NCBI RefSeq assembly: GCF_038006205.1
Contig: NZ_JBBOUU010000001.1
Coordinates: 746,001-810,000 of the forward strand
Origin: Solibacillus sp. FSL R7-0668
Lineage (GTDB): Bacteria > Bacillota > Bacilli > Bacillales_A > Planococcaceae
Direction: 5' to 3'
DNA length: 64,000 bases
Shown: one piece after another, positions 1 through 64,000 of the stretch
How positions within the stretch are numbered: the first letter of the stretch is position 1
Layout of the letters: each line of letters starts with the position of its first letter
Notes under the pieces: model-generated
What the model saw: only the letters and a program-made list of their open reading frames with translations
Told to the model about the DNA's origin: nothing
Databases searched by the model: none
Program-made: the position numbers and the translations under genes

Positions 1-1
1 T

Positions 2-778
2 CCTGCAACCTATATCGGGGTATTTGATGATATCCGAGATGTATTTGCGATGACGAATGAGGCGAAAGTGCGCGGCTATAAAAAGGGTCGTTTCTCATTC
101 AATGTGAAGGGGGGGCGCTGTGAAGCATGTCGCGGTGATGGCATTATTAAAATTGAAATGCACTTTTTACCGGATGTGTATGTACCTTGTGAGATATGTC
201 ACGGGAAACGCTATAATCGTGAAACATTGGAAGTGAAATACAAAGAAAAAAATATTGCTGACATTTTAGAGATGACAGTGGAGGATGCGCTAGAATTTTT
301 CGGCAACTTACCAAAAATCCAGCGTAAACTGCAAACGATTGTCGATGTGGGGCTAGGCTACGTGAAGCTGGGGCAACCGGCTACAACGCTTTCTGGTGGT
401 GAGGCGCAGCGTGTGAAATTAGCATCCGAATTGCATCGACGCTCAAATGGAAAATCCTTTTACATTTTAGATGAACCGACAACAGGTCTTCATGCGGATG
501 ATATTGCACGCCTCCTAAAAGTGTTGCAGCGCTTAGTAGAAAATGGTGAAACGGTGCTAGTCATTGAGCATAATTTAGACGTCATTAAAACGGTCGATCA
601 TATTATAGATTTAGGTCCAGAAGGTGGCGATGGGGGTGGTACCATTTTAGCAACAGGTACACCTGAGCAAATTGCAGAAGTGAAGGAAAGCTATACCGGC
701 CATTATTTGAAGCCTATTTTAGCACGTGATCGAGCACGTATGGCCGACAAAATCGAACTAGCAAAACAGAAATCATAG
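2..778 (+). CDS. uvrA: Excinuclease ABC subunit A, C-terminal part (cut by window edge)
   Basis: UvrA is the DNA-damage recognition ATPase of nucleotide excision repair and works with UvrB and UvrC in the cytoplasm. Only the last 258 codons are present; the frame is open from base 2, so the gene begins before the window. Visible are the zinc-finger module with CEAC and CEICHGKRY, the ABC signature [12 protein letters not shown] and the Walker B stretch [11 protein letters not shown], in the order expected for the second ABC domain. The ending in a Lys-rich tail is normal for the family. Identification is secure; only regulation and the N-terminal half cannot be judged. Confidence 0.97.
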
Positions 779-800
779 ACAAGTAAATGAAACTTTTTAT

Positions 801-842
801 CCTCCCTCTTCGTATAATAAATTAGTTATGATGAGAGGGAGG
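801..842 (+). promoter_or_regulatory. Inverted repeat enclosing a promoter -10 and ending in the RBS of the next gene
   Basis: CCTCCCTCT (801-809) is perfectly complementary to AGAGGGAGG (834-842). The right arm contains the ribosome-binding site of the gene at 851, and TATAAT (813-818) lies between the arms. The right arm is followed by AATTTTTT, so read-through RNA from uvrA could form a terminator-like hairpin or hide the RBS, while RNA started at the internal promoter would lack the left arm. The sequence is direct observation; the insulating role is inference. Confidence 0.5.
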
Positions 843-850
843 AATTTTTT

Positions 851-2059
851 ATGCAAGAACAACGAAAACGCATTTTACAATTAGTAGAAAACGGTACAAT
901 TACAGCTGATGAGGCCATTGTTTTATTAGAAAAGTTATCAGATAAAAACGAATCCACTCCGCCACCAGTACAACCAGTTGTGCCGCTAGCTAAGCAAAAA
1001 GAGGACGAGCCGGTATTTAAAGCGGAGCCGGTTGAAGAAGCACAAGAGCAACGTAAAACGACAGGATTTGAAGATATTTTTGGCAAGTCATTTAATGATA
1101 AAGAATTTAATAAAAAAATGGATGATTTCATGGGCGATATTAAAAAGGATTTATCGCAATTTAGCACGCGCATGACCGGCATCGTCGGCGCTGCATTATC
1201 GAAATTAAAGGATTTAGATATCGACACGCCATTTGGGGAAAAGGTAGAATTCTCGAAAACTTATGCGTACCCGGCGATGGATGTAAGAAGCATTGAGTTA
1301 GATATCGCCAATGGGAAAATTGATGTCATTCAAACGATGGATGATTTAATAACGATTCATGTTCAAGGCAAAACCGTACTGAAGGGAACGGAAGAAGAAA
1401 CCATTGCGCATATTACCGAATCATTAGTTGCCAAGACGGATGATAAACTAATGATTAAGTCCGAAAACAAGCTAACCCAGCTAAAGGTACAGCTCGCGAT
1501 TCCGAAAAAGCATTATGACGTATTTATTGCACGATTACTAAATGGTGGCATTACCGTAGCGAATTTAGATGCGAAGTTAATTAAAGCGCGTACTTATAAT
1601 GGCGCAATCCGAATCGAGCATACGCAATTTGACCATGCCGAGCTACAAACGAGCAATGGTGCTGTAGACGCGCGTACTGTAAAGGGTGCTGATTTAGAAA
1701 TCGAAACAGGGAATGGTCGAATTTATGTCGATGGGGAGTTAAAAGAGGTCGAGGCAGAATCGATGAATGGTCATGTCGTAGTGACAACTACGAGTGCCGA
1801 GGCCCATAAAATAAAGGCGCGTGCATTAGCAGGTTCAGTCGAAATTTATGTACCAAAAACGGTGGCATTAGACGGTCAAATTTTCTCGAACTTCGGCAAA
1901 GCAGACGTCGGCTTAATCGATGTGCAGCTCTATGAGGAAGAGGAGCAATTCCTACTGAAATCTGTGCGCTTCACAAAGGAGCTAGAAGGCGCAAAGCTAT
2001 TAAAATTAAGTGGTGAATCACGTACAGGCACCGTGCTCGTTCGTTATACATTACAATAA
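851..2059 (+). CDS. yvlB: YvlB-like DUF4097 domain protein
   Basis: A 402-residue protein with a short N-terminal helical segment (about residues 1-30, QRKRILQLVENGTITADEA) typical of the SHOCT-like start of YvlB-type proteins, a charged low-complexity linker to about residue 75, and a C-terminal repetitive beta region (about 140-400) with GNGRIYVDGEL-type repeats seen in DUF4097 adhesin-like beta-helix proteins. No signal peptide or membrane segment is visible. The position just after uvrA matches yvlB of B. subtilis, which sits in a cell-envelope stress operon. The start ATG has the strong RBS GGGAGG eight bases upstream. Biochemical function is not known. Confidence 0.8.
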   Translation: MQEQRKRILQLVENGTITADEAIVLLEKLSDKNESTPPPVQPVVPLAKQKEDEPVFKAEPVEEAQEQRKTTGFEDIFGKSFNDKEFNKKMDDFMGDIKKDLSQFSTRMTGIVGAALSKLKDLDIDTPFGEKVEFSKTYAYPAMDVRSIELDIANGKIDVIQTMDDLITIHVQGKTVLKGTEEETIAHITESLVAKTDDKLMIKSENKLTQLKVQLAIPKKHYDVFIARLLNGGITVANLDAKLIKARTYNGAIRIEHTQFDHAELQTSNGAVDARTVKGADLEIETGNGRIYVDGELKEVEAESMNGHVVVTTTSAEAHKIKARALAGSVEIYVPKTVALDGQIFSNFGKADVGLIDVQLYEEEEQFLLKSVRFTKELEGAKLLKLSGESRTGTVLVRYTLQ

Positions 2060-2076
2060 AGGAAACGATATTGACA

Positions 2077-2116
2077 GCCCACTTACAAGAGTAAAAACTT
2101 GTAAGTGGGCCTTTTT
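2077..2116 (+). terminator. Intrinsic terminator after yvlB
   Basis: GCCCACTTACAAG (2077-2089) pairs perfectly with CTTGTAAGTGGGC (2098-2110) around an 8-base loop, followed by a run of T (2112-2116). It lies 17 bases after the yvlB stop codon. Confidence 0.92.
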
Positions 2117-2548
2117 GTATCTATGAGATGGATTTCACAAAATCTTCTATGGATTAAGTTAAGAGATTATGGTGATCGCAGAGACAATCTTTTTTTGAGC
2201 ATAGCTTAATCTCCTAAAGTGATTAAAATTGAAGGAAAAGGTAGAAATAGGGAAAATAAGCATATATTTTGAAAAACGATTATAAAACTCGTAAAATCGA
2301 GCTTAAATATGAAGATTCGATCGTGAAACAACTGAAACCGAGCATAAAAAATAAAGTTCGAGCATATTCCATTTATAGTAGTCAAGCCACAGTATACTAA
2401 ATTTATTCTATTTTTAAGTTTGTGAATTTACCCACTTAAAATAGCTGAATTTTCGATAGATTCATTGAGCAAAATATTGAAAAAGGCTAGCAAAAAGGGG
2501 CGTATTACAACAATGAAACGAAAATGTAATAAACTTATAGCTTGAAAG
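2117..2548. other. AT-rich intergenic stretch without a recognisable gene
   Basis: About 430 bases between the yvlB terminator and the ftsE promoter. I find no open frame with a ribosome-binding site, no strong hairpin and no known RNA motif. The last part probably holds upstream promoter elements for ftsE. Confidence 0.5.
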
Positions 2549-2557
2549 TGCTATAAT
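2549..2557 (+). promoter_or_regulatory. Extended -10 promoter element for ftsE
   Basis: TG-C-TATAAT is a perfect extended -10 element 51 bases before the ftsE start. No good -35 hexamer is seen at 16-18 bases upstream, which fits an extended -10 promoter. Confidence 0.5.
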
Positions 2558-2607
2558 GAATAGGAAAATTTATTTTATAAAGACATAGAACTTAGGTGGT
2601 TTCGTTA

Positions 2608-3294
2608 ATGATTCAAATGAATAATGTAGTGAAAAAGTATCCTAATGGCGTTGTCGCAGTAAACGGGATTACGATTGATATAAAAAAAGGTGAGTTCGTG
2701 TATGTAGTAGGTCCAAGTGGTGCCGGAAAATCAACGTTCATTAAGTTGATGTACCGAGAAGAAAAGCCTACGTCAGGGGATGTATTAATTAACAACATCA
2801 ACTTGCGTACATTGAAAAATAATAAAGTGCCGTTTTTGCGACGTCAGTTAGGGGTTGTATTCCAAGACTTCAAATTGCTACCACGTTTAACAGTATATGA
2901 AAACGTGGCTTTTGCGATGGAGGTCATTGAAGAACAGCCAAAAGTTATTCGAAAACGTGTGATGGAAGTGCTAGAGCTTGTTGGTCTAAAGCATAAAGTA
3001 CGTATGTTCCCGAGTGAATTGTCTGGTGGAGAGCAGCAACGTGTGGCCATTGCCCGTTCGATTGTGAACCGTCCGAAAGTAATGATTGCGGACGAGCCAA
3101 CAGGGAATCTAGACCCTGAAACATCGTGGGAAATTATGAATATTTTTGAAGAAATTAATCGTCAAGGTACGACGATTGTCATGGCAACGCATAACCGTGA
3201 AATCGTGAATACAATTCGTAAGCGTGTTATTGCAATTGAGGGCGGTATGATTGCACGTGATGAGTACGGGGGTGACTACGGCTATGAAGGCTAG
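2608..3294 (+). CDS. ftsE: Cell division ATP-binding protein FtsE
   Basis: Cytoplasmic ATPase of the FtsEX complex, which transmits ATP hydrolysis across the membrane to activate peptidoglycan hydrolases. The 228-residue product has Walker A GPSGAGKST, Q-loop region VFQDFKLLPRLTVYENV, signature LSGGEQQRVAIARS, Walker B VMIADEPTGNLD and the switch H in MATHN, all standard for FtsE. The ATG at 2608 is preferred over an in-frame GTG at 2596 because AGGTGG (2594-2599) is a good ribosome-binding site at proper spacing. The 3' end overlaps ftsX by 11 bases, indicating translational coupling. Synteny with ctpB and minJ downstream resembles B. subtilis. Confidence 0.96.
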   Translation: MIQMNNVVKKYPNGVVAVNGITIDIKKGEFVYVVGPSGAGKSTFIKLMYREEKPTSGDVLINNINLRTLKNNKVPFLRRQLGVVFQDFKLLPRLTVYENVAFAMEVIEEQPKVIRKRVMEVLELVGLKHKVRMFPSELSGGEQQRVAIARSIVNRPKVMIADEPTGNLDPETSWEIMNIFEEINRQGTTIVMATHNREIVNTIRKRVIAIEGGMIARDEYGGDYGYEG

Positions 3295-4180
3295 AACACT
3301 CGCTCGTCATTTTAGAGAAAGCTTTAAATCCTTAGGCCGTAATAGCTGGATGACCATTGCATCGGTCAGTGCGGTAACGGTAACCTTACTATTAGTCGGT
3401 GTCTTTTCAGTCATTATGATGAACTTAAATAAAGTAGCGTCAGATTTAGAAAATGACGTTGAAATTCGAGTGATGATTGATATCATTCCAGAAGAAGCAC
3501 AAGCAGATTCAATAGAAAATCAGCTAATTGATAAAATTCAAGGTTTACCAGATGTTGAGGAAGTTACATATTCTTCTAAAGAAGCTGAATTAACTAAATT
3601 AATAAAAGATTTCGGTGAAGAATTAAGTCTATTCGAACAAAACAACCCCCTATACAATGTGCTCTATGTAAAGGCGGTTGACCCATTAAAGACAGCGGAA
3701 GTGGCGAAAAAAATTGATAGCTTGGACTATACACAGGAAGTCGTCTATGGGGAAGGAAAAACCGAAAAGCTATTTAACTTTTTAGCGATTGCTCGTAATG
3801 TCGGGCTTGTATTAATTTTAGGCTTGTTATTTACAGCAATGTTCCTAATTTCGAATACGATTCGTATTACAATCATTGCGCGTAAAGATGAAATCGAGAT
3901 TATGAAATTAGTAGGGGCAACCAATGCATTCGTGCGCATTCCATTTGTGTTAGAGGGAATGTGGCTAGGCATCATCGGTTCTATTATTCCGATTACGGTT
4001 GTATCTTTGGCCTACTACAAAATCCATGAATTACTTGCACCTCGCTTAAAAGGGGAGCTATTCCAAATTTTAAATACGACACCCTTACTGTACCAAGTGA
4101 ACGGTTTGATTTTATTAATTGGTATTTTCATCGGTATATGGGGGAGCTTCATGTCTGTACGGAAATTTTTAAAGATCTAA
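3284..4180 (+). CDS. ftsX: Cell division permease-like protein FtsX
   Basis: Membrane partner of FtsE; its extracellular loop binds the hydrolase or activator. The protein (298 residues from this ATG) has an N-terminal cytoplasmic stretch with RESFKSLGRNSWMT, a first membrane helix at about 25-45, an extracellular domain of about 110 residues, then three membrane helices including the conserved IARKDEIEIMKLVGAT loop. The start at 3284 matches the usual FtsX beginning (MKARTLxRH) and overlaps the end of ftsE by 11 bases. A longer in-frame start at 3251 would overlap ftsE more and has no better ribosome-binding site. Confidence 0.95.
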   Translation: MKARTLARHFRESFKSLGRNSWMTIASVSAVTVTLLLVGVFSVIMMNLNKVASDLENDVEIRVMIDIIPEEAQADSIENQLIDKIQGLPDVEEVTYSSKEAELTKLIKDFGEELSLFEQNNPLYNVLYVKAVDPLKTAEVAKKIDSLDYTQEVVYGEGKTEKLFNFLAIARNVGLVLILGLLFTAMFLISNTIRITIIARKDEIEIMKLVGATNAFVRIPFVLEGMWLGIIGSIIPITVVSLAYYKIHELLAPRLKGELFQILNTTPLLYQVNGLILLIGIFIGIWGSFMSVRKFLKI

Positions 4181-4254
4181 CATGCACCAACTCAAAAACG
4201 CAACTAGGTCGAAACAGAAGAGAAAATAATTAGGCGTTTAGGGGGAAATAGGTT

Positions 4255-5532
4255 TTGAAGAAGCAAAATACACGAACATTTAAACTACTAGCTGTATTAT
4301 TCGCATGCGTATTATTCATTCAAATGCCAGCAGCCTACGCAGCAAGTTTAAGTGATTTGAAAAAAGAACGTAGCGAGCTTGAGGCTCAGAAAAAAGCACT
4401 AAACAATTCGTTAGAGCAAAAAAATAATGAATTAAAAACAAATCAAAATAAACAACAGCAATTGATTGCGCAATTAGAGCAAATTAGTGCAAAAATCAAT
4501 ACAACGAACCATGATATTGCGATCGTAAAGTATGATATTGAAATCGCTAATCAAGAAATTGCGGCGCTCGAACAAAGTATTGCAGAATTACAAGAAAAAA
4601 TCGATCAACGTGACGCACTATTACGTGAGCGTGCACGTGCGATTCAAACAGGCGGTACCGTAAGCTATATTGATGTATTACTAGGGGCAAACAGCTTCGT
4701 AGATTTCATCGACCGTTTTTCAGCGGTCAGCACATTAATGGATGCCGACCGTCAAATTATGCGTGAGCAAAAAGAAGACCAAGAAAAGCTAGAAGTTCAA
4801 AAGGCTGAATTGCTGGAGAAAAAGAAAGAATTAGAAGCCAATAAAGCACAGCTTGAGAAATTAAGAGCAAGTCTTGAAGCGCAAAAGAAAGAAAAAAATA
4901 AAGTAGTGGACGAGCTTGAAAAAGAAGAAGCCCGTTTACATGAGCAAAAAGAAGCAATTGAAACGCATATTGATGAAAACATTGAACTAAGTAAAGAATT
5001 AGAAAGTGAAATTATGGCAGAGCGACGTCGTCTAGCGGAAATCGCGCGTAAAGAGGCCGAAGCTAAAAAGAAACTAGAAAATAACGCAGCATCATCAGGA
5101 AAATTACCAACTGTTTCGGCAGGTACATGGACAAGACCAGCTGCTGGGCGCTACACTTCTGGCTTTGGTCGACGTGATATTGGTCCCATCGGTAGTAAAA
5201 ACCATTTAGGTGTGGATATTGCGAACGCCATCGGTACACCAGTAGTATCAGGTGCAGATGGGGTAGTATCCTATGTCGGTACAATGAATGGCTATGGTAA
5301 AGTCGTGATGGTTGAACATTCTATAGAAGGCAAATCTTTCACATCGGTTTATGCCCATTTAAGTGGCTTTACATCGAGCGTGGGTGATGTTGTATCAAAA
5401 GGGCAGCAAATTGCGAGAATGGGGAACACAGGGAACTCGACTGGTCCACATTTACATTTTGAAATTCACGTAGGTGGGTGGAACGGTAAACGTTCAAATG
5501 CCGTGAACCCGTTACGTTATATCTCTTTATAA
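4255..5532 (+). CDS. Secreted coiled-coil M23 peptidoglycan hydrolase, CwlO/EnvC type
   Basis: Probable FtsEX-controlled murein endopeptidase or activator. It starts at TTG 4255 after AGGGGG (4240-4245). Residues 1-29 form a signal peptide with likely cleavage after AYA. Residues about 30-280 are a long charged coiled coil, as in CwlO, PcsB and EnvC. The C-terminal M23 domain (about 300-425) keeps the zinc ligands in HLGVD (about residue 316) and HLHFE (about 399), plus YAHL, so it looks enzymatically competent, unlike EnvC. In B. subtilis the FtsEX-dependent hydrolase CwlO has an NlpC/P60 domain and is unlinked; here an M23 enzyme sits right behind ftsX. A terminator follows at once. Confidence 0.88.
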   Translation: MKKQNTRTFKLLAVLFACVLFIQMPAAYAASLSDLKKERSELEAQKKALNNSLEQKNNELKTNQNKQQQLIAQLEQISAKINTTNHDIAIVKYDIEIANQEIAALEQSIAELQEKIDQRDALLRERARAIQTGGTVSYIDVLLGANSFVDFIDRFSAVSTLMDADRQIMREQKEDQEKLEVQKAELLEKKKELEANKAQLEKLRASLEAQKKEKNKVVDELEKEEARLHEQKEAIETHIDENIELSKELESEIMAERRRLAEIARKEAEAKKKLENNAASSGKLPTVSAGTWTRPAAGRYTSGFGRRDIGPIGSKNHLGVDIANAIGTPVVSGADGVVSYVGTMNGYGKVVMVEHSIEGKSFTSVYAHLSGFTSSVGDVVSKGQQIARMGNTGNSTGPHLHFEIHVGGWNGKRSNAVNPLRYISL

Positions 5533-5540
5533 AAAGGAAT

Positions 5541-5579
5541 AAAAGGCAGAACTTTGAATTTTTGAAGTTTTGCCTTTTT
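5541..5579 (+). terminator. Intrinsic terminator after the M23 hydrolase
   Basis: AAAAGGCAGAACTT (5541-5554) pairs with AAGTTTTGCCTTTT (5566-5579) with one G-T wobble, and the right arm runs into T residues. It ends the ftsEX-hydrolase transcript. Confidence 0.85.
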
Positions 5580-5644
5580 CTTTTGAATATTTTGTTAACA
5601 GATATGATATGGTACTACTAGAGACAGAAAACGGGGTGTGAAGC

Positions 5645-6217
5645 ATGAAGAAGAATATCGGCATCCTCATCGTGTTAGTGCTAGTGATAACGATGATTGG
5701 CACATATATAAAAAAAGAATTGGATGCAGACAAGCAAATTAGTGAAGGGGCACTTGGGAAAGAGGTCACATTAGATGGAACGGTTGGCTTAGAAAAAGGA
5801 AATATTGCGCCGGATTTTACATTGTATGATTTAGACGGGAAGCCACTTACATTGTCAGAATTAAAAGGCAAGCGTGTTGTGTTAAATTTCTGGGCTACAT
5901 GGTGTCCGCCATGTGAGGCCGAAATGCCGCATATGCAGGAATACTATGAAAAATATAAAAAAGAGGACAATGTCGAAATTGTTGGTGTCAATTTGACCTT
6001 TGAAAGAGAAAAGGTGGAACGTGTCGAACAATTTTTAGAAAGCTATAAGATTACGTTTCCTATATTGTTAGAGCCAGACGCGTCAGTTGCCTCCATTTAT
6101 AAAATTATTACGATTCCCTCGACGTTTATGATTGATACAGACGGACGCATCCAAAAACAAATTGTCGGTCCGCTCGATTTAGACGCATTGCGTGAAAATG
6201 TGACACAATTGAATTGA
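5645..6217 (+). CDS. Membrane-anchored thiol-disulfide oxidoreductase, ResA/TlpA family
   Basis: Extracytoplasmic thioredoxin-fold reductase, a family that reduces disulfides in apocytochrome c or spore proteins. The 190-residue product has an N-terminal membrane anchor (residues 5-22), the AhpC/TSA-thioredoxin fold start APDFTLYDLDGKPLTLSEL (about 55-73), the redox motif WCPPC (Cys87, Cys90) and the cis-Pro region ITIPSTF. Length agrees with ResA and StoA. It starts at ATG 5645 with GGGGTG upstream. No cytochrome genes are adjacent, so the substrate cannot be told from context, and I leave the symbol blank. Confidence 0.88.
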   Translation: MKKNIGILIVLVLVITMIGTYIKKELDADKQISEGALGKEVTLDGTVGLEKGNIAPDFTLYDLDGKPLTLSELKGKRVVLNFWATWCPPCEAEMPHMQEYYEKYKKEDNVEIVGVNLTFEREKVERVEQFLESYKITFPILLEPDASVASIYKIITIPSTFMIDTDGRIQKQIVGPLDLDALRENVTQLN

Positions 6218-6339
6218 TGATTGGGTATTGAGAACATGGTCAAGCGAATAGGAAGTAACTAATATGAAAATTTGATTCGACTCAAGTAGTATGAAATGAT
6301 TCCTAGCTTCATAAGTTTTTATGGAGTGGAGGGAAGTTC

Positions 6340-7767
6340 GTGCGAAAAAGTCGAATTTTTTTATTGGTCATTGCTGTAGTTGTTGCGGTTGGCATTTTCT
6401 TTGGGTATAACAAGCTGCAAAAAAAGGATCAAAAGGAACAGGCGAATTTTGCCGTAGTCAACGAATTACATGACCTCATTACAGCTGAAACGGTGTATGA
6501 TATTACGTCCGAAAAATTAGTTGAAGGTGCATTGCGGGGAATGGCAAATGCAATTAATGATCCGTATAGTACGTACTATACGGAGCAAGAGGCCGCTTTT
6601 AATAAGCAAACATTGGCAAGTGAACGTGTAGGCATTGGGCTGGAGCTATCAGAAGTAAACGGGAAATTTATTGTTGTAGCACCAGTGAAAGCATCGCCAG
6701 CAGAAAAAGCAGGAATTCGTCCGCTAGATGAGTTGGTGCAAGTGAATGATACTAGACTTGAAGGTATGACATTTAGTGAAGTGATGAAGCTTATGCAAGG
6801 GAAAGAGGGCGAAACATTGGAGCTCGTATTGTTTCGACCAGAGCTGGATAGTCATATAAAACTGTCGGTAAAGCGTGAAAAGCTAAAAAATACGACTGTC
6901 CAAACACAATTGCTGGAAGTGGAAGATGTAAAAATTGGTTATATTATGATTTCGTTATTTGCGGAAAAAACGGCGGAAGAATGGAAGAACGCATTGGATA
7001 TTTTGTTTGAAAAGGATATTGAGGGCCTGATCATTGATGTGCGCGATAACCCAGGTGGTTATTTACATAGCGTTGCACAAATGATGAGTATGTTTGAAAA
7101 AAAGGAAACGATTTTTGCGTATATGCAAAATCATGAAGGGGCAACAGAGCCGCTCAAAACAAAATCAAGTGAAGCATTTGAGCCATATGCCAAGCAATTA
7201 CAGTCAATGCCAATTATAATCTTACAAAATGAAGGTAGTGCCTCTGCCAGTGAAGTATTTGCTGGTGCCTTGCAGGATTGGAAGCGCGCGGTGTTAATTG
7301 GTGTGACAAGCTTCGGAAAAGGTACGGTACAGCAAACGTGGGAACTACAAAATGGTGGAGAAGTCAAGCTTTCAACAAATAAATGGCTAACACCATCTAA
7401 GCGCTGGATTCATCAAGTCGGTATTGAACCGGATTTGGAAGTGGAGCAGCACCCACTTTTTAAAATGGAGCAAAAACTACTCAAAGGACGTTTTGAAGTA
7501 GGGGAATATAGTGAGGAACTGGCTTATAGTCAACGTGTGCTAAGTGAGCTTGGCTATAATATTGGACGAACGGATGGTTTCTTTGACATGGATACGGCCA
7601 ATGAAGTGGAAAAGTTCCGTAAAAAATATGACCTACAAGATGGTAGACATGTGGATGAGGTATTTTTCAGAGAGCTGACGGCGCAGCTACAAAAATTCAA
7701 ACAAGATCCAGTGAACGATATGCAATTACAAATGGGTGTGAGTTTTATTATGCATCAATTGGAATAA
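6340..7767 (+). CDS. ctpB: C-terminal processing peptidase CtpB (S41 family, PDZ)
   Basis: Secreted membrane-tethered serine protease; in B. subtilis CtpB cleaves SpoIVFA to fine-tune sigma-K activation during sporulation. The 475-residue product shows an N-terminal membrane segment (5-23), PDZ domain (about 95-170), S41 protease core with Ser302 in GSASASE, Lys327 in FGKGTVQ and Gln331, spaced exactly as the known CtpB Ser-Lys-Gln triad, and a C-terminal peptidoglycan-binding domain (about 390-440, LGYNIGRTDGFFD). It starts at GTG 6340 after GTGGAGGG. Position next to a minJ-like gene repeats the B. subtilis order. Confidence 0.93.
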   Translation: MRKSRIFLLVIAVVVAVGIFFGYNKLQKKDQKEQANFAVVNELHDLITAETVYDITSEKLVEGALRGMANAINDPYSTYYTEQEAAFNKQTLASERVGIGLELSEVNGKFIVVAPVKASPAEKAGIRPLDELVQVNDTRLEGMTFSEVMKLMQGKEGETLELVLFRPELDSHIKLSVKREKLKNTTVQTQLLEVEDVKIGYIMISLFAEKTAEEWKNALDILFEKDIEGLIIDVRDNPGGYLHSVAQMMSMFEKKETIFAYMQNHEGATEPLKTKSSEAFEPYAKQLQSMPIIILQNEGSASASEVFAGALQDWKRAVLIGVTSFGKGTVQQTWELQNGGEVKLSTNKWLTPSKRWIHQVGIEPDLEVEQHPLFKMEQKLLKGRFEVGEYSEELAYSQRVLSELGYNIGRTDGFFDMDTANEVEKFRKKYDLQDGRHVDEVFFRELTAQLQKFKQDPVNDMQLQMGVSFIMHQLE

Positions 7768-7864
7768 TAGAGGGCTAATGTACTAGGTAAAGGCATACAA
7801 ATACAATTAGGACTACGATTTATGAACAGGATTTGATACAATTAGTCGTACGGTAGGTGAGATT

Positions 7865-9034
7865 ATGGATGAAACAATGATTATTGAAATTTTAAAAGGG
7901 ATTGGTCGCTTTTTTATAAACCCATTATTGTATATTGCACTTATTTCAGCTGTTTTTTTAGGGTATCGTCGTGTAAAACGAGAACGTCGCTTTTTTCATA
8001 TTCGAATTTTAGACGGCTGGTCGGAGCTTAGAAATATGCTGTTAATGGGCTTTGTTTTATCACTAATTATTTCATTATTTAGTGTTGTAATTGGGCTGAC
8101 AATCTCGCTTGAATTATTAGTGGCAGTATTTTTAATTAGTCTAATTGGTTTATTTGCTTTTATGTATCATTTACTTTCGCCAATTATCTTGATGACGCTC
8201 GCATTTTGTGTCATTGTGTGGATGGATTGGCAAGATTGGTCGTATTCGTTTTGGGGCATTGATCTAGTAGCACGTAATGTTGTGGATGACTTAGTGATAA
8301 CGGTTCCTGTGCTTGCTGGGCTATTGTTAATGGCGGAAGGGATATTAATTCGTCGTAATGGGGCTAAGTTTGCATCGCCAATAGTTGAAACGACAAAGCG
8401 TGGGCTGAATGGCATTGCCTATTATAGTAAGCAGCTTTGGCTATTGCCACTTGTGACCATTATTCCGGGGGACGGCATACCAAACTTTGCGCCTTATTGG
8501 CCACAGTTTACAATTGGGGCAGAGCAGTTTTCAGTCGTTGTTTTCCCATTTATTATTGGATTCCAGCAAATGGTGCGTCAAAAGCTGCCGATTTATGTGT
8601 ATCCGAAAATGGGGAATAGCATCATTCTTACGGGCCAATTGGTATTGATTGTCGGTTTACTGGCTTACTTCATGCCAGTGCTTGGCGCAGCTGCATTAGC
8701 ATTGGGTGCGATTTCACGGACGGTGATTGGTGTTGTCTATAGCCGTTCAGAGGATCGCAATAGCTATGCGGTCATTCGTAGTGATAAGGGCATTATGATT
8801 GCGGGCGTACTGCCAAATTCGCCAGCACAAAAAATGGGCTTAGTTGCTGGAGAAGTGATTAAACGTGTAAATGGGCAAGATGTGTTCAATGAGGACGAAC
8901 TGTATGCAGCGTTGCAAATTAATGCAGCACATTGTCGACTAGAAGTACTCGATCATTCAGGAGAGCTACGTTTGACACAGCATGTCGTTCATCGTGAAGA
9001 TAATCATAAGATCGGCTTATTAGTTGTAAAGTAA
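7865..9034 (+). CDS. minJ: MinJ-like polytopic membrane protein with C-terminal PDZ domain
   Basis: MinJ bridges DivIVA and MinD at the septum and poles in Bacillus. The 389-residue product has about seven to eight hydrophobic segments across residues 15-300 and a PDZ domain at about 300-389 (GIMIAGVLPNSPAQKMGLVAGEVIKRVNG). Size, topology and position directly after ctpB match B. subtilis MinJ (397 residues, formerly YvjD). The ribosome-binding site GGTGAG lies before ATG 7865. Sequence identity to MinJ cannot be measured here, so the symbol rests on architecture plus synteny. Confidence 0.78.
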   Translation: MDETMIIEILKGIGRFFINPLLYIALISAVFLGYRRVKRERRFFHIRILDGWSELRNMLLMGFVLSLIISLFSVVIGLTISLELLVAVFLISLIGLFAFMYHLLSPIILMTLAFCVIVWMDWQDWSYSFWGIDLVARNVVDDLVITVPVLAGLLLMAEGILIRRNGAKFASPIVETTKRGLNGIAYYSKQLWLLPLVTIIPGDGIPNFAPYWPQFTIGAEQFSVVVFPFIIGFQQMVRQKLPIYVYPKMGNSIILTGQLVLIVGLLAYFMPVLGAAALALGAISRTVIGVVYSRSEDRNSYAVIRSDKGIMIAGVLPNSPAQKMGLVAGEVIKRVNGQDVFNEDELYAALQINAAHCRLEVLDHSGELRLTQHVVHREDNHKIGLLVVK

Positions 9035-9041
9035 ATGGCAG

Positions 9042-9068
9042 GAACCTCATGGATGTGGGGTTCTTTTT
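9042..9068 (+). terminator. Intrinsic terminator after minJ
   Basis: GAACCTCA (9042-9049) pairs with TGGGGTTC (9056-9063) with one wobble, followed by TTTTT. It lies eight bases after the minJ stop. Confidence 0.82.
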
Positions 9069-9164
9069 CTGTTGTAGGAGTATAGTAATTATCTACATAA
9101 GGTAGAACTGTTTGTGTTATTTTGACGAGTATGGCGTTTTTCTGAATGATGATGTTTATCACTG

Positions 9165-9193
9165 TTGAGGATTGTGAAGTATGTTATTATAAC
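9165..9193 (+). promoter_or_regulatory. Candidate sigma-A promoter for the VTT-domain gene
   Basis: TTGAGG (9165-9170), 17-base spacer, TATAAC (9188-9193). It stands about 70 bases before the start codon at 9265. Confidence 0.4.
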
Positions 9194-9264
9194 AATAAGA
9201 TTCGTTATTCCGATTTCCCAAAATTAATAGGGAAGTTTGTCGTTAATAGCAGGAGATGGGTTGT

Positions 9265-9879
9265 ATGTTTGATTGGATTAGCATTGATAATGTTGAATTA
9301 TTAATTGAAAAATATAAGTTGCTCGGGCCTTGGTTTAGTGTGTTATTAACGTTGATTGAATCATTTTTACCGTTTTTGCCGCTGTTTGTCATTGTCGTGG
9401 CAAATGCGGGTGCATACGGCCTGTTTTGGGGCTTTATATTATCATGGCTTGCAACGGTAGCGGGTTCTTATTTATTTTTCTTAATGATTCGTTATTTTGG
9501 CAGTCATCGATTTTTACAAAAACTGAAGGCGCAAAAGCAAGTAAAGCAGCTGATTCACTGGGTCGATGTACGTGGCTTCACACCTTTAATTGTGCTGCTC
9601 TGTTTACCATTTACCCCAATTGTTGTTGTCAATACTGTAGCGGGATTATCCCACTTAAAAAAGAAATATTATTTTTTAACGCTACTTATTTCAAAGCCGG
9701 TCATGATTTTTTTAATTAGTTATTTAGGAAGTGACTTGCGCGCCATTTTGAGCTCGCCAATGAAGATTGTTGTATCCATCTTAATCATTATGATTATTTG
9801 GTTGCTCGGTAAAGCGATTGAACGTTATTTAACTAAGCGTGTCGAACGTGACTTACGTCAAATTAAATCACATAAATAA
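9265..9879 (+). CDS. TVP38/TMEM64 (VTT/DedA-like) membrane protein
   Basis: Integral membrane protein of the VTT domain superfamily, members of which act in lipid scrambling, undecaprenyl phosphate recycling or remain uncharacterised. The 204-residue product has five to six hydrophobic segments and the family signature region around residues 95-125 (GFTPLIVLLCLPFTPIVVVN-type, with the following GLSHL). The ATG at 9265 is preferred over ATG 9256 because AGGAG (9251-9255) is then correctly spaced. It stands alone between two terminators. Exact substrate unknown. Confidence 0.82.
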   Translation: MFDWISIDNVELLIEKYKLLGPWFSVLLTLIESFLPFLPLFVIVVANAGAYGLFWGFILSWLATVAGSYLFFLMIRYFGSHRFLQKLKAQKQVKQLIHWVDVRGFTPLIVLLCLPFTPIVVVNTVAGLSHLKKKYYFLTLLISKPVMIFLISYLGSDLRAILSSPMKIVVSILIIMIIWLLGKAIERYLTKRVERDLRQIKSHK

Positions 9880-9887
9880 TAAATGTA

Positions 9888-9920
9888 AACGTTGCTACGG
9901 TCAAAAATAGCAGCGTTTTT
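9888..9920 (+). terminator. Intrinsic terminator after the VTT-domain gene
   Basis: AACGTTGCTA (9888-9897) pairs with TAGCAGCGTT (9908-9917) with one wobble, running into five T residues. It separates this gene from the addB promoter. Confidence 0.88.
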
Positions 9921-9934
9921 CCATATTTGTTTAA

Positions 9935-9958
9935 GAACAAACGTTCCTATGTTATAAT
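9935..9958 (+). promoter_or_regulatory. LexA-like SOS box inside the addBA promoter
   Basis: GAACAAACGTTC (9935-9946) matches the Gram-positive LexA core GAAC-N4-GTTC perfectly. It sits seven bases upstream of TATAAT (9953-9958), that is between the -35 and -10 positions of the likely promoter, where repressor binding would block polymerase. The addB start follows at 9989. The box is seen in sequence; SOS control is inferred. Confidence 0.72.
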
Positions 9959-9988
9959 GGGTTTATTAAGAAAAGTGAGGTGTCGGTG

Positions 9989-12900
9989 ATGACATTGCGT
10001 GTAATTTCTGGTCGTGCAGGTACGGGGAAATCCACATTCATTCAGAAGGAAATTGTCGACGATTTAAAGACAAATGCACTTGGCCATCCGATTTTTATTT
10101 TAGTACCAGACCAAATGACGTTTTCGACAGAGTATGAGCTGACGAATCATTACGAAATTGAAGGGCTGATGCGCGCGCAAGTCATGACATTTAAACGACT
10201 TGCTTGGTTTGTGCTGCAAAATGAGGGCGGTATTGCGCGTGAACGTATTGATAATACTGGCTATCGCATGCTATTACGCCGAATTTTAGAAGAACATCAA
10301 GAAGAATTTCTCCTCTTTAAGCAGGCCGCGGGAAAACGAGGCTTTACAAAAGAAGTCGAGCAAATTTTAAAGGAATTTAATCAGTACAATATTGATGTAG
10401 CTTCGATTCAACCACTCATAGAGGCATTGCGCTTAAATGGTGCGAGTGAAGTGCTGCTCCATAAAATGCATGATATCGAGATTATTTTACAGCAATTGCA
10501 GCTGCGCATTGGGGCTGAATATGTTGATGGCGACGGCTATTTTCCATTATTGCTAGAGCGTATCCCAAAGATGGAAAGTCTACGCGAGACACATGTTTAC
10601 TTAGACGGCTTCGTGTCGTTTAATGGCCAGGAATTTTCCATTTTAAAAGAATTACTCCTCTATGCGAAGCGTGTCACATTAGTGCTGCCTATGGATGATC
10701 CGCAGGCTGAAAAGCTAGACGGTTCAACGTTTTATCGTGCGGCCATGACCTACGATAAAGTGAAGCATGAATTGGCCAAGCTACAATTTGAACGAGGGAT
10801 TGTCATTGAAGAAGAGCCGCGCGTGCATTTTACAATCAATTACCGTAGCAATAACCGCGATTTACAGCAAATTGAACGCAGCTTTAATGAGCCGTTTGTG
10901 ACACCTGTCGAAGCATTGGGGAATGCGCAAATTATCGAAGGAGTGAATCCGCGCGCAGAGGTGCAAGGTATTGCCCAGGAAATAAAGAAATTAATTGTCG
11001 AGCAAGGGCTGCGTTATAAGGATATCGGAATCATGTATCGACAAGCAGATGTCTATGATCCAATCATTGGTACGACATTTACACAATATGAAATTCCCTA
11101 TTTCTCCAACGAAAAGCGTGCGATGCTGTACCATCCGCTCATTGAATTTAGTCGTTCCGTTTTAGAAATTATTACGTCGAATTGGAAATATGAGCCCGTA
11201 TTTCGAAGTGTGAAAACCGACCTCTATTTTCCCTACAATGCGAATTTAGCAACGATGCGCGACCGTGCGGATATTTTAGAGAACTTTGTCATCGCCAAGG
11301 GGATTGTGCATGATCGTTGGTTCGATGACAAGGTTTGGCATTATCGCCGATTTAAATCATTAGAAAAAGTAAATGCGGTGCAAACAAAGGATGAGCAAGA
11401 GCACGAAGCACTATTAAAATCGGTACGTGATTTAATTGTTGAGCCGGTTGCAAACTTGCAGCGAAAGTTAAAGGGGAAGGTAACGGGTCGTGACATTGTT
11501 GTTGCCTTGTATGAGTTTATGGAAGCGCTTGATGTTTATAAAAAGCTAGTGAAAATGCAGGAGCAAGAGGAAAAAACGCATGCACTGCAAAAGTCACTGG
11601 AGCATGAGCAAGCATGGAACGGCTGGGTTCATATTTTGGAGCAATTTGATTTCATGTTTGGCGATAAGGAAATGATGCTAGAGGATGCTGCACAAATTTT
11701 AGATGAAGGCTTTGAATCCTTACAGTTTTCAAGTGTGCCACCAACACTTGATGAAGTAACGGTTTCGACATTAGAATTTGCCCGATTCGGTAATAAAAAG
11801 GCGATTTTCATTATTGGCGTCAACGATGGGGTCTATCCAATGCGTATGGATGAGGGGGGGCTTTTATCGGATGCAGAGCGTGAAGTATTTGAAAAGGCGG
11901 ATATCGAGCTGGCCCCTGGGATTAAGAGCCGTCTGTTACAGGAGAGCTTTTTATTTTACCGCGCCATTGCTTCACCGACTGATTATTTATACATTACGTA
12001 TGCGAGCGCGGATGAAGAAAGTAAAGGGAAGCTCCCATCGATTTATATCAATCGTTTGCATAAAATGTTCGAGGTAAAATCAGATGAAAAAACAGAACCA
12101 ATCCGCACATTAAAACAGCGTCAAGTGGTGGCCGACCCACTGGATGAGCAATATGCGGAATATGTGCTGGATTATTTACGCCATCCATCCCCTGCGATTG
12201 GCTTTTTAATGACACAGCTCAAACAAGCACAATTTGAGCGTCGGGAAATTCCGGAACAATGGCAGGCGTTAAAGGTGTTTTATGAGCGGGAAGGCAAATG
12301 GCAGCATGTGCTCCATCGTGTATCCCAACCCCTTTATCAAACGAATGAAGCGCAAAGCCTGACAGAAGAAACTGCAACAAAGCTTTACGGCGAGAACTTT
12401 TTAGCGAGTGTGTCGCGCATTGAAACGTTTTATAGCTGTCCCTATTCGCATTTTGCCTCGTATGGCTTGAAATTACGAGAGCGTACGGAATTTAAGCTAG
12501 AATCCTTTGCGATGGGTGATTTATTCCATGAGGCGATTCGTACGATTTTATCCGAAAAGGAGCAAACGATTGTCCTTGATACGTATGTTGCCTGCTATAA
12601 AAAAGCGGATGACACGATTTCAAAGCTTGTTGATTATTTCTCCTATAATATTTTAAAAAGCAGCCATCGATTTGAGTATATTAAAACGAAGCTTGTAAAA
12701 ATTGTGGCGCGTACCATTTATGCTTTAGTCAATCAAAGCGAGCTATCCAAATTTAAGGCGATTGCTCATGAGAAGCCATTTGGAAAACGCGATGACAAAA
12801 ATACAGAACAAGGTGACCAACATCCATTAGATGCGTTGGAAATCGAGCTAGATGATCAACGGAAAATGTATGTGCGTGGCCAAATTGACCGAATAGACGC

Positions 12901-13621
12901 TTATAAGGATGCGCAAAATCTCTATTTACGTGTCATTGACTATAAATCAAGCGGGCGCAAATTGGATTTCAATGAAGTGTATAACGGGATTTCATTGCAG
13001 TTATTAACATATTTGGATGTTGCGATGCAAAACATCCCAATACTTGCGCAGGAAGGGAAGCTGATCAAGGATTTATCAGAGCTTGAAAATATTATTGTGC
13101 AAGCAGCGGGTATGTTTTATTTACATGTGCATAATCCACTTATTTCTACGGAGGATTATGAGCAGCTGGAGAAGGTAGAGAGCCTGCGCCAAGAAAAGTT
13201 CAAGCTAAGTGGCTATATGCTGAAGGATGCGGAAGTGGCTAATTTAATGGATACATCGCTTGAGCCGAGTAAGGCATCCATCATTGTTCCGGCGAAGTTT
13301 AAAAGTGGTGAGGAATTAGATTTTGATAGTCGATCCTCAAAAGTTATTGAACCTGATGAAATGAAAAACCTCCAGCAATTTGTCCACTATAAATTCCGTC
13401 AAGCCGGCAATGAAATATACAAAGGCAATACGGAAATTAAACCGTACAGCTTAGGGAGTCAAAAAGCGTGCACGTTCTGTAATTTTAAAGCGCTTTGCCA
13501 ATTTGATGAAACGGAAACAGGCAATCACTTTAACGAGCTGAAAAAGCAAAAGGACGAAGAGGTATTCGATCATATGAAAAAGGTGGTGTGTGTACATGAT
13601 GATTCCAACGAAGCCGAGTGA
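9989..13621 (+). CDS. addB: ATP-dependent helicase/nuclease subunit B (AddB/RexB)
   Basis: AddB joins AddA to form the Chi-regulated helicase-nuclease that resects double-strand breaks, the Gram-positive counterpart of RecBCD. The product has 1210 residues. Visible are the N-terminal Walker A GRAGTGKST (about residues 7-15), the RecB-like nuclease motif VIDYKSSGRKLDF (about 983), and four cysteines for the Fe-S staple: one in SCPYSH (about 816) and three in ACTFCNFKALC (about 1161-1170). ATG 9989 follows AGTGAGG (9974-9980); an earlier in-frame GTG at 9980 overlaps this ribosome-binding site. It overlaps addA by 26 bases. Confidence 0.96.
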   Translation: MTLRVISGRAGTGKSTFIQKEIVDDLKTNALGHPIFILVPDQMTFSTEYELTNHYEIEGLMRAQVMTFKRLAWFVLQNEGGIARERIDNTGYRMLLRRILEEHQEEFLLFKQAAGKRGFTKEVEQILKEFNQYNIDVASIQPLIEALRLNGASEVLLHKMHDIEIILQQLQLRIGAEYVDGDGYFPLLLERIPKMESLRETHVYLDGFVSFNGQEFSILKELLLYAKRVTLVLPMDDPQAEKLDGSTFYRAAMTYDKVKHELAKLQFERGIVIEEEPRVHFTINYRSNNRDLQQIERSFNEPFVTPVEALGNAQIIEGVNPRAEVQGIAQEIKKLIVEQGLRYKDIGIMYRQADVYDPIIGTTFTQYEIPYFSNEKRAMLYHPLIEFSRSVLEIITSNWKYEPVFRSVKTDLYFPYNANLATMRDRADILENFVIAKGIVHDRWFDDKVWHYRRFKSLEKVNAVQTKDEQEHEALLKSVRDLIVEPVANLQRKLKGKVTGRDIVVALYEFMEALDVYKKLVKMQEQEEKTHALQKSLEHEQAWNGWVHILEQFDFMFGDKEMMLEDAAQILDEGFESLQFSSVPPTLDEVTVSTLEFARFGNKKAIFIIGVNDGVYPMRMDEGGLLSDAEREVFEKADIELAPGIKSRLLQESFLFYRAIASPTDYLYITYASADEESKGKLPSIYINRLHKMFEVKSDEKTEPIRTLKQRQVVADPLDEQYAEYVLDYLRHPSPAIGFLMTQLKQAQFERREIPEQWQALKVFYEREGKWQHVLHRVSQPLYQTNEAQSLTEETATKLYGENFLASVSRIETFYSCPYSHFASYGLKLRERTEFKLESFAMGDLFHEAIRTILSEKEQTIVLDTYVACYKKADDTISKLVDYFSYNILKSSHRFEYIKTKLVKIVARTIYALVNQSELSKFKAIAHEKPFGKRDDKNTEQGDQHPLDALEIELDDQRKMYVRGQIDRIDAYKDAQNLYLRVIDYKSSGRKLDFNEVYNGISLQLLTYLDVAMQNIPILAQEGKLIKDLSELENIIVQAAGMFYLHVHNPLISTEDYEQLEKVESLRQEKFKLSGYMLKDAEVANLMDTSLEPSKASIIVPAKFKSGEELDFDSRSSKVIEPDEMKNLQQFVHYKFRQAGNEIYKGNTEIKPYSLGSQKACTFCNFKALCQFDETETGNHFNELKKQKDEEVFDHMKKVVCVHDDSNEAE

Positions 13622-14963
13622 TGTGCAATGGACCGATGTACAGTGGAAGGCGATATATGCAGAGGGGCATGATGTATTAGTATCTGCCGCAGCCGGTTCA
13701 GGGAAAACAGCGGTGTTAATTGAGCGTTTAATTCAAAAAATTTTAGCGCCAGAGGATAAACGAATCGATGTCGATGAATTACTCGTTGTCACCTTTACGA
13801 ATGCATCGGCTGCTGAAATGCGCAATCGTATGGCGGAAGCGCTAGAAAAAGCATTGTCAAAGGACCCCAGTAATGCCTTTTTACGACGCCAGTTAAGTCT
13901 ATTAAATAAGGCACAAATTTCAACGTTGCACTCATTTTGCTTGTCGATTTGTCGGGAGTATGCCTATACGATTGATTTAGATCCTGGCTTCCGACTGGCA
14001 AGCACCGAGGAAGCATCACTCTTACAGGATGATGTGTTAATGGACGTGCTAGAAAAGGCGTATCGGGGTGATATGGAGGCGTTGTTTTCAAAGGACGAGC
14101 TCTATACATTAGTTGATAGCTTTGCGTCAGATCGGAGTGACCAGGCGATTGAATTATTATTACAGGAAATGTATAAGGTGTCGCGCGTGCAGCCGAAACC
14201 CTATGAGTGGCTACGAGCGTTACCGGCGAAATACGATATCGACCCAGACGCAGCCATTGATACATTAGCCATTGCACAGGAAATTCGCCCATTTATCCTA
14301 GCCAGTTTACAAGAGGCAGCGAGTCGATTAGAAAAGGGCTTGCAAATTGTCTCAGTGGAGCCAGCGCTTGAAAAAAATAAAGCGCTTTTTGAGGGAGAAT
14401 ATACAGCGGTAAAGGCTGTTTATGAGGCGCTCCTGCAAGGCACATGGGAGCAGGCCTATGCCTTAATGCCAGCGATTGAATTTGGTCGTATTAAAGCAGC
14501 AACGAAAAAGGATACAGAGGAAGACCGAGCTAAGTATGCGGTAGCAAAGGCGCATCGTGATCAAGCCAAAGCGACGATTGCGGGGGTAAAGGAAACATTT
14601 TTCGCACGGCACCCGAAGCTATATGTGCAGGAAATGGCTGCGACAAAGCCGATTATAGAAACATTAGTGAAGCTTACAATTGAATATAGTGAGGCATTTA
14701 AAAAGGCCAAGCAAGAGCGTGGCTTACTTGATTTTTCAGATTTAGAGCATTATGCGTTGGAAATTTTATCTGCATCCAATCACGAGGTCACGCCACCACT
14801 CCCATCAGATGTGGCACTTGGCTACCAAAAACGCTTTAAAGAAGTGCTTGTGGACGAGTATCAAGATGTGAATTTTTTACAAGAAACCATTTTACAGCTT
14901 GTGAAAAGCGGTGATGAAGCGAGCGGGAATATGTTCATGGTCGGTGACGTGAAACAAAGCATC
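13596..14963 (+). CDS. addA: ATP-dependent helicase/nuclease subunit A, 5' exon (AddA/RexA)
   Basis: First 456 codons of AddA, the UvrD-type helicase with nuclease domain. Walker A AAAGSGKTAVL is at about residues 31-41, motif Ia VVTFTNASAAEMR near 63, Walker B VDEYQDVN near 420, and the exon ends in helicase motif III GDVKQSI. The reading frame would hit TAA at 14973 inside the intron, giving a 459-residue fragment. Removing bases 14964-17493 joins the frame exactly between codons (ATC then TAC) and restores the motif as QSI-Y-AFRLAEP, giving 1239 residues, the normal AddA length. Start ATG 13596 has AGGTGG (13581-13586). Thus I regard the gene as intron-interrupted, not broken. Confidence 0.93.
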
Positions 14964-15563
14964 GTGCGCCCATAAGGGTATTGTATATTTCACCAATTGG
15001 CGGTGAATAAACTACAGAAACGGTTTATATATCAGCCGACTTATCTTGGCGGGAAACCAAAGAGGGAGTGTAGCATGTCGGTCAAAGTCATAAGTTAGCC
15101 TAAACGGAAAGGCTACGACTGAATGGCGAGATATAAAAGATTCATATGAGGAAGAAGGCTAAACTGCTTGAAGAACAGTCCGAGTGGGGTCATGTTGTAA
15201 CCATCTAGGAAACCGTTTGAAACCTGGAATCTATTCTGTTCAGCGTATTAAATGCTTGCGTCTGAACATGGGAAAGTGTACTAGATTGATGCACAATCCT
15301 AGTTTCTGATTGACGAAAGAATAGACACACTTCAAGATTGAAGAAAAGGATGAACGTTCCTTCCGACAATGAATCGAGCCTGTATACAATATACTAAATG
15401 GGGATTACCTAAGTTGGAACGCCATTAGGCTATGTACAAAGGTACTGAATATCCGATATGGTAACGGAGCTCTCGTAGTAGTCAGAGATAGGGAAAGCCT
15501 ATTACATGGCGAAGGGGAGCAGCTTATAACGTATAAACAATAAAGAAAGGAGCGAAATGCTCT

Positions 15564-17381
15564 ATGCAAAGTTCAGAAATTGTTTTATACAATCTATCGA
15601 AACAAGCAATGAAGGACGGCTATGAATTTGACCGTCTATACAGACATTTATACAATGAAGATTTTTATATAAAAGCCTATACAAAGATATACAAAAACAA
15701 AGGTAGTGCAACAAAAGGTATCGACGAAGAAACGGCAGACGGGTTTGGTGAAGAAAAGATTCAAGCAATAATTGAATCTTTAAAAGATGAAAGCTATCAA
15801 CCGAAACCAGTACGTCGTATTTATATCCCAAAGAAAAACGGTGATACAAGACCACTTGGTATCCCTACATTTACAGACCGTTTAGTTCAAGAAGTTTGTC
15901 GAATGCTTTTAGAATCAATTTATGAACCGAACTTTTCAAATCATTCTCATGGTTTTAGACCGAAAAGAAGTTGTCATACAGCATTAATCGAAATTAAGAA
16001 AACCTTCACGGGTGTTAACTGGTTCATTGAAGGCGATATAAAAGGATTTTTTGATAATATTAACCATCAAATACTCATTAATATTTTGCGTAAACGAATT
16101 AAAGATGAAAAGTTTATTCGTTTAATGTGGAAGTTCCTAAAAGCAGGGTTCGTTGAAGATTGGCGATTCCAGAAAACGTATAGTGGAACTCCGCAGGGCG
16201 GTATTATCAGTCCCTTACTCGCAAATATTTATCTGAATGAATTTGATGAATATGTTGAAAATGAATTAAAACTTTCATTTGATTTAGGTAAACCAAAGAT
16301 AGGACGTAAACGAAATACGGAATATCGAAAATATGATATGCGTAACCAGCGTTTGCATAAAAAGATTAATGCAACAGAAGATGAAAACTTACGACAACAG
16401 ATGATTGAAGAATACAAGGCAAATAAAAAAATACTTTTAAATTTACCGTACTATGACCCAAATGTTGAAACGTATAAAGCAATGAAATACGTGCGTTATG
16501 CGGATGATTTTATAATTGGTGTAAATGGTAGTAAAGAGGATTGTGAACGTTTAAAACAAACGATGAAAGAGTTCTTGAAAGACCGTTTGCAATTAGAATT
16601 ATCGGAAGAAAAAACACTCATTACACATAGTACTAAGTTTGTAAAGTTTCTAAGCTACGACATTTCAATTAGCCATGATTTAAGTGTGGCAAAAGATAAA
16701 AACGGTGTAAAAAAACGTAAATATAGAGGATATGTACAATTACGAATTCCTAAAGGAACGATTGAAAAAGTAATTGTAAAAAATAAAATGGTCAAAGATA
16801 TCGATGCAAATCAATGGGATATGTTGCATCGGCCAAGACTTGTCGGTTTATCTGATTTAGAAATCATCGAAACATATAACGCTGAACTACGAGGAATTTA
16901 CAATTATTATGCTTTGGCAGAAAACGTAAGTCGAAAAATGTGGCAACTGCGTTATGTAATGGAATATAGCTGTCTGAAAACACTGGCGAATAAATACAAA
17001 TCCACAGTATCAAAAATGAAGGTTAAGTTTAAGCAAGGCAAGTACTGGGGCGTAAAGTATGAAACAAAGCAAGGTGAAAGAATAGCTTACTTTTATAAAG
17101 ATGGTTTTGAAAAAAAGAAAGAAATCTTCCAATCAGAAATGGACCAACTACCAAATTTGTATGTATATCAAGGCAGAAATGATTTAGAAAAACGACTTAG
17201 TGCAAAACAATGTGAATTATGCGGAGATAACCACCCAGATACAAAGTTCGAAATTCATCATGTGAATAAAATTAAGAATTTAAAGGGCAAAGAATACTGG
17301 GAATGGACAATGCTCGCAAAGCAACGTAAAACACTGGTTGTATGTATAAAATGTCATAAAGAAATTCATAAACAACGATAG
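15564..17381 (+). CDS. ltrA: Group II intron-encoded protein: reverse transcriptase, maturase, HNH endonuclease
   Basis: A 605-residue multifunctional protein that helps its intron RNA splice and retrohome. Reverse transcriptase blocks are visible: RPLGIPTFTDRLVQE (block 2), FIEGDIKGFFDNI (3), GTPQGGIISPLLANIYLNEFD (4, quoted in part) and the catalytic YADDF (5). The X/maturase domain follows at about 420-530. The C-terminus has an HNH endonuclease with CELC, EIHHVNKIKNLKG and CIKCHKEIH. No stops or deletions, so it looks active. AAAGGAG (15546-15552) precedes ATG 15564. It lies in intron domain IV, the normal location. Confidence 0.95.
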   Translation: MQSSEIVLYNLSKQAMKDGYEFDRLYRHLYNEDFYIKAYTKIYKNKGSATKGIDEETADGFGEEKIQAIIESLKDESYQPKPVRRIYIPKKNGDTRPLGIPTFTDRLVQEVCRMLLESIYEPNFSNHSHGFRPKRSCHTALIEIKKTFTGVNWFIEGDIKGFFDNINHQILINILRKRIKDEKFIRLMWKFLKAGFVEDWRFQKTYSGTPQGGIISPLLANIYLNEFDEYVENELKLSFDLGKPKIGRKRNTEYRKYDMRNQRLHKKINATEDENLRQQMIEEYKANKKILLNLPYYDPNVETYKAMKYVRYADDFIIGVNGSKEDCERLKQTMKEFLKDRLQLELSEEKTLITHSTKFVKFLSYDISISHDLSVAKDKNGVKKRKYRGYVQLRIPKGTIEKVIVKNKMVKDIDANQWDMLHRPRLVGLSDLEIIETYNAELRGIYNYYALAENVSRKMWQLRYVMEYSCLKTLANKYKSTVSKMKVKFKQGKYWGVKYETKQGERIAYFYKDGFEKKKEIFQSEMDQLPNLYVYQGRNDLEKRLSAKQCELCGDNHPDTKFEIHHVNKIKNLKGKEYWEWTMLAKQRKTLVVCIKCHKEIHKQR

Positions 17382-17397
17382 ATTTGTTATAAGTGGA

Positions 17398-17431
17398 GAG
17401 CCGTATACTCTGAGAGGAGTACGTACGGTTC
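17398..17431 (+). other. Group II intron domain V (catalytic core)
   Basis: A 34-base hairpin beginning GAGCCGTATAC and ending GTACGTACGGTTC, with the AGC catalytic triad in the first strand and a GAGA-type loop. Length and both strand sequences match bacterial domain V. Confidence 0.92.
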
Positions 17432-17493
17432 GGGGAGGGGTTCTCCGGAAACCTGCTACAGCAATGTAGCAAGGCGCTGGGTTCCTACTCTAC

Positions 17494-19845
17494 TACGCGT
17501 TTCGACTAGCAGAACCGCGCCTGTTTCTTGATAAATATAAGCGCTTTGAAACAGACCCAATCGACAACGGCATGAAAATTGATTTGAATGCTAACTTCCG
17601 AAGTCGTTCTGAAGTACTAGAAGGGACAAACTATGTCTTTGAGCAAATTATGGATGAGGAAGTCGGCGAAATCGACTATGATGAGCAAGCTAAGCTTAAG
17701 TTTGGGGCGAGCTATGATGCACAGCAGGTTCCGATTGAGCTCGTATTACTAGAAGGTGATTCCAAAACGCAAATGATTTCAAGTGAAGAGGACGATGCAG
17801 AGGAAGAAAGTATTAATGCTGCGCAACAGGAAGCACGATATATTATTGAACGTATTCGTGGATTTGTTGAAAATGGTGGACAAGTATACAACCCAAAAAC
17901 GAAATCGATGCGTCCTGTTCAATATCGGGACATTGTTGTATTAATGCGCTCGCGTTCTTGGTATACAACATTTGCTGAGGAATTTAAAATGGCAGGCTTA
18001 CCGTTATACGCCGAAACAGACGGGGGCTATTTTGAGTCACTTGAAGTGATGATTATGATTAATACACTCAAGGTAATCGACAATCCGTATCAGGATATTC
18101 CGCTCGCATCCGTGCTACGTGCGCCATTTATTGGTCTAACAGAAAATGAGCTCGCAGCGATTCGTTTAGTGAATGAAAAGGTACCATTTTATGATGCGCT
18201 AAAGCAATTCCGTGAACAGGAAAGTAGCGCGATGTCAAATGCAATGGCGCAAAAGCTCGATCAATTCTTTCGCTTGCATGAAAAATGGCGGAATTACTCG
18301 CGTCACGGGGCGTTAGCTGATTTAGTATGGCAGGTGTATTTAGATACGAATTATATGGAAATGGTCGGCGCCATGGCAAATGGTAAGCAGCGTCAGGCAA
18401 ATTTACGTGCACTGCATGATCGCGCGTTAAGCTATGAAAAATCATCATTCCGCGGGCTATTCCGCTTCTTACGCTTTATCGATCGCATGCATTCGCGCGG
18501 CGATGATTTAGGCATTGCCAAATCAATTAGTGAGGCCGATGATGTTGTCACACTGCTAACGATTCATAAATCAAAAGGATTAGAATACCCCATCGTATTT
18601 GTAGCAGGGATGAGTAAAAACTTTAATACGAAAGATTTAGGCGCTCGTTATATTTTTGACCAAGACTTTGGCTTAGCGATTAAATCCGTAAATCCAGATT
18701 TAAATATTATTTCAACATCACTACCACATTTATATGTAAAGGAAAAGAAGCTTGCAAAACTAAAGGCTGAAGAAATGCGCATTTTATATGTGGCAATGAC
18801 GCGTGCCAAAGAGCGTTTAATATTAGTTGGCTCCATTAAAGAATGGCAAAAGCAAAAGGAAGAATGGCAGTTTTATCAGGATTTACAGGAGAAGGTGCTG
18901 CCGAAATATGTGCGTTCAAAAGCGAATAATTATTTAAGTTGGGTTGGTCCGGCAGTTGCACGCCATGACGATTTCCTATTTGCCAATTACCGCTCGGAGA
19001 AAGCGACAAAAACTGAGAAATGGACCATCACAGTCGTGCCAAATAGCGATTATTTAGCAGCGAATGCATCGACAGAAGTCAATGAGAATCCTATAAAGCA
19101 AGTGGTGAATGAGGAATTGGTCACATTGCTAACGAATCGATTTTCTGCGGTCTACCCATACGAGCAGGCGGTAACGAAAAAATCAAAAACGTCTGTGTCA
19201 GAGCTGAAGCGTCTAGAAAGCTTGCAGCAAATGGAGGAAGAGCAGCTATACAATAGCGATGCCAAGCGTTATGTAAAAACAAATGTGCCAAGCTTCATGC
19301 TGAAAGGGAAAAAGAATGAACGAGAACTTTCTGCAACAGAAATTGGTACCGCGGTACACGCCGTGATGCAGCATATGCCTCAGCAAGGCTTTACAACACT
19401 TGAACAAGTAGAGAGCTTTATTCAGTCATTAGTCGAGCGTCAATTATTACAACAGCTTGAAGCAGAGGCCGTACAGCCGGAGAAGGTGCTTGCGTTTTTC
19501 CAAACAGAAATTGGGCAGCGCTTTACGCAGGCGACACAAATTTTACGTGAAATACCGTTCACACTTAGTTTAAAAGATCAAGATGGGGATGCACAAATTA
19601 TTCAAGGGGTCATTGACTGCTTATTTGAGGATGCAAACGGCCAGTGGGTGTTGCTAGATTATAAAACTGATTTTATCGCCCCATCGATTTTAGACGATTT
19701 TGAGAAAGTTAAACAAAAAATGACAAAAGCCTACCAAATTCAATTAAACTATTATCAACATGCTGTGCAGGTCATTAAACGTATTGAAATAAACGAAAAA
19801 TATTTATATTTGTATAGCATCGGTCAACAGTTGAAAATGGATTAG
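17494..19845 (+). CDS. addA: ATP-dependent helicase/nuclease subunit A, 3' exon (AddA/RexA)
   Basis: Second exon of AddA: 783 codons plus stop. It opens with the remainder of helicase motif III (Y-AFRLAEP), then motif IV region, motif V TIHKSKGLEYPIVFVAGM (about 330 residues in) and motif VI ILYVAMTRAKERLILVG. The C-terminal RecB-family nuclease has ELSATEIGTAVH, GVIDCLFED and LLDYKTD, keeping the catalytic Asp-Lys pair. Arg usually found right after the motif III Tyr is Ala here, a change tolerated in other UvrD-type helicases. Stop codon TAG is followed directly by the ribosome-binding site of the next gene. sbcD and sbcC, which follow addA in B. subtilis, are absent. Confidence 0.93.
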   Translation, partial: YAFRLAEPRLFLDKYKRFETDPIDNGMKIDLNANFRSRSEVLEGTNYVFEQIMDEEVGEIDYDEQAKLKFGASYDAQQVPIELVLLEGDSKTQMISSEEDDAEEESINAAQQEARYIIERIRGFVENGGQVYNPKTKSMRPVQYRDIVVLMRSRSWYTTFAEEFKMAGLPLYAETDGGYFESLEVMIMINTLKVIDNPYQDIPLASVLRAPFIGLTENELAAIRLVNEKVPFYDALKQFREQESSAMSNAMAQKLDQFFRLHEKWRNYSRHGALADLVWQVYLDTNYMEMVGAMANGKQRQANLRALHDRALSYEKSSFRGLFRFLRFIDRMHSRGDDLGIAKSISEADDVVTLLTIHKSKGLEYPIVFVAGMSKNFNTKDLGARYIFDQDFGLAIKSVNPDLNIISTSLPHLYVKEKKLAKLKAEEMRILYVAMTRAKERLILVGSIKEWQKQKEEWQFYQDLQEKVLPKYVRSKANNYLSWVGPAVARHDDFLFANYRSEKATKTEKWTITVVPNSDYLAANASTEVNENPIKQVVNEELVTLLTNRFSAVYPYEQAVTKKSKTSVSELKRLESLQQMEEEQLYNSDAKRYVKTNVPSFMLKGKKNERELSATEIGTAVHAVMQHMPQQGFTTLEQVESFIQSLVERQLLQQLEAEAVQPEKVLAFFQTEIGQRFTQATQILREIPFTLSLKDQDGDAQIIQGVIDCLFEDANGQWVLLDYKTDFIAPSILDDFEKVKQKMTKAYQIQLNYYQHAVQVIKRIEINEKYLYLYSIGQQLKMD

Positions 19846-19856
19846 GAGGACAAGTT

Positions 19857-21032
19857 GTGGAGTTTCGCCCAGTAGATTCAAAGGAGCGTATTGCAACGCT
19901 TGACATACTTCGAGGGTTTAGTTTACTCGGTATTTTATTAGTAAATATGTTTGGGTTTTATTTACCGATGCCTCATATTGCAGACTTAAGTAATTGGTTT
20001 AGTGAAGCACAGGATATTATTTTGCAGCAGCTGTTAGATATTTATGTGCAAAGTAGCTTTTATCCGTTATTTTCAATGCTGTTCGGGTATGGTTTAGCAA
20101 TGCAGTTTTTAAAGACTAAACAAACAGGGGCTAATTTTTATCGCTTTGCACCGAAGCGAATGGTTCTTTTATTTGTAGTGGGGATGCTCCATGCCATTTT
20201 GATTTGGTGGGGCGATATTTTAGCAACCTATGCATTTTGTGGCCTCTTTTTAATTGCATTGATGCGCCTACCAGCAAAATGGCTATTAACGCTTGCCGTT
20301 GTAGTAAATGGATTGTATCATGCTTTAATTTTAACGATGTACAAGGCCAGTGGTATGTTTTCGATGCCAACTGATAGTATTTCCGTAGGTATCGAAGCTA
20401 TCCAAAGCGCCATTGCGGCTTATGGTGTCGGTACGTGGTCTGATGCATTTGCACAACGCTTAGTTGATTTATCGATTCAAATGAGCCCGTTTATGTGGAT
20501 TTCATCGCTGTTTACGATTTTACCGTATATGTTAATCGGTGCAGCACTCGCGAAATGGCGATTAATTGAACGTGCGAAGGAAAAATTAATCATCTGGTTT
20601 GTACTCGCGATTGTTGGAATAGGTGTTGGTATTTATGTAAAAAGTTTGCCGATTGCAGGTGCGCAAACATTTGGAAATGAATATTTACAAGTGTATATTG
20701 GTGGCCCTATTTTAGGATTAGGCTATATTGCTGTTGTGACCTTGCTCACGCAGCTACCTGTTATGGCCAAGCTGTTAACACCCGTTGCAAAGGCAGGGCG
20801 TATGTCGATGACGCTTTATATTATGCAGTCCGTCGTATGTACCGCACTATTTTATCATTGGGGCTTCAGCCTATACGGTGAGGTTGACGTGCAAATGGGG
20901 ATTTATATCGCACTCGCGATTTATGTCAGTCAATTGCTCATCGCGGAGCTGTATTTTACGAAATTTAAGCAAGGACCACTTGAGGCAGCGATGAAGCGAT
21001 TCACCTATGGAAAGAAGATTTCAGAAAAGTGA
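19857..21032 (+). CDS. DUF418 (YeiB-like) polytopic membrane protein
   Basis: A 391-residue membrane protein with about nine to ten hydrophobic helices. The N-terminal ERIATLDILRGFSLLGILLVN and the C-terminal block around GRMSMTLYIMQS are hallmarks of the acyltransferase-3-related DUF418 family; function unknown, possibly transport or modification of an envelope metabolite. It starts at GTG 19857 with AGGAGG (19844-19849), only 11 bases after the addA stop, so it is probably co-transcribed with addBA. Its end overlaps the longest frame of the next gene, but that gene more likely begins at 21091. Confidence 0.8.
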   Translation: MEFRPVDSKERIATLDILRGFSLLGILLVNMFGFYLPMPHIADLSNWFSEAQDIILQQLLDIYVQSSFYPLFSMLFGYGLAMQFLKTKQTGANFYRFAPKRMVLLFVVGMLHAILIWWGDILATYAFCGLFLIALMRLPAKWLLTLAVVVNGLYHALILTMYKASGMFSMPTDSISVGIEAIQSAIAAYGVGTWSDAFAQRLVDLSIQMSPFMWISSLFTILPYMLIGAALAKWRLIERAKEKLIIWFVLAIVGIGVGIYVKSLPIAGAQTFGNEYLQVYIGGPILGLGYIAVVTLLTQLPVMAKLLTPVAKAGRMSMTLYIMQSVVCTALFYHWGFSLYGEVDVQMGIYIALAIYVSQLLIAELYFTKFKQGPLEAAMKRFTYGKKISEK

Positions 21033-21090
21033 GGTAATTCCGAGCGATTTGATGTATGATGTAAAAAAACATGAAGGAGAACTCCGCGTT

Positions 21091-21993
21091 ATGAAATTGT
21101 TATCGTTTAAAGTAAATGAACAAGTAAAGTTTGGCCCAAAAGTGAAAAAAGAAGAGGCAGTTTGGGATGTTGTTGAAATTCAAAAACAGCTAAACGTACT
21201 AAAAGCCTTCCCTGAAACGATTATTGATGGTATTGCATTAGGCTATGAATTTGTTGAGCAAGTTCGTAAGTTAGTAGATGCCGCACAACAACAGGAAAAT
21301 AGTGCGCAATATAAATTAGCGTATTCAAATATTGAATGGTTATCACCTATTCCTCGCACGCCTAAAAATATTTTATGCGTAGGGAAAAACTACAACGATC
21401 ATGCAGTTGAAATGGGTGCCGACAAAGCACCAGAGGATATTATGATTTTCACAAAATCTCCAACAGCCATCGCAGCAGATGAGGCAACATTACCGGTACA
21501 TGCAGATGTAACGACTTCACTTGACTATGAAGGGGAGTTGGCGATTGTAATTGGGAAGCGCGGTAAAAATATTGCAAAAGGAATGGCGATTGACTATGTA
21601 TTTGGTTATACAATTGCCAATGACGTTACAGCACGTGACCTTCAGCAAAAGCATAAACAGTTCTTCTTAGGAAAAAGCTTAGATGGTAGCTGTCCGATGG
21701 GGCCATATTTAGTAACAAAGGACGAAATTCCAGACCCACATGCGCTTTCAATCGTGACGAAAGTGAATGGGGAAGTGCGTCAAAATGGTTCGACAAAAGA
21801 TATGATGTTTACGGTATCGGATATTATTGCGATCCTTTCAAAATATGTAACGCTTGAACCAGGAGATGTCATTTTAACAGGTACGCCAGCTGGAGTAGGT
21901 AAGGGCATGAACCCACCACAATTTTTAAAAGCAGGCGACGAAGTGAAAGTTGCAATCGAAGGAATTGGTACTTTAGCAAACCGCTTCGCCTAG
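21091..21993 (+). CDS. yisK: Fumarylacetoacetate hydrolase family protein, YisK-like
   Basis: FAH-fold metal-dependent enzyme; B. subtilis YisK has been reported to be an oxaloacetate decarboxylase associated with the Mbl cytoskeleton. The 300-residue product keeps GKNYNDHAVEMG, the metal-binding DYEGELAIVIGKRGK, GKSLDGSCPMGPYLV and the terminal GTPAGVGKGM. The ATG at 21091 is chosen over an upstream frame start at 21007 because AAGGAGA (21074-21080) precedes it and the family starts with MKLLSFK-like sequence. It is followed by a yisL homologue, the B. subtilis order, which supports the symbol. Confidence 0.86.
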   Translation: MKLLSFKVNEQVKFGPKVKKEEAVWDVVEIQKQLNVLKAFPETIIDGIALGYEFVEQVRKLVDAAQQQENSAQYKLAYSNIEWLSPIPRTPKNILCVGKNYNDHAVEMGADKAPEDIMIFTKSPTAIAADEATLPVHADVTTSLDYEGELAIVIGKRGKNIAKGMAIDYVFGYTIANDVTARDLQQKHKQFFLGKSLDGSCPMGPYLVTKDEIPDPHALSIVTKVNGEVRQNGSTKDMMFTVSDIIAILSKYVTLEPGDVILTGTPAGVGKGMNPPQFLKAGDEVKVAIEGIGTLANRFA

Positions 21994-22105
21994 TAGTGAA
22001 AAAAATCTATGACAGAGCACTTGAAATTAATCGAATTCATTGAATCTATACGAGCTCTCATGGTAGGATAGCACATGTAGAGAAAAATAGAAGAGGTGGA
22101 AAATC

Positions 22106-22474
22106 ATGAGTTTTTTATCAAGCACAACGCATTTACACATCACCACTTGGGTAATCGCATTAGTTTTATTCTTCATCGCGGCATTAGCTAGCAAAAAGTT
22201 AACAGGTGTACATATGGCATTACGTGCGATGTACATTTTAGTCATTATTACAGGTGGCGCATTATTCTTAGAATGGCGCGACAAAATTGCTGAAAGCGGC
22301 ATGAACTATGATATGAAGGTATTATTCGGGATTTTAGTAATCGGCTTCATGGAAATGGTTTTAGTACGTAAAGGTAAAGGCAAGCCTGTTAATGTATTTT
22401 GGATTTTATTTGCGGTTGTTCTATTAGTAACATTATACCTAGGGTTAAGCATGGGTATCGGCATTAATTTCTAA
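22106..22474 (+). CDS. yisL: UPF0344/DUF1516 small membrane protein YisL
   Basis: A 122-residue protein with four hydrophobic helices (about 10-30, 42-60, 70-90, 98-118), matching the UPF0344 family in size and in the TTHLHITTWVIALVLFFIA opening with conserved His residues. Function unknown. AGAGGTGG precedes ATG 22106. The pairing with yisK and the terminator right after it suggest a small operon or an independent gene with its own promoter in the 110-base gap. Confidence 0.85.
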   Translation: MSFLSSTTHLHITTWVIALVLFFIAALASKKLTGVHMALRAMYILVIITGGALFLEWRDKIAESGMNYDMKVLFGILVIGFMEMVLVRKGKGKPVNVFWILFAVVLLVTLYLGLSMGIGINF

Positions 22475-22487
22475 TATTAAAATAAAG

Positions 22488-22519
22488 CCACTTTAGTGAA
22501 TGTGCTAAAGTGGTTTTTT
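22488..22519 (+). terminator. Intrinsic terminator after yisL
   Basis: CCACTTTAG (22488-22496) pairs perfectly with CTAAAGTGG (22505-22513), followed by TTTTTT. Confidence 0.92.
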
Positions 22520-22643
22520 CTTTGAATACACATTTTTGTCACTTATTTGTTTGATTTACTATTAATAACTACTGTTTCCGTAGCTTGTCATAGGTCTTTT
22601 TTGGTAAAATGACGATGGACTGTATGTGAAGGAGAGGAAAAAG

Positions 22644-24110
22644 TTGAAGCTGAAAAAGTGGTTAAGTGCATTAACTGCGGGTGTGTTGCTTTCGACAACT
22701 TTTGCATTTGCTAGTAGCGCAAGTGCCGAAGATAAAGCAAAGACGATAGCAGATGAGAGTATATACGATTTATTAGTAGACCGTTTCTTTAATGGGACAG
22801 GGAAAAATGATGATGAACAAGTGAATGCAAAAGATCCAGAGATGTTTGCAGGTGGGGACTTCGATGGACTTGTAAAAAAAGTAGATTATATCTCTAAGAT
22901 GGGTTATACGATTGTATCAGTAGGCTCGGTATTGGAGACAGAAAAATACGATGGCTCGATGGTGACGAGCTATACTGCATTAGAGCCGCATTTTGGGACA
23001 GAAGAAGAATTCCAACATATGCTGAATACATATCAAAATAAGAAGATTAAAATAATGGTTGATTTCCCGCTTTCGAATGTCAGTCCGAATCATGAATGGG
23101 CTGCGGAACCTGGGTTTGTTGCAAGTACGAATGACGGTAAAATTCAATGGGATTTAACGAATACCGCAGTACAAGACAAATTAATCGAAAGTGCGTCCCA
23201 GTTTGTATCAAAGTTTGGGGTTAATGGGGTGCGCTTAACGAATATCGAATCGGCGGATACAGCTTTTTTAAATCGCATGATTGCTGCTTTAAAGGCGGAA
23301 AATGAAGAAATCTATGTCATCACAAATAGCGAAAGTGATGCAAGCTTTGATGCAAAATTTTATGCGGATACAGCAAGCCTATTTACCAACGCCTTAAAAA
23401 ATGTTGATTTAGATACAGCGACATTGGAAGCACATATCGATGAAGCCGCTGCTGGTACGCCCGTGCTTTCTATGACTGATACAATTTGGTCTGATCGCTT
23501 TACGCTATCGTCAACAGAAGAAGGTATGTATCAACCGACACGTAGTAAAATGTCTATTGCCAGTACCTTATTATTACCGGGTGTTCCTGTTGTGACATAC
23601 GGTTCTGAAATCGCGATGAATGGTGCAGCTGGCGCGGAAGCACATCAGTATTATAATTTTAAAACGGATTCAGAATTAATGGATTATATCGGTAATTTAA
23701 ATTCATTGCTCAATGATTCAGACACATTACGCGCAGGCGAATTTAAATGGATTGAAAATGATAATGGCTACATGGTATTTGAGCGGAAATCGGATACAGA
23801 ACATTGGATTGTTGTCATTAATAATAGTAGTAAAACGAAGCGCGTGCACCTTCCTGTTGCAGACATCGGGGAAGGAAAAGAAATTCGCGGAATGTTCGAT
23901 AGCGAAATTATTCGCGCTAATAAAGATGGCAACTACACAATCATTTTAGATCGTGAAATGGTTGAGGTGTATCAAGTGATCGATGAACGCGGCATTAATA
24001 TGTCCTATATTGTTGCACTTAGTTTAGTGGTCATTATTTATACAATCTTTATGGTATTAGTGATGAAGCGCGGGAAAAAACGCCGCGCAGAACAAGTAAA
24101 TAAAGCATAA
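22644..24110 (+). CDS. Membrane-anchored GH13 (alpha-amylase-like) protein, probably catalytically dead
   Basis: A 488-residue protein starting at TTG 22644 (ribosome-binding site AAGGAGAGG 22629-22637; a GTG at 22626 lies before it). It has a signal peptide (cleavage after ASA, about residue 28), a GH13-like barrel and a C-terminal membrane helix (about 453-475) with a basic tail. Region I is recognisable (IMVDF then SPNHEW), and region II keeps Arg (GVRLTNIE), but the catalytic nucleophile Asp is Thr199. The acid/base Glu region reads VITNSES, with Asn/Ser at the expected place. Region IV retains only an Asp (MTDTIWSDRFT). Hydrolysis is therefore unlikely; glycan binding or a structural envelope role is possible. 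Alternatives: divergent active site. Confidence 0.8.
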   Translation: MKLKKWLSALTAGVLLSTTFAFASSASAEDKAKTIADESIYDLLVDRFFNGTGKNDDEQVNAKDPEMFAGGDFDGLVKKVDYISKMGYTIVSVGSVLETEKYDGSMVTSYTALEPHFGTEEEFQHMLNTYQNKKIKIMVDFPLSNVSPNHEWAAEPGFVASTNDGKIQWDLTNTAVQDKLIESASQFVSKFGVNGVRLTNIESADTAFLNRMIAALKAENEEIYVITNSESDASFDAKFYADTASLFTNALKNVDLDTATLEAHIDEAAAGTPVLSMTDTIWSDRFTLSSTEEGMYQPTRSKMSIASTLLLPGVPVVTYGSEIAMNGAAGAEAHQYYNFKTDSELMDYIGNLNSLLNDSDTLRAGEFKWIENDNGYMVFERKSDTEHWIVVINNSSKTKRVHLPVADIGEGKEIRGMFDSEIIRANKDGNYTIILDREMVEVYQVIDERGINMSYIVALSLVVIIYTIFMVLVMKRGKKRRAEQVNKA

Positions 24111-24112
24111 AA

Positions 24113-24148
24113 AAAGGGAGCAGCTGATTGTAATTGGCTGCTCCCTTT
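24113..24148. terminator. Bidirectional terminator between the GH13 gene and yitU
   Basis: AAAGGGAGCAGC (24113-24124) pairs perfectly with GCTGCTCCCTTT (24137-24148). A-rich and T-rich flanks on both sides make it usable for both converging genes. Confidence 0.9.
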
Positions 24149-24152
24149 CCTA

Positions 24153-24959
24153 TTATAGTTTTAAACGATCTTTCAAAATTTTCGCGATACCATCTTCATT
24201 ATTCGATAAAGTAATTTCGTTGGCGATATTTTTAAGTTCTGAAATCCCATTATTCATCGCCACGCCCACACCGGCATATTCAATCATTTCTAAATCATTG
24301 TCCTCATCACCAAAGGCAATAATACGGTCGCGTGGAATGCCCATTTCTTTGGCAATATGGTCAATGCCGACTGCTTTACTTAAGCCTTTACGCACGATTT
24401 CGATAATTGGAAATGGCGCGCCCCAGCGACGATGCTCGATTAATTCGGCATGGACATCTTGTAAATGTTGACGAATGATCGGAGTATTCACATCATCGGC
24501 ATGGACTAGTAAGCTCGTAGGATTTTGTAGTAAAGTATGCGTTAAATTTCCATGTAAAATATTAGGACTTCCCATATGGAACATTTCGAGCATGCCTTCA
24601 TCTTCGCGGTGAATGTATACATCATCCATCACTTCTGCTATTAGATTATCATACTCATATTTGTGTACGGATTCGACAACGTCATGAACAACGCGCAGAT
24701 CGACAGTCGTATGAATGGTTTTCCACATTGGATTTTTAGGGTGGTGGATTAATGCCCCGTTAAAGTTGACAATCGGTGTTGTTAATCCGAGTTCATTATA
24801 GTAAAGCTGGCTTGCGCGGTAGGGACGTCCTGTTGCGATCATCACTTGGTGACCAGCTTGTTTTGCTTTTAGCAATGTATCTTTTGTTAAGGCTGAGATG
24901 ACCTTTTCGTCCGTTAACAATGTGCCATCTAAGTCCAAAACGATTAAATGTTCTTTCAT
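24153..24959 (-). CDS. yitU: Cof-type HAD hydrolase, YitU-like
   Basis: Cytoplasmic phosphatase of the HAD superfamily with a type IIB cap; relatives dephosphorylate sugar phosphates or flavin precursors. The 268-residue protein has motif I VLDLDGTLL (residues 7-15), motif II ATGRP, the motif III Lys in GLSKAVGI and motif IV FGDEDNDLEM. B. subtilis yitU lies beside yitV and yitW, as here, although in this window yitU is divergent from yitV. Ribosome-binding site AAAGGAGG precedes the ATG. The substrate is not predictable from sequence. Confidence 0.82.
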   Translation of the reverse strand: MKEHLIVLDLDGTLLTDEKVISALTKDTLLKAKQAGHQVMIATGRPYRASQLYYNELGLTTPIVNFNGALIHHPKNPMWKTIHTTVDLRVVHDVVESVHKYEYDNLIAEVMDDVYIHREDEGMLEMFHMGSPNILHGNLTHTLLQNPTSLLVHADDVNTPIIRQHLQDVHAELIEHRRWGAPFPIIEIVRKGLSKAVGIDHIAKEMGIPRDRIIAFGDEDNDLEMIEYAGVGVAMNNGISELKNIANEITLSNNEDGIAKILKDRLKL

Positions 24960-25068
24960 AAAGGTAAAGCCTCCTTTTGCGTGGGTTAATTGTAACGATA
25001 AAAAGGATGTTCGTCAAAGTTTTGAAACAAAGGGAAAGTTTTGATAATGTAAGTAGTGAGGTGAAAAC

Positions 25069-25824
25069 ATGATTGTAAAACGTGAGCTATGGAGCGATAT
25101 TCCATTATTACATGTCTATAATGAAGATCTAAATGAGCAATCGCCCGTCGTAATTTTTTTACATGGGTTTTTAAGTGCAAAGGAGCATAACTTGCACTAC
25201 GCCTATCAGCTTGTGCAACAAGGAGTTCGTGTTATTTTACCAGATGCTTTTTTACATGGTGAGCGTGCAGAAACAGCTTCGGAACAAATGATGAACGCGC
25301 ATTTTTGGAACATTGTTTTAAAATCTGTGAAAGAAGTACATATTGTTTATGAGCAGCTCAAGGCAAAAAATTATGTAGCGAGCGGTAAAATTGGCATCGC
25401 CGGAACATCGATGGGTGGTATTGTGACATCGGGCTGTTTAGCGGTATATCCTTGGGTGCAAGCTGCCGGTATTTGTATGGGAACGACAAGCTTTACAAAA
25501 TTAGCACTGTATCAAGTGGAAGACATGGTACAGCGTGAAATTGATTTCCCGATGTCACAGCAAGAACAGACAGATTTATTGGCGCTACTCAGTCAATTTA
25601 ATATGGAAGATCATAGCGCAATGTGGCGTAATAAGCCGATTATTTTCTGGCATGGTATGCGCGATACCGTTGTGCCTTATCAAATGAGCCGTGACTTTTA
25701 TGATGGGCTATCGGATGAGCTGCGAACATCGATCACTTATTTATCAGAAGAGAAGGCTGGTCACGCAGTTTCGCGGGCTGGTGTATTGCAAGTGACGCAA
25801 TTTATTGCACAACGTTTGGCATAA
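25069..25824 (+). CDS. yitV: Alpha/beta hydrolase, YitV-like
   Basis: Putative cytoplasmic esterase of 251 residues. It has the oxyanion-hole FLHGFLSAKE (about 30-39), the nucleophile elbow GTSMGG (Ser at about 112) and C-terminal residues suited to complete the triad (Asp in GMRDTVVP, His in EKAGHAVS). No signal peptide. ATG 25069 has GTGAGG upstream. It is followed 55 bases later by a yitW homologue, matching B. subtilis. Natural substrate unknown. Confidence 0.84.
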   Translation: MIVKRELWSDIPLLHVYNEDLNEQSPVVIFLHGFLSAKEHNLHYAYQLVQQGVRVILPDAFLHGERAETASEQMMNAHFWNIVLKSVKEVHIVYEQLKAKNYVASGKIGIAGTSMGGIVTSGCLAVYPWVQAAGICMGTTSFTKLALYQVEDMVQREIDFPMSQQEQTDLLALLSQFNMEDHSAMWRNKPIIFWHGMRDTVVPYQMSRDFYDGLSDELRTSITYLSEEKAGHAVSRAGVLQVTQFIAQRLA

Positions 25825-25879
25825 AACCTAAGTTCTGATAAGATAAACGTTAACACCATTTCGAAAGGGGAAACACAAA

Positions 25880-26194
25880 ATGGCGATTGATCAAGATATG
25901 AAAGACAGCATGCTAGGTGCTTTAGAAAATGTTATTGATCCTGAGTTAGGTATTGATATTGTAAACTTAGGTTTAGTATATGATGTCGATTTATCAGATG
26001 AAGGTTTAGCGACGGTTACGATGACCCTAACATCAATGGGTTGCCCATTAGGTCCTGTTATTGTGGATCAGGTAAACACAGCGTTAAGTGAGCTTCCTGA
26101 AGTTAAGGAAGTAAAGGTTGATATCGTATGGCAGCCTGCATGGTCTAAAGATAATATGTCACGCTACGCAAAAATGGCATTAGGAATTCGCTAA
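25880..26194 (+). CDS. yitW: MIP18/DUF59 Fe-S assembly factor, YitW-like
   Basis: Small 104-residue member of the SufT/MIP18 family, which helps mature iron-sulfur proteins. The family core VIDPELGIDIVNLGLVY (residues 18-34) and the conserved Cys in TSMGCPLGP (about 53-61) are both present. AAAGGGG precedes ATG 25880. A terminator shared with the converging fnr gene follows. Interesting locally because the neighbour FNR needs a [4Fe-4S] cluster, but this adjacency may be accidental. Confidence 0.9.
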   Translation: MAIDQDMKDSMLGALENVIDPELGIDIVNLGLVYDVDLSDEGLATVTMTLTSMGCPLGPVIVDQVNTALSELPEVKEVKVDIVWQPAWSKDNMSRYAKMALGIR

Positions 26195-26199
26195 TGAAT

Positions 26200-26249
26200 A
26201 AGACCTCGATTTTTCTATTTTATAATAGAAGAAATCGTGGTCTTTTTTT
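26200..26249. terminator. Shared terminator between yitW and fnr
   Basis: AAGACCTCGATTT..TCTATT pairs with AATAGA..AAATCGTGGTCTT across 26200-26243, followed by a run of T on the + strand. The A-rich left flank makes it usable on the - strand too. Confidence 0.85.
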
Positions 26250-26952
26250 AATCGATACGACAAACGGTAAGCGGGCAGTCCTCACATTCGATTTTGTGTT
26301 TTAAAAACGATAAATCACGAATCGTCATATAGCCCTTTTCAATATCGAGCACTTGCTGCTTGCGTAATTCACTGAGCATTCGATTGATCATTTCTCGGCT
26401 AGTCGCACACAAATTGGCAAGATCGGTATTCGTTAAAGCAAGTTGGATGGTCACTTCATTGGGTGAGTGAAACTGACCGTACGTATTAGCTAAACGAATA
26501 AGTGTGGAATAAAGTGCGCCTTTTTTGCCGTGTAATACTAAATCACGTAAACGGCTTTGATCTTTCATATGCTCGATTTGGAGCCATTTTAAATAGTCGG
26601 TCATGATTGGTGGTTCCGTATGCAAGTAGTTTTCGAATCGTTCGCGTGATAGCGCATATAGTTCGGTATTCATCAGGGCTTTAGCGGTAGTCGTATGAAA
26701 GGTACTGCAGCAAAAAACAGCCGTTTCGCCAAGTAAACGATGCTCGCCACAAATCCGAATGGCTAGCTCTTTTCCGCTTTCCGTTTCTTTGCTAATTTGC
26801 ATCTTGCCCTTTTTTATAAGGTAAAGTTGGTCGGCAAGGCTACCTTCTTGAAAAAGAGGCATCCCCTTTTCTATTTTTAATAGTATGCCTTTCGTTTGAA
26901 AGAAAGTCGTGATCGTTATAGGTAATGTAGTAGTTGATTCGATTGTCCTCAC
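26248..26952 (-). CDS. fnr: Anaerobic regulator FNR with C-terminal Fe-S site
   Basis: Crp/Fnr-family transcription factor that activates anaerobic genes. The 234-residue protein has a cyclic-nucleotide-like domain (about 20-130), dimer helix (about 130-160), helix-turn-helix (about 174-199, TNTDLANLCATSREMINRM) and the C-terminal cluster C223-x2-C226-x4-C231. This spacing and the ending CPLTVCRID are those of Bacillus FNR, where three C-terminal Cys and one Asp bind [4Fe-4S]; Asp137 in RLRDLVL is the likely fourth ligand. It starts at GTG with AAGG very close, a weak ribosome-binding site. No narK gene is adjacent as in B. subtilis. Confidence 0.88.
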   Translation of the reverse strand: MRTIESTTTLPITITTFFQTKGILLKIEKGMPLFQEGSLADQLYLIKKGKMQISKETESGKELAIRICGEHRLLGETAVFCCSTFHTTTAKALMNTELYALSRERFENYLHTEPPIMTDYLKWLQIEHMKDQSRLRDLVLHGKKGALYSTLIRLANTYGQFHSPNEVTIQLALTNTDLANLCATSREMINRMLSELRKQQVLDIEKGYMTIRDLSFLKHKIECEDCPLTVCRID

Positions 26953-27042
26953 ACCTTTTTAGGGAATACTAATTTACATATAATATCCAATTTATCGTAA
27001 CATATAAATGGAAAATTATTGTTGAACATTGAGTGTATTTAT

Positions 27043-27094
27043 TTGATGTTTGACTAACTTTGACCTATAATAAAATTAGTCAATAAAGGTCAAA
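27043..27094 (+). promoter_or_regulatory. clpB promoter with two CtsR operators
   Basis: TTGATG (27043-27048), 17-base spacer and TATAAT (27066-27071) form a sigma-A promoter. The spacer (27049-27065) is exactly the complement of GGTCAAAGTTAGTCAAA, a CtsR heptad repeat. A second site, AGTCAATAAAGGTCAAA (27078-27094), overlaps the expected transcription start. The CtsR consensus is two RGTCAAA units three bases apart. Confidence 0.9.
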
Positions 27095-27114
27095 CTTTTA
27101 AAGGGGTGCAGTTT

Positions 27115-29244
27115 ATGCAATTTAATCAAACACAAGACAATCGCCCACCATTAGAGCAATTTGGGCGCAACTTAATCGAACAAGTGAAAAACGGCAAAAT
27201 GGATCCAGTCATTGGTCGTGATGAAGAAATTCGGAATGTGATTCGTATTTTATCCCGCAAAACAAAAAATAATCCGGTATTAATTGGGGAGCCAGGTGTT
27301 GGTAAAACGGCCATTGTCGAAGGATTGGCACAGCGAATTGTACGTCGTGATGTTCCGGAAGGCTTAAAGGATGCCGAGCTCTATGAATTAGATATGAGTG
27401 CGTTAATTGCTGGGGCATCGTACAGAGGACAATTCGAGGAACGATTAAAAGCTGTATTAAAGCAAGTGAAGGAATCGGAGGGCCGTATTATTTTATTCAT
27501 CGATGAAATTCATACAATCGTTGGTGCAGGCAAAACAGATGGCGCGATGGATGCTGGCAATATGTTAAAGCCAATGCTGGCACGTGGTGAATTGCATTGT
27601 ATCGGTGCGACAACGCTAGATGAATACCGCATGTATATTGAAAAGGACCCAGCACTGGAGCGTCGTTTCCAGCAAGTGCTTGTACGTGAGCCTTCGATTG
27701 AAGATACGGTGTCGATTTTACGGGGTATTAAAGACCGTTTCGAGGAGCATCACCGTGGTGTGCGTATTCATGACCGTGCGATTATCGCGGCAGCACAATT
27801 AGCAGATCGTTATATTACGGACCGCTTCTTACCAGATAAAGCGATTGATTTAGTCGATGAAGCCTGTGCCATGATTCGGATTGAAATTGATTCTATGCCG
27901 CAGGAGCTTGACCAATCGATGCGTCGTTTAACACAATTAAAAATTGAACAGCAAGCATTGAAAAAAGAAAAAGACGATGCAAGTAAAAAACGTCTTGAAG
28001 TGTTATCGGGTGAAATTGATCAGCTAGAAACAACGATGAAAGCTATGAAAGAGCAATGGGAGCTAGAGAAAAATGGCTTGCAAATTGTGCGTGATAAAAA
28101 AGATGAGCTGAAAAAATTAGAAGCAGAGCGTGATGACCTTTATCTATCTGGTAGTAACTTTGCACGGGCTTCGGAGCTACAATATAGTAAAATTCCAAAA
28201 CTCGAACAAGAGGTTGCACAGCTGGAGGCACAGTTGAAGGAAACGGAAGATAATCGTATGCTGCGTGAGGAAGTAACGGAAGAAGAAATCGCCAAAATTA
28301 TTTCACGTTGGACAGGTATTCCCGTAACGAAATTAGTAGAAGGGGAACGTGAAAAATTATTGCGTTTGAAGGATACATTGCATGAGCGTGTCGTTGGTCA
28401 AGAAGCGGCCGTAACTTATGTAACTGAAGCAGTATGGCGCGCGCGTTCGGGCATTAAAGACCCAAACAAACCAATTGGTAGCTTCTTATTCTTAGGACCG
28501 ACTGGTGTAGGGAAAACGGAATTAGCAAAAGCGTTGGCCGAGCAGTTATTTGATTCAGAAGAGCATTTCATTCGTATTGATATGAGTGAATATATGGAGA
28601 AACATTCCGTATCGCGCTTAGTCGGCGCACCCCCTGGCTATATTGGCTACGAAGAGGGTGGGCAATTAACAGAGGCCGTTCGTCGTAATCCGTATTCAGT
28701 TGTCCTATTAGACGAAATCGAAAAAGCACACCCAGATGTAGCAAATATTTTACTGCAAGTGCTAGATGATGGGCGCATTACCGATAGCCAGGGTCGTATG
28801 GTGAACTTTACGAATACTGTCATTATTTTAACATCTAATATCGGTTCGCAATATTTATTAGAGCAAACGGAAGAATCTGAAGAGCTTGTGCAAATTGCGT
28901 TACGTCAGCACTTCAAGCCAGAGCTATTAAACCGTATGGACGATATTATTATGTTCCATGCGTTAACAGACGAGCACTTCCATGCCATCGCTTGGAAATA
29001 TGTGCATCAATTACAAGCGCGTGTGGCCGATCAGGAAATTACGCTAACAGTAGATGATGCTGTAGTTGATTGGGTTGTCAAACACGGCATTGATCCGCAA
29101 TTTGGTGCACGCCCATTAAAACGCTTTGTGCAACGCCATTTAGAAACAGTAGTGGCACGAGAATTGTTGAAGGGTGAGGTTGTTGCGGGAGGCTCGTTGG
29201 CACTAATGCTAGAAAATGAGGCATTGGTTATTCGAAAAGCATAG
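27115..29244 (+). CDS. clpB: Clp ATPase ClpB lacking the N-terminal domain
   Basis: Hexameric AAA+ chaperone that disaggregates proteins with DnaK. At 709 residues it is about 150 shorter than normal ClpB: the Clp-N repeat domain is absent and the first ATPase domain starts almost at once (Walker [10 protein letters not shown] near residue 60). The long coiled-coil middle domain (about 260-390) is complete, which distinguishes ClpB from ClpC, ClpE and ClpL; Walker A of domain 2 is GPTGVGKTE near 461. I see no IGF/LGF-type ClpP-binding loop. ATG 27115 follows AAGGGGTG. CtsR control is explicit in the promoter. Truncation looks natural since promoter and ribosome-binding site are intact. Confidence 0.9.
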
Positions 29245-29273
29245 AGGGAATAGGGTTTTCTAAGGAAATGAAC

Positions 29274-29333
29274 GCCACCCCGATTAGTGGCAAGAGCTAT
29301 TAATCGGGGCACATCTCTGAAAGATAGGGGTGG
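29274..29333 (+). other. Mutually exclusive hairpins downstream of clpB
   Basis: CCCCGATTA (29278-29286) can pair with TAATCGGGG (29301-29309); the overlapping CCACCCC (29275-29281) can instead pair with GGGGTGG (29327-29333), and GCCAC (29274-29278) with GTGGC (29287-29291). There is no T-run after any of them. Nothing else is recognisable here. Confidence 0.3.
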
Positions 29334-29412
29334 TGTGTGTTGTGCAGGGAAAATATGTGCGACTATTGGATTTTATGTGTGAATACCTAAAAATACCCAT
29401 TATTTTCAAACG

Positions 29413-29458
29413 AAACGGCATGTTATCCACAATTTATGGTGATGACATGCCGTTTTTT
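29413..29458 (+). terminator. Intrinsic terminator downstream of clpB
   Basis: AAACGGCATGT (29413-29423) pairs perfectly with ACATGCCGTTT (29445-29455), and six T residues complete it. It is 169 bases past the clpB stop with no gene between. Confidence 0.82.
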
Positions 29459-29565
29459 GCAGGTATGTAATTTAGAGACGAAAAGAAAATATCTTAAACA
29501 GTGGCTTCTTAATTAGCCTTCCCCATCATTTCTCTTCTTCTAGCCAATATTGGTGGGAAATCTTC

Positions 29566-29787
29566 TTAATAGGATTCTAACATGATTGCATCTTCCCTTC
29601 GTATTTCCGCGTGCATTTCTTGTTGTAGCTGTTCGGACATTTTCTTTGGGAGTCTCAATAAGTAATCAACAAAATATAGCAATGCGCTCATTTCTTTACG
29701 GTTGATATTTTTCAAGCACCAAACTTCTCGTAATAAAGCTCGTTTGTAGCTGCTTCGAAGACTCATTTTTTTATTCGAGCGATTCAT
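29566..29787 (-). pseudogene. Remnant resembling the C-terminus of an Rpn-type (PD-(D/E)XK) nuclease/transposase protein
   Basis: A 73-codon frame whose second half (ALLYFVDYLLRLPKKM followed by SEQLQQEMHAEIRRED) resembles the C-terminal part of Rpn/putative-transposase proteins, which are normally about 280-310 residues. No N-terminal nuclease part is found upstream; frames there are interrupted. No ribosome-binding site is evident. I regard it as a decayed gene end. Family assignment is from memory of the motif and is tentative. Confidence 0.4.
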
Positions 29788-29888
29788 GTAATTTGAGCAT
29801 AAGCAATTAATTCGAAAATTTCAATATCCGTATTATGCTACGAATTAGAGAAAGAGAAGATTTGCTACTATCATGATAGGCGAATCGT

Positions 29889-30026
29889 TTATTTCTCAAC
29901 GATATCGCGTTCAAACTGTTTTTTTGGAATCCGATAAAATTTGCACAACCGCTCCTCCCAATTGTTCTTTGCGAGTGAATCCGTGAAATAAAATTTTTTA
30001 TGAGTTACATAATTCCAAAAATCACT
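29889..30026 (-). pseudogene. Open 45-codon gene tail, unidentified
   Basis: Reading leftward from 30026 to the stop at 29889 gives 45 sense codons of natural-looking composition, including WNYVTHKKFYFTDSLAKNNW and EERLCKFYRIPKKQFERD, but with no start codon or ribosome-binding site. It overlaps the last codons of the GNAT gene in another frame. I do not recognise the family. It may be the tail of a deleted gene. Confidence 0.3.
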
Positions 30027-30498
30027 TTAAAGTTTTTATATACCAAGCATCCATTGTTGAATGCTCAGAACCTGGGAGGGGACTGTTTAATAAGTCAGAG
30101 CCAAATTTTTCATAGAGCACACAGGCGGTTTTTAGGTCGTGCATCGTTTCTAAATAGCAATGATTATAGTGCTTTTTTGCATACATTAGGGCGGTTTCGA
30201 TTAATTTTTTGCCTAAACCTAATCCCTTAGTACGGTCATTCAAATACAATTTTTGAAGCTCGCAAATATGATTGGCCTCATCGAAAGGCGCAATGCCAAT
30301 GCCACCAACTACGTCACCATCCATATCGAAGACCCAATACTTGGCATGCTCTAAATTACTGTAATAACCATATAAATTGCCTAAGTGAGGGTCAAAATAA
30401 GCTGTACCTGGAATATTTAAGCCTAATTTTTCTAGTGAATTTTGGATGACTTTCTGAATTGCTTGATTATCGGTTGCTCTAATTTCACGAATTTCCAT
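30022..30498 (-). CDS. GNAT family N-acetyltransferase
   Basis: A 158-residue acetyl-CoA-dependent acetyltransferase of unknown substrate. The fold is visible as EIREIRATDNQAIQKVI at the start, the beta-bulge VGGIGIAPF, and the acetyl-CoA loop KGLGLGKKLIETAL (about residues 95-110). ATG 30498 is chosen since AAAGGAGC stands just before it; a longer frame begins at 30534 without one. It is divergent from a MarR regulator across a 103-base gap with two palindromes, so it is likely controlled by that regulator. Confidence 0.86.
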   Translation of the reverse strand: MEIREIRATDNQAIQKVIQNSLEKLGLNIPGTAYFDPHLGNLYGYYSNLEHAKYWVFDMDGDVVGGIGIAPFDEANHICELQKLYLNDRTKGLGLGKKLIETALMYAKKHYNHCYLETMHDLKTACVLYEKFGSDLLNSPLPGSEHSTMDAWYIKTLK

Positions 30499-30517
30499 GT
30501 CATTTGCTCCTTTGATA

Positions 30518-30582
30518 GTGGACAAAATCCACAATTAATTATTGGGTATATGTTAAACTTGTTTGTGGACTTAGTCAACAAA
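30518..30582. promoter_or_regulatory. Candidate MarR operators between GNAT and marR
   Basis: Two palindromes share the half TGTGGAC/GTGGAC: GTGGA-N5-TCCAC (30518-30532) and TTTGTGGAC-N3-GTCAACAAA (30562-30582, one mismatch). The first is near the GNAT ribosome-binding site, the second about 20 bases before the marR start, as expected for autoregulation. Confidence 0.5.
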
Positions 30583-30601
30583 ATTTGTGGAGGGTGATAC
30601 G

Positions 30602-31048
30602 ATGAAAAATACATCAATCGAAAATATAAGAAGCTTCAACCGTTTCTATACGAAGCATCTCGGGCTCTTTAATAAAGAAATCCTAAATACCTCGTGTACA
30701 TTAACAGAATCACGAATTTTATATGAAATAAACGAGCGGAAAAATGGTATCGCAAATGAGATTGCCAATGATTTGAATATAGATAGAAGTTATATGAGTC
30801 GAATCCTTACTAAATTTATAAAAAGTGGGTGGCTTATAAAAACGGCATCTTCTAGTGATTCTAGAAGGCAAATTCTTACGTTAACTGTAAAAGGTCAGGA
30901 AATATTAGATGAAGTTAATAAGCAGTCTGATAATCAAATTCAAGAGCTTTTGAGCGACTTAAGTAAGGAAGATATCGCATTGATTGAAAAATCTATGCAA
31001 ATCATTCAAGACAAGATGGGAAGAAACTTAAAATTAAGGGATCAATAA
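30602..31048 (+). CDS. MarR family transcriptional regulator
   Basis: A 148-residue winged-helix repressor. The MarR fold is visible: N-terminal dimer helix (1-35), recognition region GIANEIANDLNIDRSYMSRILTKF (about 56-79, quoted in part), the wing with SSSDSRRQILTLT (about 86-98) and the C-terminal dimer helices. ATG 30602 is preferred, with GGAGGGTG (30589-30596) upstream, over an in-frame codon at 30587. Ligand unknown; the divergent acetyltransferase is the probable target. Confidence 0.88.
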   Translation: MKNTSIENIRSFNRFYTKHLGLFNKEILNTSCTLTESRILYEINERKNGIANEIANDLNIDRSYMSRILTKFIKSGWLIKTASSSDSRRQILTLTVKGQEILDEVNKQSDNQIQELLSDLSKEDIALIEKSMQIIQDKMGRNLKLRDQ

Positions 31049-31100
31049 GGAATGCTGTTTGTAGGGGGAATTAACATAATAAACGGCAATAAAAAATAAC

Positions 31101-31137
31101 AAGGGGCTGTCCGGTAATGAATACTGGACAGCCCCTT
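31101..31137. terminator. Bidirectional terminator between marR and the YjzD-like gene
   Basis: AAGGGGCTGTCC (31101-31112) pairs perfectly with GGACAGCCCCTT (31126-31137), with A/T-rich flanks on both sides. It lies seven bases beyond the stop of the - strand gene. Confidence 0.85.
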
Positions 31138-31144
31138 ATTACAA

Positions 31145-31342
31145 TTAGTGATGTTCTGCTTCTGCGTCTGGAGTAGATTCGTTTGGAATTACTGCAGCGA
31201 TGATCAGTACTAATACGCTGAATACTAAAGAAACAATTACGCCATTCATAAAGTTAAAGTCTACACCTAAAACTGAGCTTACTACGTAGTTTAACATTGA
31301 AATTAATAAGAATGACCAAAAGAATGTAACGATATATTGCAT
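31145..31342 (-). CDS. yjzD: YjzD-like (DUF2929) small membrane protein
   Basis: A 65-residue protein with two membrane helices (about 5-25 and 33-53) and an acidic, His-ended tail. It matches the DUF2929/YjzD family in size and pattern (FFWSFLLISMLNYVVSSVLG). ATG 31342 is preferred over GTG 31351 because GAGGTG would overlap the latter. It sits upstream of fabH in divergent orientation, near where B. subtilis keeps yjzD-type genes. Function unknown. Confidence 0.7.
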   Translation of the reverse strand: MQYIVTFFWSFLLISMLNYVVSSVLGVDFNFMNGVIVSLVFSVLVLIIAAVIPNESTPDAEAEHH

Positions 31343-31589
31343 TAAATTCACCTCATTGAACTTATTTAAAACGTTTTTATGAAATTACATCCTCAACATC
31401 ATACCATAATTCAATATAAAAATAAAAGAGGGAATGCAACATTTAATGAAGTTGTCAAAATATTTTACACCATATTCGTTCTGCGAAAAAACATGAAAAA
31501 ACGAGTGCAAACTATTTTAGAAAGAGCATTCTAAAAAAGCAATCTCAAGATTAGAAAATAGTATATGCTCCATAATAAAAAATCAACAG
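31343..31589. other. AT-rich divergent spacer between yjzD-like gene and fabH
   Basis: About 250 bases with no open frame carrying a ribosome-binding site. It must hold the yjzD-like promoter; I see no clear operator outside the fab promoter that begins at 31590. Confidence 0.4.
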
Positions 31590-31634
31590 TTGAGTTTCTG
31601 TTTATTATCATCTATAATTAGCACCAACTACTAA
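31590..31634 (+). promoter_or_regulatory. fabHF promoter with FapR-like operator
   Basis: TTGAGT (31590-31595), 17-base spacer and TATAAT (31613-31618) make a strong sigma-A promoter. TTAGCACCAACTACTAA (31618-31634) overlaps the end of the -10 and the start site and agrees at 14 of 17 positions with the FapR box TTAGTACCTRGTACTAA. FapR represses fatty-acid genes until malonyl-CoA rises. Confidence 0.78.
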
Positions 31635-31681
31635 TAATTAGTGATGGGTTACAAGGGATTTTTTACAAAGGGGGCGTTTGA

Positions 31682-32617
31682 ATGAACGCAGGGATTATCG
31701 GGATTAGTAAATATATTCCGCCAAAAAGTGTAAGTAATGTAGAGTTTGAAAAAAAGTTAGATACATCGGATGAATGGATTCGTACACGAACAGGTATTGA
31801 GAATCGATTTATCGCGGAGACTGAGGAAACATCAGATATGGCATTTCAAGCAGCAGAAAAAGCGCTAGCAAATGCTAATATACAGGCAAATCAAGTCGGT
31901 ATGATTATTGTTGCAACCGTTACGCAAGATCAAAACTTTCCAAGCGTTGCGTGCCAAATACAAGAGCGTTTAGGAATTTCAGGTTGCGCGGCATTAGATA
32001 TTTCAGCAGCATGTTCAGGCTTTATCTATGCGACGACGATTGCCAAGCAGTTTATTGAGAGTAATAGCTATGATTATGTATTAGTAGTAGGTGTTGAGAA
32101 ATTATCAAAAATTGTTGATTGGGACGACCGAAATACAGCAGTATTATTTGGAGATGGTGCAAGTGCAGCCGTTATTGGTAAAGTTTCAGAAGGACGAGGC
32201 ATTTTGTCATTTGAGCTTGGTGCAGATGGAACAGGTGGTAAGCATTTGTTTTTAGACCAAGAATCACATATTAACATGAATGGTCGTGAAGTATTTAAGT
32301 TTGCGGTGCGTCAAATGGGAGAATCGGCCATCAGTGTGCTAGAAAAGGCCGGTTTAACAAAAGATGATGTCGACTACTTAGTGCCACATCAGGCAAATAT
32401 TCGCATTATGGAATCTGCACGTGAGCGCCTTGGCTTACCTGAAGAAAAAATGTCGAAAACGATTCATAAATATGGCAATACATCCGCAGCCTCGATTGGC
32501 ATTTCAATTGTCGATGATCTGGAGGCAGGAAAGATTAAAGACGACGATATTGTTGTTTTAGTAGGCTTTGGTGGCGGGTTAACTTGGGGTGCGCTCGCTG
32601 TAAAATGGGGAAAATAA
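31682..32617 (+). CDS. fabH: Beta-ketoacyl-ACP synthase III (FabH)
   Basis: FabH starts fatty acid synthesis by condensing acyl-CoA with malonyl-ACP; in Bacilli it takes branched primers. The 311-residue protein has Cys111 in SAACSGF, His236 in VPHQANIRI and Asn266 in KYGNTSAAS, the complete Cys-His-Asn triad. The C-terminal [10 protein letters not shown] is also typical. ATG 31682 follows GGGGGCG. It is 34 bases upstream of fabF, so the two form an operon under the FapR-like box. Confidence 0.96.
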
Positions 32618-32651
32618 AATCAATTTAAACGAGAGAAAAGGGTGTCATACA

Positions 32652-33893
32652 ATGGAAAAACGTAGAGTAGTTGTAACTGGAATTGGAGCAGTAACACCTG
32701 TTGGTAACAGCGCTGAAGCATCTTGGGAAAATGTACTTGCAGGAAAATCAGGAATTGGTCCAATGACACGTGTTGATACAAGTAAGTTTTCGGTATCCGT
32801 AGCGGCAGAAGTAAAGGACTTTAATATAGAAGAATATATCGAGAAAAAAGAAGCGCGTAAAATGGACCGCTTTACGCATTATGCACTTGCTGCATCTATG
32901 ATGGCTGTAAAGGATGCTAATTTAACAATTACCGAAGAGTTGGCACCGCGAGCAGGTGTATGGATTGGCTCGGGTATTGGCGGTATGGAAACGCATGAAC
33001 AGCAATTTTTAACATTCCAAGAGCGTGGCGTACGTCGTGTGAGCCCGTTCTTCGTACCGATGATGATTCCTGATATGGCTTCAGGTCAGGTATCAATTTA
33101 TTTAGGTGCAAAAGGCGTAAACTCTTGCTCGGTAACGGCCTGTGCTTCGGGAACAAATTCAATTGGTGATGCATTTAAGGTAATTGAGCGCGGTGATGCC
33201 GATGTGATGATTACTGGTGGTGCAGAGGCGCCGATTGTGACAATGGCTGTTGCAGGATTTAGCGCCAATACTGCGCTATCACTAAACCCAGATGTAAACA
33301 GTGCTTCACGCCCCTTTGATAAAAATCGTGACGGCTTCGTAATTGGTGAAGGCGCAGGAATTTTAATTTTAGAGGAATACGAGCATGCAAAACAGCGCGG
33401 GGCAAAAATTTATGCGGAAATCGTTGGTTATGGGGCGACAGCAGATGCGCATCATATTACAGCACCAGCTCCAAATGGTGAAGGGGCTGCACGTGCAATG
33501 CAGATGGCGTTAAATGATGCAGAAGTAGCACCAGAACAAGTGGGTTACATTAATGCACATGGCACAAGTACGCCATATAATGATTTATTCGAGACACAAG
33601 CTGTCAAAACAGTATTTGGAGACCATGCCTACAAATTAGCGATGAGCTCAACAAAAAGTATGACCGGTCATTTATTAGGAGCAGCGGGCGGTATTGAAGC
33701 CATCTTTTCAGTGCTAGCATTAAAAGATGGCATTTTACCTCCTACAACGAACTTAGTTGAACCGGATCCAGATTGCGATTTAGATTATGTGCCAAATGTA
33801 GCGCGTAAAGCGGATATTGACTATGCACTTAGCAATTCGCTTGGCTTTGGTGGTCATAACGCATGTTTACTATTTAAAAAATATAGTGAATAA
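32652..33893 (+). CDS. fabF: Beta-ketoacyl-ACP synthase II (FabF)
   Basis: Elongating condensing enzyme of type II fatty acid synthesis, target of cerulenin and platensimycin. The 413-residue sequence has the standard opening [16 protein letters not shown], nucleophile Cys164 in [10 protein letters not shown], the two catalytic His residues in [11 protein letters not shown] and [14 protein letters not shown], and the terminal [10 protein letters not shown]. Length is typical. AGAAAAGGGTG precedes the ATG. A terminator follows directly. Confidence 0.97.
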
Positions 33894-33895
33894 CA

Positions 33896-33935
33896 AAAAA
33901 CGAACGTAGCGGAAGTATATGCTGCGTTCGTTTTT
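33896..33935 (+). terminator. Intrinsic terminator after fabF
   Basis: AAAAACGAACGTAGC (33896-33910) pairs with GCTGCGTTCGTTTTT (33921-33935) with one wobble. It begins right after the fabF stop. Confidence 0.88.
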
Positions 33936-33960
33936 CGTATGGTGTACAAAGGATGGTGCG

Positions 33961-35446
<1,486 letters not shown>

Positions 35447-35730
35447 ACGTATTGTGTGAAAAAAAGGCAATCATTTTACATAAAAATTTTTTGTATAAGA
35501 AGCTAGGAAAATGGAAATAGTAGGATTGGGTAGAGGAGTCATATGGATTCGGCTTGAATTGTCGGACTATTTTCTCAATTATTGTATTTAAATGAGAAAT
35601 AATTTCTTCTTTATAGACGTTTGATGTGCATTATTTTGGGGTAAAAAATCATTGTTTCTTAAAATAATGGAATTCACGGTATTTAGAGCGAAAAACGTCA
35701 TATAATTTTAGGTTGAGTTGCATTTATTTG

Positions 35731-35770
35731 TTGACAAGGTATATCCAAAGATGTGTATTTCATGTATAAT
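35731..35770 (+). promoter_or_regulatory. Candidate overlapping promoters for spx
   Basis: TTGACA (35731-35736) with 17-base spacing to TGTATT (35754-35759), and a separate TATAAT (35765-35770), give two possible start points about 110-120 bases before spx. B. subtilis spx is known to have several promoters; which is used here cannot be decided. The stretch 35450-35730 is AT-rich and holds nothing I recognise. Confidence 0.45.
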
Positions 35771-35888
35771 AAGAACATAATCTTAAATTAAATTAATTCT
35801 AAACTAAGTATTTTTCTACAATTTTGCTTCTTTTGGAAGAAGACACTCATAGCAATTGAATTGAATCAATTAGAGAGGAAGTGAGACA

Positions 35889-36287
35889 ATGTTAGTAACA
35901 TTATTTACTTCACCAAGTTGTACTTCATGTCGCAAAGCGAAAGCATGGTTAGAGGAGCACGAGATTCCATATACTGAGCGCAATATCTTCTCAGAGCCTT
36001 TAACAATTAGCGAAATCAAAAAAATTTTACGAATGACAGAAGATGGCACAGATGAAATCATCTCAACACGTTCGAAAATTTTCCAAAAATTAAACGTTGA
36101 TGTCGAAACATTACCATTACAACGTTTATACGAATTAATCCAAGAATATCCAGGACTGTTACGTCGTCCAATCATTTTAGATGAAAAACGACTACAAGTT
36201 GGCTATAACGAAGATGAAATTCGTCGATTCTTACCTCGAAAAGTAAGAGCTTATCAATTACAGGAAGCACAACGCATGGTTAACTAA
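35889..36287 (+). CDS. spx: Transcriptional regulator Spx
   Basis: ArsC-like protein that binds the RNA polymerase alpha C-terminal domain and redirects transcription under disulfide stress. The 132-residue sequence has the redox switch CTSC near the N-terminus (Cys11 and Cys14), the [21 protein letters not shown] region (quoted in part; about 92-112) and the C-terminal QEAQRMVN tail used for ClpXP targeting. AGAGAGGAAG precedes the ATG. The window also carries its adaptor spxH and the related Clp adaptor mecA. Secure. Confidence 0.96.
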
Positions 36288-36302
36288 ATAAACGCGATAC
36301 AT

Positions 36303-36346
36303 GATGTTACATTTGCAAATTAGCGACTGTAACATCTTTTTTTTTT
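36303..36346 (+). terminator. Intrinsic terminator after spx
   Basis: GATGTTACA (36303-36311) pairs perfectly with TGTAACATC (36328-36336), followed by ten T residues. Beyond it, up to 36631, I see an AT-rich spacer with no gene, presumably carrying the mecA promoter. Confidence 0.92.
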
Positions 36347-36631
36347 CACAAAAGTCCAAAGTTTTTATGTGTAATTGCGTATATTAATGTAAGCTAATTT
36401 TGTTACTTGATTTACAGTCGTAAGTGCAATACAATTGCAATTATTCAAATTATTTCGTGTGGATAATGTTTTTCCTTTTCATTTTTAGGCAATCCATCAT
36501 ACAATAGATTTATAGATACTTTAGTGTATGAAAAGTATCAAAGTTCTGATGTAATAGATAGCCATGTTGTATACTATTTTGTAAGGAAGCATGACGTTCT
36601 ATACAATGACTGTGAAGGGAGTTGAGGTCTA

Positions 36632-37282
36632 ATGGACATCGAACGCATTAATGAAAATACGTTAAAATTATTTATTACGTATAGTGATATCGAGGATCGC
36701 GGATATACGCGCGAAGAAATATGGTACAATCGCGCAAAAGGAGAAGAGCTATTCTGGGATGTCATTGGCGAGGTAAATACAGATGATTACTTCGATTTAG
36801 ATGGGCCGATTTGGATTCATATAAATGCATCAGAAAGTGGTTTGGAAGTTGTTGTAACACGTGCAGCAGTGAACAATGATTCTGATACTTCATCGATGGC
36901 GGGTTCGTTTGAGGACGACCTTCATATAGCAGATCAGTTAAACGAGATGGAAGAATCGATTTTCAATTCAATCGGTGGAAAAGCAAATAAGGAAGAAGAG
37001 TCACTTGAAAATGCACGCTTCCGCTTTAAGGACATTGATGAATTAGTACCACTTGCCGAACGCGCTGTACAGCTTGGTGTCCCATCGGCATTGTATAAAT
37101 GGGAAGACTACTATTATTTATTCGTTGATTTACAACATTTAGAGCAAGCAGAAGCGCGAAATGTTATTGCGTTATGCAGCGAATATTTACCAGCTTCTAA
37201 AATGACCATTCACCGTTTAGAGGAATACGCGGAGACAATCATTGCTGAAGACTGTTTCGAAACAATCATTAGTTATTTTTAA
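36632..37282 (+). CDS. mecA: Adaptor protein MecA
   Basis: MecA delivers substrates such as ComK to ClpCP and activates ClpC assembly. The 216-residue protein has the conserved N-terminal substrate-binding part MDIERINENTLKLFITYSDIE (quoted in part) with REEIWYN, an acidic linker (about 85-125) and the C-terminal ClpC-binding domain (about 128-216) ending CFETIISYF. AGGGAG precedes the ATG. Gene order spx-mecA-coiA-pepF is as in B. subtilis. Confidence 0.95.
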   Translation: MDIERINENTLKLFITYSDIEDRGYTREEIWYNRAKGEELFWDVIGEVNTDDYFDLDGPIWIHINASESGLEVVVTRAAVNNDSDTSSMAGSFEDDLHIADQLNEMEESIFNSIGGKANKEEESLENARFRFKDIDELVPLAERAVQLGVPSALYKWEDYYYLFVDLQHLEQAEARNVIALCSEYLPASKMTIHRLEEYAETIIAEDCFETIISYF

Positions 37283-37289
37283 CATATAG

Positions 37290-37320
37290 GACCACCTACG
37301 ATTTATGTAGGTGGTCTTTT
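37290..37320 (+). terminator. Intrinsic terminator after mecA
   Basis: GACCACCTAC (37290-37299) pairs perfectly with GTAGGTGGTC (37307-37316), then TTTT. Confidence 0.92.
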
Positions 37321-37327
37321 TCAATGC

Positions 37328-37436
37328 GTCTAGGCTAAAGCGCCAACCCTTGCCCATTTCAGTCTTTCCTTCAAAAGTGGTGAAGTGCTAACTTTTGAGT
37401 CAGGCCCTCCAATGTCTATCGGAGTTGGACGGGCGC
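37328..37436 (+). repeat. Dispersed structured repeat, copy A
   Basis: Shares with copy B (52225-52382) the blocks GTCTAGGC (37328-37335), AAAGTGGTGAAG (37374-37385) and AGTCRGGCCCTCCAATG (37398-37414) in the same order and similar spacing. Its outer arms GCGCCAACC (37340-37348) and GTTGG..GGGCGC (37424-37436) can pair, as can AAAAGT (37373-37378) and ACTTTT around the GGTGAAG loop. It sits between the mecA terminator and coiA. It is likely a noncoding element; function unknown. Confidence 0.6.
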
Positions 37437-37531
37437 ATTTGATCTGCGAAATTGACAGTTTCCCATTAGTTACTTGTCGTAAGTTGAAATGGGAAATCAT
37501 AGTCGTTAAGATTGGGGAAAAGGGTGATTTT

Positions 37532-38659
37532 ATGCTAGTTGCGCATGACGAAAATCAGCAGCTTATCATTTTGCAACGCCAATTTTCAAGAGACGAACTA
37601 CAAGTATTGAAGAAGCAGCATCAATTTTTTTGCCCACAATGTAACGAGCCCCTCCAATTAAAAATTGGCCAAATTCGAATTCCCCATTTTGCGCATTTGC
37701 AGCATAGTGAATGTGACAATCTATTTTCAGAGCGTGAATCAGAGGCGCATTTATTAGGGAAGCAACAGCTCTATGAATGGTTTGAACGACTTGAGCTAGC
37801 CCCCATTTTAGAGCCCTATCTCCCACAAATTCAGCAGCGGCCAGATTTATTAATTACGTATCAAAAACGCTTATTTGCGATTGAATTTCAATGCAGTCCA
37901 TTACCATTGGAACTCTTTACAGCGCGCACGAAAGGCTATCTAGACGCAGAAATTACCCCCATTTGGATTGTGCAGAATTCCTTTGAAAGACTGAAGGATA
38001 ATGGAGTCCAAAAAATAAAGATTAATTATACGATGAGCCAATATCTTTTGCACAACCAAGGACAATGTTATTTAATGACCTACGATGTGAAGCAGGAAAT
38101 GTTTTTCTATATGAGTAATTTAACGCATTTAAAAAAGACGCAATATTTAGGTCAAGTCCACCGTTTACCACTCAAGCAACAGCAGTTTCCATTTTTAATT
38201 CCTTCTAAAATTTCCCGCCAAAAGTTCGAGCAATTCTTTTTGCAAATGCTGCAATTTCGAGATGACTATATGCACCCAAGACTGTTATTGAGTAAGCGTG
38301 GTGTGAATGACCGATTTTTGTTTGCGCTCTATGAATTACGCTTAACAGTGAATCAATTACCGATTTTTATTGGTATTCCTGTTCGAAATGCGAATGCTTT
38401 TGATGAATTTTGCGTAGAATGGCAAGTACAGTTATTTTATTTTTTGAAATGTCATGAACTAACACCCCAAACGATGAACGCCAATGCGATTCCTTATTTT
38501 TTTGAGTGGGCTAGTTTTGCCATGACGATGGAACGAAAGAAAGAAGTGACGTACTATTTAAGTTTGTTAAAACGATTAACAATTCAGTCTGCAACGGATC
38601 ATTTGGAAAAAAAGCATTTAATTGAAGTGCTCTATGACGAATTGGTTGCAATTGGATAA
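37532..38659 (+). CDS. coiA: Competence protein CoiA-like
   Basis: CoiA is needed for recombination of incoming DNA during transformation and belongs to a nuclease-related family. The 375-residue product has the N-terminal zinc-ribbon-like FFCPQCNEPLQLKIG (about 30-44), HFAHLQ with the following EC, and a PD-(D/E)XK-like core (RPDLLITYQKRLFAIEFQ, about 108-125). ATG 37532 is chosen because AAAGGGTGAT lies just before it; the frame stays open upstream to 37385 through the repeat element, which is unlikely to be coding. Position between mecA and pepF equals B. subtilis. Confidence 0.86.
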   Translation: MLVAHDENQQLIILQRQFSRDELQVLKKQHQFFCPQCNEPLQLKIGQIRIPHFAHLQHSECDNLFSERESEAHLLGKQQLYEWFERLELAPILEPYLPQIQQRPDLLITYQKRLFAIEFQCSPLPLELFTARTKGYLDAEITPIWIVQNSFERLKDNGVQKIKINYTMSQYLLHNQGQCYLMTYDVKQEMFFYMSNLTHLKKTQYLGQVHRLPLKQQQFPFLIPSKISRQKFEQFFLQMLQFRDDYMHPRLLLSKRGVNDRFLFALYELRLTVNQLPIFIGIPVRNANAFDEFCVEWQVQLFYFLKCHELTPQTMNANAIPYFFEWASFAMTMERKKEVTYYLSLLKRLTIQSATDHLEKKHLIEVLYDELVAIG

Positions 38660-38718
38660 CGAAATTGTTTAAATAGACTTATAATTTCGAAATTCGGAAT
38701 AGTGGGAGGCAATTATTA

Positions 38719-40527
38719 ATGGCAAAACAAATTTTAACGCGTTCAGAAGTACCAGAACAATTAACATGGGATTTAACATCCATTTTCGAATCGGATGCTG
38801 CCTGGGAAGCAGAATTAAAAGAGGTAGAAAAGCTATCTGAACAAGCATCAAACTTTAAAGGGAAAGTGGCAGAAAGCGCGGAAAGCTTGTACAATACCTT
38901 ACAATTTAGCGACGCATTGTATGAACGTTTACAAAAATTATATGTGTATTCGCATTTAAAGCATGACCAAGATACAGCAAACGCAACGTATCAAGATTTA
39001 GATGGTCGTGTGCGCTCGGTTTTTGCAAAAACAGGTGCAGCCTGGTCCTTTATTACACCAGAAATTTTAGCGTTAGATGAAGAAACGCTTAACAGCTATG
39101 TAGCAAGCTATGAGCCACTTGAGCTCTATAAACAAAGCTTAAAGGAAATTAATCTAGGACGTCCACATGTCCTATCAGCGGACAAAGAAGAGCTATTGGC
39201 GCAAATGTCTGAGGTTGCTTCTACAGCGAGCAAAACATTCAGCGCATTAAACAATGCCGATTTAGAATTCCCAACGATTACAGGGGAAGATGGCGAAGAG
39301 GTGCAAATTACGCACGGTAATTACATCCTAATGCTTGAAAGCGATAACCGTACTGTCCGTGAGGCAGCATTTAAAGCGGTGTATTCTACTTATGGCCAAT
39401 TCAAAAACACATTTGCTGCGACTATTTCAGGGAATGTAAAAGCGCAAAATGCCAATGCGAAAATCCGCAATTACGATTCAGCACGACATGCAGCACTTAG
39501 CAACAACTTCATTCCTGAAAAAGTGTATGATCAATTAATTTCGACAATTCACGATTACTTACCAGCCCTTCACCGTTATGTCGCGTTACGTAAGCAAGTG
39601 TTAGGTGTTGATGAGCTACACATGTATGACCTTTTCACACCGCTTGTAAAAGAAGTAAAAATGGAAGTAACGTATGAGGAAGCGAAGAAAATAATGGTAG
39701 AAAGCTTTGCACCACTTGGACAAGAGTATCAAAATACAGTACAGCATGGTTTAGATAGTCGCTGGGTCGATGTATTAGAAAATAAAGGGAAGCGTAGTGG
39801 TGCCTACTCTTCAGGTACATTTGGGACGAATCCATATGTGTTAATGAACTGGCAAGATAATGTTAACAACCTCTACACTTTAGCGCATGAATTTGGTCAC
39901 TCGATGCACAGCTATTACTCACGTGCAAATCAGCCGTACCAATATGCAGATTACTCTATTTTCGTTGCAGAAGTAGCTTCTACATGTAACGAGGAATTAT
40001 TATTCGATCACCTAATGAATACATTAGAGGATGAAAAGCAAAAAATCTATTTACTGAATCAGTGGTTGGATGGCTTCCGTGGTACAGTATTCCGTCAAAC
40101 TATGTTTGCTGAATTTGAGCATATGATTCACGAAATCGATGCAAAAGGCGAGGCGATTACAGCAGATAAATTAACGGCAATTTACTACGATTTAAATAAA
40201 AAATACTTTGGTGATGCGATGACTGTAGACGAGGAGATTGGTCTTGAATGGGCACGTATTCCACACTTCTACTACAACTATTACGTATACCAATACGCAA
40301 CGGGTCAATCCGCGGCAACGGCATTATCCAAACAAATTTTAGAAGAAGGTCAGCCAGCTGTAGAGCGTTATATTAACAACTTCTTAAAAGCAGGTTGCTC
40401 TAACTTCCCAATAGAAGTATTAAAAGCCGCAGGCGTAGATATGGAGTCTCCAGAGCCAATTGCGCTTGCATGCCAAGTATTTGAAGAAAAATTATCTGAA
40501 CTTGAAAAATTATTATTGAATAATTAA
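38719..40527 (+). CDS. pepF: Oligoendopeptidase F (M3 family)
   Basis: Cytoplasmic zinc metallopeptidase that degrades short peptides; in B. subtilis PepF overexpression affects sporulation phosphorelay peptides. The 602-residue protein has the M3 zinc motif HEFGHSMHSYYS (about 392-403) and the third ligand in a Glu downstream (VAEVASTCNEELL). N-terminal domain SEVPEQLTWDLTSIFESD is typical. GTGGGAGG precedes the ATG. It follows coiA by 59 bases. Secure. Confidence 0.95.
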   Translation: MAKQILTRSEVPEQLTWDLTSIFESDAAWEAELKEVEKLSEQASNFKGKVAESAESLYNTLQFSDALYERLQKLYVYSHLKHDQDTANATYQDLDGRVRSVFAKTGAAWSFITPEILALDEETLNSYVASYEPLELYKQSLKEINLGRPHVLSADKEELLAQMSEVASTASKTFSALNNADLEFPTITGEDGEEVQITHGNYILMLESDNRTVREAAFKAVYSTYGQFKNTFAATISGNVKAQNANAKIRNYDSARHAALSNNFIPEKVYDQLISTIHDYLPALHRYVALRKQVLGVDELHMYDLFTPLVKEVKMEVTYEEAKKIMVESFAPLGQEYQNTVQHGLDSRWVDVLENKGKRSGAYSSGTFGTNPYVLMNWQDNVNNLYTLAHEFGHSMHSYYSRANQPYQYADYSIFVAEVASTCNEELLFDHLMNTLEDEKQKIYLLNQWLDGFRGTVFRQTMFAEFEHMIHEIDAKGEAITADKLTAIYYDLNKKYFGDAMTVDEEIGLEWARIPHFYYNYYVYQYATGQSAATALSKQILEEGQPAVERYINNFLKAGCSNFPIEVLKAAGVDMESPEPIALACQVFEEKLSELEKLLLNN

Positions 40528-40536
40528 TAGTTTGTG

Positions 40537-40566
40537 AAAACGCATCTGTTTAAGGTGCGTTTTTTG
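40537..40566 (+). terminator. Intrinsic terminator after pepF
   Basis: AAAACGCATC (40537-40546) pairs with GGTGCGTTTT (40554-40563) with one wobble, then further T residues. Confidence 0.85.
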
Positions 40567-40880
40567 CTGTTTTAAAACGAAATTATGTTATTTTTCTCAG
40601 TTATTTTTTGGTAGGGTCAAGCTAATGGAAAAAACAGATTGCTTTATGAAGCCTTTTATATCAATAGTTTGAAGTATTTTTCATAGCGAAGAGTATGAAA
40701 ACCGAATTAAAACGCTTACAAATCAATGGAAACGCTTTCTATTTGACGAATTTGTGAAAAAAGGCTAGTTTCATTGCAACAATTATTATTCCATGATAGA
40801 GTAATATACGTGAAATAAATCACATAACAAACATACACCCCTTTGTTTGAACGTGAACATTTCTCCCATCCCCTTTGTGA
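40567..40880. other. Gene-free stretch between two terminators, possible small RNA locus
   Basis: About 310 bases with no open frame that I can support. It holds an FNR-type palindrome at 40809-40824 and is bounded by the pepF terminator and by a second strong terminator at 40881-40926 that ends no visible gene. AATAATAA-type -10 sequences occur on the - strand around 40782-40788. A noncoding transcript is possible but unproven. Confidence 0.3.
40809..40824. promoter_or_regulatory. FNR-like palindrome
   Basis: CGTGA-AATAAA-TCACA differs by one base from the Bacillus FNR consensus TGTGA-N6-TCACA, and GTGA-N6-TCAC is perfect. fnr itself is in this window (26248-26952). Confidence 0.45.
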
Positions 40881-40926
40881 AAAAGAGGCGCACTATCTGT
40901 CGAGGATAGGGGCGCCTCTTTTGTTT
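40881..40926. terminator. Strong orphan terminator
   Basis: AAAAGAGGCGC (40881-40891) pairs with GCGCCTCTTTT (40912-40922), with T-runs available on both strands. No gene ends here on either strand. Confidence 0.75.
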
Positions 40927-40970
40927 TTGTTAAGATTCCAAATTTTAACCTGCTCCCTTTTAAATGTCCA

Positions 40971-41001
40971 TAAAAAAACCAACCGACAAATGTAGGTTGG
41001 T
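40971..41001 (-). terminator. Intrinsic terminator after spxH
   Basis: On the - strand ACCAACC pairs with GGTTGGT (stem at 40978-40984 and 40995-41001), followed by seven T residues (A-run 40972-40978 on +). Confidence 0.88.
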
Positions 41002-41025
41002 CTGAATGATTATATAAGTGCTACT

Positions 41026-41832
41026 TTATTTTGCGCGCCAAAGCGTGATGTCGTCGGTCATGAGACGCTCGACTTTTTGCTGAAGCATTCGCTTTTTTAG
41101 CTCACGTTCAGCGGCTTGCTCATTAATGGAATAGATTTCAGCTACCTCAGCAGTTGTTAATGATGTAAAGCGATTGAACAATTCATCTAATGCCGGTGCT
41201 TGTTGGCAAATTAACTCTTCGCCAAGCAGCTCAGCTAAAATATGCTCGTAAACCTCATAGTTATAAGAACCACTAACTTTTAAGCCCTCATCCTCGATGC
41301 ATTCGTTGAAAAAGACGATACTTGGAATTTCATCTACTTCCATTTCACGTGTTAAGTATAAATCACATTGGAAGGCACGTGCTGCTTCTTTTGAACCAAA
41401 ATCTGTCATAAATTCTTTCATGTCTAAATCAACGTACTGTGCAATTTCGATTAATGTCGCATGTGAATTAATATTGCGCATTTTTAGTGAGGCAACTTCT
41501 TGTAATTTATTCAAATAGCGGAATCCAGCACGTTTACCTTGGAGTTCAGCTGCTTTAATTGCAATAGAAGGTAATGCTGGATGTGTAATATCCAATTCTG
41601 CTCCGGAAACACAGCCCTTCATACGGTTCGTTATGCTGTTCAATGATGCGAGCTCCGTACTTAGGACATAACGACATGTAAAGTAGTGACCATATTCAAC
41701 TTGTAGCTTACGAAGTGTTAGCTGCATTGCGAGCGAACGTTCATCTAAGGGGTCAATGAAAATATAAAGTTCAATAGGCTTATTACATGTAGATGGTGTT
41801 ATTGGTTGCTGTAAAACTTGGACATTATTCAC
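41026..41832 (-). CDS. spxH: SpxH/YjbH-like Clp adaptor without the CxxC motif
   Basis: SpxH binds Spx and hands it to ClpXP. The 268-residue protein has the DsbA-like start (ELYIFIDPL, residues 21-29), KAAELQGKRAGFRYLN and the tail pattern of YjbH. In B. subtilis the loop after FVDPL reads CPEC; here residues 30-33 are DERS, so both redox cysteines are gone, and the N-terminal His/Cys-rich segment is missing too. It starts at GTG 41832, overlapping the stop of the globin gene by four bases, so the two are translationally coupled. The adaptor function probably remains. Confidence 0.88.
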   Translation of the reverse strand: MNNVQVLQQPITPSTCNKPIELYIFIDPLDERSLAMQLTLRKLQVEYGHYFTCRYVLSTELASLNSITNRMKGCVSGAELDITHPALPSIAIKAAELQGKRAGFRYLNKLQEVASLKMRNINSHATLIEIAQYVDLDMKEFMTDFGSKEAARAFQCDLYLTREMEVDEIPSIVFFNECIEDEGLKVSGSYNYEVYEHILAELLGEELICQQAPALDELFNRFTSLTTAEVAEIYSINEQAAERELKKRMLQQKVERLMTDDITLWRAK

Positions 41833-42227
41833 TCAAATCCCTCCTCATCATTCGGGGCATTTACCATATGGTGAGCAGTCATCGCAAGGCGTTTGAAGTA
41901 TACTTCACGGAATTTTCCGTCTAATTCAACCTCATCCATTGCTTCTGCCATACATTCTAGCCATGCTTGGGCACGATCAGGTGTTATTTTAAAATGCATA
42001 TGTCGCGCACGCATCATAGGATGGCCATGTTCTTCTGTGAAGAGGTTCGGACCGCCAAGATACTGCGTTTGGAATTGAATCTGTTTACGAATCGTTTCTG
42101 TTAAATCTTCAGGAAAAATAGGAATTAGTAAAGGGTGCTTCGCCACTCGAGAGTAGAACGCATTTATTAGTTCAGAAAGCTTTTCAGCGCCGATTTCCTC
42201 ATAAGGAACCGTATATTTTCGATTCAT
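41829..42227 (-). CDS. yjbI: Truncated hemoglobin (YjbI-like, group II)
   Basis: Small heme protein of the 2/2 globin family, thought to protect against peroxide or nitric oxide stress; in B. subtilis it is paired with yjbH. The 132-residue product has the features PYEEIGAEKLSELINAFYSRV, the heme pocket region QTQYLGGPNLFTEEHGHPMMRARH with the proximal His in the HGHPMMRARHMHF region. ATG 42227 follows AAGGAG; a longer frame from 42278 lacks a signal. It is the first gene of the yjbI-spxH operon. Confidence 0.92.
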   Translation of the reverse strand: MNRKYTVPYEEIGAEKLSELINAFYSRVAKHPLLIPIFPEDLTETIRKQIQFQTQYLGGPNLFTEEHGHPMMRARHMHFKITPDRAQAWLECMAEAMDEVELDGKFREVYFKRLAMTAHHMVNAPNDEEGFE

Positions 42228-42340
42228 TTGTTGTACTCCTTTGTGTCTTACTTCGTCCTTTTGTAAATGGAACCCCATTTATAAAATAAAACGTTCATTA
42301 GGGCGATACAATTATTCTAGCAACGTAAACCGTTTTTAAC

Positions 42341-42375
42341 AAATAAAGTGCCCTGCAAAATATTATGAAGGGCAT
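42341..42375 (-). terminator. Intrinsic terminator after cwlQ
   Basis: On the - strand ATGCCCT pairs with AGGGCAC (42349-42355 with 42369-42375), followed by CTTTATTT. It starts six bases past the cwlQ stop. Confidence 0.65.
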
Positions 42376-42380
42376 TTTAA

Positions 42381-43163
42381 CTATGCTTTATAATAATTTA
42401 AAACTTTCTTTACATAGTTTTGTGTTTCTTTAAATGGTGGGATGCCATCGTATTTTTTCACGTTACCGGGTCCTGCATTATAGGCAGCTAATGCCGTTTC
42501 AAGATTATTATCAAATTGATCTAACATTTGGCGTAAATATTTTGCACCGCCCATAATATTTTGTTCAGGGTCGGCGCTATTGGAAACCCCTAAATAACGC
42601 GCTGTTGCCGGCATTAATTGCATGAGACCCGTTGCCCCAGCTGAGCTAATTGCCGAAGGATTGAAATTCGACTCTTGTTTCATAACAGCGGCAATTAACT
42701 TTTCAGGTAATTGGTAAGCATTTGCAGCCTTTGTAATTTCCGCGCTGTATTTTTCAGCTCCGACCAGTAGATTTTCGAAGGCAGTCTTGCCTGTATAGTC
42801 TGTTACATATTGTTCGATTGAAGGACTAGCTGTTTGTTCATTTGCTTGACTGATTAGATTTTGCCATGAACTCCCATCTACACTGTTATTTAATAAAAAC
42901 GTAGAAATGTATTGACTAGCTGTTGTCGAAGCAGCCGTATCCCCCTGCAAAGAGTTGACTAATTGTTGCAAGGAGTTGACATCTCCAAACGTTTCTACTG
43001 AACTGGATGTGCCAAGTCCTTGATCGTTTAATAAATCATTTAGTAAGTCATTAAATAATGTAGAGTTTGAGGATGATAATGTACTTGAACCCGTGCTGTC
43101 AGATGTGTTTAAGTTTTGCAATGCCTGTAACTCTAATAATGTTTTCATTGATGAAATATCCAT
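42381..43163 (-). CDS. cwlQ: Lytic transglycosylase, CwlQ/YjbJ-like
   Basis: Peptidoglycan-cleaving SLT enzyme; B. subtilis CwlQ has both muramidase and transglycosylase activity. The 260-residue protein has a Ser/Thr/Asn-rich N-terminal half (1-130) without a clear signal peptide and a C-terminal SLT domain (about 135-260) with catalytic Glu in MKQESNFNP, then SSAGATGLMQLMP and ALAAYNAGPGNV. It follows yjbK by eight bases on the same strand. Secretion route is unclear from sequence, as in CwlQ. Confidence 0.88.
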   Translation of the reverse strand: MDISSMKTLLELQALQNLNTSDSTGSSTLSSSNSTLFNDLLNDLLNDQGLGTSSSVETFGDVNSLQQLVNSLQGDTAASTTASQYISTFLLNNSVDGSSWQNLISQANEQTASPSIEQYVTDYTGKTAFENLLVGAEKYSAEITKAANAYQLPEKLIAAVMKQESNFNPSAISSAGATGLMQLMPATARYLGVSNSADPEQNIMGGAKYLRQMLDQFDNNLETALAAYNAGPGNVKKYDGIPPFKETQNYVKKVLNYYKA

Positions 43164-43171
43164 GAAGGCAC

Positions 43172-43759
43172 CTAACCTTTCTGATTAGTTAATGCCGTCA
43201 TAAAGCGCACGATTTTTTTGGGTGCGGTTTGCGGCTCGATATTGTATTTTTGTAAAAACTGCAGAAACACGTTTTTTCCGTAGGTTTCATCATTTGTTTC
43301 ATATTCTACCTCATAATCATCACAGTGCAAATAAAAAGAATGGTCAAAAACGAGTAAGCCCCCCTCGTAAGGAAGCTCCACACGGTCTGTTGTCAATGTT
43401 CCGTAGTGTTGTAAGTCGTTCGTCGGAATGTCAAAATGTGCAAGTCTCTCCTTTACATGGGGTGCTTCGATGCCGTTACCTGCAAGCATGTGCTCGGCTT
43501 GTTCTTGTGTGAGCATATCCGTTGTTTCTAAATGCTGATGCTCAGAAGTTTTTTCTTTTAATGTGCATTCGATGCTGTTGTCAAATGCTCGAATTCGTAA
43601 CGCACTTTTCTTAGTTTTTAAATGCTGCCTAGAGGTATCGAAGTAATGATTTACTTGACGGATAATTTGTGAAGGCTGTACGGCAAAGTCTATAAGCATT
43701 TGCTCATATTGCGCCTTTGTTAACATATTTTTAAATTCAATTTCAATTTGTTGTGACAT
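43172..43759 (-). CDS. yjbK: CYTH domain protein, YjbK-like
   Basis: CYTH/triphosphate-tunnel family protein of 195 residues. The signature ExExK appears as EIEFK at residues 5-9, with later basic residues (LRIRAFD, CTLKEK) and acidic EVEYE forming the tunnel. Members hydrolyse or bind triphosphates; the natural substrate here is unknown. ATG 43759 follows GGAGTC; a longer frame begins at 43801. It lies next to cwlQ and near sasB, as in B. subtilis. Confidence 0.88.
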   Translation of the reverse strand: MSQQIEIEFKNMLTKAQYEQMLIDFAVQPSQIIRQVNHYFDTSRQHLKTKKSALRIRAFDNSIECTLKEKTSEHQHLETTDMLTQEQAEHMLAGNGIEAPHVKERLAHFDIPTNDLQHYGTLTTDRVELPYEGGLLVFDHSFYLHCDDYEVEYETNDETYGKNVFLQFLQKYNIEPQTAPKKIVRFMTALTNQKG

Positions 43760-43901
43760 AAGCTGACTCCTTTTTATGGCTATTTTTACGCTTCCCTTCA
43801 TCGTGAATCAATCCTGCTTTTCCTCAAAACCACTCTGCACCAATCGATAGTCATATGGTAAAATATAAAGTAACAGTTTTTTATAAAGGAGTTCAATTCA
43901 C

Positions 43902-44288
43902 TTGCGAAATGTATATTTGATTACTCAATTTGACGTAGTACATAATGAAATCCATTTTATTTTAAATGAAAAAAAGCAACTTAGCCAATTTCAGCCAATC
44001 GGACAAGTATTGGCAGATTCAGATAATGAGGCGTTACTTTATATAATAGACGAAAATGATGCATATAGTTATTTGCGCTTTAATCAAGCTATTTGGCCGC
44101 AGCTCTTGCAAATGGTGCTGTTAAATCAAAAAGCAATGTTGAAAATGGCTGATGGAGTACTAGAATTAACAGATTTTACAGATGAGTTAAAAGCACTACT
44201 CTTTAATATTGAAGGAAACGGCAATTATGGAGATGCCTTTGTACAAATGATTGAAAAGGCTTTTGCCGATTTTTTTGCGCATAAATAA
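43902..44288 (+). CDS. yjbL: UPF0738 protein YjbL-like
   Basis: A 128-residue acidic protein without membrane segments. It starts at TTG 43902, ten bases after AAAGGAG (43885-43891). I place it in the YjbL/UPF0738 family from size, the NVYLITQFD-type opening and its position between yjbK and the small alarmone synthetase, as in B. subtilis. Function unknown. Confidence 0.72.
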   Translation: MRNVYLITQFDVVHNEIHFILNEKKQLSQFQPIGQVLADSDNEALLYIIDENDAYSYLRFNQAIWPQLLQMVLLNQKAMLKMADGVLELTDFTDELKALLFNIEGNGNYGDAFVQMIEKAFADFFAHK

Positions 44289-44364
44289 AGTATAATAAAT
44301 GCAGCAAGTTGTTGTGAAATAGTAGGGGACGAAAGCTACTATTTTGAGTTGGGAGGTTTTGAAA

Positions 44365-45045
44365 ATGGGGCAATGGGAAATATTTTTAAGTCCATATAAA
44401 CAAGCGGTGGACGAGTTGAAGATAAAATTAAAAGGGATGCGCTCACAATTTGGCATCATGAGTGCAAACTCGCCAATCGAATTTGTGACAGGTCGAGTGA
44501 AGCCACTCGCTAGTATATATGATAAATCGCTTGCGAAAGGCATCCCATTTGAACCAACGGCGAATTTAGGTAATGAACTTCAAGATATCGCGGGCGTACG
44601 CATTATGTGTCAATTCGTGGATGATATCGCAACCGTGTCCGAGCTCATTCGCCAGCGTGATGATATGAAAATCATCGAAGAAAAAGATTATATTTCGCAT
44701 AGTAAACCGAGTGGCTACCGGTCACATCATATGATTATTGAATATCCTGTCGAGACAATTCAAGGACGCATTGTCGTTGTGGCAGAAATTCAAATTCGTA
44801 CATTAGCAATGAACTTTTGGGCATCGATTGAGCATTCATTGAACTATAAATATAAGGGCGTTTTCCCTGAAGAAATAAAAAACCGCTTACAAAGTGCAGC
44901 GGAGGCAGCATTTCGTTTAGACGAAGAAATGTCATCTATTCGTAGTGAAATCCAAGAGGCGCAGGCATACTTTAACGAAATAAAAGAAGCAACGAATCCA
45001 GCTATCCATAAGTCAAACGACAAAGAGGAGCGTGAACATTTATGA
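44365..45045 (+). CDS. sasB: Small alarmone synthetase SasB (YjbM/RelQ)
   Basis: Tetrameric (p)ppGpp synthetase without a hydrolase domain. The 226-residue product has SAS family motifs: [14 protein letters not shown], the synthetase core [26 protein letters not shown] and [22 protein letters not shown] (quoted separately around Glu and Gln of the active site). ATG 44365 with GGGAGG (44351-44356) is chosen over a frame start at 44344. It overlaps nadK by four bases (ATGA), so alarmone and NADP synthesis genes are coupled, as in B. subtilis. Confidence 0.94.
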
Positions 45046-45836
45046 AATTTGCTATTCAATCACGCAGAGACAGCCAATCAAACGAATTGATGGAGCTCGC
45101 AAAATCATATTTAATCGATTTCGGTTTACAATTTGATGAGGAACAGCCGGAAATTGTTCTTTCAATCGGAGGGGATGGTACGCTATTACATGCGTTTCAT
45201 CGCTATGCCCATCGACTCGATAAAACGGCTTTTGTAGGGATTCATACAGGGCACTTAGGCTTTTATGCCGACTGGAAGCCTTCTGAACTCGAAAAGCTCG
45301 TACTATCGATTGCCAAAAAAGAATTCAATGTAGTGGAATATCCGCTATTAGAGGTACAAGTACATCGTCATAATTCAGAATCAAGTACGTTTTTAGCCTT
45401 GAATGAAGCAACCATTAAATCGCCGGATGTTACGCTCGTGATGGATGTAGAGCTTAACGGCGAGCATTTCGAATGTTTCCGTGGCGATGGCTTATGTATT
45501 TCGACACCATCAGGCAGTACCGCTTACAATAAAGCATTAGGCGGGGCGATTATTCATCCGACATTGCAGGCATTCCAAATTACTGAAATGGCCTCAATCA
45601 ACAACCGCGTATTCCGTACAGTAGGTGCATCACTTGTGTTGCCAGCGCATCATAACTGTGTATTAAAGCCCGTCAATGAACAGCGATTTAATATGACGGT
45701 CGACCATGTTAGTATGACGGAAACCGACGTAAAATCGATTACCTTTAACGTTGCAAATGAAAAAGTACGCTTTGCACGCTTCCGTCCATTCCCGTTCTGG
45801 GAGCGTGTGCATGATTCATTTATTTCGAACGAGTAG
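45042..45836 (+). CDS. nadK: NAD kinase
   Basis: Phosphorylates NAD to NADP. The 264-residue enzyme has the diagnostic GGDGT (residues 44-48) in [13 protein letters not shown], the NE/D motif in ALNEATIK and the glycine-rich [20 protein letters not shown]. Length and start equal those of Bacillus PpnKA. The ATG overlaps the sasB stop; the upstream GAGCG is a weak ribosome-binding site, consistent with coupling. A pseudouridine synthase gene follows 11 bases later. Confidence 0.96.
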
Positions 45837-45847
45837 AATGAGGCATT

Positions 45848-46732
45848 ATGCAAAAACAATTTCAACTACAATTTATAAATCAAATCCAAGGGCAGCTACT
45901 ACGTGAAGCAATTGCTAATTGGGGCATATCGAAACGTGCGCTAACCGCTATTAAATTTGATGGTGGCGCACTCTATGTCAATGGAAAAGAGCAAAATGTA
46001 CGACATCCTCTTGCCATAGGGGATGAAGTAACCATTGTTTTTCCGCTTGAACAAGTGAGTGATGGCTTAATTCCACAGCAGGGAGAGCTCGATATTGTTT
46101 ATGAGGATGAGGCACTTTTAATCGTCAATAAACCAGCTTTTATGAGCTCGATTCCTTCACGTGAGCATCCGGATGGCAGCGTAGCCAATCTTGTTTATGG
46201 CTATTTTCATCAGCAACAGCTTGCTTCAACCGTGCATATCGTAACGCGTTTAGATCGTGATACATCGGGTTTGATGGTCATTGCCAAGCATCGCCATATC
46301 CATCATTTAATGAGCGAGCAGCAAAAAAAGGGCTTGGTGCATCGTGAGTACGAGGCTGTTGTAGAACGGGTGATCGTTGAGGACAAGCAATCCATCATAG
46401 CACCGATTGGTCGTAAAGATACGAGTATTATTGAGCGTGAGGTACGTGAGGATGGTCAATATGCGCATACGGATGTGACCGTACTAGCACGTAAGACAAA
46501 TGTCACGCATATTCGCTTGAAACTCCATACAGGACGCACACATCAAATTCGTGTTCATATGAGTGCAATCGGACATCCTTTAGTAGGAGATGAGCTATAC
46601 GGAGGCAGTCGCACACAATTGAACCGCCAAGCGCTCCACTGCTGCTACGTCTCATTTGAGCATCCTTTAACAAAGCAAAGCCTACACTTTGACAGCGCGC
46701 TACCTAGAGACATTACCGAGATACTCGATTGA
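45848..46732 (+). CDS. yjbO: RluA/RluD-family pseudouridine synthase (YjbO-like)
   Basis: rRNA or tRNA uridine isomerase. The 294-residue protein has an N-terminal S4-like RNA-binding part (about 15-75) and a catalytic domain with HIVTRLDRDTSGLMVIAK (catalytic Asp in RLDRDTSG, about residue 137), later GRTHQIRVHMSAIGHPLVGDELYGG (quoted only as landmarks HQIRVHM and LVGDELYG). It closes the sasB-nadK-yjbO operon, followed at once by a terminator. The exact RNA target is not predictable. Confidence 0.9.
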   Translation: MQKQFQLQFINQIQGQLLREAIANWGISKRALTAIKFDGGALYVNGKEQNVRHPLAIGDEVTIVFPLEQVSDGLIPQQGELDIVYEDEALLIVNKPAFMSSIPSREHPDGSVANLVYGYFHQQQLASTVHIVTRLDRDTSGLMVIAKHRHIHHLMSEQQKKGLVHREYEAVVERVIVEDKQSIIAPIGRKDTSIIEREVREDGQYAHTDVTVLARKTNVTHIRLKLHTGRTHQIRVHMSAIGHPLVGDELYGGSRTQLNRQALHCCYVSFEHPLTKQSLHFDSALPRDITEILD

Positions 46733-46764
46733 AAGATGCCAACGTAAAAGAGGCATCTTTTTTT
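46732..46764 (+). terminator. Intrinsic terminator after yjbO
   Basis: AAAGATGCC (46732-46740) pairs perfectly with GGCATCTTT (46752-46760), then TTTT. It begins at the last base of the stop codon. Confidence 0.92.
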
Positions 46765-46851
46765 GTAAGAAAGATTTGCCATTATTTTTTACAATCTAGG
46801 TAAGCAAAATTTATATGAATCCATTAAAATGAAATAAATATGCGTAAGTGC

Positions 46852-46890
46852 TTGACGCCACTTGAATTTTCGTAATAAAATAGTGCGTCA
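46852..46890 (+). promoter_or_regulatory. mgtE promoter embedded in an inverted repeat
   Basis: TTGACG (46852-46857), 18-base spacer and TAAAAT (46876-46881) form a promoter. TGACGCCACT (46853-46862) and AGTGCGTCA (46881-46889) are an inverted repeat with one extra base, covering -35 to the start site. The usual Mg2+ riboswitch (M-box) is not seen. Confidence 0.45.
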
Positions 46891-46916
46891 TTAGTAAATG
46901 GAAGGAGGGGACAAGC

Positions 46917-48287
46917 ATGATAGAGGAAAAAGACAATGAGATTCACTACGATGAGTCATTATTGCGAATGCTACTGGAAGAAGAAAATATCGAAGCATTC
47001 CGTGAGCATTTTTTAGAGTTACACCCATATGATCAGGCACAGTTTTATGAAGAGGTGGGCCCTGACATACGGCAAGTAATCTATCGTTTCTTGTCTCCTC
47101 AAGAAATGGCGATGATTTTCCAAGCCATTGAACTTGATGATGATGAATATGAAAATTATTTAAATGAAATGGATACATCATACGGAGCAGCGATGCTTGG
47201 TTTCATGTATTCCGATGATGCCGTCGATATTTTAAATGAATTAGATACAGAGCAGCGTGAAAATTATTTAGAAATGATGGATGAAGAAACCGTCGAAGGG
47301 ATTAATGAGCTTTTAGCGTATGAGGAATATACTGCTGGGGCTATTATGACAAAGGAATACGTATCCGTGCTAGAAAGCGCAACGGTACGTGAGGCAATGC
47401 GTGTATTGCGACAAGAAGCACAGACAGCCGAAACGATTTATTATATTTTCGTTGTTAATGACGCCCATCAATTGCTCGGTGTGCTATCGCTGCGTGAACT
47501 AATTGTGGCTGATGGTGACCTACTGATTCATGATATTATGAGTGATCGTATCGTTTCGGTAAAAGTAACGGATGACCAAGAAGATGTTGCAACCTTAATG
47601 AAGGATTACGACTTTTTAGCGATACCTGTTATTAATGAGGAGCGAGAATTACTCGGGATTATCACAGTCGATGATATCATTGATGTTATTGATGAAGAGG
47701 CGGAGGATGACTACTCCAAATTAGCAGGGATTGCTGATATGGATAACAATGACGCAGGACCGATTAAAGCAGCGGGAAAACGTCTTCCATGGCTAATTAT
47801 CTTACTGTTTTTAGGGATGCTTACTTCAGGCTTGATGGGGATTTTTGAGGCAACTTTAGATAAAGTAGCCCTACTTGCAACGTTTATTCCACTGATTTCA
47901 GGAACATCCGGCAACAGTGGAACACAGGCACTTGCGGTAGCGATTCGTGGTATTGCAACAGGCGATATTGGCGGTAAAGGCAAATTCCGACTTGTACTAC
48001 GTGAATTGAGTACGGGTCTGATTATGGGACTTGTCAGCGGTGCACTGGTTGTCGGCATTATCTTTATTTGGAAAGGCACATTTGTGATTGGCTTATTAGT
48101 TGGAGCGGCGATTTGCTGTTCGATTATAGTGGCCACATTAGCAGGTTCGTTTATTCCAATCTTGATGCACAAGCTAGGTGTTGACCCGGCTGTTGCGTCA
48201 GGTCCGTTCATTACAACGTTAAATGACGTAACGAGTATTGTCATTTACTTAGGCTTAGCGTCCACATTTATTAGCCAAATTATGTAG
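46917..48287 (+). CDS. mgtE: Magnesium transporter MgtE
   Basis: Dimeric Mg2+ channel with a cytosolic Mg2+ sensor. The 456-residue product has the acidic N-domain (about 1-130), two CBS domains (about 138-260, EEYTAGAIMTKEYVSV at the entry), a connecting helix and five membrane helices (about 290-455). The pore signature GTSGNSGTQALA is present near residue 335. GGAGGGG precedes ATG 46917. It occupies the place after yjbO where B. subtilis has prpE and yjbQ, so it is a local difference. Confidence 0.94.
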   Translation: MIEEKDNEIHYDESLLRMLLEEENIEAFREHFLELHPYDQAQFYEEVGPDIRQVIYRFLSPQEMAMIFQAIELDDDEYENYLNEMDTSYGAAMLGFMYSDDAVDILNELDTEQRENYLEMMDEETVEGINELLAYEEYTAGAIMTKEYVSVLESATVREAMRVLRQEAQTAETIYYIFVVNDAHQLLGVLSLRELIVADGDLLIHDIMSDRIVSVKVTDDQEDVATLMKDYDFLAIPVINEERELLGIITVDDIIDVIDEEAEDDYSKLAGIADMDNNDAGPIKAAGKRLPWLIILLFLGMLTSGLMGIFEATLDKVALLATFIPLISGTSGNSGTQALAVAIRGIATGDIGGKGKFRLVLRELSTGLIMGLVSGALVVGIIFIWKGTFVIGLLVGAAICCSIIVATLAGSFIPILMHKLGVDPAVASGPFITTLNDVTSIVIYLGLASTFISQIM

Positions 48288-48332
48288 CATCTCTTCAAAT
48301 AGGTGCATATCGTATGAAAAAGGATGTGTAAC

Positions 48333-48650
48333 GTGGAAGGGCAACCGCTACTTTATATTATGAGTCCGAGTTTTATCCTTAATACAGAAATAATACAGCA
48401 AGAAGAAAGTACATCACTTTTTATACCAACAACGATGTTAAAGGCGAATAATCCATTGCTCGAAAAACAATTAAGTTTTTTCTCCAAGCCTATGAAGGAG
48501 CCGCGTATGCTACAATTTATCATGAATGATGGCGAGCGTATTTATGCATCAATCCAAAAGTTACAAGGAGAAGATGTTTTACTAAATTGTCTTCATAAAG
48601 AGCGATGGATTAAGGTGAACCAGATCGTCGCGATTCAGCACACATTGTAA
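48333..48650 (+). CDS. Small protein, possibly CotO-like spore coat protein
   Basis: A 105-residue protein read from GTG 48333, seven bases after AAAGGATG; an in-frame ATG at 48324 overlaps that site. The C-terminal half (LQFIMNDGERIYASIQKLQG and IKVNQIVAI) resembles the C-terminal domain of CotO, which in B. subtilis neighbours cotZ and cotY. A CotZ-like gene lies just downstream here, in converging orientation. The N-terminal basic part of CotO is absent, so the link is tentative; otherwise unknown. Confidence 0.5.
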   Translation: MEGQPLLYIMSPSFILNTEIIQQEESTSLFIPTTMLKANNPLLEKQLSFFSKPMKEPRMLQFIMNDGERIYASIQKLQGEDVLLNCLHKERWIKVNQIVAIQHTL

Positions 48651-48651
48651 G

Positions 48652-48679
48652 AGGAGCCAGCTAGCATGGCTCCTTTTTT
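48652..48679 (+). terminator. Intrinsic terminator after the CotO-like gene
   Basis: AGGAGCCA (48652-48659) pairs with TGGCTCCT (48667-48674), then TTTTT. Confidence 0.88.
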
Positions 48680-48733
48680 AGTGACTTTTAAGAAGAGCGC
48701 TTTAATTCTAATTTAGGGTAAAAGGAGGTTCTT

Positions 48734-48760
48734 ATGTATCCCATGCTACTAAGGTTATAG
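48734..48760 (+). other. Eight-codon mini-ORF with strong RBS and hairpin
   Basis: AAAAGGAGG (48720-48728) is followed five bases later by ATG and seven more codons (MYPMLLRL) ending TAG. The stem CCCATGCTA (48740-48748) with TAGCATGGG (48758-48766) covers most of it. There is no following gene on this strand, so it is not an obvious leader peptide. Confidence 0.25.
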
Positions 48761-48776
48761 CATGGGTTCGGCAGTT

Positions 48777-49298
48777 TTAATTACAAATTCCAAGGTCCAC
48801 ATCATCAATACATTGCACGGCACAGAAGCAATCTAGGTCAACTGTTACACAGCTATCTGACGCCTCAAATTGCGTTACACTACATACTTCGCGGAACGAA
48901 ATCGCTGTACCCTCGTTATTTAATAAATCTACTGTACAATCATTGTCATTCTTTGGCACAAGCACACGTAATGTCGCGCAGCAACCGTCAAAAATGTCTT
49001 CAACACGGAAATAAATGGATACACATGCAGAATCATCGTTTGAAGTACTAAATGTCGCAAAGAATGGTGAACCATCCTTGTTAAGTAGTGTGAAGACACG
49101 CGTGTCAACCGAATTACGTGCTGGGCTTACAATACCTCCAAGTGGCTCTAAGAAACAGTTAGTCGTACATGATGAGCATTCGTCTTGAACAGCAGCATTT
49201 TGAATTTCTAAAATTGCACGTACCACTTCACAAACACAGCCGCTTGATGATGCTATTGGTCGGCTTGAAGAATTACTTTCTGGTCTACCACATCCCAT
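48777..49298 (-). CDS. cotZ: CotY/CotZ family spore coat protein
   Basis: Cysteine-rich outer coat or crust protein that self-assembles by disulfides. The 173-residue sequence has 15 or more Cys, many in pairs such as CSSCTTNC, DGCCATL and DCFCAVQC, and the family pattern FATFSTSNDDSACVSIYFRVE (quoted in part). ATG 49298 has the excellent ribosome-binding site AGGAGGTG. It could be named CotY or CotZ; only one copy is in view. Expression late in sporulation in the mother cell is expected from the family. Confidence 0.85.
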   Translation of the reverse strand: MGCGRPESNSSSRPIASSSGCVCEVVRAILEIQNAAVQDECSSCTTNCFLEPLGGIVSPARNSVDTRVFTLLNKDGSPFFATFSTSNDDSACVSIYFRVEDIFDGCCATLRVLVPKNDNDCTVDLLNNEGTAISFREVCSVTQFEASDSCVTVDLDCFCAVQCIDDVDLGICN

Positions 49299-49458
49299 AA
49301 TTTCACCTCCTCTCAAAACTAAGCTCATACTACAATATGAATACCTAAATTGATGAATCGGGCGAATGTAACACTTAAATAAAGTTCCGAAGCTATTTGA
49401 ATAAAACACCCCTTAAATGGTCATAATTGAAGCAACTTTTGATGCAAGGTGGGCTGTT

Positions 49459-49860
49459 ATGAAAAAAATTTGGCTAAGTGCACTTTTACTACTCCTATTA
49501 GTTGGCTGCAATGAGCGCGATCAAGTAGAAATGTATACAAATACAAATGATACGCAGTTACAAAATGAGGTTGCGCAGCTGTTTAAGCAGGAGGATGCGG
49601 TCGAGAAGGTCAATATTTTATTGGTGGAGAATGAACTATTTGTTGCGATGCAGCTAAAGCCATTTAGTAAATGGAATAAGCAAAAAATTGAGCACAAGTG
49701 GCAGCAAAAGATTGAACAACAATTTGAACAACAAACAGTGCTTGTATCAACAGATTTCAAATTGTACTGGGAAACATCAAAGCTTCTAGAGGAAAAAAGT
49801 CAGCATAAGGTTCTGCAAAAGTTGCAGGATTTGAAAAAGCTTTCGAGGGAGGAAACCTAA
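49459..49860 (+). CDS. YhcN/YlaJ-like sporulation lipoprotein
   Basis: A 133-residue lipoprotein: signal sequence with lipobox LVGC (Cys at about residue 17), then a charged, mostly helical domain. YhcN/YlaJ-type lipoproteins accompany spoVA genes and the spore inner membrane. ATG 49459 follows AAGGTGG (49445-49451). It ends two bases before spoVAC, so the four genes form one operon, and this arrangement is what supports the family call; sequence motifs alone are weak. Confidence 0.65.
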   Translation: MKKIWLSALLLLLLVGCNERDQVEMYTNTNDTQLQNEVAQLFKQEDAVEKVNILLVENELFVAMQLKPFSKWNKQKIEHKWQQKIEQQFEQQTVLVSTDFKLYWETSKLLEEKSQHKVLQKLQDLKKLSREET

Positions 49861-49861
49861 T

Positions 49862-50317
49862 ATGAATGAGCAACAGTACACGACACTGAAAGAGCAGCTA
49901 ACACCACAAACCCCTGTTTCCCTAAATGTTCTAAAGGCGTTTGGTGTTGGCGGGGTCATTTGTACAATCGGACAGGCCATCTCGTATTTTTATATGATGT
50001 TTTTTGATTTCACTGAAAAAACAGTCGGCAATCCAACGGTCGCAACGATGATTTTTTTAGCGATGCTATTAACAGGCTTTGGCTACTACCGAAAGCTTGG
50101 ACAATTTGCGGGGGCTGGCAGTGCGGTACCGGTCACTGGTTTTGGCAATGCCGTGATTTCAGCAGCAATCGAATATAAAACAGAAGGGTTCGTGCTTGGC
50201 GTAGGCGGCAATATGTTTAAATTAGCAGGTGCGGTTATTTTATTTGGGGTTGTATCAGCCTTTTTTGTAGGGCTCGTTAAGCTGATTCTTGTATCGGTAG
50301 GTGTTGCGTCTTGGTAA
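49862..50317 (+). CDS. spoVAC: Stage V sporulation protein AC
   Basis: Membrane subunit of the SpoVA channel that moves dipicolinic acid into the spore and releases it in germination. The 151-residue protein has several hydrophobic segments and the family core GFGYYRKLGQFAGAGSAVPVTGFGNA (landmarks GQFAGAG and VTGFGN, about 78-97). The upstream GAGGAAACCTAAT gives the ribosome-binding site. The stop overlaps the TTG start of spoVAD. Expressed in the forespore in relatives (sigma-G). Confidence 0.94.
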   Translation: MNEQQYTTLKEQLTPQTPVSLNVLKAFGVGGVICTIGQAISYFYMMFFDFTEKTVGNPTVATMIFLAMLLTGFGYYRKLGQFAGAGSAVPVTGFGNAVISAAIEYKTEGFVLGVGGNMFKLAGAVILFGVVSAFFVGLVKLILVSVGVASW

Positions 50318-51306
50318 TTGTTTTTCAAACGAAGCCGGCCTTACTTGCCTCGGCCACTGTTGTTGGACCGTTAGAAAAGCGCAGTGTTTTTCATACGTAT
50401 TTTGATAAGGTATTAAAGGATGAACGGGTGCATAAGCAAACGAATGAAAAAGGTGGCGCTATGCTTATTGCAGAGGCTTGTCAGCTTATTTTAAAAAAAT
50501 CCAAATTAAATAATTTAGACATCGATTATTTATTAGGTGGCGATTTAATTAATCAAATGACGCCGACAAATTTTGCGGCACGTGAATTAGCCATCTCTTT
50601 TATTGGCATGTTTTCAGCTTGTGCGACGTCGGTATCCTCTATCATCGTTGCGGGCTTATTAACCGAACTTGGTGCCAGTGATTTTGCGATTGCAGGGGCA
50701 TCCAGTCAGCATAACTCGGTTGAACGACAGTTCCGCTATCCGGTAAATTATGGGGGACAGAAGCCTGCAACAGCACAATGGACTGTGACGGCAGCCGGTT
50801 TTGTATTAGTAGGTAAGTATCAGAAAAAAATGCCTGTGCTTGAGGCGGCGACAATTGGAAAGGTGATTGATTATGGCGCGACGGACCCATTTCATATGGG
50901 AGGAGCAATGGCCCCGGCAGCCTTTGATACCATTCAAGCACATTTGAAAAAGCGCGGGCAAACGGTACAGGATTATGATGTTATTATGACAGGCGATTTA
51001 GGTAAGATTGGACTAAAAATACTCATCGCTATGTTTGCACAAAGCGGTGTGAAAAAAGAAGACTTAGCAAGATTTCGTGATGCTGGTGCAGAATTTTTTG
51101 GAGAAGATTCTGCGTTTTTGGCGGGTGCTAGCGGTGCTGGTTGTTCAGCAGCTGTTTATAGCAGCTATATGATTGAACAGTTTAAAACAGGACGCTATCA
51201 AAAAGTTTTGCTTGTTGCAACGGGTGCACTGCTTTCCCCATTATCGTTTCAACAAGGGGAATCGATTCCGTGTACAGCTCATGCAATTGAAATCGGAATG
51301 GGGTGA
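50311..51306 (+). CDS. spoVAD: Stage V sporulation protein AD
   Basis: Soluble dipicolinic-acid-binding subunit with a thiolase-like fold. The 331-residue product has landmarks [24 protein letters not shown] and the C-terminal [15 protein letters not shown]. It starts at TTG 50311, inside the end of spoVAC, with GGTAGGTG (50296-50303). Length fits the family (about 330-340). The stop overlaps the GTG of the next gene, so translation of the three spoVA genes is coupled. Confidence 0.94.
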
Positions 51307-51677
51307 TCGGAGTGGGTTTTTCATTTTTAATGGCATTTGTTGTTGGTGGGCTCATTTGTGTGATTGGGCAATTAATAATGGATCTTGGCAAATTAACACC
51401 GGGCCATACTTTATCAATATTAGTCGTTGTGGGTTCCATTTTAGACGGGTTTGGCTTGTATGAAGCACTCATTGATTTTGCAGGTGCTGGTGCGACAATT
51501 CCGATTACATCCTTTGGTAACTCGCTAACGCATGGTGTGATGGCGGAAGCAGAAAAGCATGGTTGGATTGGTGTGCTGACTGGGATGTTTGAAGTGACAA
51601 GCTCCGGTATTAGTGCAGCCATATTATTTGGTTTTATCGCGGCGGTAATTTTTAAGCCAAAAGGCAAAGTGGATTAG
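51303..51677 (+). CDS. spoVAE: Stage V sporulation protein AE (SpoVAEb type)
   Basis: Small membrane subunit of the SpoVA complex, paralogous to SpoVAC. The 124-residue protein has four hydrophobic segments and the core [20 protein letters not shown] (residues about 60-79). GTG 51303 overlaps the spoVAD stop; a GTG at 51312 is an alternative. With no spoVAA, spoVAB or spoVAF nearby, this is the short yhcN-AC-AD-AEb type operon. Confidence 0.93.
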
Positions 51678-51740
51678 ACGTTTTCCCCTCTTTCTTTTTT
51701 TAGTGTGCATACACTAAGAAATAGAAAGGGGGGATTTTGA

Positions 51741-51878
51741 ATGTCTGGATATGGCGGCTGGCAACAAGGCTGTAACTATGAGTCTCCTGCATATAATAAT
51801 TGTAACAATAGCAGCACTTTTGTGTTAATTGTAGTGCTCTTCATTTTATTAATTATTGTAGGAAGTGTATTTATCTAA
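51741..51878 (+). CDS. YjcZ-like small sporulation membrane peptide
   Basis: A 45-residue peptide with ATG 51741 eight bases after AAAGGGGGG. The N-terminal half is Gly/Tyr/Asn/Cys-rich (MSGYGGWQQGCNYE, then NNCNNSS) and the C-terminal half is a single membrane helix (FVLIVVLFILLIIVG). This build is that of the YjcZ family of small spore proteins. It lies between spoVAE and spoVIF, which supports a sporulation role. Its brevity makes it easy to miss. Confidence 0.8.
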   Translation: MSGYGGWQQGCNYESPAYNNCNNSSTFVLIVVLFILLIIVGSVFI

Positions 51879-51890
51879 AGGAGGCTATTC

Positions 51891-52142
51891 ATGATGGAAC
51901 GTTCATTTTCAAAACAAGTGGAGCGTAAAACCGGCGTTAGCTTTGATGAAATCATGGCGCTAGCTGGTGCGTTGACACATGCTAATTTTTCGGATGAAAA
52001 GCAAGTGCGTAAAATTGTAAAAAAAGTAAGTCGCCTTGCGAATAAGCCAATTACTAAAGAGTTAGAGGATAATATCGTAAAATCAATCCTACAGGACGGT
52101 AAGTCACTAGACTTTACCAAAATCGAAAAAATGATGAAGTAA
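51891..52142 (+). CDS. spoVIF: Stage VI sporulation protein F (SpoVIF/YjcC)
   Basis: In B. subtilis SpoVIF stabilises GerR-dependent expression and is needed for spore coat integrity. The 83-residue product matches it along its length: SKQVERKTGVSFDEIMALAG, ALTHANFSDEKQVRKIVKKVS and the tail FTKIEKMM. AAAGGAGG (51877-51884) precedes ATG 51891; ATG 51894 is also possible. It starts 13 bases after the YjcZ-like peptide, probably co-transcribed, and a terminator follows. Confidence 0.85.
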   Translation: MMERSFSKQVERKTGVSFDEIMALAGALTHANFSDEKQVRKIVKKVSRLANKPITKELEDNIVKSILQDGKSLDFTKIEKMMK

Positions 52143-52150
52143 TGATGTGC

Positions 52151-52189
52151 AAAAAACCCCCCGTCAAAGTTTGGCGGGGGGGTTTTTTT
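52151..52189 (+). terminator. Intrinsic terminator after spoVIF
   Basis: AAAAACCCCCCGTCAA pairs with TTGGCGGGGGGGTTTTT (about 52151-52189), a very stable GC stem with T-run. Confidence 0.92.
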
Positions 52190-52224
52190 AGATAAGAAAG
52201 TATAAAATTTTGCGTTGTAAAAGT

Positions 52225-52382
52225 GTCTAGGCATTCAAGCCAGCTCCTCGCATCATTAGGTTCCGCCATCGAAAGTGGTGAAGCATTTACTGTCTAGTCG
52301 GGCCCTCCAATGCCTGAGTATCACACGATGTGCGTCATTGGGGACTTGCCACATGGACGTGGCGTCTTGCCCACTCGGAGCT
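52225..52382. repeat. Dispersed structured repeat, copy B
   Basis: Contains GTCTAGGC (52225-52232), AAAGTGGTGAAG (52272-52283) and AGTCGGGCCCTCCAATG (52296-52312), the same ordered blocks as copy A at 37328-37436. The outer arms differ in sequence but can still pair: AGCTCC (52242-52247) with GGAGCT (52377-52382). An inner hairpin GCCAC-N6-GTGGC lies near 52348-52363. It stands between the spoVIF terminator and the 3' end of yjcF, so the transcribed strand is uncertain. Confidence 0.6.
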
Positions 52383-52407
52383 AAAAGGGCGGGAATACCT
52401 TTTCTTG

Positions 52408-52836
52408 TTATAACTCTTTTTCCATTGCACGGTGGGGTATACCTGCGTCCATGAATTCTGGTGATATGACGACATAGCCGAGCTTTTCATAGAAAGGAAC
52501 GGCATAGCTTTGCGCATGAAGCTTTAGTTTTTTAAAGTCAATGCTTTTAGCGTATTGCTCAACCGTTTCCATAATTAATATACCAAGTCGTTTACCACGG
52601 TATGAGCTTAGTACACAAACACGCTCTACTTTTCCAATTTGTGGTTCAATTTCACGTATGCGCGCTGTCGCAATTGTATCCACTCCATCATTAACGATGA
52701 AGTGGATAGCTGTCGCGTCGTGTTCATCCAGCTCTAATGTAAGCGGTACCCCCTGTTCCTTAACGAATACCTCTTTACGTAAAGCAAAGCCACGCTCGCG
52801 GTCTTCGTCAGTCGTTACTAATTTTACATCGAACAC
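52408..52836 (-). CDS. yjcF: GNAT acetyltransferase YjcF-like
   Basis: A 142-residue acetyltransferase of the ElaA/YjcF type: RKEVFVKEQGVP (about 22-33), VERVCVLSSYRGKRLGILIME (acetyl-CoA loop with YRGKRLG, about 71-90) and FYEKLGYVVISPEFMDAGIPH near the end. It begins at GTG 52836, three bases after the yjcG stop, so the two are co-translated. Substrate unknown. Order yjcF-yjcG-yjcH matches B. subtilis. Confidence 0.87.
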   Translation of the reverse strand: MFDVKLVTTDEDRERGFALRKEVFVKEQGVPLTLELDEHDATAIHFIVNDGVDTIATARIREIEPQIGKVERVCVLSSYRGKRLGILIMETVEQYAKSIDFKKLKLHAQSYAVPFYEKLGYVVISPEFMDAGIPHRAMEKEL

Positions 52837-52839
52837 GTA

Positions 52840-53361
52840 TTACTCAGCTCCAGTCAATTTATAGGTTTCGTATGTTGTCCAAGAGCCATCTTCCAGTTGA
52901 TACAGTAAATGAATGCGGTCGATTACGTCTGTTTCATCTACACCAACCATGCGCAACTGACTGAAAATGTCATCGTGCTCGGAAGCAGTCATTTTTTGGG
53001 CAATTGTAATATGTGGTGCAAATACATGCTTAGGTACACCGAGATTGATTTTTTCTTGTATAGACGTATGCAAGTTTTCTAATTGCGCTGTAGGCTCTAC
53101 ACGGAAATAAATCGCATTTGTCGTAGGATAAAAAGAGCTAATTCGGGAAGCATGAATTTGTAATGGTGCAAATTGTGCTGAAATTTCTTCTAAACTTTTA
53201 GAAATCTCAACAATCTGTGATTCATCTGCATCGAACGCATCTTTTAATGTAAGATGTGGTGTGATTAATGCGTAGTGTGGATCATAACGTTTTCGATAAG
53301 TGTTAGCTAAATCTTGAATTTTTTTAGATGGAAAAGCAACAATACCGTATTTCAAATTCAT
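52840..53361 (-). CDS. yjcG: 2H phosphoesterase family protein YjcG
   Basis: A 173-residue member of the 2H (LigT/2'-5' RNA ligase-like) superfamily. Both catalytic HxTx motifs are seen: HLTL in PHLTLKDAF (about residues 35-38) and HITI in APHITIAQ (about 120-123). Members act on 2',5' or cyclic nucleotide phosphodiesters; YjcG's substrate is not known. AGGGGG precedes the ATG. It is the middle gene of yjcH-yjcG-yjcF. Confidence 0.9.
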   Translation of the reverse strand: MNLKYGIVAFPSKKIQDLANTYRKRYDPHYALITPHLTLKDAFDADESQIVEISKSLEEISAQFAPLQIHASRISSFYPTTNAIYFRVEPTAQLENLHTSIQEKINLGVPKHVFAPHITIAQKMTASEHDDIFSQLRMVGVDETDVIDRIHLLYQLEDGSWTTYETYKLTGAE

Positions 53362-53438
53362 TACCCCCTAAAGAATTAATCAAATTTTCTCTAATTATAA
53401 CAGAAAATTTTGTTAATAAACATTTCCTACTCTGCTGA

Positions 53439-54158
53439 TTATCCGAAAATTTCTATTAATGCACGTTTTAAGTCGGGCTTCCAATAAGTCCAAGTGTGAT
53501 TGCCGTCGAACTCCTCGTAAAACGTGTCTACACCAAGCGATACAAATAATTGATTTAGCTCGCGATTCGGTGTTAAAAAGTCTTTAACTGATTTGTCCTT
53601 TAATATTACTTCTTTTTCACGTAGGCCAATAATATGGTAAAGCGAAAGTGTGTTTAAGTTTTTTGCCTGGCGAACTGCTTGAAGGACATGTTCGTCAACA
53701 AAGGGTGATTGTAAAATCGCCTTTCCAAAAATATTCGGATAATGAATTGCTGTCATGAGCGAAATGGTTGCTGCCATCGAATCGCCAATAAGTGCGCGAC
53801 CCCCACCCATTTGAGATGTGGAAAACTCTGCATCTAAAAAAGGGACTAATTCATGAGCTAAAAAGCGCATATACGCCTCAAATTGATCGCCAGTAGGGAT
53901 ATACTTACGTTTACGGTCTTGGTAATCCTTGTAAGGTACACCTACAATAATCATATTTTCAATCACATAATCATCAATCAATTGATCGGCAAGGCGCGGA
54001 ATTCCACCAAGCTGAAAGTAATCTCTACCATCCGATGCAATTAAAATGTTATATTCAAATAGTGGAGAGTAGTTGGCTGGAATATAGATTAATAATTCTA
54101 ATTCCTCATTTAATGCATTACTAAAAAAAGTAACGTCCTTTACTGTGCCTTTATCCAA
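53439..54158 (-). CDS. yjcH: Esterase family protein YjcH-like
   Basis: Alpha/beta hydrolase related to enterochelin esterase/esterase D, 239 residues from TTG 54158. The nucleophile elbow is GDSMAA (Ser at about 127), with Asp and the His in DGNHTWTYW completing a plausible triad. The TTG is preferred over GTG 54167 because AGGAGTG would otherwise touch the start. Cytoplasmic, substrate unknown. It opens the yjcH-yjcG-yjcF group. Confidence 0.85.
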   Translation of the reverse strand: MDKGTVKDVTFFSNALNEELELLIYIPANYSPLFEYNILIASDGRDYFQLGGIPRLADQLIDDYVIENMIIVGVPYKDYQDRKRKYIPTGDQFEAYMRFLAHELVPFLDAEFSTSQMGGGRALIGDSMAATISLMTAIHYPNIFGKAILQSPFVDEHVLQAVRQAKNLNTLSLYHIIGLREKEVILKDKSVKDFLTPNRELNQLFVSLGVDTFYEEFDGNHTWTYWKPDLKRALIEIFG

Positions 54159-54279
54159 AGTTGTCACTCCTGTCGTACGTTAGTCCCCAAAATTGTATCA
54201 TAAAGAAAAATAAAGTTGTAATATAGAGAGAGTTAGGGAAAAATACATTAAAAATTATTTTGAAGTGAGGAAGTTATTT

Positions 54280-54861
54280 ATGCATAATAAAAGTGTTCGT
54301 GTACACTCGGATGAAGTGGCAAAAGCAACACATGACGCATTATTACGCCGTCATGTGAAAATTGAAGATATTGCAGAAATCGTTTATACGATGCAATCGC
54401 CTTATAATGAAGGGCTAACAATCGAGCACTGTATTCAATCAGTGGAGCGTGTTTTAAATAAACGCGAAGTTCAGCATGCTGTATTAGTCGGAATTGAGCT
54501 AGATGAGTTAGCCGAGAAAAAATTATTATCCCCAACGCTACAAAAAATCGTCGAGTCGGATGAAGGGTTATTTGGGGTCGATGAAACATTAGCACTGGGC
54601 TCTGTGTTTACTTACGGAAGTATTGCGGTAACAACATTCGGTCATTTAGATAAGCAAAAAATCGGGATTATTGAAAAGCTAGATACAAAAGCCGGCGAGT
54701 CGGTAAATACATTTTTAGATGACTTAGTAGGAAGTATTGCAGCATGTGCGGCTTCACGATTAGCGCACCGTATGCGTGATTTAGAAGAAGATGGTGAAAC
54801 CTTTGCAGCCATTCCACCAAAAGCATTAGGACCAAAGCAAAAAAAGAAAAAAGAAATTTAA
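54280..54861 (+). CDS. Phosphatidylglycerophosphatase A-like protein (YutG-like)
   Basis: PgpA-family protein of 193 residues; PgpA removes phosphate from phosphatidylglycerophosphate, though Bacillus paralogues lack proven roles. The PgpA pattern is visible: IEDIAEIVYTMQSPYNEGLT, a central VGIELDELAEKKLL, DEGLFGVDETLALGSVF and TFLDDLVGSIAACAASRLAHR (landmark FLDDLVGSIAAC). It has a basic Lys-rich tail. ATG 54280 follows GTGAGGAAG. The insertion sequence begins just behind its stop codon. Confidence 0.82.
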   Translation: MHNKSVRVHSDEVAKATHDALLRRHVKIEDIAEIVYTMQSPYNEGLTIEHCIQSVERVLNKREVQHAVLVGIELDELAEKKLLSPTLQKIVESDEGLFGVDETLALGSVFTYGSIAVTTFGHLDKQKIGIIEKLDTKAGESVNTFLDDLVGSIAACAASRLAHRMRDLEEDGETFAAIPPKALGPKQKKKKEI

Positions 54862-54940
54862 TTCCATGTGAATCAATTTCATAAATCGATTTTTTCAAGA
54901 ACTTAGACGAATACAATTTTTTGATTTTCATTTTTAAAAA

Positions 54941-56293
54941 TTATGCAGCTGTGTTTTGTTCATTTAATTGTGCATTCAAACGATCAACGGCTAATTTGCA
55001 GGCATTATAAATAAACGTCACCAGATTGAAATGGAGCTTGGCTTTTCTACCTGTTCGATGACGGACATTATTTAATTGAAAATATTCTTTTAAGTAGGCA
55101 TTCACACGTTCAACAGCTGTACGTTCTTTGTACAGTTTCTCCCATAATGCGGAGCCTCTTGCTGGATACGTATACTTGCGAATATCCGTTTCACACTTGA
55201 TTTTAAAAACTTTTTGACACAGTGAATCCTCACGTAATGGACACGTTGCACATTCTTTTGGACGTGTAAATTTTAAACACTGATATTTCTCGTCATAGCT
55301 GTCGTAACAGTAGCTATGTTCACGTACGCACGTTGGACGGAAATTTTCATCGAAACCCAAGATTTCGGATTCACGACGTTTAACGTATGGAATGACTGCT
55401 TTCATGTCTTGATTTAAAATTTGTCGATAGATCGCTTTGTAATCATACCCTGCATCAAATATCGTTGTTGTAAATTGATTTGGCACGACTTCAGCTACCT
55501 TTTTTAACAGTGGAATGGCTGCTTTACTATCACTTAAATTACCAGACGACATCAAGCGTGCCACAATGTACTGACTTTTTGTCAAGACAGCTAAATGCCC
55601 TTTAAAGCCGAACCAGAACGTGTTTTTACCGTCACTATTTTTCTTGACACCCCACTTGGGTTCGATTGGGATGTCTCGCCAAAGTGTCGATGTTGGAATC
55701 GTTAATTGAGCTTCTAATTTCTTTTCATAGGTTGTAAGATTTGCCTCGATTTCTGCTTGTTCAGCGAGCCAGGCTTCATGCTCTTCTTTCGATTTGCGAC
55801 CACGCTTTTTCGGGATTTTTTCCTTTTTCTCAGATGGTTTTGATGCATCGCGCGCTTCAAAATGTGTCGCGTCAAAAGCGAGATGTTCTTCCTCTAGAAA
55901 TCCTTCTGTAAAGGCATTTTGGATGAGTTCATCTTGCATTTTATCAAAGACTTCTGATTGGCTAATCACATCGACCATACGTGAATAAGAAGAGTCAGAA
56001 GGTACTGAATCAGAAAGTAAAAAGCCGCAATCTAAACGAAAGATAAGATCATTTTTCAGACGCTTGATTAAATCTTTTACCGTTGGAATACGCTCAATAA
56101 TACGAATCACGAGCGATTGAATCATCGCACTATAGTTTAATTCTCTTGGAGCGCCACGCATTGTCTTTTTACTAAACAGTTGAAAAATCGGCTGTAAATC
56201 AAAAGTAGCCAAAATCGCATCAAAACGATGAGAACTTTCCATTTCCATTAATTCATGGATGTCAAATAGACGCATTTGCTTTACAATAGTCAT
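54941..56293 (-). CDS. DDE transposase, IS1182-like
   Basis: A 450-residue transposase: N-terminal DUF772-type domain (about 30-125, RGAPRELNYSAMIQSLVIR and SDSVPSDSSYSRM), catalytic Asp in LAFDATHFEA (about 141), second Asp in TTIFDAGYDYK, and the C-terminal Glu in ERTAVERVNAYLKEYF. A Cys cluster CATCPLREDSLCQ is typical of the IS1182 type. The gene is undamaged. The start uses GAGGTG, part of a hairpin described separately. Confidence 0.88.
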   Translation of the reverse strand: MTIVKQMRLFDIHELMEMESSHRFDAILATFDLQPIFQLFSKKTMRGAPRELNYSAMIQSLVIRIIERIPTVKDLIKRLKNDLIFRLDCGFLLSDSVPSDSSYSRMVDVISQSEVFDKMQDELIQNAFTEGFLEEEHLAFDATHFEARDASKPSEKKEKIPKKRGRKSKEEHEAWLAEQAEIEANLTTYEKKLEAQLTIPTSTLWRDIPIEPKWGVKKNSDGKNTFWFGFKGHLAVLTKSQYIVARLMSSGNLSDSKAAIPLLKKVAEVVPNQFTTTIFDAGYDYKAIYRQILNQDMKAVIPYVKRRESEILGFDENFRPTCVREHSYCYDSYDEKYQCLKFTRPKECATCPLREDSLCQKVFKIKCETDIRKYTYPARGSALWEKLYKERTAVERVNAYLKEYFQLNNVRHRTGRKAKLHFNLVTFIYNACKLAVDRLNAQLNEQNTAA

Positions 56294-56294
56294 A

Positions 56295-56359
56295 GGGCAT
56301 TCACCTCAGGGATAATTTTGGTTTGGTCACTTAAATTATACCAAATTGGGGAGGTGCCC
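56295..56359. promoter_or_regulatory. Hairpin enclosing transposase promoter and RBS
   Basis: GGG..CACCTC (56295-56307) can pair with GAGGTG-CCC (56351-56359). On the - strand the inner arm contains the transposase ribosome-binding site GAGGTG, and TATAAT (complement of 56335-56340) lies in the loop. External read-through RNA would hide the ribosome-binding site. On the + strand the structure is followed by T residues and could act as terminator. Confidence 0.5.
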
Positions 56360-56435
56360 TTTTTTTATTGTTTTGAAACCCATGGGAGACAAGGGGTTGG
56401 AATTATGAAATTAACTCATGTATACAATTAGAAAG

Positions 56436-56466
56436 ATCTTCGGTTATCATTACTGAAGATTTTTTT
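56436..56466 (+). terminator. Hairpin with T-run beside the insertion sequence
   Basis: ATCTTC (56436-56441) plus inner bases pair with GAAGAT (56455-56460), then TTTTTT. No complete gene precedes it; the bases from 56390 may be a gene remnant cut by the insertion. Confidence 0.6.
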
Positions 56467-56565
56467 ACTGTGATGGATAAAGGAAATCAAATTCATTGTA
56501 CTATTCGTCAAATTTCATAATAATAGAAATAAGCTTTAAAAAAGGTTAGAAAAGAGGTCCTAACA

Positions 56566-56646
56566 TTGAGTGACAAAGATATTAAAACTCTCATTACAAG
56601 TGGAACGATTATTTTGGCATTTGTGTTGTATTTAATATTTAGGTAA
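56566..56646 (+). CDS. Small single-helix membrane peptide
   Basis: A 26-residue peptide from TTG 56566 with AAGAGGT upstream: a charged start (MSDKDIKTL) and a membrane helix (IILAFVLYLIF). It is followed closely by a terminator, giving a compact RBS-ORF-terminator unit. No family recognised. It may be a small regulatory or toxin-like peptide, or a chance frame. Confidence 0.4.
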   Translation: MSDKDIKTLITSGTIILAFVLYLIFR

Positions 56647-56655
56647 AGAGTTAAG

Positions 56656-56686
56656 TCTTCAGTTACTATAAGAACTGAGGATTTTT
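56656..56686 (+). terminator. Terminator after the small peptide gene
   Basis: TCTTCAGT (56656-56663) pairs with ACTGAGGA (56674-56681) with one wobble, then TTTTT. Its sequence resembles the hairpin at 56436-56466. Confidence 0.72.
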
Positions 56687-56725
56687 CGTTTAAAAAAGAT
56701 TAGATGAAGAAAGTAGGCTATACGT

Positions 56726-57532
56726 TTGAAAAAGTTCTATTTTGCTTTGTTATTTTTGACATTGCTATTAACTGCATGCACAGAAGAAACAGGCACAGAT
56801 ATTGGTGAAACACAAGATATTCAAGGAATTGTAGCTACCACTACAGCAACAGCGGACAAACATGATATTAGTCAGTTTGAGGAATTTGAATTACAAGAGG
56901 TAATTGACGGGGACACGATCCGTATTAACTATAACGGGAAATCTGAAAAGGTTCGTTTTCTTCTTGTAGACACGCCTGAAACCAATCATGAAACATTGGG
57001 GGTGCAGCCATTTGGACCCGAAGCAAAAGCGTTTACGAAGGAGCTTTTAGCAGGTCAAGATACGGTTTATTTAGAGTTTGATGTATCCTATCGTGATAAA
57101 TATAAACGTTTACTTGCCTACATTTACACAAAGGATGGCATTAGTGTGCAAGAACAGCTGTTAAAGAATGGATTAGCACGTGTAGCATATATTTATGATC
57201 CGAATACAAAGCATGTCGATTGGTTCAAATCTATTCAAAAGACTGCACAACAATCAGCTAGTGGCATTTGGTCAGTTGAAGACTATGTAACAAATCGCGG
57301 CTATGACAAGGAAACTTATTTGGCCGCTGTCAAAGAACAAGGTGATCAATCAACTACGAATTCAAGTACGAAGAATAATGGTAGCTGTGAAATCAAGGGC
57401 AATATTAACTCAAAGGGCAATAAAATTTACCATATGCCAGGACAACGTGATTTTGACAAAACTGAAGCAGAGGAAATGTTCTGTACAGAAGAAGAAGCAA
57501 AAGCAGCTGGATTTATTCCGGCAACAAGATAA
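56726..57532 (+). CDS. Secreted thermonuclease-like lipoprotein
   Basis: Staphylococcal-nuclease (SNase) domain lipoprotein, 268 residues, starting at TTG 56726. The lipobox is LTAC (Cys18). The SNase domain (about 55-190) keeps VIDGDTIRI, the catalytic Arg in VRFLLVDTPE, and YRDKYKRLLAYIY with the second Arg and metal-binding Asp. After a Ser/Thr/Asn linker comes a C-terminal module (about 219-268) with CEIKGNINSKGNKIYHMPGQ and EEMFCTEEEAKAAGF, common at the end of such nucleases. It would degrade extracellular DNA at the cell surface. The ribosome-binding site is weak. Confidence 0.92.
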   Translation: MKKFYFALLFLTLLLTACTEETGTDIGETQDIQGIVATTTATADKHDISQFEEFELQEVIDGDTIRINYNGKSEKVRFLLVDTPETNHETLGVQPFGPEAKAFTKELLAGQDTVYLEFDVSYRDKYKRLLAYIYTKDGISVQEQLLKNGLARVAYIYDPNTKHVDWFKSIQKTAQQSASGIWSVEDYVTNRGYDKETYLAAVKEQGDQSTTNSSTKNNGSCEIKGNINSKGNKIYHMPGQRDFDKTEAEEMFCTEEEAKAAGFIPATR

Positions 57533-57540
57533 ATCGGTAA

Positions 57541-57576
57541 AAAAGAGTGTTTCTCTAAATGAGAGCACTCTTTTTC
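57541..57576 (+). terminator. Intrinsic terminator after the nuclease gene
   Basis: AAAAGAGTG..TTCTC (57541-57555) pairs with GAGAG..CACTCTTTTT (57561-57575). Confidence 0.88.
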
Positions 57577-57702
57577 TATTTAGTCAAGCGAATTACAGTA
57601 CAAAATAATGAATTTTACACTAATTATGGAATAATTTTATGATAAATGACTCGATTGTTATTTGAGAAACTGTGCAATTTATGGCATGCTATTTAATGGT
57701 AA

Positions 57703-57717
57703 TGAGAAATATTCTCT
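57703..57717 (+). promoter_or_regulatory. Fur-like box upstream of the heme locus
   Basis: TGAGAAATATTCTCT agrees with the 7-1-7 Fur consensus TGATAATNATTATCA at 11-12 of 15 positions and is nearly palindromic (with flanks AATGAGAA..TTCTCTATT). It lies 43 bases before isdC. Iron control is inferred; I could not define the -35/-10 with confidence. Confidence 0.6.
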
Positions 57718-57759
57718 ATTAGAAAAATGGCATTCTATGAAAGAGGGAGGATGATTGAG

Positions 57760-58548
57760 GTGAGAAAAAATTTCTTAACAATTATCGTAATGATATGGAT
57801 GATGGCTATGAGTTTGCCAACCCATTCAGAAGCTGCCATTGCAGATGGTACCTATTCACTCAATTATCAAGTGAATCAACCCGGTAGTAATTCGGCTTCA
57901 ATGGCAAATGATTATTTCCTAAAGCCAGCAAAGCTCGTAGTGAAAAATGGTAAAATGACGATGCAAATTACCATCAAAAATAGTAGCTGGATGACACAAT
58001 TTAATCCACCAGGTGGCGCGAAAGTGATTGGATCTAATGAATCTACTGATCAACGTACTGTTCAATTTTCAGTTGCCGATGCAAATGTAATTACTATTGC
58101 TATGAAGATTGATATTGATGATATCGACTACCATCATGCCTATAGCGTTGATTTTGTGTTTGATCGTTCAGGTTTACCAGAGGCACCTGTTGAAGAGCCA
58201 AAGGAGGAACCTAAGCAAGAAACAACACCAGTACAACAGCAACCAGCACAACCAGCTGCCCCAGTAGAACCACCAAAATCGTCGTCAGGAAGTAATACTT
58301 CTTCAAATAAACCAGCAACATCAACAGATTCAAAAGTCACAACTACCGAATCATCTCAGCAAACACAAGCTACAAAGGATGATTCGACAGAGACAGAAAA
58401 AAACACAACAGACACAGAGCAAGCTGAGCAGTCTGAGGTAGTAGAAAACCCCGAGACGAGTGATGAATTACCGATAGTAGCGCTAGTCGTATTCATCATA
58501 GCGGCAATTGTATTTGTCCGCACAAAACAAACAAAAACAAATGGGTAA
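57760..58548 (+). CDS. isdC: IsdC-like NEAT-domain heme-binding protein with sortase B signal
   Basis: Cell-wall heme carrier of iron-regulated surface systems. From GTG 57760 (ribosome-binding site GGGAGG) the product has 262 residues: signal peptide to about residue 25 (SEA cleavage), one NEAT domain (about 27-138) with the complete heme motif Tyr124-HHA-Tyr128, a Pro/Glu/Gln/Thr-rich spanner, and a C-terminal sorting signal NPETS (from residue 230), membrane helix and basic tail. NPxTx motifs are recognised by sortase B, whose gene lies five genes downstream. The Fur-like box suggests iron repression. Confidence 0.9.
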   Translation: MRKNFLTIIVMIWMMAMSLPTHSEAAIADGTYSLNYQVNQPGSNSASMANDYFLKPAKLVVKNGKMTMQITIKNSSWMTQFNPPGGAKVIGSNESTDQRTVQFSVADANVITIAMKIDIDDIDYHHAYSVDFVFDRSGLPEAPVEEPKEEPKQETTPVQQQPAQPAAPVEPPKSSSGSNTSSNKPATSTDSKVTTTESSQQTQATKDDSTETEKNTTDTEQAEQSEVVENPETSDELPIVALVVFIIAAIVFVRTKQTKTNG

Positions 58549-58565
58549 ATTAGGAGGAAATGAGC

Positions 58566-60365
58566 ATGACTAAGAAATCAAAAGTAACAAAAGCGGTATT
58601 AGCATCACTAGTAGCAACATCGGCAATCGTTCCTGCCATCGCAGTAAATGCAGAAGTAGGCGGAGAAGTAACACGTACTGTAGAAACGACTTCGGCAGCG
58701 GTTACAAAGACGATTGATTTTAAAGTAGAAGATACTACGGGTCACTTAGGGAATTATATTAAAGGTCCTGGTAATTTAGTTGAAATGCAAGGCAAGCAAT
58801 ATATTGAAATCATAACAACAGATGCTGTATTAGCAATGATTACGTCTGCTACAGTAGATGGCAACACAATTATTGTTGAACATAGTGGTAAAAAACAAAT
58901 TTATGTACCGGTAACGAAAGACTATGCGCCAGTAAAAATTGAATTAGCCGTTAACTTAATGGGCAACCCAGTAAAATCAACGGCTACATTAACGCCAGAT
59001 GCAAAATCAATTAAAGAGGTAGCAACTGGAACAGATAAGCCAGCTGAAGAAAAAATCTTCAAAATCGGTAAAACATTCGAATCCGTTGCTAATGGTACGT
59101 ATGATGTGAAATGGGATGCCTATAACGAAAAAGTAGGGAACTATACGGCTATTACTCGTAGCTTATCTCCTGATGCAAAATTAGTTGTTAAAGATGGGAA
59201 ATATGCATTACAAATTGCTACATTATCTACTACAAATGCTTTAATTACGGATATCAAGGTTGGCGATAAGTCAGTTTCGGTTGTATCAGGGACTGCAAAA
59301 GAAGGCGATGTTCGCGTATTTGAGTTTGAGTTAAAATCAATTAGTGATTTACATGAAGCTGAAATTTTCATTGATGCAAATGGTCGTCAAATGAATCATA
59401 AATTCGGCTTCGCAATCGAAACAGCTTCGCTAGACTTACCAAAAGCTGAAACAAAACCAACAGAGCCAACTGCTACAAAAATGCCTGTAACTGCATACAA
59501 AGAAGGCACGCAAGAATTATCCATTATGCATAATAAATACTTAGATGACGAAGTAACGGTAACAGCTACTGAAGGCGGCTATAATGTAGAGTTAACTTTC
59601 CCTGAAGGTCAACATTTATTGGGCTTCAAGGTCGAAGGGGCTACAGTAGCATTAAAATCAGAAGAAAAAGTAGGCAATAATACAGTTAAAATATACACAG
59701 TCGCTGTAAAGGATATTAAAAAATTATACACCGCAGAAGCAGATTTAAAAGTTGTGCTTAATGGAGCCGTGCTTTACGAAACAACGCATAAATTCCAAAT
59801 GCAATTCGGTGATCAAAAGCCTGCTACAATGCCATTCACGGATATTGCGAACGATATTCATAAAGATTACATCGTAAACTTATATGAAAAGGGTATTTTC
59901 AAAGCGGCTGATAAATTCAATCCTAAAGATTCTATCAAACGTTATCAATTCGCATTAATGCTAAACCGCGCATTAAACCTAGAAGTTCCTGCAACAACGC
60001 AATTTACGGATATCGCAAAACTAGATAAAGAAACGCAAGATGCCATCAAAGCATTAAATGCTTACGGAATCATTAATGGTTCTTCGGCGACAACATTCTC
60101 AGCAGGTGAAGGGATTAAACGCCAACACGCGGCATTAATGATTTACCGTGTATTAGAGAAAAACGGCTACCAAGCAACTGGCGCTACGTCTAACTTTACA
60201 GACTTACCGAAAGATGCTGAAGTCGTAAAAGCGATCAACGAGTTAAATCACTTAGATATTATGACAGGCTACAATGGAAAAGTAACACCGAATATTGTAT
60301 TAACGCGCTCTCAAATGGCTAAAATTGTAAATAATACTTTAGAAGTGATTGCTGGTTTAAAATAA
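58566..60365 (+). CDS. S-layer-anchored protein with three NEAT domains
   Basis: A 599-residue secreted protein: signal peptide (to about residue 29, VNA), three NEAT domains (about 50-150, 165-290, 305-425) and three SLH repeats (about 425-599, MPFTDIANDIHKDYIVNLYEKG first) for attachment to secondary wall polymer. Similar designs (BslK-like) bind heme or hemoproteins in the B. cereus group. None of the three NEAT domains has the full YxxxY pair: domain 1 has Tyr120 but Lys at 124; domains 2 and 3 have Leu and Glu there. It may bind hemoproteins rather than free heme. ATG 58566 follows AGGAGG. Confidence 0.88.
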   Translation: MTKKSKVTKAVLASLVATSAIVPAIAVNAEVGGEVTRTVETTSAAVTKTIDFKVEDTTGHLGNYIKGPGNLVEMQGKQYIEIITTDAVLAMITSATVDGNTIIVEHSGKKQIYVPVTKDYAPVKIELAVNLMGNPVKSTATLTPDAKSIKEVATGTDKPAEEKIFKIGKTFESVANGTYDVKWDAYNEKVGNYTAITRSLSPDAKLVVKDGKYALQIATLSTTNALITDIKVGDKSVSVVSGTAKEGDVRVFEFELKSISDLHEAEIFIDANGRQMNHKFGFAIETASLDLPKAETKPTEPTATKMPVTAYKEGTQELSIMHNKYLDDEVTVTATEGGYNVELTFPEGQHLLGFKVEGATVALKSEEKVGNNTVKIYTVAVKDIKKLYTAEADLKVVLNGAVLYETTHKFQMQFGDQKPATMPFTDIANDIHKDYIVNLYEKGIFKAADKFNPKDSIKRYQFALMLNRALNLEVPATTQFTDIAKLDKETQDAIKALNAYGIINGSSATTFSAGEGIKRQHAALMIYRVLEKNGYQATGATSNFTDLPKDAEVVKAINELNHLDIMTGYNGKVTPNIVLTRSQMAKIVNNTLEVIAGLK

Positions 60366-60379
60366 TAAGTAAATGAAGT

Positions 60380-60421
60380 GCAGGACTTCCGTTTTTATGG
60401 GCGGGAGTCGCTGCCTTTTTT
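60380..60421 (+). terminator. Terminator after the NEAT/SLH gene
   Basis: GCAGGACT (60380-60387) pairs with AGTC-G-CTGC (60406-60414, one bulge), then six T residues. It may lower expression of the transport genes behind. Confidence 0.75.
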
Positions 60422-60513
60422 CAAGTAAATATAACAAAGTTAAATTGAGGTAAGCTTCCATCACTTAGGAAATGAAATTTTACTTCAGTTTAACTAACGA
60501 GGAGGAAGAAAAT

Positions 60514-61413
60514 TTGAATAAGTGGTTAGTAGCGCTGGCAATTAGCATCGGTGTTTTAGCAGCATGTGGAGATAACAATGCAACAAAGCAAGTAGAAGAG
60601 CCAACGACAAATGAAGCAACAACAGAAATCAAAGTGGAAGAAGAACATCGCATCATTGCGGGAACGGTTGTCCTTGCACAAATTTTAGACCGATTAAATT
60701 TAGACGCTGTTGCAGTGCCAGAGACGGTGAAGGATTTACCCTCGCGCTTTGAAGGGCTTCCAAATATCGGTAACGCAATGGACCCAGATGCCGAAATAAT
60801 TAAATCATTAAATCCAACGGAAGTATTATCGGTTTCGACTTTAGAATACGATTTGAAAACGAAATTTGAGCAGTTAAAAATTCCAGTTGATTTTGTAGAT
60901 TTAACGAGCATTGAAACGATGATGGATGAAATTACGGCATTAGGGGAGCGCTACAATCGGGTAGATGAAGCAAAGGCATTGAATGAGGAGTTGCAAGATG
61001 AAATTAATGCTGTTGAAATGGCTACAAGTGAAAAAGAAAAGCCAAGTGTATTAATTTTACTGGGAGTGCCGGGCAGTTATTTAGTGGCAACGGAAAATTC
61101 CTATGTAGGCGATTTAGTTCGTTTAGCTGGTGGCGAAAATGTCATGGCTGGTCAAGAGGCGGAGTATTTACCATCTAATACCGAATACTTATATGAATCG
61201 AATCCAGATATCATTTTGCGATTAGCGCATGGGATGCCTGATGAAGTCATTGAAATGTTTGATAAGGAATTTGTAACAAATGATGTCTGGAAACACTTTA
61301 ATGCAGTAAAGAAAGATAAAGTTTATGATTTGGAAGAAGAACTGTTTGGCACAACTGCTGCGCTCAATGTACCGGATGCATTAAATCAGTTAGTAGAAAT
61401 TTTTTATAAGTAA
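60514..61413 (+). CDS. isdE: Heme ABC transporter substrate-binding lipoprotein IsdE-like
   Basis: Receives heme from NEAT proteins and delivers it to the permease. From TTG 60514 (AGGAGGAA 60500-60507) it has 299 residues: lipobox LAAC (Cys at about 18), an acidic spacer and the helical-backbone substrate-binding fold with RIIAGTVVLAQILDRL, PDAEIIKSLNPTEVL and SYVGDLVRLAGGENVM. IsdE uses Met and His for heme; candidate residues are Met in NAMDPD and His in RLAHGMPDE. Context with NEAT proteins, permease, ATPase and sortase B supports the name. Confidence 0.9.
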   Translation: MNKWLVALAISIGVLAACGDNNATKQVEEPTTNEATTEIKVEEEHRIIAGTVVLAQILDRLNLDAVAVPETVKDLPSRFEGLPNIGNAMDPDAEIIKSLNPTEVLSVSTLEYDLKTKFEQLKIPVDFVDLTSIETMMDEITALGERYNRVDEAKALNEELQDEINAVEMATSEKEKPSVLILLGVPGSYLVATENSYVGDLVRLAGGENVMAGQEAEYLPSNTEYLYESNPDIILRLAHGMPDEVIEMFDKEFVTNDVWKHFNAVKKDKVYDLEEELFGTTAALNVPDALNQLVEIFYK

Positions 61414-61414
61414 G

Positions 61415-61452
61415 CACCCATTCTCGCTCCTAGTAAACGAGAGGTGTTTTTC
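61415..61452 (+). terminator. Weak terminator/attenuator between isdE and isdF
   Basis: CACC..CTCG (61415-61426) pairs with CGAG..GGTG (61438-61446), with an asymmetric loop, then TTTTTCT. It may tune the ratio of binding protein to permease. Confidence 0.6.
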
Positions 61453-61483
61453 TAATTAATGGAACCAAAAAGGATGTTTTGCT

Positions 61484-62437
61484 GTGACAAAAAAGATACT
61501 TAGCTATATAACCATTATACTTTTATTACTGGTTACGATTATTTATGCTGCAACGACAGGTAGTATTAAAATGTCGTTTGTTGATTTTATGATGAATTTT
61601 TTTGACGCCAATCATGCAGATATGGCAGCCATCAAAGATTTACGTTTTCCACGTATTATCGTGGCCATTTTTGCGGGTGCGGCATTATCTGTGGCAGGTG
61701 TGCTATTGCAGGCCATTATGCGTAACCCATTAGCGGATGCAGGATTTATCGGCATTTCGGCGGGGGCTGCATTTACGAAGTTATTTATTGTAAGCTTTGT
61801 GCCTACGTTATTTTTCCTTTCGCCAGTAGCTGCATTTACCGGTGGGGCAATGGCATGCTTCTTTGTATTTTTATTATCGTGGAAATCAGGCTTAAACCCA
61901 CTGAAGCTAATTTTAGTCGGAATTGCAATCAACGCGATGTTCTCTGGCTTAACGGAAGCAATGATTAGCTTTGGTGCTTCCTCGACAGGAGCTATCTCGT
62001 CCAATTTATCTCTAAAAACTTGGGAGGATGTTTCGCTTATTGCAACGTATGGCTCGATTGGATTACTAGTGGCCTTTGCCTTGTTTTCATGGTGCAATGT
62101 ACTCGTGCTATCTGATAAGACAGCAAAGAGTGTTGGGTTTAATATAACGATTGCTCGCGTAGTCATAGCGGCAGTGGCGGTATTATTAGCAGCCTCATCG
62201 GTTGTCGTAGCAGGCGTCATTTCGTTCGTCGGTATTTTAGTGCCACATATTGCACGGCGATTAGTTGGCTATGATCATAAGGTACTCCTTCCTTTTACTG
62301 CGTTATTTGGTGCGCTTATTATATTATTAGCAGATACATTAGGACGTACGCTGTTTCACCCGATGGAAATTCCAGCGTCAACGATTATGGCAATTATCGG
62401 TGGTCCATTTTTAATATTTTTACTTAGAAAAGAGTGA
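61484..62437 (+). CDS. isdF: Heme ABC transporter permease IsdF-like (FecCD family)
   Basis: BtuC/FecCD-type membrane permease, 317 residues, about nine to ten helices. Family marks: LRFPRIIVAIFAGAALSVAG (about 48-67), LLQAIMRNPLADAGFIGIS, and the ATPase-coupling region GVISFVGILVPHIARRLVGYDH (landmark GILVPHIARR). It starts at GTG 61484 after AAAAGGATG. It overlaps the longest frame of the ATPase gene by four bases, indicating a tight transport operon. Confidence 0.93.
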   Translation: MTKKILSYITIILLLLVTIIYAATTGSIKMSFVDFMMNFFDANHADMAAIKDLRFPRIIVAIFAGAALSVAGVLLQAIMRNPLADAGFIGISAGAAFTKLFIVSFVPTLFFLSPVAAFTGGAMACFFVFLLSWKSGLNPLKLILVGIAINAMFSGLTEAMISFGASSTGAISSNLSLKTWEDVSLIATYGSIGLLVAFALFSWCNVLVLSDKTAKSVGFNITIARVVIAAVAVLLAASSVVVAGVISFVGILVPHIARRLVGYDHKVLLPFTALFGALIILLADTLGRTLFHPMEIPASTIMAIIGGPFLIFLLRKE

Positions 62438-62445
62438 CAAGTAGT

Positions 62446-63216
62446 ATGGAAATTAAACAGGTAGTTGTTTCATATGATGGCACGACCAAGCATTTAGATA
62501 GCGTGTCTACGCAATTTCCAAAAGGAAAGGTGACGACGATTATCGGTCCAAATGGCTGTGGAAAATCGACATTATTAAATGTGATGTCAAGAAATCATAA
62601 GCCCTTTGCTGGACAAGCAATGCTCGAAAATCGAGATTTAGTCGAATTTAAGCCAAAGGAGTTTGCGAAAAAATTTGCAATTGTTTACCAACAAAATGAT
62701 ATTCCACAAGATTTAACGGTCGAGAAATTAGTCATGTATGGTCGGATGCCGTATTCATCACTGTTTCAAAAGAAAACGGCTGAAGATGATGAAGCGGTAA
62801 CATGGGCGCTTAGCTGTACGAAATTGCTAGAAAAGCGCGGCAAAGATTTATCGGCGTTATCAGGTGGAGAGCGTCAGCGTGTCTGGATTGCGATGGCGTT
62901 AGCGCAAAAATCAGAAATGCTCTGCTTAGATGAGCCGACAACGTATTTGGATATTTATTATCAGCTGGAGCTGCTGGAATTGGTAAAGCATTTGAATGAA
63001 CAGTACGGCTTAACGATTGTCATGGTGCTACATGATATTAATCAGGCGCTTCGTTATAGTGATCATATTGTTTTAATGAAATCAGGCACTATCGTTGCAG
63101 AGGGGATACCGCGCGAAGTCATTACAAAAGAAGTCATCAAAGAAGTGTATGGGGTAAATTCCGTGTTCCATGAGGACGAGGAGCTAGGCCTCTATATGAT
63201 GCCTTTAAGTATTTAA
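62446..63216 (+). CDS. Heme/iron ABC transporter ATP-binding protein
   Basis: FepC-type ATPase energising the IsdEF importer. The 256-residue product has Walker A GPNGCGKST, signature LSGGERQRVWIAMAL, Walker B MLCLDEPTTYLD and the switch His in VLHDINQAL. ATG 62446 gives the usual MEIKQV start; GTG 62434, overlapping the isdF stop, is an alternative. Only one base separates its stop from the sortase gene start, so the operon continues. Confidence 0.93.
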   Translation: MEIKQVVVSYDGTTKHLDSVSTQFPKGKVTTIIGPNGCGKSTLLNVMSRNHKPFAGQAMLENRDLVEFKPKEFAKKFAIVYQQNDIPQDLTVEKLVMYGRMPYSSLFQKKTAEDDEAVTWALSCTKLLEKRGKDLSALSGGERQRVWIAMALAQKSEMLCLDEPTTYLDIYYQLELLELVKHLNEQYGLTIVMVLHDINQALRYSDHIVLMKSGTIVAEGIPREVITKEVIKEVYGVNSVFHEDEELGLYMMPLSI

Positions 63217-63217
63217 T

Positions 63218-63889
63218 ATGCGTCTATTCATACGAGTGTTGAGTGGAATCGTCATGCTCATTTGCTTAGGCGTTATTATGCAATATATACTGAGCTACCG
63301 TGATATGGAACTGGGTTTACAGCAAGCGCAGCAAAGTAAACTGGAGCAATTGCAACAGCAGAATGAGCGTATTATTGGGTGGCTAAGTTTAGAAGGCACG
63401 CGCCTAGATAATCCGGTGTTGCAGGCGGAGGACAATGATTTTTACTTAGTGCATAATTTTTTAGATGAACGAAGTCGTGGCGGCAGTATTTTTGCCGATT
63501 ATCGAAATGATGTCTTCAATGACCGTCATACGATTTTTTATGGGCATGTGCTTCGAAATGGCACGATGTTTGGTGATCTAGCAAAGTTTAGTGAACAAAG
63601 CTATGCGGATAATCACCCAATATTTCGCTATGAAACGAAAGATAAATCCTATATACTCCAAGTTTTTGCAGCATACGAAACAACGACAGCATTTTATTAT
63701 ATTGAAACGGACTTTACGGAAGAGTCATTTACACAATTTTTAGCAGAGATTCAGTCACGCTCGGAAATTGAAATGCCAATCGACGTGACGGTAAATGATC
63801 GGATTGTAACGTTTTCAACCTGTACGACATCACTAAATGATACAGAGCGCTTTGTTGTACATGCAAAACTGGTTGAACAAGAACACTAA
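63218..63889 (+). CDS. srtB: Class B sortase
   Basis: Membrane transpeptidase that links IsdC-type proteins to peptidoglycan. The 223-residue protein has an N-terminal membrane anchor (5-27), His110 in FYGHVLRNGTMFGDL, the catalytic Cys202 in TFSTCTTS and Arg211 in TERFVVHAK. The class B insertion helix and overall size fit SrtB. Its likely substrate is the NPETS-bearing IsdC at 57760-58548 in the same operon. Confidence 0.94.
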   Translation: MRLFIRVLSGIVMLICLGVIMQYILSYRDMELGLQQAQQSKLEQLQQQNERIIGWLSLEGTRLDNPVLQAEDNDFYLVHNFLDERSRGGSIFADYRNDVFNDRHTIFYGHVLRNGTMFGDLAKFSEQSYADNHPIFRYETKDKSYILQVFAAYETTTAFYYIETDFTEESFTQFLAEIQSRSEIEMPIDVTVNDRIVTFSTCTTSLNDTERFVVHAKLVEQEH

Positions 63890-63901
63890 GAGGTGAACAA
63901 A

Positions 63902-64000
63902 ATGAAACAACGTAAATTAATCGTAGCCTTACTTGCCGCTTCGGTATTGGCAGCATGTGGGACAAAAGAAGAGACAACAGAACAGCAAGTAGAACAGCAA
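63902..64000 (+). CDS. Lipoprotein, N-terminal part (cut by window edge)
   Basis: The first 33 codons of a gene in the heme operon: AGAGGTG then ATG 63902, signal sequence with lipobox LAAC (Cys20) and a Gln/Glu/Thr-rich spacer. It begins 12 bases after srtB. The lipoprotein start is clear; it is likely another solute-binding protein, but the fold lies outside the window. Confidence 0.75.
   Translation, partial: MKQRKLIVALLAASVLAACGTKEETTEQQVEQQ

Follow-up and report, generated by a model that had tools for sequence, protein, structure and literature searches.

A group II intron between two codons of the DNA repair gene addA, at a site occupied repeatedly in related bacteria

INTRODUCTION

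The window analyzed here, a stretch of 64,000 nt from Solibacillus sp. FSL R7-0668, contains the gene addA in two pieces with a group II intron between them. This arrangement raises the questions of how a DNA repair gene can carry an intron in a helicase motif, whether the gene can still yield its protein and whether the insertion is an isolated event. According to the accessible parts of published reviews, bacterial group II introns mostly avoid housekeeping genes (PMC4424553). The same rule, which the sequence-only reading of this locus had invoked, stands in the available part of Qu et al., where cases in essential genes are called intriguing (PMC6003770).

RESULTS

The intron separates two intact codons of addA

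The features of the locus are collected in Table 1. We observed that the intron lies on the coding strand of addA and cuts between an ATC and a TAC codon in GDVKQSI/YAFR (the slash marks the insertion point), a sequence that we take to be motif III of SF1 helicases. The codons for Ile and Tyr are left whole, in phase 0, and not split as the sequence-only reading had assumed. The boundaries, GTGCG at 14964 and CTCTAC ending at 17493, follow from comparing the sequence with 13 congeners whose addA is uninterrupted and with the 11 further introns at this bond. Read without splicing, the exon 1 frame continues as GDVKQSIVRP and meets a stop three codons into the intron. Joining 14963 to 17494, in contrast, gives a single open AddA of 1241 codons from GTG 13590 without internal stop, in which motifs II and III are continuous again, so that excision indeed restores the frame; the 1239 residues given earlier hold for a start at ATG 13596 but not for the GTG. 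For exon 2 the family matches listed in Table 1 (PF13361, PF12705 and TIGR02785) were obtained with the frame from ATG 17572 as query.

Table 1. Coordinates of the addA locus and of the intron within the window
Feature	Position	Strand	Description and evidence
addB	9980..13621	+	TIGR02773, 1071 bits; directly upstream of addA, overlapping it
addA exon 1	13590..14963	+	residues 1-458; ATP-binding motifs up to GDVKQSI; TIGR02785 1-432 of 1234, PF00580
complete group II intron	14964..17493	+	2530 nt, phase 0, between Ile458 and Tyr459
5' splice-site consensus GTGCG	14964..14968	+	sequence; identical in 12/12 introns at the bond
candidate EBS2 (UGUU)	15193..15196	+	pairs with AACA, -11..-8 of exon 1; aligned with the EBS2 loop of Ll.LtrB
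candidate delta-EBS1 loop (CUAGAUUGAUGC)	15281..15292	+	two possible registers
hairpin with Shine-Dalgarno	15549..15563	+	directly 5' of the protein start; fold -6.3 kcal/mol
intron-encoded protein, 605 aa	15564..17381	+	reverse transcriptase, maturase (X), HNH endonuclease; PF00078, PF01348, PF21368
domain V, 34 nt	17398..17431	+	RF00029
domain VI	17432..17493	+	fold; bulged A at 17487, 7th from the 3' end
addA exon 2	17494..19845	+	from Tyr459; helicase C-terminal and nuclease domains; PF13361, PF12705, TIGR02785 458-1230

On these sequence comparisons a chance arrangement can be regarded as excluded: the flanking frames fit TIGR02785, 13 congeners carry the gene uninterrupted and the intron protein matches LtrA. 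We thus confirm that addA is interrupted by a real, exactly bounded group II intron. Searching the genome with an AddA peptide gave two matches, the first among those listed, as expected for two fragments of one gene. Neither this search nor one for the UvrD family, which returned three weaker proteins besides addA and pcrA, found a second AddA in the genome, so that AddA would depend on splicing, as had been proposed. Elsewhere the window contains a T-box leader (35198-35426, minus strand, 130.9 bits) and an RsaE/RoxS small RNA (40810-40922, plus strand, 80.8 bits).

Anatomy of the intron and its pairing with the exons

The identification as a group II intron rests on its exact ends, its LtrA-like protein and a match to Rfam RF00029 at 17396-17493 (63.9 bits against a gathering score of 40, E 3.1e-10). 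Domains V and VI together fold at -42.7 kcal/mol (z -3.71), and none of 200 shuffled sequences was as stable. The bulged A of domain VI is the probable branch point in this predicted fold. Group II introns begin with GUGYG and end with AY; both ends fit this consensus, and GTGCG and CTAC are kept in all 12 copies at the bond. The hairpin with the Shine-Dalgarno sequence is less distinct (z -2.18; 10 of 200 shuffled sequences fold equally well). The intron protein was said to be intact, and we found reverse transcriptase, maturase X and HNH endonuclease all within its one open frame. It scores 317.8 bits with TIGR04416 (cut-off 300), aligns over residues 6-604 with LtrA (PDB 5g2x chain C, E 8.8e-187) and is 51.3% identical to LtrA of a Lactococcus plasmid record. 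The Rfam models of domains D1-D4 gave no match in 14900-17560 up to E 1; these models may not cover the subclass. One of the Rfam models, RF02004, is matched by the motif-II introns of another lineage described below. By the features tested, the element is a normal Ll.LtrB-type intron except for the missing D1-D4 match and the undecided EBS pairings.

For the exon-binding sites we use the labels EBS, delta and domain IVa as we assume them for Ll.LtrB, and we liken the Shine-Dalgarno hairpin to IVa. The window's EBS2 forms four of five pairs with exon 1, and its delta-EBS1 loop five of nine in the fixed register; an alternative EBS1 register (GAUGC/GCAUC) also gives 5 pairs. Three relatives reach 8-9 of 9 pairs in the EBS1 loop, two of them (L028 and L126) all nine. 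In the fixed register, covariation was not significant for EBS2 (p = 0.07) and gave p = 0.55 for delta-EBS1, both in 10 of the 12 introns, since the loops of L116 and L117 could not be aligned with confidence. A free-register test on all 12 introns was not significant either (p = 0.12 for delta-EBS1 and 0.10 for EBS2), with the third base of the 3' exon misread in six of them and the first two bases right. We rejected covariation as a proof of adaptation to the host, because an intron's own pairs were no better than shuffled ones; the pairings are candidates only. The serine at the site is encoded in the carriers by both TCN and AGY codons. Nor does the insertion mark the most conserved DNA of addA, an idea that we rejected as well: among 663 segments of 36 nt, compared in 30 uninterrupted genes, the one at the site has rank 166 and the one at motif II rank 111.

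The same bond is occupied in other species

As query against 261 genomes of the family we used an AddA peptide of 211 residues that includes motifs II-III. The survey covers the residues around motifs II-III of AddA and PcrA, and introns outside these motifs would escape it. The peptide matched 258 genomes at E 1e-25 or better, while in this search G107, G238 and G248 showed only weak helicase matches and no AddA. We found addA interrupted by group II introns in 16 of the 258 genomes. The Ile/Tyr bond is occupied in ten of them (G000, which is the genome of the window, G083, G126, G009, G014, G102, G093, G151, G006 and G025), a site 6 nt upstream, GDVKQ/S, in one (G070), and a site in motif II, after DEYQD and one further base, in eight (G253, G158, G162, G115, G139, G093, G151 and G070); three genomes carry two addA introns each. 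The other 242 genomes were called uninterrupted from the match table and not by reading each sequence, and 241 of them have one AddA match each at E 2.7e-68 or better. G095 had appeared as a further intron-split addA and was rejected as a partial tandem duplication (L131, G095:C3:888500-895500; the genome is listed at 7% contamination).

Relatives with an empty site, which the sequence-only reading had suggested looking for, are frequent: in the window's genus the bond is empty in 13 of 16 genomes and interrupted in three. In a collection of named species, 5 of 27 loci retrieved with the intron protein sit at the Ile/Tyr bond (Kurthia gibsonii, Lysinibacillus piscis, L. xylanilyticus, Bacillus sp. 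MRMR6 and Bacillus sp. EB106-08-02-XG196). Altogether 12 species, including two Bacillus species, carry an intron at this bond. The insertion had been called unusual, and against the published rule it is, but it is not isolated: with 10 of 258 family genomes and two Bacillus species occupied, the addA intron is no one-off, and other helicase motifs are used too. We consider it very probable that the element is an intact, probably mobile Ll.LtrB-type intron that has the motif III codons of addA as its homing site.

Introns in pcrA and in other genes

The only pcrA of the window's genome (L175, G000:C1:3496000-3502000) also contains an intron, of 2678 nt and in motif II (DEYQD followed by A/CA). 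It has a long open protein, and its excision gives a clean PcrA. The sequence-only reading had suggested checking whether other UvrD-type genes carry the same intron: the sole pcrA is interrupted, but at motif II and by an intron of another lineage, whose reverse transcriptase is 42% identical to that of the addA intron over 220 residues. A 183-residue PcrA peptide matched all 261 family genomes. Eleven weak matches were searched a second time, but not some of intermediate strength (G008, G027 and G247, for example, at E 1e-73 to 1e-79). Counting the window's genome, motif-II introns of pcrA were found in nine genomes (G000, G034, G070, G158, G162, G041, G253, G025 and G036). The pcrA genes of G191, G249 and G192 were rejected as intron carriers, as they show frame breaks in contiguous DNA. 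In the pcrA of G036 (L174) a second insertion with a GTGCG start was seen at DFDD, before motif II.

One intron of G025 lies at GDSDQSI/Y of pcrA, the counterpart of the addA Ile/Tyr bond, and is 66.5-69.3% identical to four addA introns at the bond versus 57.9-61.3% to four others. By Rfam matches and a reading of the wider stretch, this pcrA (L179, G025:C137:11000-27500, reverse strand) holds four introns: after TFTNKA, in motif II, in motif III and after RRLMY. TFTNKA and RRLMY are presumably motifs Ia and VI. G070 has two pcrA introns, in motifs II and VI; for motifs Ia and VI the intron ends were derived from the Rfam and protein matches and are not exact junctions. In G070 the first 560 nt of the ORF-less motif-II introns of pcrA (L169/L180) and addA (L124) agree to 98.6%, whereas the pcrA copy is at most 80.4% identical to seven other addA introns. 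In G253 the corresponding pair is 94.3% identical, against at most 88.2% for others. From these two genomes we conclude that introns pass between the paralogues, by homing or gene conversion, and in G070 (L124/L169) the introns that moved have no protein of their own. The pair in G158 (95.3%) proves nothing, since the introns of G162 and G115 are equally close. A pcrA intron is commoner in genomes with an addA intron (6 of 16 versus 3 of 242, p 1.6e-6, uncorrected for kinship).

Domain V matches number six in the window's genome, seven in G070 and, in G025, 14 over the cut-off plus two below it. In the window's genome two of the six introns interrupt the helicase genes described above, and two more lie in genes of the transglycosylase type, one on contig C2 and one, the host searched in Pfam, on the chromosome. 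For the last two no host gene could be read: L005 is followed by no open frame, and L006 comes after a sequence that looks hairpin-like by eye. Both G070 (L200) and G025 have a group II intron in polC, read over 50-residue 3' exons. A further intron of G025 probably lies in a topoisomerase gene, judged from a 50-residue 3' exon that matches below the Pfam cut-off (L205 and L181 are the two loci of G025), and another is found downstream of pcrA between two open frames, which we recognised by eye and take to be the DNA ligase LigA. The hosts of more remote relatives of the intron protein are radC, rtcB, an HU gene, a ribonucleotide reductase gene and transglycosylase genes; six host sequences were searched in Pfam and the others read by eye.

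Interrupted addA genes stay open while introns decay

The intron could have inactivated addA, splicing being absent or too weak and the strain living without AddAB. AddAB is dispensable in laboratory Bacillus, and the exon pairing predicted for the window is modest. Moreover, an Ll.LtrB-type intron is reported, in the accessible part of Qu et al., to lower the expression of its host gene, and Ll.LtrB is proposed there to do so by reopening the spliced mRNA (PMC6003770). We nevertheless consider inactivation improbable, as the spliced frames are fully open in 18 of 18 interrupted addA genes. These are the window and nine others at the bond, seven with motif-II introns (two of which also have the bond intron) and L124; apart from the window, the frames were read over the part aligned to AddA and not always from the start codon. 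The window's genome also lives with a group II intron in pcrA, of which it has a single copy. In B. subtilis, pcrA is essential.

A further argument comes from L032 and L123, two genomes of genus g14, one of them Lysinibacillus xylanilyticus. Their ORF-less motif-II introns are 88.7% and their addA genes 91.4% identical; the introns are about as diverged as the genes, so they have probably been present since the two split. Between the two AddA proteins dN is 0.029 and dS 0.372, a ratio of about 0.08, which is similar to that of an uninterrupted pair (L128/L129; dN 0.010, dS 0.092). In this one pair, which probably shared the ORF-less intron throughout, AddA has therefore been under purifying selection while interrupted. 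The introns of the two genomes at the Ile/Tyr bond are 97.3% identical and, by this comparison, may have moved later. In the window itself the intron may have come in recently, which could account in part for the open addA.

The introns at the bond are less uniformly preserved than their hosts. Eight of the 12 encode a full-length protein of 602-605 aa. In L125 and L032 the frame breaks in or just before the HNH domain; the remaining protein of L032 continues in another frame, so that a single-base event or a sequencing error is possible. The protein of L116 is without residues 240-302 and 535-605, and L117 has a 646-nt intron without ORF. The endonuclease domain is thus broken or missing in four of 12 introns, with all four host frames still open, and the genomes of L116 and L117 have only decayed introns at the bond.

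The introns are younger than their host genes

Compared with six other copies (L127, L126, L028, L029, L125 and L123), the window's intron is 88.8-92.8% identical, while the spliced addA genes are only 60.4-76.4% identical. Against the Bacillus copy L030 the values are 80.9% for the intron and 55.5% for addA, against L116 79.5% and 59.8%, and the two Bacillus carriers are 97.9% identical in the intron and 71.9% in addA. In all 11 pairs compared at the bond the introns are more alike than the host genes. At synonymous sites the same was observed: dS is 0.33, 0.38, 0.40 and 0.45 for the intron protein and 0.77, 0.70, 0.78 and 0.79 for AddA (window versus L127, L126, L028 and L029). Since AddA is near saturation in most pairs, we rely on the direction of this difference and not on its size. 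Synonymous differences are lower for the intron protein in 10 of 10 pairs, from 0.09 versus 0.80 between the two Bacillus species to the smallest gap, 0.71 versus 0.81, between the window and L030. By division, dN/dS of the intron protein is about 0.06-0.07 in the four window pairs, and the function of the protein is therefore under selection. With introns 89-93% and addA genes 60-76% identical, we conclude that horizontal transfer carries the element into one fixed site; the intron is younger than the genes that carry it, and it occupies this site in distant hosts.

Ten of the twelve carriers belong to one family, as would be seen if the shared bond reflected old vertical inheritance with many losses and not horizontal homing. 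The comparisons above run against such inheritance, as do the 13 empty congeners, three of which were compared and have an AddA nearer to the window's (89.8-92.2% identical) than that of the other two interrupted congeners (82.3-82.4%), and we regard it as very improbable. That two AddA fragments (residues 1-461 and a piece from ATG 17572) are translated separately, making splicing unneeded, is extremely improbable although both halves are long open frames, because this ATG lies 26 residues past the junction without an obvious Shine-Dalgarno sequence by eye, the second piece would lose the rest of motif III, and the intron ends conserved in 12 of 12 copies are explained by splicing or homing and not by fragment translation.

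DISCUSSION

Taken together, our findings point to a homing intron that addA has to splice. We infer that splicing takes place in vivo and that retrohoming is the transfer step. Transcription of addA would run through the intron, whose protein would be translated from the unspliced RNA and bind that RNA as maturase; the intron would then leave as a lariat, and the AddA mRNA would be left in frame. Lariat and protein together could reverse-splice into empty addA alleles, the intron being subsequently copied to DNA. Given that it occupies a conserved stretch of a repair gene, the intron should rarely be deleted cleanly, incoming DNA of other genera would offer the same target, and only splicing-competent copies would survive.

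On a wider view, we lean towards the interpretation that several intron lineages behave like inteins: they would home into the ATPase-motif codons of addA and pcrA, hop between these paralogues within a genome and lose their mobility genes while splicing persists, thereby making repair and replication enzymes depend on several splicing events, up to four in one pcrA. Judged from the genomes, intron splicing appears to be a requirement in some bacteria for making basic DNA-handling enzymes. We found no report of group II introns in addA or pcrA in the literature, as covered by titles and the beginnings of abstracts, subscription papers lying outside. The part of PMC8919778 that was available leaves helicases unmentioned, and PMC3636086 contains none of the helicase names sought. 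A relative of Ll.LtrB in a repair gene of a dozen species goes against the rule that such introns stay out of housekeeping genes, for which, in the case of Ll.LtrB, the reopening of spliced host mRNA by the excised intron has been put forward as a reason (PMC6003770). Related strains with and without the intron form natural pairs in which the tolerance of the host can be tested, and likewise whether introns retain splicing as they lose mobility, the course assumed for the forerunners of the introns in organelles and nuclei.

The intron itself is of a known kind, and the surprise is the repeated, intein-like use of helicase motifs. Ll.LtrB of Lactococcus lactis, which we take to be a group IIA intron with the mitochondrial-like protein LtrA, shares with the window's intron the 5' end GTGCGCCCA, the 34-nt domain V, domain VI and the position of the EBS2 loop in an alignment by eye, as well as, again by eye, a hairpin-forming stretch before the protein start; the two proteins are about 51% identical over their full length. 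The hosts differ, Ll.LtrB residing in the relaxase gene of a mobilizable plasmid and the window's intron in a chromosomal repair gene. In a search for a vector, no match reached 60% identity among the 580 plasmid records with E 1e-100 or better or among the six phage records with E 1e-50 or better; neither a plasmid nor a phage vector was found, and a pattern scan gave no viral contig. Another group II intron in a housekeeping recombination gene, though a different one, is that in recA of the Bacillus-related thermophile Geobacillus kaustophilus, which Chee and Takami are said to have described in 2005.

Movement between homologous helicase genes, as seen here, has a parallel in near-identical introns, one in the helicase gene of a phage and one in a remote bacterial homologue of that gene, according to the accessible part of that report (PMC12350094). 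One protein of this phage is 41.8% identical to the window's intron protein. The published example, as far as that part goes, is a single phage-bacterium case with a SNF2-type phage helicase, whereas here SF1 helicases on chromosomes are affected in many genomes and at several motifs. Inteins in replication and repair proteins, as described in the available part of PMC5874633, occupy the same niche, being mobile splicing elements in DNA-handling genes. They are, however, removed from the protein by unrelated machinery, whereas the intron of the window is of the kind removed from RNA.
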